Positions 1 through 10,813 of a stretch of DNA of 10,813 bases are shown here, in pieces. Source of the stretch: Bacteroidota bacterium (GTDB lineage: Bacteria; Bacteroidota; Bacteroidia; Bacteroidales; UBA10428); NCBI GenBank assembly GCA_024640925.1, contig JAHEEB010000006.1, positions 6,830-17,642 on the forward strand, given 5' to 3'. The position numbers and the translations under genes are program-made. Under the pieces are notes generated by a model. That model saw only the letters and a list, made by a program, of their open reading frames with translations. It did no database searches and was not told the origin of the DNA. Numbering within the stretch: position 1 is the first letter of the stretch; every line of letters begins with the position of its first letter.

Positions 1-1
1 T

Positions 2-547
2 GGATATGATGGGATGTATTTGAAAGATATATGGCAATACGATCCTGATAATGGTACATGGACAAAGAAAAACAGCTTTGCTGGTTATAAAAGAAAGGAT
101 GCTGTTGCGTTTGTTCTTGGAGGGAAAGGTTATATATGTACGGGAATAAGCAGTGGTTCTCCAACTTATCCAAACGATTTATATGAGTATGATCCAACAG
201 CTGACTCATGGACCAGAAAGAATTATATTTCTGCTTATACGGATGAATCTTTTGATGATGATTATGATAATATAGTTGGTACAGGTAAAGTTGTTTTTAC
301 AATGGGATATAGGGCATTTCTTGTTGGTGGAGGTTCAGGAACAGTTGATAATACTGTATGGGAATATGATCAGACTACCGATTTATGGGTGGAAAAAGCA
401 CCACTGGAAGCTGCAAGTCCAAGAACCGAAGCTGTTGCTTTTACTGTTAATGATGTAGGTTATGTAACTATGGGCAGAAGCAGCAGTCTATATCTGGATG
501 ATATCTGGTCTTTTGAACCAGATGAAGAATACGAGGAACATGACTAA
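2..547 (+). CDS. Kelch-repeat beta-propeller protein, C-terminal part (5' end outside window)
   Basis: The frame is open to the window edge: codons for G-Y-D-G precede the first ATG at 14, so that ATG is internal and 181 residues of a longer protein are seen. Four repeats of the Kelch outer-strand pattern (acidic-hydrophobic-aromatic-acidic-Y-D-P, then W a few residues on) are visible: DIWQYDPDNGTW, DLYEYDPTADSW, TVWEYDQTTDLW and a final DIWSFEPDEE. Glycine-rich inner strands lie between them (VLGGKGYICTG, FLVGGGSG, VGYVTMG). The last strand has no following W, as expected where a propeller closes on itself. Kelch propellers are usually binding modules; Bacteroidota copies are often annotated as galactose-oxidase-like but are mostly non-enzymatic, and no catalytic residues can be judged here. 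The stop codon TAA (545-547) lies inside the next gene, an 8-base overlap that suggests coupled translation. Family assignment is firm; ligand and location are unknown because the N-terminus is missing. Confidence 0.88.
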   Translation, partial: GYDGMYLKDIWQYDPDNGTWTKKNSFAGYKRKDAVAFVLGGKGYICTGISSGSPTYPNDLYEYDPTADSWTRKNYISAYTDESFDDDYDNIVGTGKVVFTMGYRAFLVGGGSGTVDNTVWEYDQTTDLWVEKAPLEAASPRTEAVAFTVNDVGYVTMGRSSSLYLDDIWSFEPDEEYEEHD

Positions 548-857
548 GAAAATATTTATAATATCTTCTATTGCTTTATTGATTGGCATTGGTGTTTTTT
601 CTTTTTTCAGATTTAACGAAAAAGATTATACTATAAAGGTTTACCAGGTTGAAAATGGATGGGGGTATGATATACTTTTAAACAAAAAAGCTTTGATTCA
701 TCAGGAAATTATCCCCGCAATTGCAGGTCAGCAAGCATTTCCTAATAAGAAAAGCGCTAAAGCTGCTGCCAGTCTGGTGGTTGAAAAGTTAGAAAAAAAT
801 AAAATTCCTGGCTTAAGCGCAGAAGAGGTCGGTGAAATTTTAGAAAAATATAGATAA
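540..857 (+). CDS. DUF4907 family small membrane-anchored protein
   Basis: This 105-residue protein has a short Lys-Lys start followed by a hydrophobic segment (about residues 5-23, IFIISSIALLIGIGVFSFF) that looks like a signal anchor or uncleaved signal peptide. There is no lipobox cysteine. The rest matches DUF4907 as I know it: an opening strand, the GWGYDILLNKKALIHQEIIP block (40-59), a Q-x-F-P segment (65-68), then an alpha helix rich in Ala and Lys ending in NKIPGLS. The usual family length is about 105-110 residues, so it is complete. I chose ATG 540 over the in-frame ATG at 498 because the extra 14 residues would lie deep inside the Kelch gene and ahead of the signal sequence. A is found at -3 and -6, with GAGG just upstream. 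It follows a Kelch gene with an 8-base overlap, a pairing I recall from other Bacteroidota. Function is unknown; an envelope location is inferred. Confidence 0.87.
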   Translation: MTKKIFIISSIALLIGIGVFSFFRFNEKDYTIKVYQVENGWGYDILLNKKALIHQEIIPAIAGQQAFPNKKSAKAAASLVVEKLEKNKIPGLSAEEVGEILEKYR

Positions 858-860
858 ACA

Positions 861-893
861 AAAAGAGGCTGTCCAAAAGGCAGCCTTTTTTTA
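861..893. terminator. Bidirectional rho-independent terminator
   Basis: AGGCTG (866-871) pairs with CAGCCT (881-886). The stem extends by CC/GG across a bulged T at 872, giving an AAAA loop. It is followed by a T-run on the plus strand (886-892) and preceded by an A-run (861-864), so the reverse strand also reads hairpin plus T-rich tail. It sits 3 bases after the DUF4907 stop codon and downstream of the convergent minus-strand unit, so it can end both transcripts. Confidence 0.87.
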
Positions 894-895
894 TG

Positions 896-925
896 AGCTT
901 TACGAATTTCGTAAGGCTTTTTTTT
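896..925 (+). terminator. Second rho-independent terminator, plus-strand reading
   Basis: A ten-pair stem (896-905 with 909-918, one G-T wobble, loop ATT) is followed by a run of eight T (918-925). It works only for plus-strand transcription because the reverse strand lacks a T-tail. Its T-run overlaps the stop codon (924-926) of the minus-strand membrane protein gene. With the hairpin just before it, it forms a tandem terminator that isolates the Kelch/DUF4907 unit from the unit on the other strand. Confidence 0.8.
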
Positions 926-1883
926 AATTTGTTTTATTTGATTTGTAAAGTTTTTTTGAACACCAATAAATAAGTGCAATAAGTATTCCCATACAAACAA
1001 ATACAGATGTTGCTATCATTGGCTTCACAAACAGCTCCCGGCCAAAAGGCTTAATATTAATTCTTAAAATATTTGGAAGGGATGTTCCCATAATAGCAAA
1101 TAAAATAATGGAAATATGAATAGAAAAAAATAAAAATTGTTTAGCTATCTTATGATTCTTTTCCGAGTTTTGATTTGTCAAACCCAGAATTAGATACGAG
1201 ATATATAAAATCCATGTTAAAATGTGTGAAGCAGGCCAGAATGTTAAACTATATATTGGATCCATTTGAAATCCTTTTTGTGTACCTGAAATACGTAAAA
1301 ATTGCTCCCAGCCAATATATGTATGTGAACTAGTTAGATAATGTTCTGGTACTACTAATCCTTTATTTACCAAGGGTTCAATATATTGACTAATCCATAG
1401 TCCCAGTTGGTTGGTTACCAAAACATTTTGCCTAATCTGAATGTCAATACTGAACGAAATGAGTGCACAGATTCCTATTAACATATAAAATAGGTCCCAT
1501 TCTATTATATCCTTGATACCATCTAATCTTTTTTTAAATACGGAGTATCCTAAAACACTCAATATAGCCCCGATTATTAGAAATTTGATATGAAACCAAC
1601 TATTGCTACGATCATTTCTCGATGATATTTCATCTACAGCTTTCTTATACCCAATTAATATAATTTCCCTTCTCAAACTTTGGTCATTTTGTTTAATCAA
1701 AGATGTATCTATTTTATATTGTGTACATAAGGTATCTGTAAAAATTACTTTTTTAATTTCAGGGCTTAATGACATTGGGGGACACCAAAATATAGCAATT
1801 AGAAGAATAGATATGGATAAAAAAGAAAGATAACGTAATAATCTATTCCAGATAATTCTTTTATTTGAAGGGTTTCTTGCCAT
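924..1883 (-). CDS. Uncharacterised six-pass membrane protein, last gene of the minus-strand unit
   Basis: This 319-residue protein has hydrophobic segments at about residues 17-33, 100-114, 130-147, 212-235, 247-266 and 288-307. Lys/Arg-rich segments (NPSNKRIIWNRLLR at the start, KKRLDGIKD at 117-125, SEKNHKIAK at 240-248, SKKLYKSNK at the end) place both ends in the cytoplasm. Two larger loops of about 65 residues each (34-99 and 148-211) would face outward. I recognise no family, no enzyme motif and no transporter signature. The start is ambiguous: ATG 1883 lies 8 bases beyond the stop of the preceding gene, while an in-frame TTG at 1895 would overlap that stop in a TTGA and add four residues. 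I prefer the ATG. Either arrangement implies coupling to the 612-residue gene. Sampled lines are only about 28-33% GC, lower than the upstream genes, which suggests a more recently added or less constrained member. It could anchor the soluble proteins to the inner membrane, but that is inference. Confidence 0.72.
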   Translation of the reverse strand: MARNPSNKRIIWNRLLRYLSFLSISILLIAIFWCPPMSLSPEIKKVIFTDTLCTQYKIDTSLIKQNDQSLRREIILIGYKKAVDEISSRNDRSNSWFHIKFLIIGAILSVLGYSVFKKRLDGIKDIIEWDLFYMLIGICALISFSIDIQIRQNVLVTNQLGLWISQYIEPLVNKGLVVPEHYLTSSHTYIGWEQFLRISGTQKGFQMDPIYSLTFWPASHILTWILYISYLILGLTNQNSEKNHKIAKQFLFFSIHISIILFAIMGTSLPNILRINIKPFGRELFVKPMIATSVFVCMGILIALIYWCSKKLYKSNKTN

Positions 1884-1891
1884 ATTTTGGT

Positions 1892-3730
1892 TCAACTTAT
1901 TATCTGGTCGAAGCTTAAACCGCTTGTGCCTTCTCCTCTACCAGCTGTTTTCCGGATACCTAACCAGTTAAAAACCTTTCCTCCATACCATCTTGTACGT
2001 TGAAATGCCTGGCTAACTTTAATACCAGCTCTGGGCACTTCTTCTTCATGTATATAATAAGCTTTGGCTGGTATTTTATCTAGTCCTTCACGAAGCAAAA
2101 TACTTCGGGGCCTCACTCTTTCTGGTGCCAGAGTATCGCCTTTTATAATTCTTGGCATAGCTGCCCTTTGCAACTGTATCTCTCTATTGTCGCCTTCTTT
2201 ATGAACGGGTATAAACGGTATCCAGTTTTCCGGAACGCTATTCATTATCTGATACCTGATGCTGGCTATAGCTTCTTCGGTTGATTCAGATTCTACAGGA
2301 ACCGGAATTAATCTTTTGTAAAATGCGTAGAGTTCCCTTGCTGCTTCTGCTGCTTTGCTTCTTCTACCCGAGGGGAGTGTTATATCAGTTTCAATTGCCC
2401 AAACCATGTTTGCAATCTCATCGCGAATCATTATGAATTGTTCTAAAGCAGGACCTTCCTGTATTTTAGGTACTGTTGGCAATAGGATAAGGCTATTATC
2501 GGCCTGTTTTATATCTTTTCCCTTTCTATTTATAGTGAACATTGTCCATCGTTGCCAGTCATCATCTTTTCCTTTGCCTGTTGGTTCAACCCAAATTCTT
2601 TCTCCAAAAACATTTGCAACAACTAAACCTTTTACCTGCGAAATGGTGCCTGATTTAAGAGTTTGAGGAACGAGAAACCAATCATTTGCATAGATTAAAG
2701 CAAATTCTGAGAAAAGAAGTTTACCGATATCTATAGTATTGGGTTTTATATTACCCAGATAGGTCTTCCCTTCTTCGAAAGTCCACCAGCGGGTATTTGG
2801 CATACCACCAAAATCAATAGCTGTGGGGATCATGGAGTTTATTATAGAACCTTGCACATCTGTTTCATAACCTTCTACCGGAACTCCAAGACTGGGGATG
2901 CTATCATTAATGGATAAGTTAAACCAATCGAGCCGGCCGGTATAGTATTCTTCTGCCTCATAAATCTTTTCCTCTGTTTTTTCCGGTGCAGAGCAGGAGA
3001 ACTGGTATTCCAGTTTCGAAGGCAACCATGCATTATCTTCCGGATCATTGGGTTGCAGAAAGAACTGTTTAACCCAATCACTAAATTTAGGTGCCAGGCT
3101 GTTTATTAATGCTTCATTGGCATTTCCGGTGCCAATACTTGCCCCATCTTCAATGGCTTTAAAAACAAGGTACCCGTCAATTAATCTGCCTGAGGCGGCA
3201 GCAAAAACCTGCCATGCTTCGGGGTGTGCAAGTATAAATGCATCGTTTTTATTATTTGCATCGGATGGAGCAACAATTGAATACCCGGTATCAATAAAAA
3301 ATTTTGTCTGATCCCCACCACCATTTTTCTTAAGCATGTTAATCCAATGACGCCCCATCATCATTCGAATGTCAAGAGAAAAAACTTTGTTCTCGAACAA
3401 AAATGGAATGGGTCTTTGTTCTACAACAGCTTCCAGGGGTGCATTATTATCGAATGCTTTAACATTATGATTTGCTGCTTTATACTTATTGAGTCTTGTA
3501 GTGGTAATATAAATTTTCGAACCTACTGGTGAACCTGCATCATCTCCTAAAAACTCACCCATCTGCCATTGTTTGGTAAGCATCCATAAGGGATCCATGA
3601 TTTCTGCTTTGAGGGCTCTGTCAAAGTCTTCTTTACGGGGGCGTCCTTCCAGTCGGTTCCATAGTGTGATGGTTTGAAAAATCCTGGTATCTAAGGCAGA
3701 TTCTATATTTTCAATGGCTGTCCTGTTCAT
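1892..3730 (-). CDS. Uncharacterised 612-residue protein with QWQxGEFxGDDAGSP motif
   Basis: I cannot assign a function. The protein is soluble, with no signal peptide and no membrane segment. Its blocks are: NRLEGRPRKEDFDRALKAE (about 25-43), then DPLWMLTKQWQMGEFLGDDA (46-65) followed by GSPVGSK; PLEAVVEQRPIPF (98-110); RWWTFEEGKTYLG (about 313-325); a SEFALIYANDWFLVP block (about 340-356); LILLPTVPK then a RDEIANMVWAIE helix (about 434-446); and a C-terminus (567-612) with VPRAGIKVSQAFQRTRWYGG, NWLGIRKTAGRGEG and SGLSFD. These blocks resemble ones I recall in hypothetical proteins of distant bacteria, which I could not verify. I start at ATG 3730, 10 bases after the stop of the 1,928-residue gene, with A at -3 and -6. 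An in-frame ATG at 3775 would add 15 residues overlapping that gene's end and seems unlikely. It is the third gene of the unit, so it probably works with its two large neighbours. Confidence 0.82.
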   Translation of the reverse strand: MNRTAIENIESALDTRIFQTITLWNRLEGRPRKEDFDRALKAEIMDPLWMLTKQWQMGEFLGDDAGSPVGSKIYITTTRLNKYKAANHNVKAFDNNAPLEAVVEQRPIPFLFENKVFSLDIRMMMGRHWINMLKKNGGGDQTKFFIDTGYSIVAPSDANNKNDAFILAHPEAWQVFAAASGRLIDGYLVFKAIEDGASIGTGNANEALINSLAPKFSDWVKQFFLQPNDPEDNAWLPSKLEYQFSCSAPEKTEEKIYEAEEYYTGRLDWFNLSINDSIPSLGVPVEGYETDVQGSIINSMIPTAIDFGGMPNTRWWTFEEGKTYLGNIKPNTIDIGKLLFSEFALIYANDWFLVPQTLKSGTISQVKGLVVANVFGERIWVEPTGKGKDDDWQRWTMFTINRKGKDIKQADNSLILLPTVPKIQEGPALEQFIMIRDEIANMVWAIETDITLPSGRRSKAAEAARELYAFYKRLIPVPVESESTEEAIASIRYQIMNSVPENWIPFIPVHKEGDNREIQLQRAAMPRIIKGDTLAPERVRPRSILLREGLDKIPAKAYYIHEEEVPRAGIKVSQAFQRTRWYGGKVFNWLGIRKTAGRGEGTSGLSFDQIIS

Positions 3731-3740
3731 TGTGCTTATT

Positions 3741-6700
3741 TTAATTAGTGATAGATGGCAGATTGTTGAACGCATAATTAAGCATTATGCTTATTGGATG
3801 TTTTGTCACTGTTGATATAGTGGCTGGTAACAGATTGGCATAGCCTGTTTTGTCTATCTGTTCAGGTTCAACAGCCCTCAATTTAGCCTCTTTAAGGGTT
3901 TCGTGTAAAATATCGACTAAATCCTGCCAAAGCCAGCCCTGGCCATTCAATTGCGGCGACATGGCAAGGAGCATAGATTGAGGTGGTTCTGAATTTGGCC
4001 TGTCGTAATGGAAGGTTAAGCCTGCTGTCTGATTTTCAGTAGGTACAATTTCTGTCCATTCATCGATTAGCAAACCACATTGATATTTTGTTGAATCGAA
4101 TGGCTCATGATAATAAGCCGTATAAAGTAAATGGTCATTTTCGCGGAAAATCACATCCAGTTGTTTTTTAAGGTCAGCATCACTATTGCCAAACTCCATG
4201 GCAAACCAACTATACGGTGTGAGATATGGAAACTGAACTGGTTTAAGGTCGAAAGACTGAGTTTTGAATCCTTCGGCTAACATTATTGATTTTTCAAAAT
4301 GACTGATTTTCTCACGAACGCGGGCCACACCATAGAACCAATCGTCAACGGGTAATGGGTTTTTAAGAGTGTCTGTCTGGTACGACAATAATTCACTGAT
4401 TTTGCCGAATGATTTCTGCCATTCCTGGGCATTCACCGAAGGAACAATAAATGATGGAATCATCTTAAAATCATTGGTCAACAATTGTTTAGCCGCATCC
4501 TGAAGTATTTGAACTTTTTTTGTTGGGTTCGGCTCCAAATTATAGGAAGAGATTAGTTCGTTTACAGCTGATATTCTTTTGTCTAAATCGGTCTGCAATA
4601 GTTTAACCCTGGAGAGTAATGTATTAGCAAACAATAGGCACTCTCTTTTAATGTCCTCTATATCAGTGGTTACAAGATAGAAATCTTTGTAATCAAGAAG
4701 AGGCAAAGCGGCAGTTAATGCATCGGATATCATTATGTGATTAAAATCCAGGAAAGTGGAAAAAGCATTTTTCCGGTTATTGAAATTATTGATTTTTATA
4801 TCGATAACATTTGTTTTGAATACCAAAGGATCTGTTCCCGGATCAAGGGTTATGAGAGTGGAGATCACTTTTTCTACCTTTACTAAGCGATTTATCTTTT
4901 GTTCATCCGTAAGTGTATTGTAATCAGTTAAAAGAGCCAGATATTCTGTTTTTTTCTTTTGCCATACATCGACCAGTTTTTCAAATTTGGCAAACAGGTT
5001 TTTCATTTGTGTCTTTTTCCAGTCGTATGCAAAACCTATTCCGGTTTGTGGTATTCCAAGGGGTATTAGGGCAATTAAAATTGTAATAAACTCATCAAGC
5101 CTGTTGTCAATATTTCCAATGATGGTATCATCATCGTTAACATCTAATGAATTTTGAAGAGTAAAAACATAATTATCAAGAATCGGTTTTAATATGTTAA
5201 CGTAAGCTAAAACTAAGTCAATCCGCAGCTTATTGAGGTATACGTTTGTGTTGTTTGTATCACTTGTATCTGAACTCATCATTACATCGGTAGGTTGCAA
5301 TGGACGCGACCGGAGAAGGATTGCTCTTAAATGTTCGAGCAAGGGCGCTATTTCAAAGACAGAGATAAATCCATCCTCTTTTTTATAGTATGTAATTTTA
5401 ATATCTGTATCAGGCCTTGGCAGCTGTCCGTTGAAATTCGTATTTAATGTATAACTCACAACTAAATCATCTAATGTGGTCATTGATTGATTTCTATCCG
5501 TACTAATTATGTAAAGCAAATCGATTGGATTGAGTTGTAAATCAGTCATTGAGATTGGATGCTCAGATATTTCGCTATTTGAAGCCTTGTGGAAAAAAGT
5601 TACATAGCATCGGATAGTATTTAAATCAGGCAAGATATCTGTTAGAAAAACGTTTAATCCCGGTTCTGCCATAGCTCGTGGATTATATCCGGCCACATTG
5701 GGATCGGCATCTGCCGGAATTTGAAGTCCCACCCTGTGTGTAAGATTGACACCATTCCGGGGCGTTTGCACAACATCGGGCAATTGTGGGTAATTACCAG
5801 AACTGTATGTGTCGAGAGTTCCTGCAGCCCTGTCTATATTTCCCTGAACAACCTGGTGTATGCTTTCTGCAAAAGCAAGATCCGCAACAGCATCGTTCAT
5901 ATCGCGGATATTATTTATTTCGTTTACTATTATAGTTTTCTCTTGTTCTGTAACTGTTCCCAGGTTAAGATCCTCGAAATAAAGTGGTTCGTCGTTTGGT
6001 CCCAGGTTTGATTCCACAAATTGAATAAGTTCCAGTCCGTTTACAACGTTTCTTGCCTCCATAGCTTCGACAGGAACAGTTTCGTCCACCTCATGGGTCG
6101 ATTTCAGCTGGTTACAAACTAATGGAAATTTTCGACGAATTTTAAAGATAAACTGGTCAACATTCTCACCACTATTTTTGTCATGTATGCCTCTCTCTAA
6201 CTGGTATCCCAAAAGAGCAGCCAGGTTCTGTCCGTTCTGCATTCCTTCGATAATAAAAATGGCCTTTCTTACTCTCTCTGATGAAAGATTAATATTGAAC
6301 ATTTCGGCATTATCTTCATCAGCTCTTGAAAGGTACCCGTTACGCAGAATTGCAGCTGTTACGGCATGGTTGAGTGATGGTGCATTTATATACCCGAGAT
6401 TCGAATTATCATGATAAACCGGGGTCGTATTATCAGGATTAAACACTTCTTTTTGTTCCGAATCGAGCTCTACCTCAGTTAATTCTTTATATTCCGATTT
6501 AACATTTTCCAGCCAACCATAAGCTCCAATATATAATCCCTGGTTTATGGTTGTAGTATAGGTTTGTTGTTCACCTTCAACGGTATACTCTTCACGATTT
6601 CGTAAAGCTTTCAGCTGGTAATTAAGAACTCCGAATTTCCATGCATCGAACCGGTACGATGCACAATCGATATGTTCAACCAGAGCCCTTTCCAAGCGGG

Positions 6701-9527
6701 CAGTAGGTGTATTTTGCAACAATTTCAATGCATTGATCTGTCCGCTTAAATATCTTGTAGCAAAATTTTCCGGGCTAATAAGTTGAGGAATATAATCGAC
6801 AACAAGCATATTCTGATTGCTGGTGATTTTTGGTTCAGGTTGATAGAGTAAGCTATACCTGCTCTCACTTTTTGTCGGGTAATCGAACGAATTTGTCAGG
6901 TTTGGAGTAGCTGCATCAATAGTGGTTGCTGATAAAGGTCGGATATGGATGAAGTCGGGTTCTTTTTTAATAACATTTAATTTTGTACTGTCATATACTT
7001 CATTTATTGTGTATAGTTTGAGGCTGGTATCCCAATAACCCAGTTCAAGTGCATGCTTAAGCATCAGGTATAAAAGGGCAGTGGGTTTTTTGTTATCAAT
7101 GAACCCTTTTTCGGTCCGAAGATCATCAAATTTTGAACCGGCAACCCTTACAAGCCATTGGATATAGTTTTCAGGGGTTGTAATACCACCGTCTACATAA
7201 TTACTATATGTTCTTATAGGATTTAATTCTGAAAGGGGCACATCGTCAATTAGCGGACCAGTAAGTTTTTCTGCATTCAACACAAAAAGCTTTTCGAGTA
7301 TTGCAGGGGTTTCCTCCCCGGTATAACCGAACTCTTTTAATAACAGAGAACCTCCAATACTGTTAACAATGGCTTTAATTACCTGTTCAAATGTTACATT
7401 ATTTCCGGAACTGGAACCAGAACTGTTTGAAAGGAAGGAGAAAAGCATGAAAGTACTGCTTTGACTGCTTTGATAAAGGTTGAATATATGATTAAAACTT
7501 TCACCAATACGACTATAAAATTCTACAGAACCACTATGCAAACCAAGAATATCGAGGAGCAATTTATGAGGATCACCATTTTTTCCAACGTAAGAGACAT
7601 CTTCTGCCATTTTTATCCAGTCTTCCTGTATAATACTGAATTTTGAGAATAAATCGGGAAAAAACCTTGTGAAAGAAGCGGGTATATCTGTAATATCCTG
7701 TGGTACTGGTATTTGTTTGTCGTTAATCCAACTAATTCTTGAAAAAACGGTAGTAGGTAATATTCCATATGGTTGATCATCAATTCGTATGGATGGAATG
7801 GTTCCCCGGCCAACTACAAAATGGTTGAAAAACCAGCGGATTTGCTCAATCTGCGTATCGGTTAATACCGGCTTGAGCATCGTATCGAAAAAATAGCCCC
7901 AGGTAGTGGGCCATAAAGATATGTTCATAGCGCGAGCCTCAAGTTGATCGGTTCCATCGGTATTAATCATATCCTTAAATGTATCTTCACTTATCCCCAA
8001 CATTTCGCTAAACCATTTTCTATCCGATTTTGCCCACCATAGGTCAGATTCACCTTCAATTGCTTCGCTCGTATTTTTAAAGACTAAATCAAACGATTCA
8101 TCTGAATCTTCGGTACTATTAAATCCGGAAGGTGAATTAACGGTGTTGTTTGTGGGGGTTCCAACAGGTAGAAAACTAAATCCGGAATTTCCAAAATAGT
8201 GGTGTTTAATAAGAGTCTCAAGCTCCGTTTTGCCATCTTCGCTAGTAGAACTCATCTTTACACCCAACACAAAAAGTTTATTAAACCCTGTTTTTACCTG
8301 AGCCGGGGTTAAGTCTATCTTAAACCCCATTCCTTTATTCACAGCTTCGTCAAAATCTATCATCCAGCGCATTTCGCTAGTAATCTTTATATCAGTTCCA
8401 GGTATTTTAATCAGATCTTCCTCCTTCATTTTTGGATCAGGGCCAACAATCAAAGGAAAAGGTATTTCATTACCAATTTTCTCAATGCTTAGTGCATCAT
8501 TGATATAACCAAGTAAATATAATCGTTCAGGCATTATCAATACCTTTGGAGCATGAGACCATGATTCTTTCTGAAAATCGGTAATCTCTTTAAATTCAAT
8601 GAATTTAACTTCAATAATTAGTTCAACTCCTTCACTGGTAGCTGGTGGAGTATCGTTTATGTTTTTTGGTTTGTATTTGGTTATTAATTCACTGGAACGT
8701 TCGCCCAATAAATTATATAGTTTGGTTCTTGCCTGTTCAATTATATTCTGATCGCCTTTTGCATACCAAACAGTAAGCCAGAATTCGGTTAATGCAGGTT
8801 TATCAGCATCCGTAATCTGGGGGTATCCATTGATAACCAGGTAAACTGCTGGTGTTGTCAGTTCTTCTCCTGAGTGTAATATCTCATCATAATTGCTGAT
8901 GAGATTATTTTCAATATAGTAGTTTATAATATGTTGGGCTCTGCCATGACCACGCCCGTTTGTCAGGATTCTCCAGGCTGATCTTCGCAGCCCTTCATTC
9001 CCTGCAGCTATCCACCAGTCAATCCAAAAGGTTTGAATGTCTTTTATTTCAGCCTCAGATAAGGTTTCTTCAAATGTATCAATGGAACAATCGTCGGGAT
9101 AAACCCGAACCCAAAGCTGGTCTTGGGCTATATGAGACATATTGGGATTTACAACCTTTTTAAAACGTGTTTCTATTCTCAATGGCAGTAATAGAATAGG
9201 AATTGTATCATCGAGCCGGTTGAGATTTGTTTTTGGATCGGTAAATTGATAAAATTCCTTTATAGCCGAAGCCAGAGAAGTATTCAGGTTATTTATTTTA
9301 GCATTTTCCTCAGCAATGATATCTTCAGCCTCTTTTTTCTGAGACTCCAAAGACCGTAAGAGGGCAACATGGGCTTGATTTTCCTTATTGAAATATCTTT
9401 TAAGCCGTTGTTCCTGATCCTTTATTTTTTGAATACGTTCATTAGCAAGGAATACCTGGTTTTCGCTATAGGTTTTCTGTTCTCTCAGGTATTTAAGTCC
9501 CGAACTGTCAATTTCGTCGAATGGCAT
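3741..9527 (-). CDS. Uncharacterised 1,928-residue protein with N-terminal coiled coil
   Basis: I cannot assign a function. There is no signal peptide, clear membrane span or nucleotide-binding loop. Residues about 13-92 form a charged coiled coil. Then come: IPILLLPLRIETRF (109-122) and LWVRVYPDDCSIDTFEE (138-154), leading into a duplicated FWxxxWxAxG unit (167-190 and 249-272); VGTPTNNTVNSPSGF (455-469); GRGTIPSIRIDDQPYGILPT (573-592); a Ser/Gly/Asn linker (697-710); EHIDCASYRFDAWKFG (about 950-965); GLYIGAYGWLENV (about 995-1007); INAPSLNHAVTAAILRNGYL (about 1047-1066); SSERVRKAI and LLGYQLERGIHD (about 1080-1116); AESIHQVVQGNIDRAAGTLD (about 1217-1236); TPRNGVNLTHRVG and NPRAMAEPGLNVFL (to about 1295). 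Long helices fill about 1400-1720. VDDWFYGVARVREKI (about 1724-1738) and FHYDRPNSEPPQSMLLAMSP (1839-1858), with an HETLKEAKLRAVEPEQID helix, close it. The start ATG lies 11 A-rich bases after the previous stop. The size and modular layout suggest a structural or scaffold protein; this is inference. Confidence 0.85.
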   Translation of the reverse strand: MPFDEIDSSGLKYLREQKTYSENQVFLANERIQKIKDQEQRLKRYFNKENQAHVALLRSLESQKKEAEDIIAEENAKINNLNTSLASAIKEFYQFTDPKTNLNRLDDTIPILLLPLRIETRFKKVVNPNMSHIAQDQLWVRVYPDDCSIDTFEETLSEAEIKDIQTFWIDWWIAAGNEGLRRSAWRILTNGRGHGRAQHIINYYIENNLISNYDEILHSGEELTTPAVYLVINGYPQITDADKPALTEFWLTVWYAKGDQNIIEQARTKLYNLLGERSSELITKYKPKNINDTPPATSEGVELIIEVKFIEFKEITDFQKESWSHAPKVLIMPERLYLLGYINDALSIEKIGNEIPFPLIVGPDPKMKEEDLIKIPGTDIKITSEMRWMIDFDEAVNKGMGFKIDLTPAQVKTGFNKLFVLGVKMSSTSEDGKTELETLIKHHYFGNSGFSFLPVGTPTNNTVNSPSGFNSTEDSDESFDLVFKNTSEAIEGESDLWWAKSDRKWFSEMLGISEDTFKDMINTDGTDQLEARAMNISLWPTTWGYFFDTMLKPVLTDTQIEQIRWFFNHFVVGRGTIPSIRIDDQPYGILPTTVFSRISWINDKQIPVPQDITDIPASFTRFFPDLFSKFSIIQEDWIKMAEDVSYVGKNGDPHKLLLDILGLHSGSVEFYSRIGESFNHIFNLYQSSQSSTFMLFSFLSNSSGSSSGNNVTFEQVIKAIVNSIGGSLLLKEFGYTGEETPAILEKLFVLNAEKLTGPLIDDVPLSELNPIRTYSNYVDGGITTPENYIQWLVRVAGSKFDDLRTEKGFIDNKKPTALLYLMLKHALELGYWDTSLKLYTINEVYDSTKLNVIKKEPDFIHIRPLSATTIDAATPNLTNSFDYPTKSESRYSLLYQPEPKITSNQNMLVVDYIPQLISPENFATRYLSGQINALKLLQNTPTARLERALVEHIDCASYRFDAWKFGVLNYQLKALRNREEYTVEGEQQTYTTTINQGLYIGAYGWLENVKSEYKELTEVELDSEQKEVFNPDNTTPVYHDNSNLGYINAPSLNHAVTAAILRNGYLSRADEDNAEMFNINLSSERVRKAIFIIEGMQNGQNLAALLGYQLERGIHDKNSGENVDQFIFKIRRKFPLVCNQLKSTHEVDETVPVEAMEARNVVNGLELIQFVESNLGPNDEPLYFEDLNLGTVTEQEKTIIVNEINNIRDMNDAVADLAFAESIHQVVQGNIDRAAGTLDTYSSGNYPQLPDVVQTPRNGVNLTHRVGLQIPADADPNVAGYNPRAMAEPGLNVFLTDILPDLNTIRCYVTFFHKASNSEISEHPISMTDLQLNPIDLLYIISTDRNQSMTTLDDLVVSYTLNTNFNGQLPRPDTDIKITYYKKEDGFISVFEIAPLLEHLRAILLRSRPLQPTDVMMSSDTSDTNNTNVYLNKLRIDLVLAYVNILKPILDNYVFTLQNSLDVNDDDTIIGNIDNRLDEFITILIALIPLGIPQTGIGFAYDWKKTQMKNLFAKFEKLVDVWQKKKTEYLALLTDYNTLTDEQKINRLVKVEKVISTLITLDPGTDPLVFKTNVIDIKINNFNNRKNAFSTFLDFNHIMISDALTAALPLLDYKDFYLVTTDIEDIKRECLLFANTLLSRVKLLQTDLDKRISAVNELISSYNLEPNPTKKVQILQDAAKQLLTNDFKMIPSFIVPSVNAQEWQKSFGKISELLSYQTDTLKNPLPVDDWFYGVARVREKISHFEKSIMLAEGFKTQSFDLKPVQFPYLTPYSWFAMEFGNSDADLKKQLDVIFRENDHLLYTAYYHEPFDSTKYQCGLLIDEWTEIVPTENQTAGLTFHYDRPNSEPPQSMLLAMSPQLNGQGWLWQDLVDILHETLKEAKLRAVEPEQIDKTGYANLLPATISTVTKHPISIMLNYAFNNLPSITN
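8712..9029 (-). repeat. Diverged tandem duplication inside the 1,928-residue protein
   Basis: Residues 167-190 (FWIDWWIAAGNEGL and onward) and 249-272 (FWLTVWYAKGDQNII and onward) align without gaps over 24 positions. F, W, W, A, G, A, L and N are identical (8 of 24), with I/L, N/D, E/Q and L/I exchanges. Each copy follows a segment ending in an acidic, helix-starting stretch (LSEAEIKDIQT and ITDADKPALTE). The duplication is visible only at protein level; the DNA has diverged too far to recombine easily. Confidence 0.5.
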
Positions 9528-9538
9528 TTTATTTTTGT

Positions 9539-10813
9539 TTAATTAAACGTTGAAAGCATTTCTGCACCATGTACTGCAACCATTACTGGAGCCTGAAAAA
9601 GTATGTAAGCCAGTTCTGCCGAATTCATATCTTTGTTCCAGGTAAATTGAACATCCTCTTCGCGCTGGGCAATTTTTTCGTCGTCGTCATCCTCCAACGA
9701 ATTTTCATTTACATCAATTTTTTGAGTTTCCGAATTAATCTGAAGGAACATTGAACTGGTTTCGTTAATTGCTGGTGTTACATTACCCCAGGCCATATCA
9801 TTCCAGACTTCGAGTTCACCTTCTGCGGCTGTCCCTATATCCAACCCGAAGCAGGGTTCGCCAGGTCGCTCTTTAATAACAAAGAACCAACCTGCCTGGT
9901 CTTCAAGGTTTGCAGGTTCACCTGTGGTTAGACCTTTTACTTCCGGTACCGTAAGATCGAACCCGAAGAAATATATATCCGGATCAACTTTTGCTTCATA
10001 TAAAGGACTTTTAACTGTATCGTTTGGAGGATTTTCTTCCATATTATCCGCCAATGGTACAAGTTCTCTTTCTTGTACTTTGTCGGGTGTGGGATCTGTG
10101 TCACTTTTAGGTTTCCATTTAGCCCTGTGGGCATATATTACAGCATTTGGGTATTTCTTTAGCAATTCTCCACGAATAACAAGTACTACTTCCTCTTCAC
10201 TTTCACCGGGAATTTCGCGATTATCATGCGCTCCAAGTTTTGAGTTTCTTGACCACAGATGCAATTTTGGAATATCTTTAAGTTTCTCTTTAATTTTATC
10301 CCGCAACATTTTGTTAATTAATTCAGTATCACTATCATCAGCAATTTCGTCTTTTATTTCCTCAACCATTTTATCAATTTCACTCTGCTCGAAAAGATAA
10401 TCACTGGCATCCCAGAATTGTCTGAAATAACTTCCTCGCTGATCAGTAGGGTATTCTCTCCAAAGGAGTTCTCGTGCAAACTCATGGTTAAGCCCTACCA
10501 TGTACGATTCGATAAATTTCTGATTCGTTTCTAAAAGGGTTATTGAATTTTGTTCTATTAAATTGATATTTGGCAGAAACAAGTCAGGAGAAATATCAAT
10601 CAAAGGCTTATACATAGGAGTATCTATTTCAGGATAAGCCATTGCTTCTTTAAATACTTCCCTGAAAAATTCCAATCGAAGCCTATCAGGAATAAATACT
10701 TTGTTTTTAAGTACAAATTCAGGTATTGATTTATCAGGGTTGATCGTGCTGAGCGTTGCGCTGACAATTTCGGTTAAGTTTAATTCAGGCTTAACAGGTT
10801 CTTCTGCTTTCTG
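9539..10813 (-). CDS. Uncharacterised protein with ELLWREYPTDQRG motif, C-terminal 424 residues (5' end outside window)
   Basis: The frame is open to the window edge: 46 in-frame codons lie upstream of the TTG at 10675, including the segment IPEFVLKNKVFIPDRL, so that TTG is an ordinary Leu codon and the true start is beyond 10813. Function is unknown. Numbering from the window edge, recognisable blocks are: YMVGLNHEFARELLWREYPT (105-124), running into DQRGSYFRQFWD; an acidic linker (about 145-170); LHLWSRNSKLGAH; VVLVIRGELLKKYPNAVIYA (209-228); DPDIYFFGFDLT (277-288); AGWFFVIKERPGEPCFGLD (307-325); a strongly acidic stretch (LEDDDDE, about 373-379); and AELAYILFQAPVMVAVHGAE near the end (399-418). 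I recall similar blocks in hypothetical proteins of other phyla, unverified. No membrane segment is seen in this part. It is the most upstream member of the unit visible here and ends 11 bases before the 1,928-residue gene, so the two are surely co-transcribed. Confidence 0.8.
   Translation of the reverse strand, partial: QKAEEPVKPELNLTEIVSATLSTINPDKSIPEFVLKNKVFIPDRLRLEFFREVFKEAMAYPEIDTPMYKPLIDISPDLFLPNINLIEQNSITLLETNQKFIESYMVGLNHEFARELLWREYPTDQRGSYFRQFWDASDYLFEQSEIDKMVEEIKDEIADDSDTELINKMLRDKIKEKLKDIPKLHLWSRNSKLGAHDNREIPGESEEEVVLVIRGELLKKYPNAVIYAHRAKWKPKSDTDPTPDKVQERELVPLADNMEENPPNDTVKSPLYEAKVDPDIYFFGFDLTVPEVKGLTTGEPANLEDQAGWFFVIKERPGEPCFGLDIGTAAEGELEVWNDMAWGNVTPAINETSSMFLQINSETQKIDVNENSLEDDDDEKIAQREEDVQFTWNKDMNSAELAYILFQAPVMVAVHGAEMLSTFN

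Follow-up and report, generated by a model that had tools for sequence, protein, structure and literature searches.

A conserved gene block with an exchangeable enzyme gene: the 3' part of a putative modular enzyme-carrier unit in a Bacteroidota genome

Background

Extracellular contractile injection systems have an exchangeable enzymatic payload, a feature shared by the five-gene unit described here, which differs from them in having no recurrent sheath neighbour: the sheath family is present in 22 of 40 genomes containing the unit, and the nearest sheath gene, a lone one, lies 6.5 kb from gene Z of the unit, in one genome of the 40. In Gelidibacter japonicus, where 20 kb were examined, a lone tail-sheath gene (L139:15150-16712; PF04984, PF17482) is located between the unit and CRISPR-Cas genes encoding Cas1, Cas3, Cas5, Cas6 and Cas7.

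Toxin complexes (Tc) and Rhs systems are a second term of comparison. According to the published account (PMC7861908), they combine a conserved carrier with an exchangeable enzyme and recombine inside a conserved core. The unit resembles them in these respects and differs in the position of its variable part, which is a separate 5' gene (Y) plus the N-terminal half of the next gene product (Z), and not a C-terminal tip. RHS repeats and Tc subunit domains gave no Pfam match at E <= 1 in the window proteins A (C-terminal 424 residues), B and C or in Z and the full A of the related locus L003. Folds were predicted for Z (pTM 0.45) and C, and no Tc or Rhs chain was among the matches listed for them; a shared fold may nevertheless exist.

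By sequence, the unit fits none of the families tested except DUF6603 (PF20248), which is itself without known function and to which Z belongs; a literature search found no description of the unit. As a set of proteins it is therefore of a new kind, and the logic of its exchange is known elsewhere.

Results and discussion

Extent of the unit

The window is the whole stretch of 10,813 nucleotides that was analysed (G000:C781:6830-17642). Its minus strand carries the C-terminal part of gene A (9539-10813; 424 residues, reading frame open at the 5' end), gene B (3741-9527; 1928 residues, without known relatives among described proteins), gene C (1892-3730; 612 residues from an ATG backed by homologues, or 627 from an ATG further upstream in a frame that is likewise open) and gene D (924-1895; 323 residues), which encodes a membrane protein. 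A and B are separated by 11 bases and B and C by 10, in agreement with the sequence-only reading, which had given the three genes at least 424, 1,928 and 612 residues; C and D share 4 bases. D had been described as a six-pass membrane protein, and it is indeed a membrane protein, although five hydrophobic stretches, and not six, appear at the threshold used. On the plus strand (2-857), a DUF4907 gene and a Kelch protein gene, the latter extending at its 5' end, with a run of N, beyond the window, are convergent with the unit, and nothing ties them to it.

Gene A is incomplete because contig C781 ends inside it, at the last base of the window; the contig is 17,642 bases long. The missing 5' part is found on a further two small contigs of this genome, C192 and C463, which encode a tandem pair of trypsin-like proteases (Y), a DUF6603 protein (Z) and the beginning of A. 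Contig C463 encodes the 358 N-terminal residues of A (L102:3-1076); full-length relatives of A have about 1,100 residues, and the middle of A is covered by neither piece. Z on C463 scores 444.8 bits with the DUF6603 model (cut-off 27), and the Z proteins of the related loci L003 and L045 score 423.3 and 433.1 bits; in L003 Z the Pfam model is limited to residues about 430-997. Judged from these pieces, the unit comprises five genes, Y-Z-A-B-C, and the window holds its 3' part. The four genes proposed earlier were thus misjudged at both ends, D lying outside the unit and the genes 5' of A belonging to it; the latter, with the recognisable enzymes, had been missed because the contig ends.

Conservation of the block

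Across the loci compared, Z, A, B and C make up a single conserved block of genes. All four are present in 67 of 80 loci reached by a B-based scan, in which B is present by construction, and in 66 of these 67 they have that order; the loci cover 13 bacterial phyla, and the unit was also found on haloarchaeal plasmids. The expectation that A, B and C travel together as a widespread undescribed system is therefore borne out. Single homologues, never adjacent to the others, were looked for and were absent except on one Streptomyces anthocyanicus plasmid (L124), where a lone C and a short B remnant have IS5 transposase genes nearby, probably representing a decayed unit.

Draws based on DUF6603 were made to avoid starting from B. 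Among the 17 Bacteroidota regions fetched, Z-A-B-C is present in seven (among them L111, a contig that the B scan had also reached, as L055) and none of A, B and C in the other ten; among five Actinomycetota regions, three have all four genes, one has Z and A before its contig stops, and one has none. The 40 genomes reached via B loci contain exactly one DUF6603 match in 34 cases and two or three in six; five extra copies were fetched, two with all four genes and three with none of A, B and C. A second, divergent DUF6603 class (about 920 to 3,220 residues; L103-L108, L113, L117, L118), which possibly represents a related system, has none of A, B and C nearby and is found among other large proteins, one of which, in L103, carries DUF4135.

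D, in contrast, was absent from all 80 other loci (phmmer found it solely in L001 and L002, both of which represent the contig of the window) and from all 39 other genomes searched. Its coupling into the unit, proposed earlier, is thus ruled out despite the overlap with C.

Two loci depart from the common appearance. In a Rhizobium lusitanum plasmid (L126) A and B are split into more, smaller genes, with GH25 lysozyme and glucosaminidase genes downstream. An entry labelled 'Bacteriophage sp.' (L127; GenBank MT835531) carries Z-A-B-C together with genes for an nSTAND1/BTAD regulator, an alcohol dehydrogenase, LexA, an AlkZ-like protein and a periplasmic binding protein, which look like those of a bacterial chromosome, probably an actinobacterial one.

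The distribution is patchy: DUF6603 is positive in 17 of 395 Bacteroidota genomes (this genome included) and in 6 of 246 Actinomycetota genomes (including the centre genome of the search). Such a pattern would suit an intracellular immune or cell-death system, in which the carrier senses an invader and frees Y, which kills the cell; exchangeable proteases and a phospholipase D do occur as effectors in systems of this kind. We consider this reading very unlikely. PADLOC, applied to seven proteins, did not place the unit among known anti-phage defences, its sole match being one to JetC (E 0.02) in a coiled-coil stretch of B; no nucleotide-binding domain scored above cut-off, iSTAND appearing in A of L003 only (E 0.09); and the Y proteins that could be classified include no nuclease, tyrosinase and PhoD being odd effectors.

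Families A, B and C

A, B and C fit no known family in the searches made. Pfam and NCBIfam gave no match at E <= 1 for C or the C-terminal 424 residues of A, and those for B were weak and fell well short of the curated cut-offs; in PHROGs, C and D had one weak match each (E about 0.1), and the PDB sequence search gave none with the window proteins. The predicted fold of C (pTM 0.76) likewise found no match in the PDB. Relatives at E <= 0.001 number 1464 for A, 1121 for B and 2700 for C, the counts for B and C coming from the roughly 8,000 candidates with the most words in common, to which scoring was limited; nearly all names among the best 120 relatives listed per protein are 'hypothetical protein'. 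The earlier statement that none of the three has a nameable motif agrees with these searches, and the contrary outcome, matches of all three to characterised unrelated families, was looked for and did not occur.

The enzyme gene and its cassette

Y is an exchangeable enzyme gene, in the loci compared mostly at most 30 bases from Z. Classified Y proteins are mostly proteases, with a phospholipase-D-like protein (PLD), tyrosinase and PhoD besides; these classes are of extracellular type. Catalytic motifs are retained in most Y, and signal-peptide-like starts are almost absent by a crude test. In this genome the second Y matches Trypsin (PF00089) above cut-off (E 5.1e-5), GDSG is present, and both Y proteins have weak, sub-cut-off matches to the NARROW LEAF 1 models (Pfam NAL1_N / Nal1_C). 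They resemble NARROW LEAF 1-like proteins in being of the trypsin type, and differ in being bacterial, in being tied to the carrier and in having a C-terminal domain common to half of the subtilase Y. One Z of 2,203 residues (L115:11626-18237), in which the DUF6603 part does not begin until residue 1488, has roughly 1,000 extra N-terminal residues and is perhaps a Y-Z fusion.

In the comparisons between loci, Y is inherited together with the first ~500-540 residues of Z (Z-N) as one cassette; this is swapped among lineages at a conserved point within Z, and the C-terminal part of Z (Z-C), A, B and C follow another history. The breakpoint coincides with the rise of Z conservation, and in the closest pair DNA similarity begins at about Z codon 487 and stops just after C. 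This genome is an example: its Y is a trypsin and its Z-N is nearest to trypsin loci (on both contigs), whereas its Z-C is nearest to that of the subtilase-bearing L003 (78%). A trypsin-type cassette thus sits on a carrier closest to a subtilase-bearing one.

The position of the breakpoint and the extent of similarity in the closest pair would also be expected from passive linkage, in which Y and Z-N need not touch and Y simply travels with the 5' half of Z, homologous recombination being confined to the conserved 3' part. This seems to us unlikely, since Y class and Z-N stay paired in several phyla (a comparison that sets aside nine unclassified Y), reassortment at the Y/Z junction is almost absent (9-12 changes, where at least 8 are needed), and Y identity at a finer level tracks Z-N inside S8, M64 and S1.

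The pattern is not uniform. U1 loci give no clear correlation of Y with Z-N (0.25 versus 0.20, 14 pairs); PhoD loci are not clearly grouped by Z-N and are at best weakly consistent with a cassette; S8 loci that lack the shared C-terminal domain require four changes on Z-N; and L130 departs from the pattern, its Y being weakly M64-like and its Z-N nearest to M14. In L116 Z-N is present and no adjoining Y was found. Ten loci were set apart as an out-of-sample check. A clean test was possible solely for the one in the window's genome, which agrees with the cassette pattern; in the others Y was unclassified or missing, or Z-N was too distant.

A possible enzyme carrier

We propose, with a probability of roughly 0.5, that the window is the 3' part of a modular enzyme-carrier unit delivering Y outside the cytoplasm. 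Y would dock on Z-N, its cognate adaptor, as co-inheritance suggests (passive linkage could give the same pattern), and Z-C, A, B and C would build a large common assembly. To this, Z-C would contribute many amphipathic beta strands and A, in most members, a membrane-spanning stretch: a hydropathy scan found one near residue 605-700 in 48 of 63 A reading frames, and as it also flagged 55 of 62 Z it is not specific; the stretch was undetected in 13 Actinomycetota and 2 Nannocystis. Y, an extracellular-type enzyme that has no signal peptide, might be brought by this assembly to a membrane or through it, and so be delivered or displayed outside the cytoplasm. Among the recurrent neighbours there is neither an ATPase nor another motor, and therefore an energy source for export is missing.

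The retained catalytic motifs, the lack of signal peptides and the very large carrier would equally suit a storage or maturation scaffold, on which an active enzyme would be kept latent in the cell and not exported. We regard this as quite unlikely, given that the membrane stretch in most A and the strands of Z-C suggest membranes, and that haloarchaeal C carries a lamin-tail domain, which is usually extracellular.

A special case of enzyme delivery, in which the target is another cell, would be a released antagonistic toxin complex, Tc/Rhs-like, whose carrier encloses Y and injects competing or host cells. In its exchangeable payload and in recombining within a conserved core, the unit is similar to the TcC and Rhs exchange described in PMC7861908. 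Most classified Y are proteases, with a PLD in addition, and Z-C looks membrane-compatible; on the other hand, no immunity gene recurs beside Y and RHS or Tc families are not matched. Tyrosinase and PhoD, moreover, are not typical toxins, and L031 and L070 belong to what we take to be nitrifier or methanotroph relatives, not known predators. This special case appears improbable.

A stronger form of the carrier proposal, which we advance tentatively, is that of an undescribed export or injection apparatus common to bacteria and haloarchaea, lacking a contractile sheath, built of four families without described relatives, and with cargo and cognate adaptor swapped as one cassette.

Conclusions

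Even if the idea of export is wrong, the exchange of cassettes calls for an explanation, and so does the fold of C, which as yet has no match. The sharp swap point predicts that the N-terminal half of the DUF6603 protein recognises its own enzyme. If the proposal is true, thousands of 'hypothetical proteins' in at least 13 bacterial phyla and in haloarchaea would be parts of one machine with interchangeable enzymes, and the unit would represent a new class of protein carrier.
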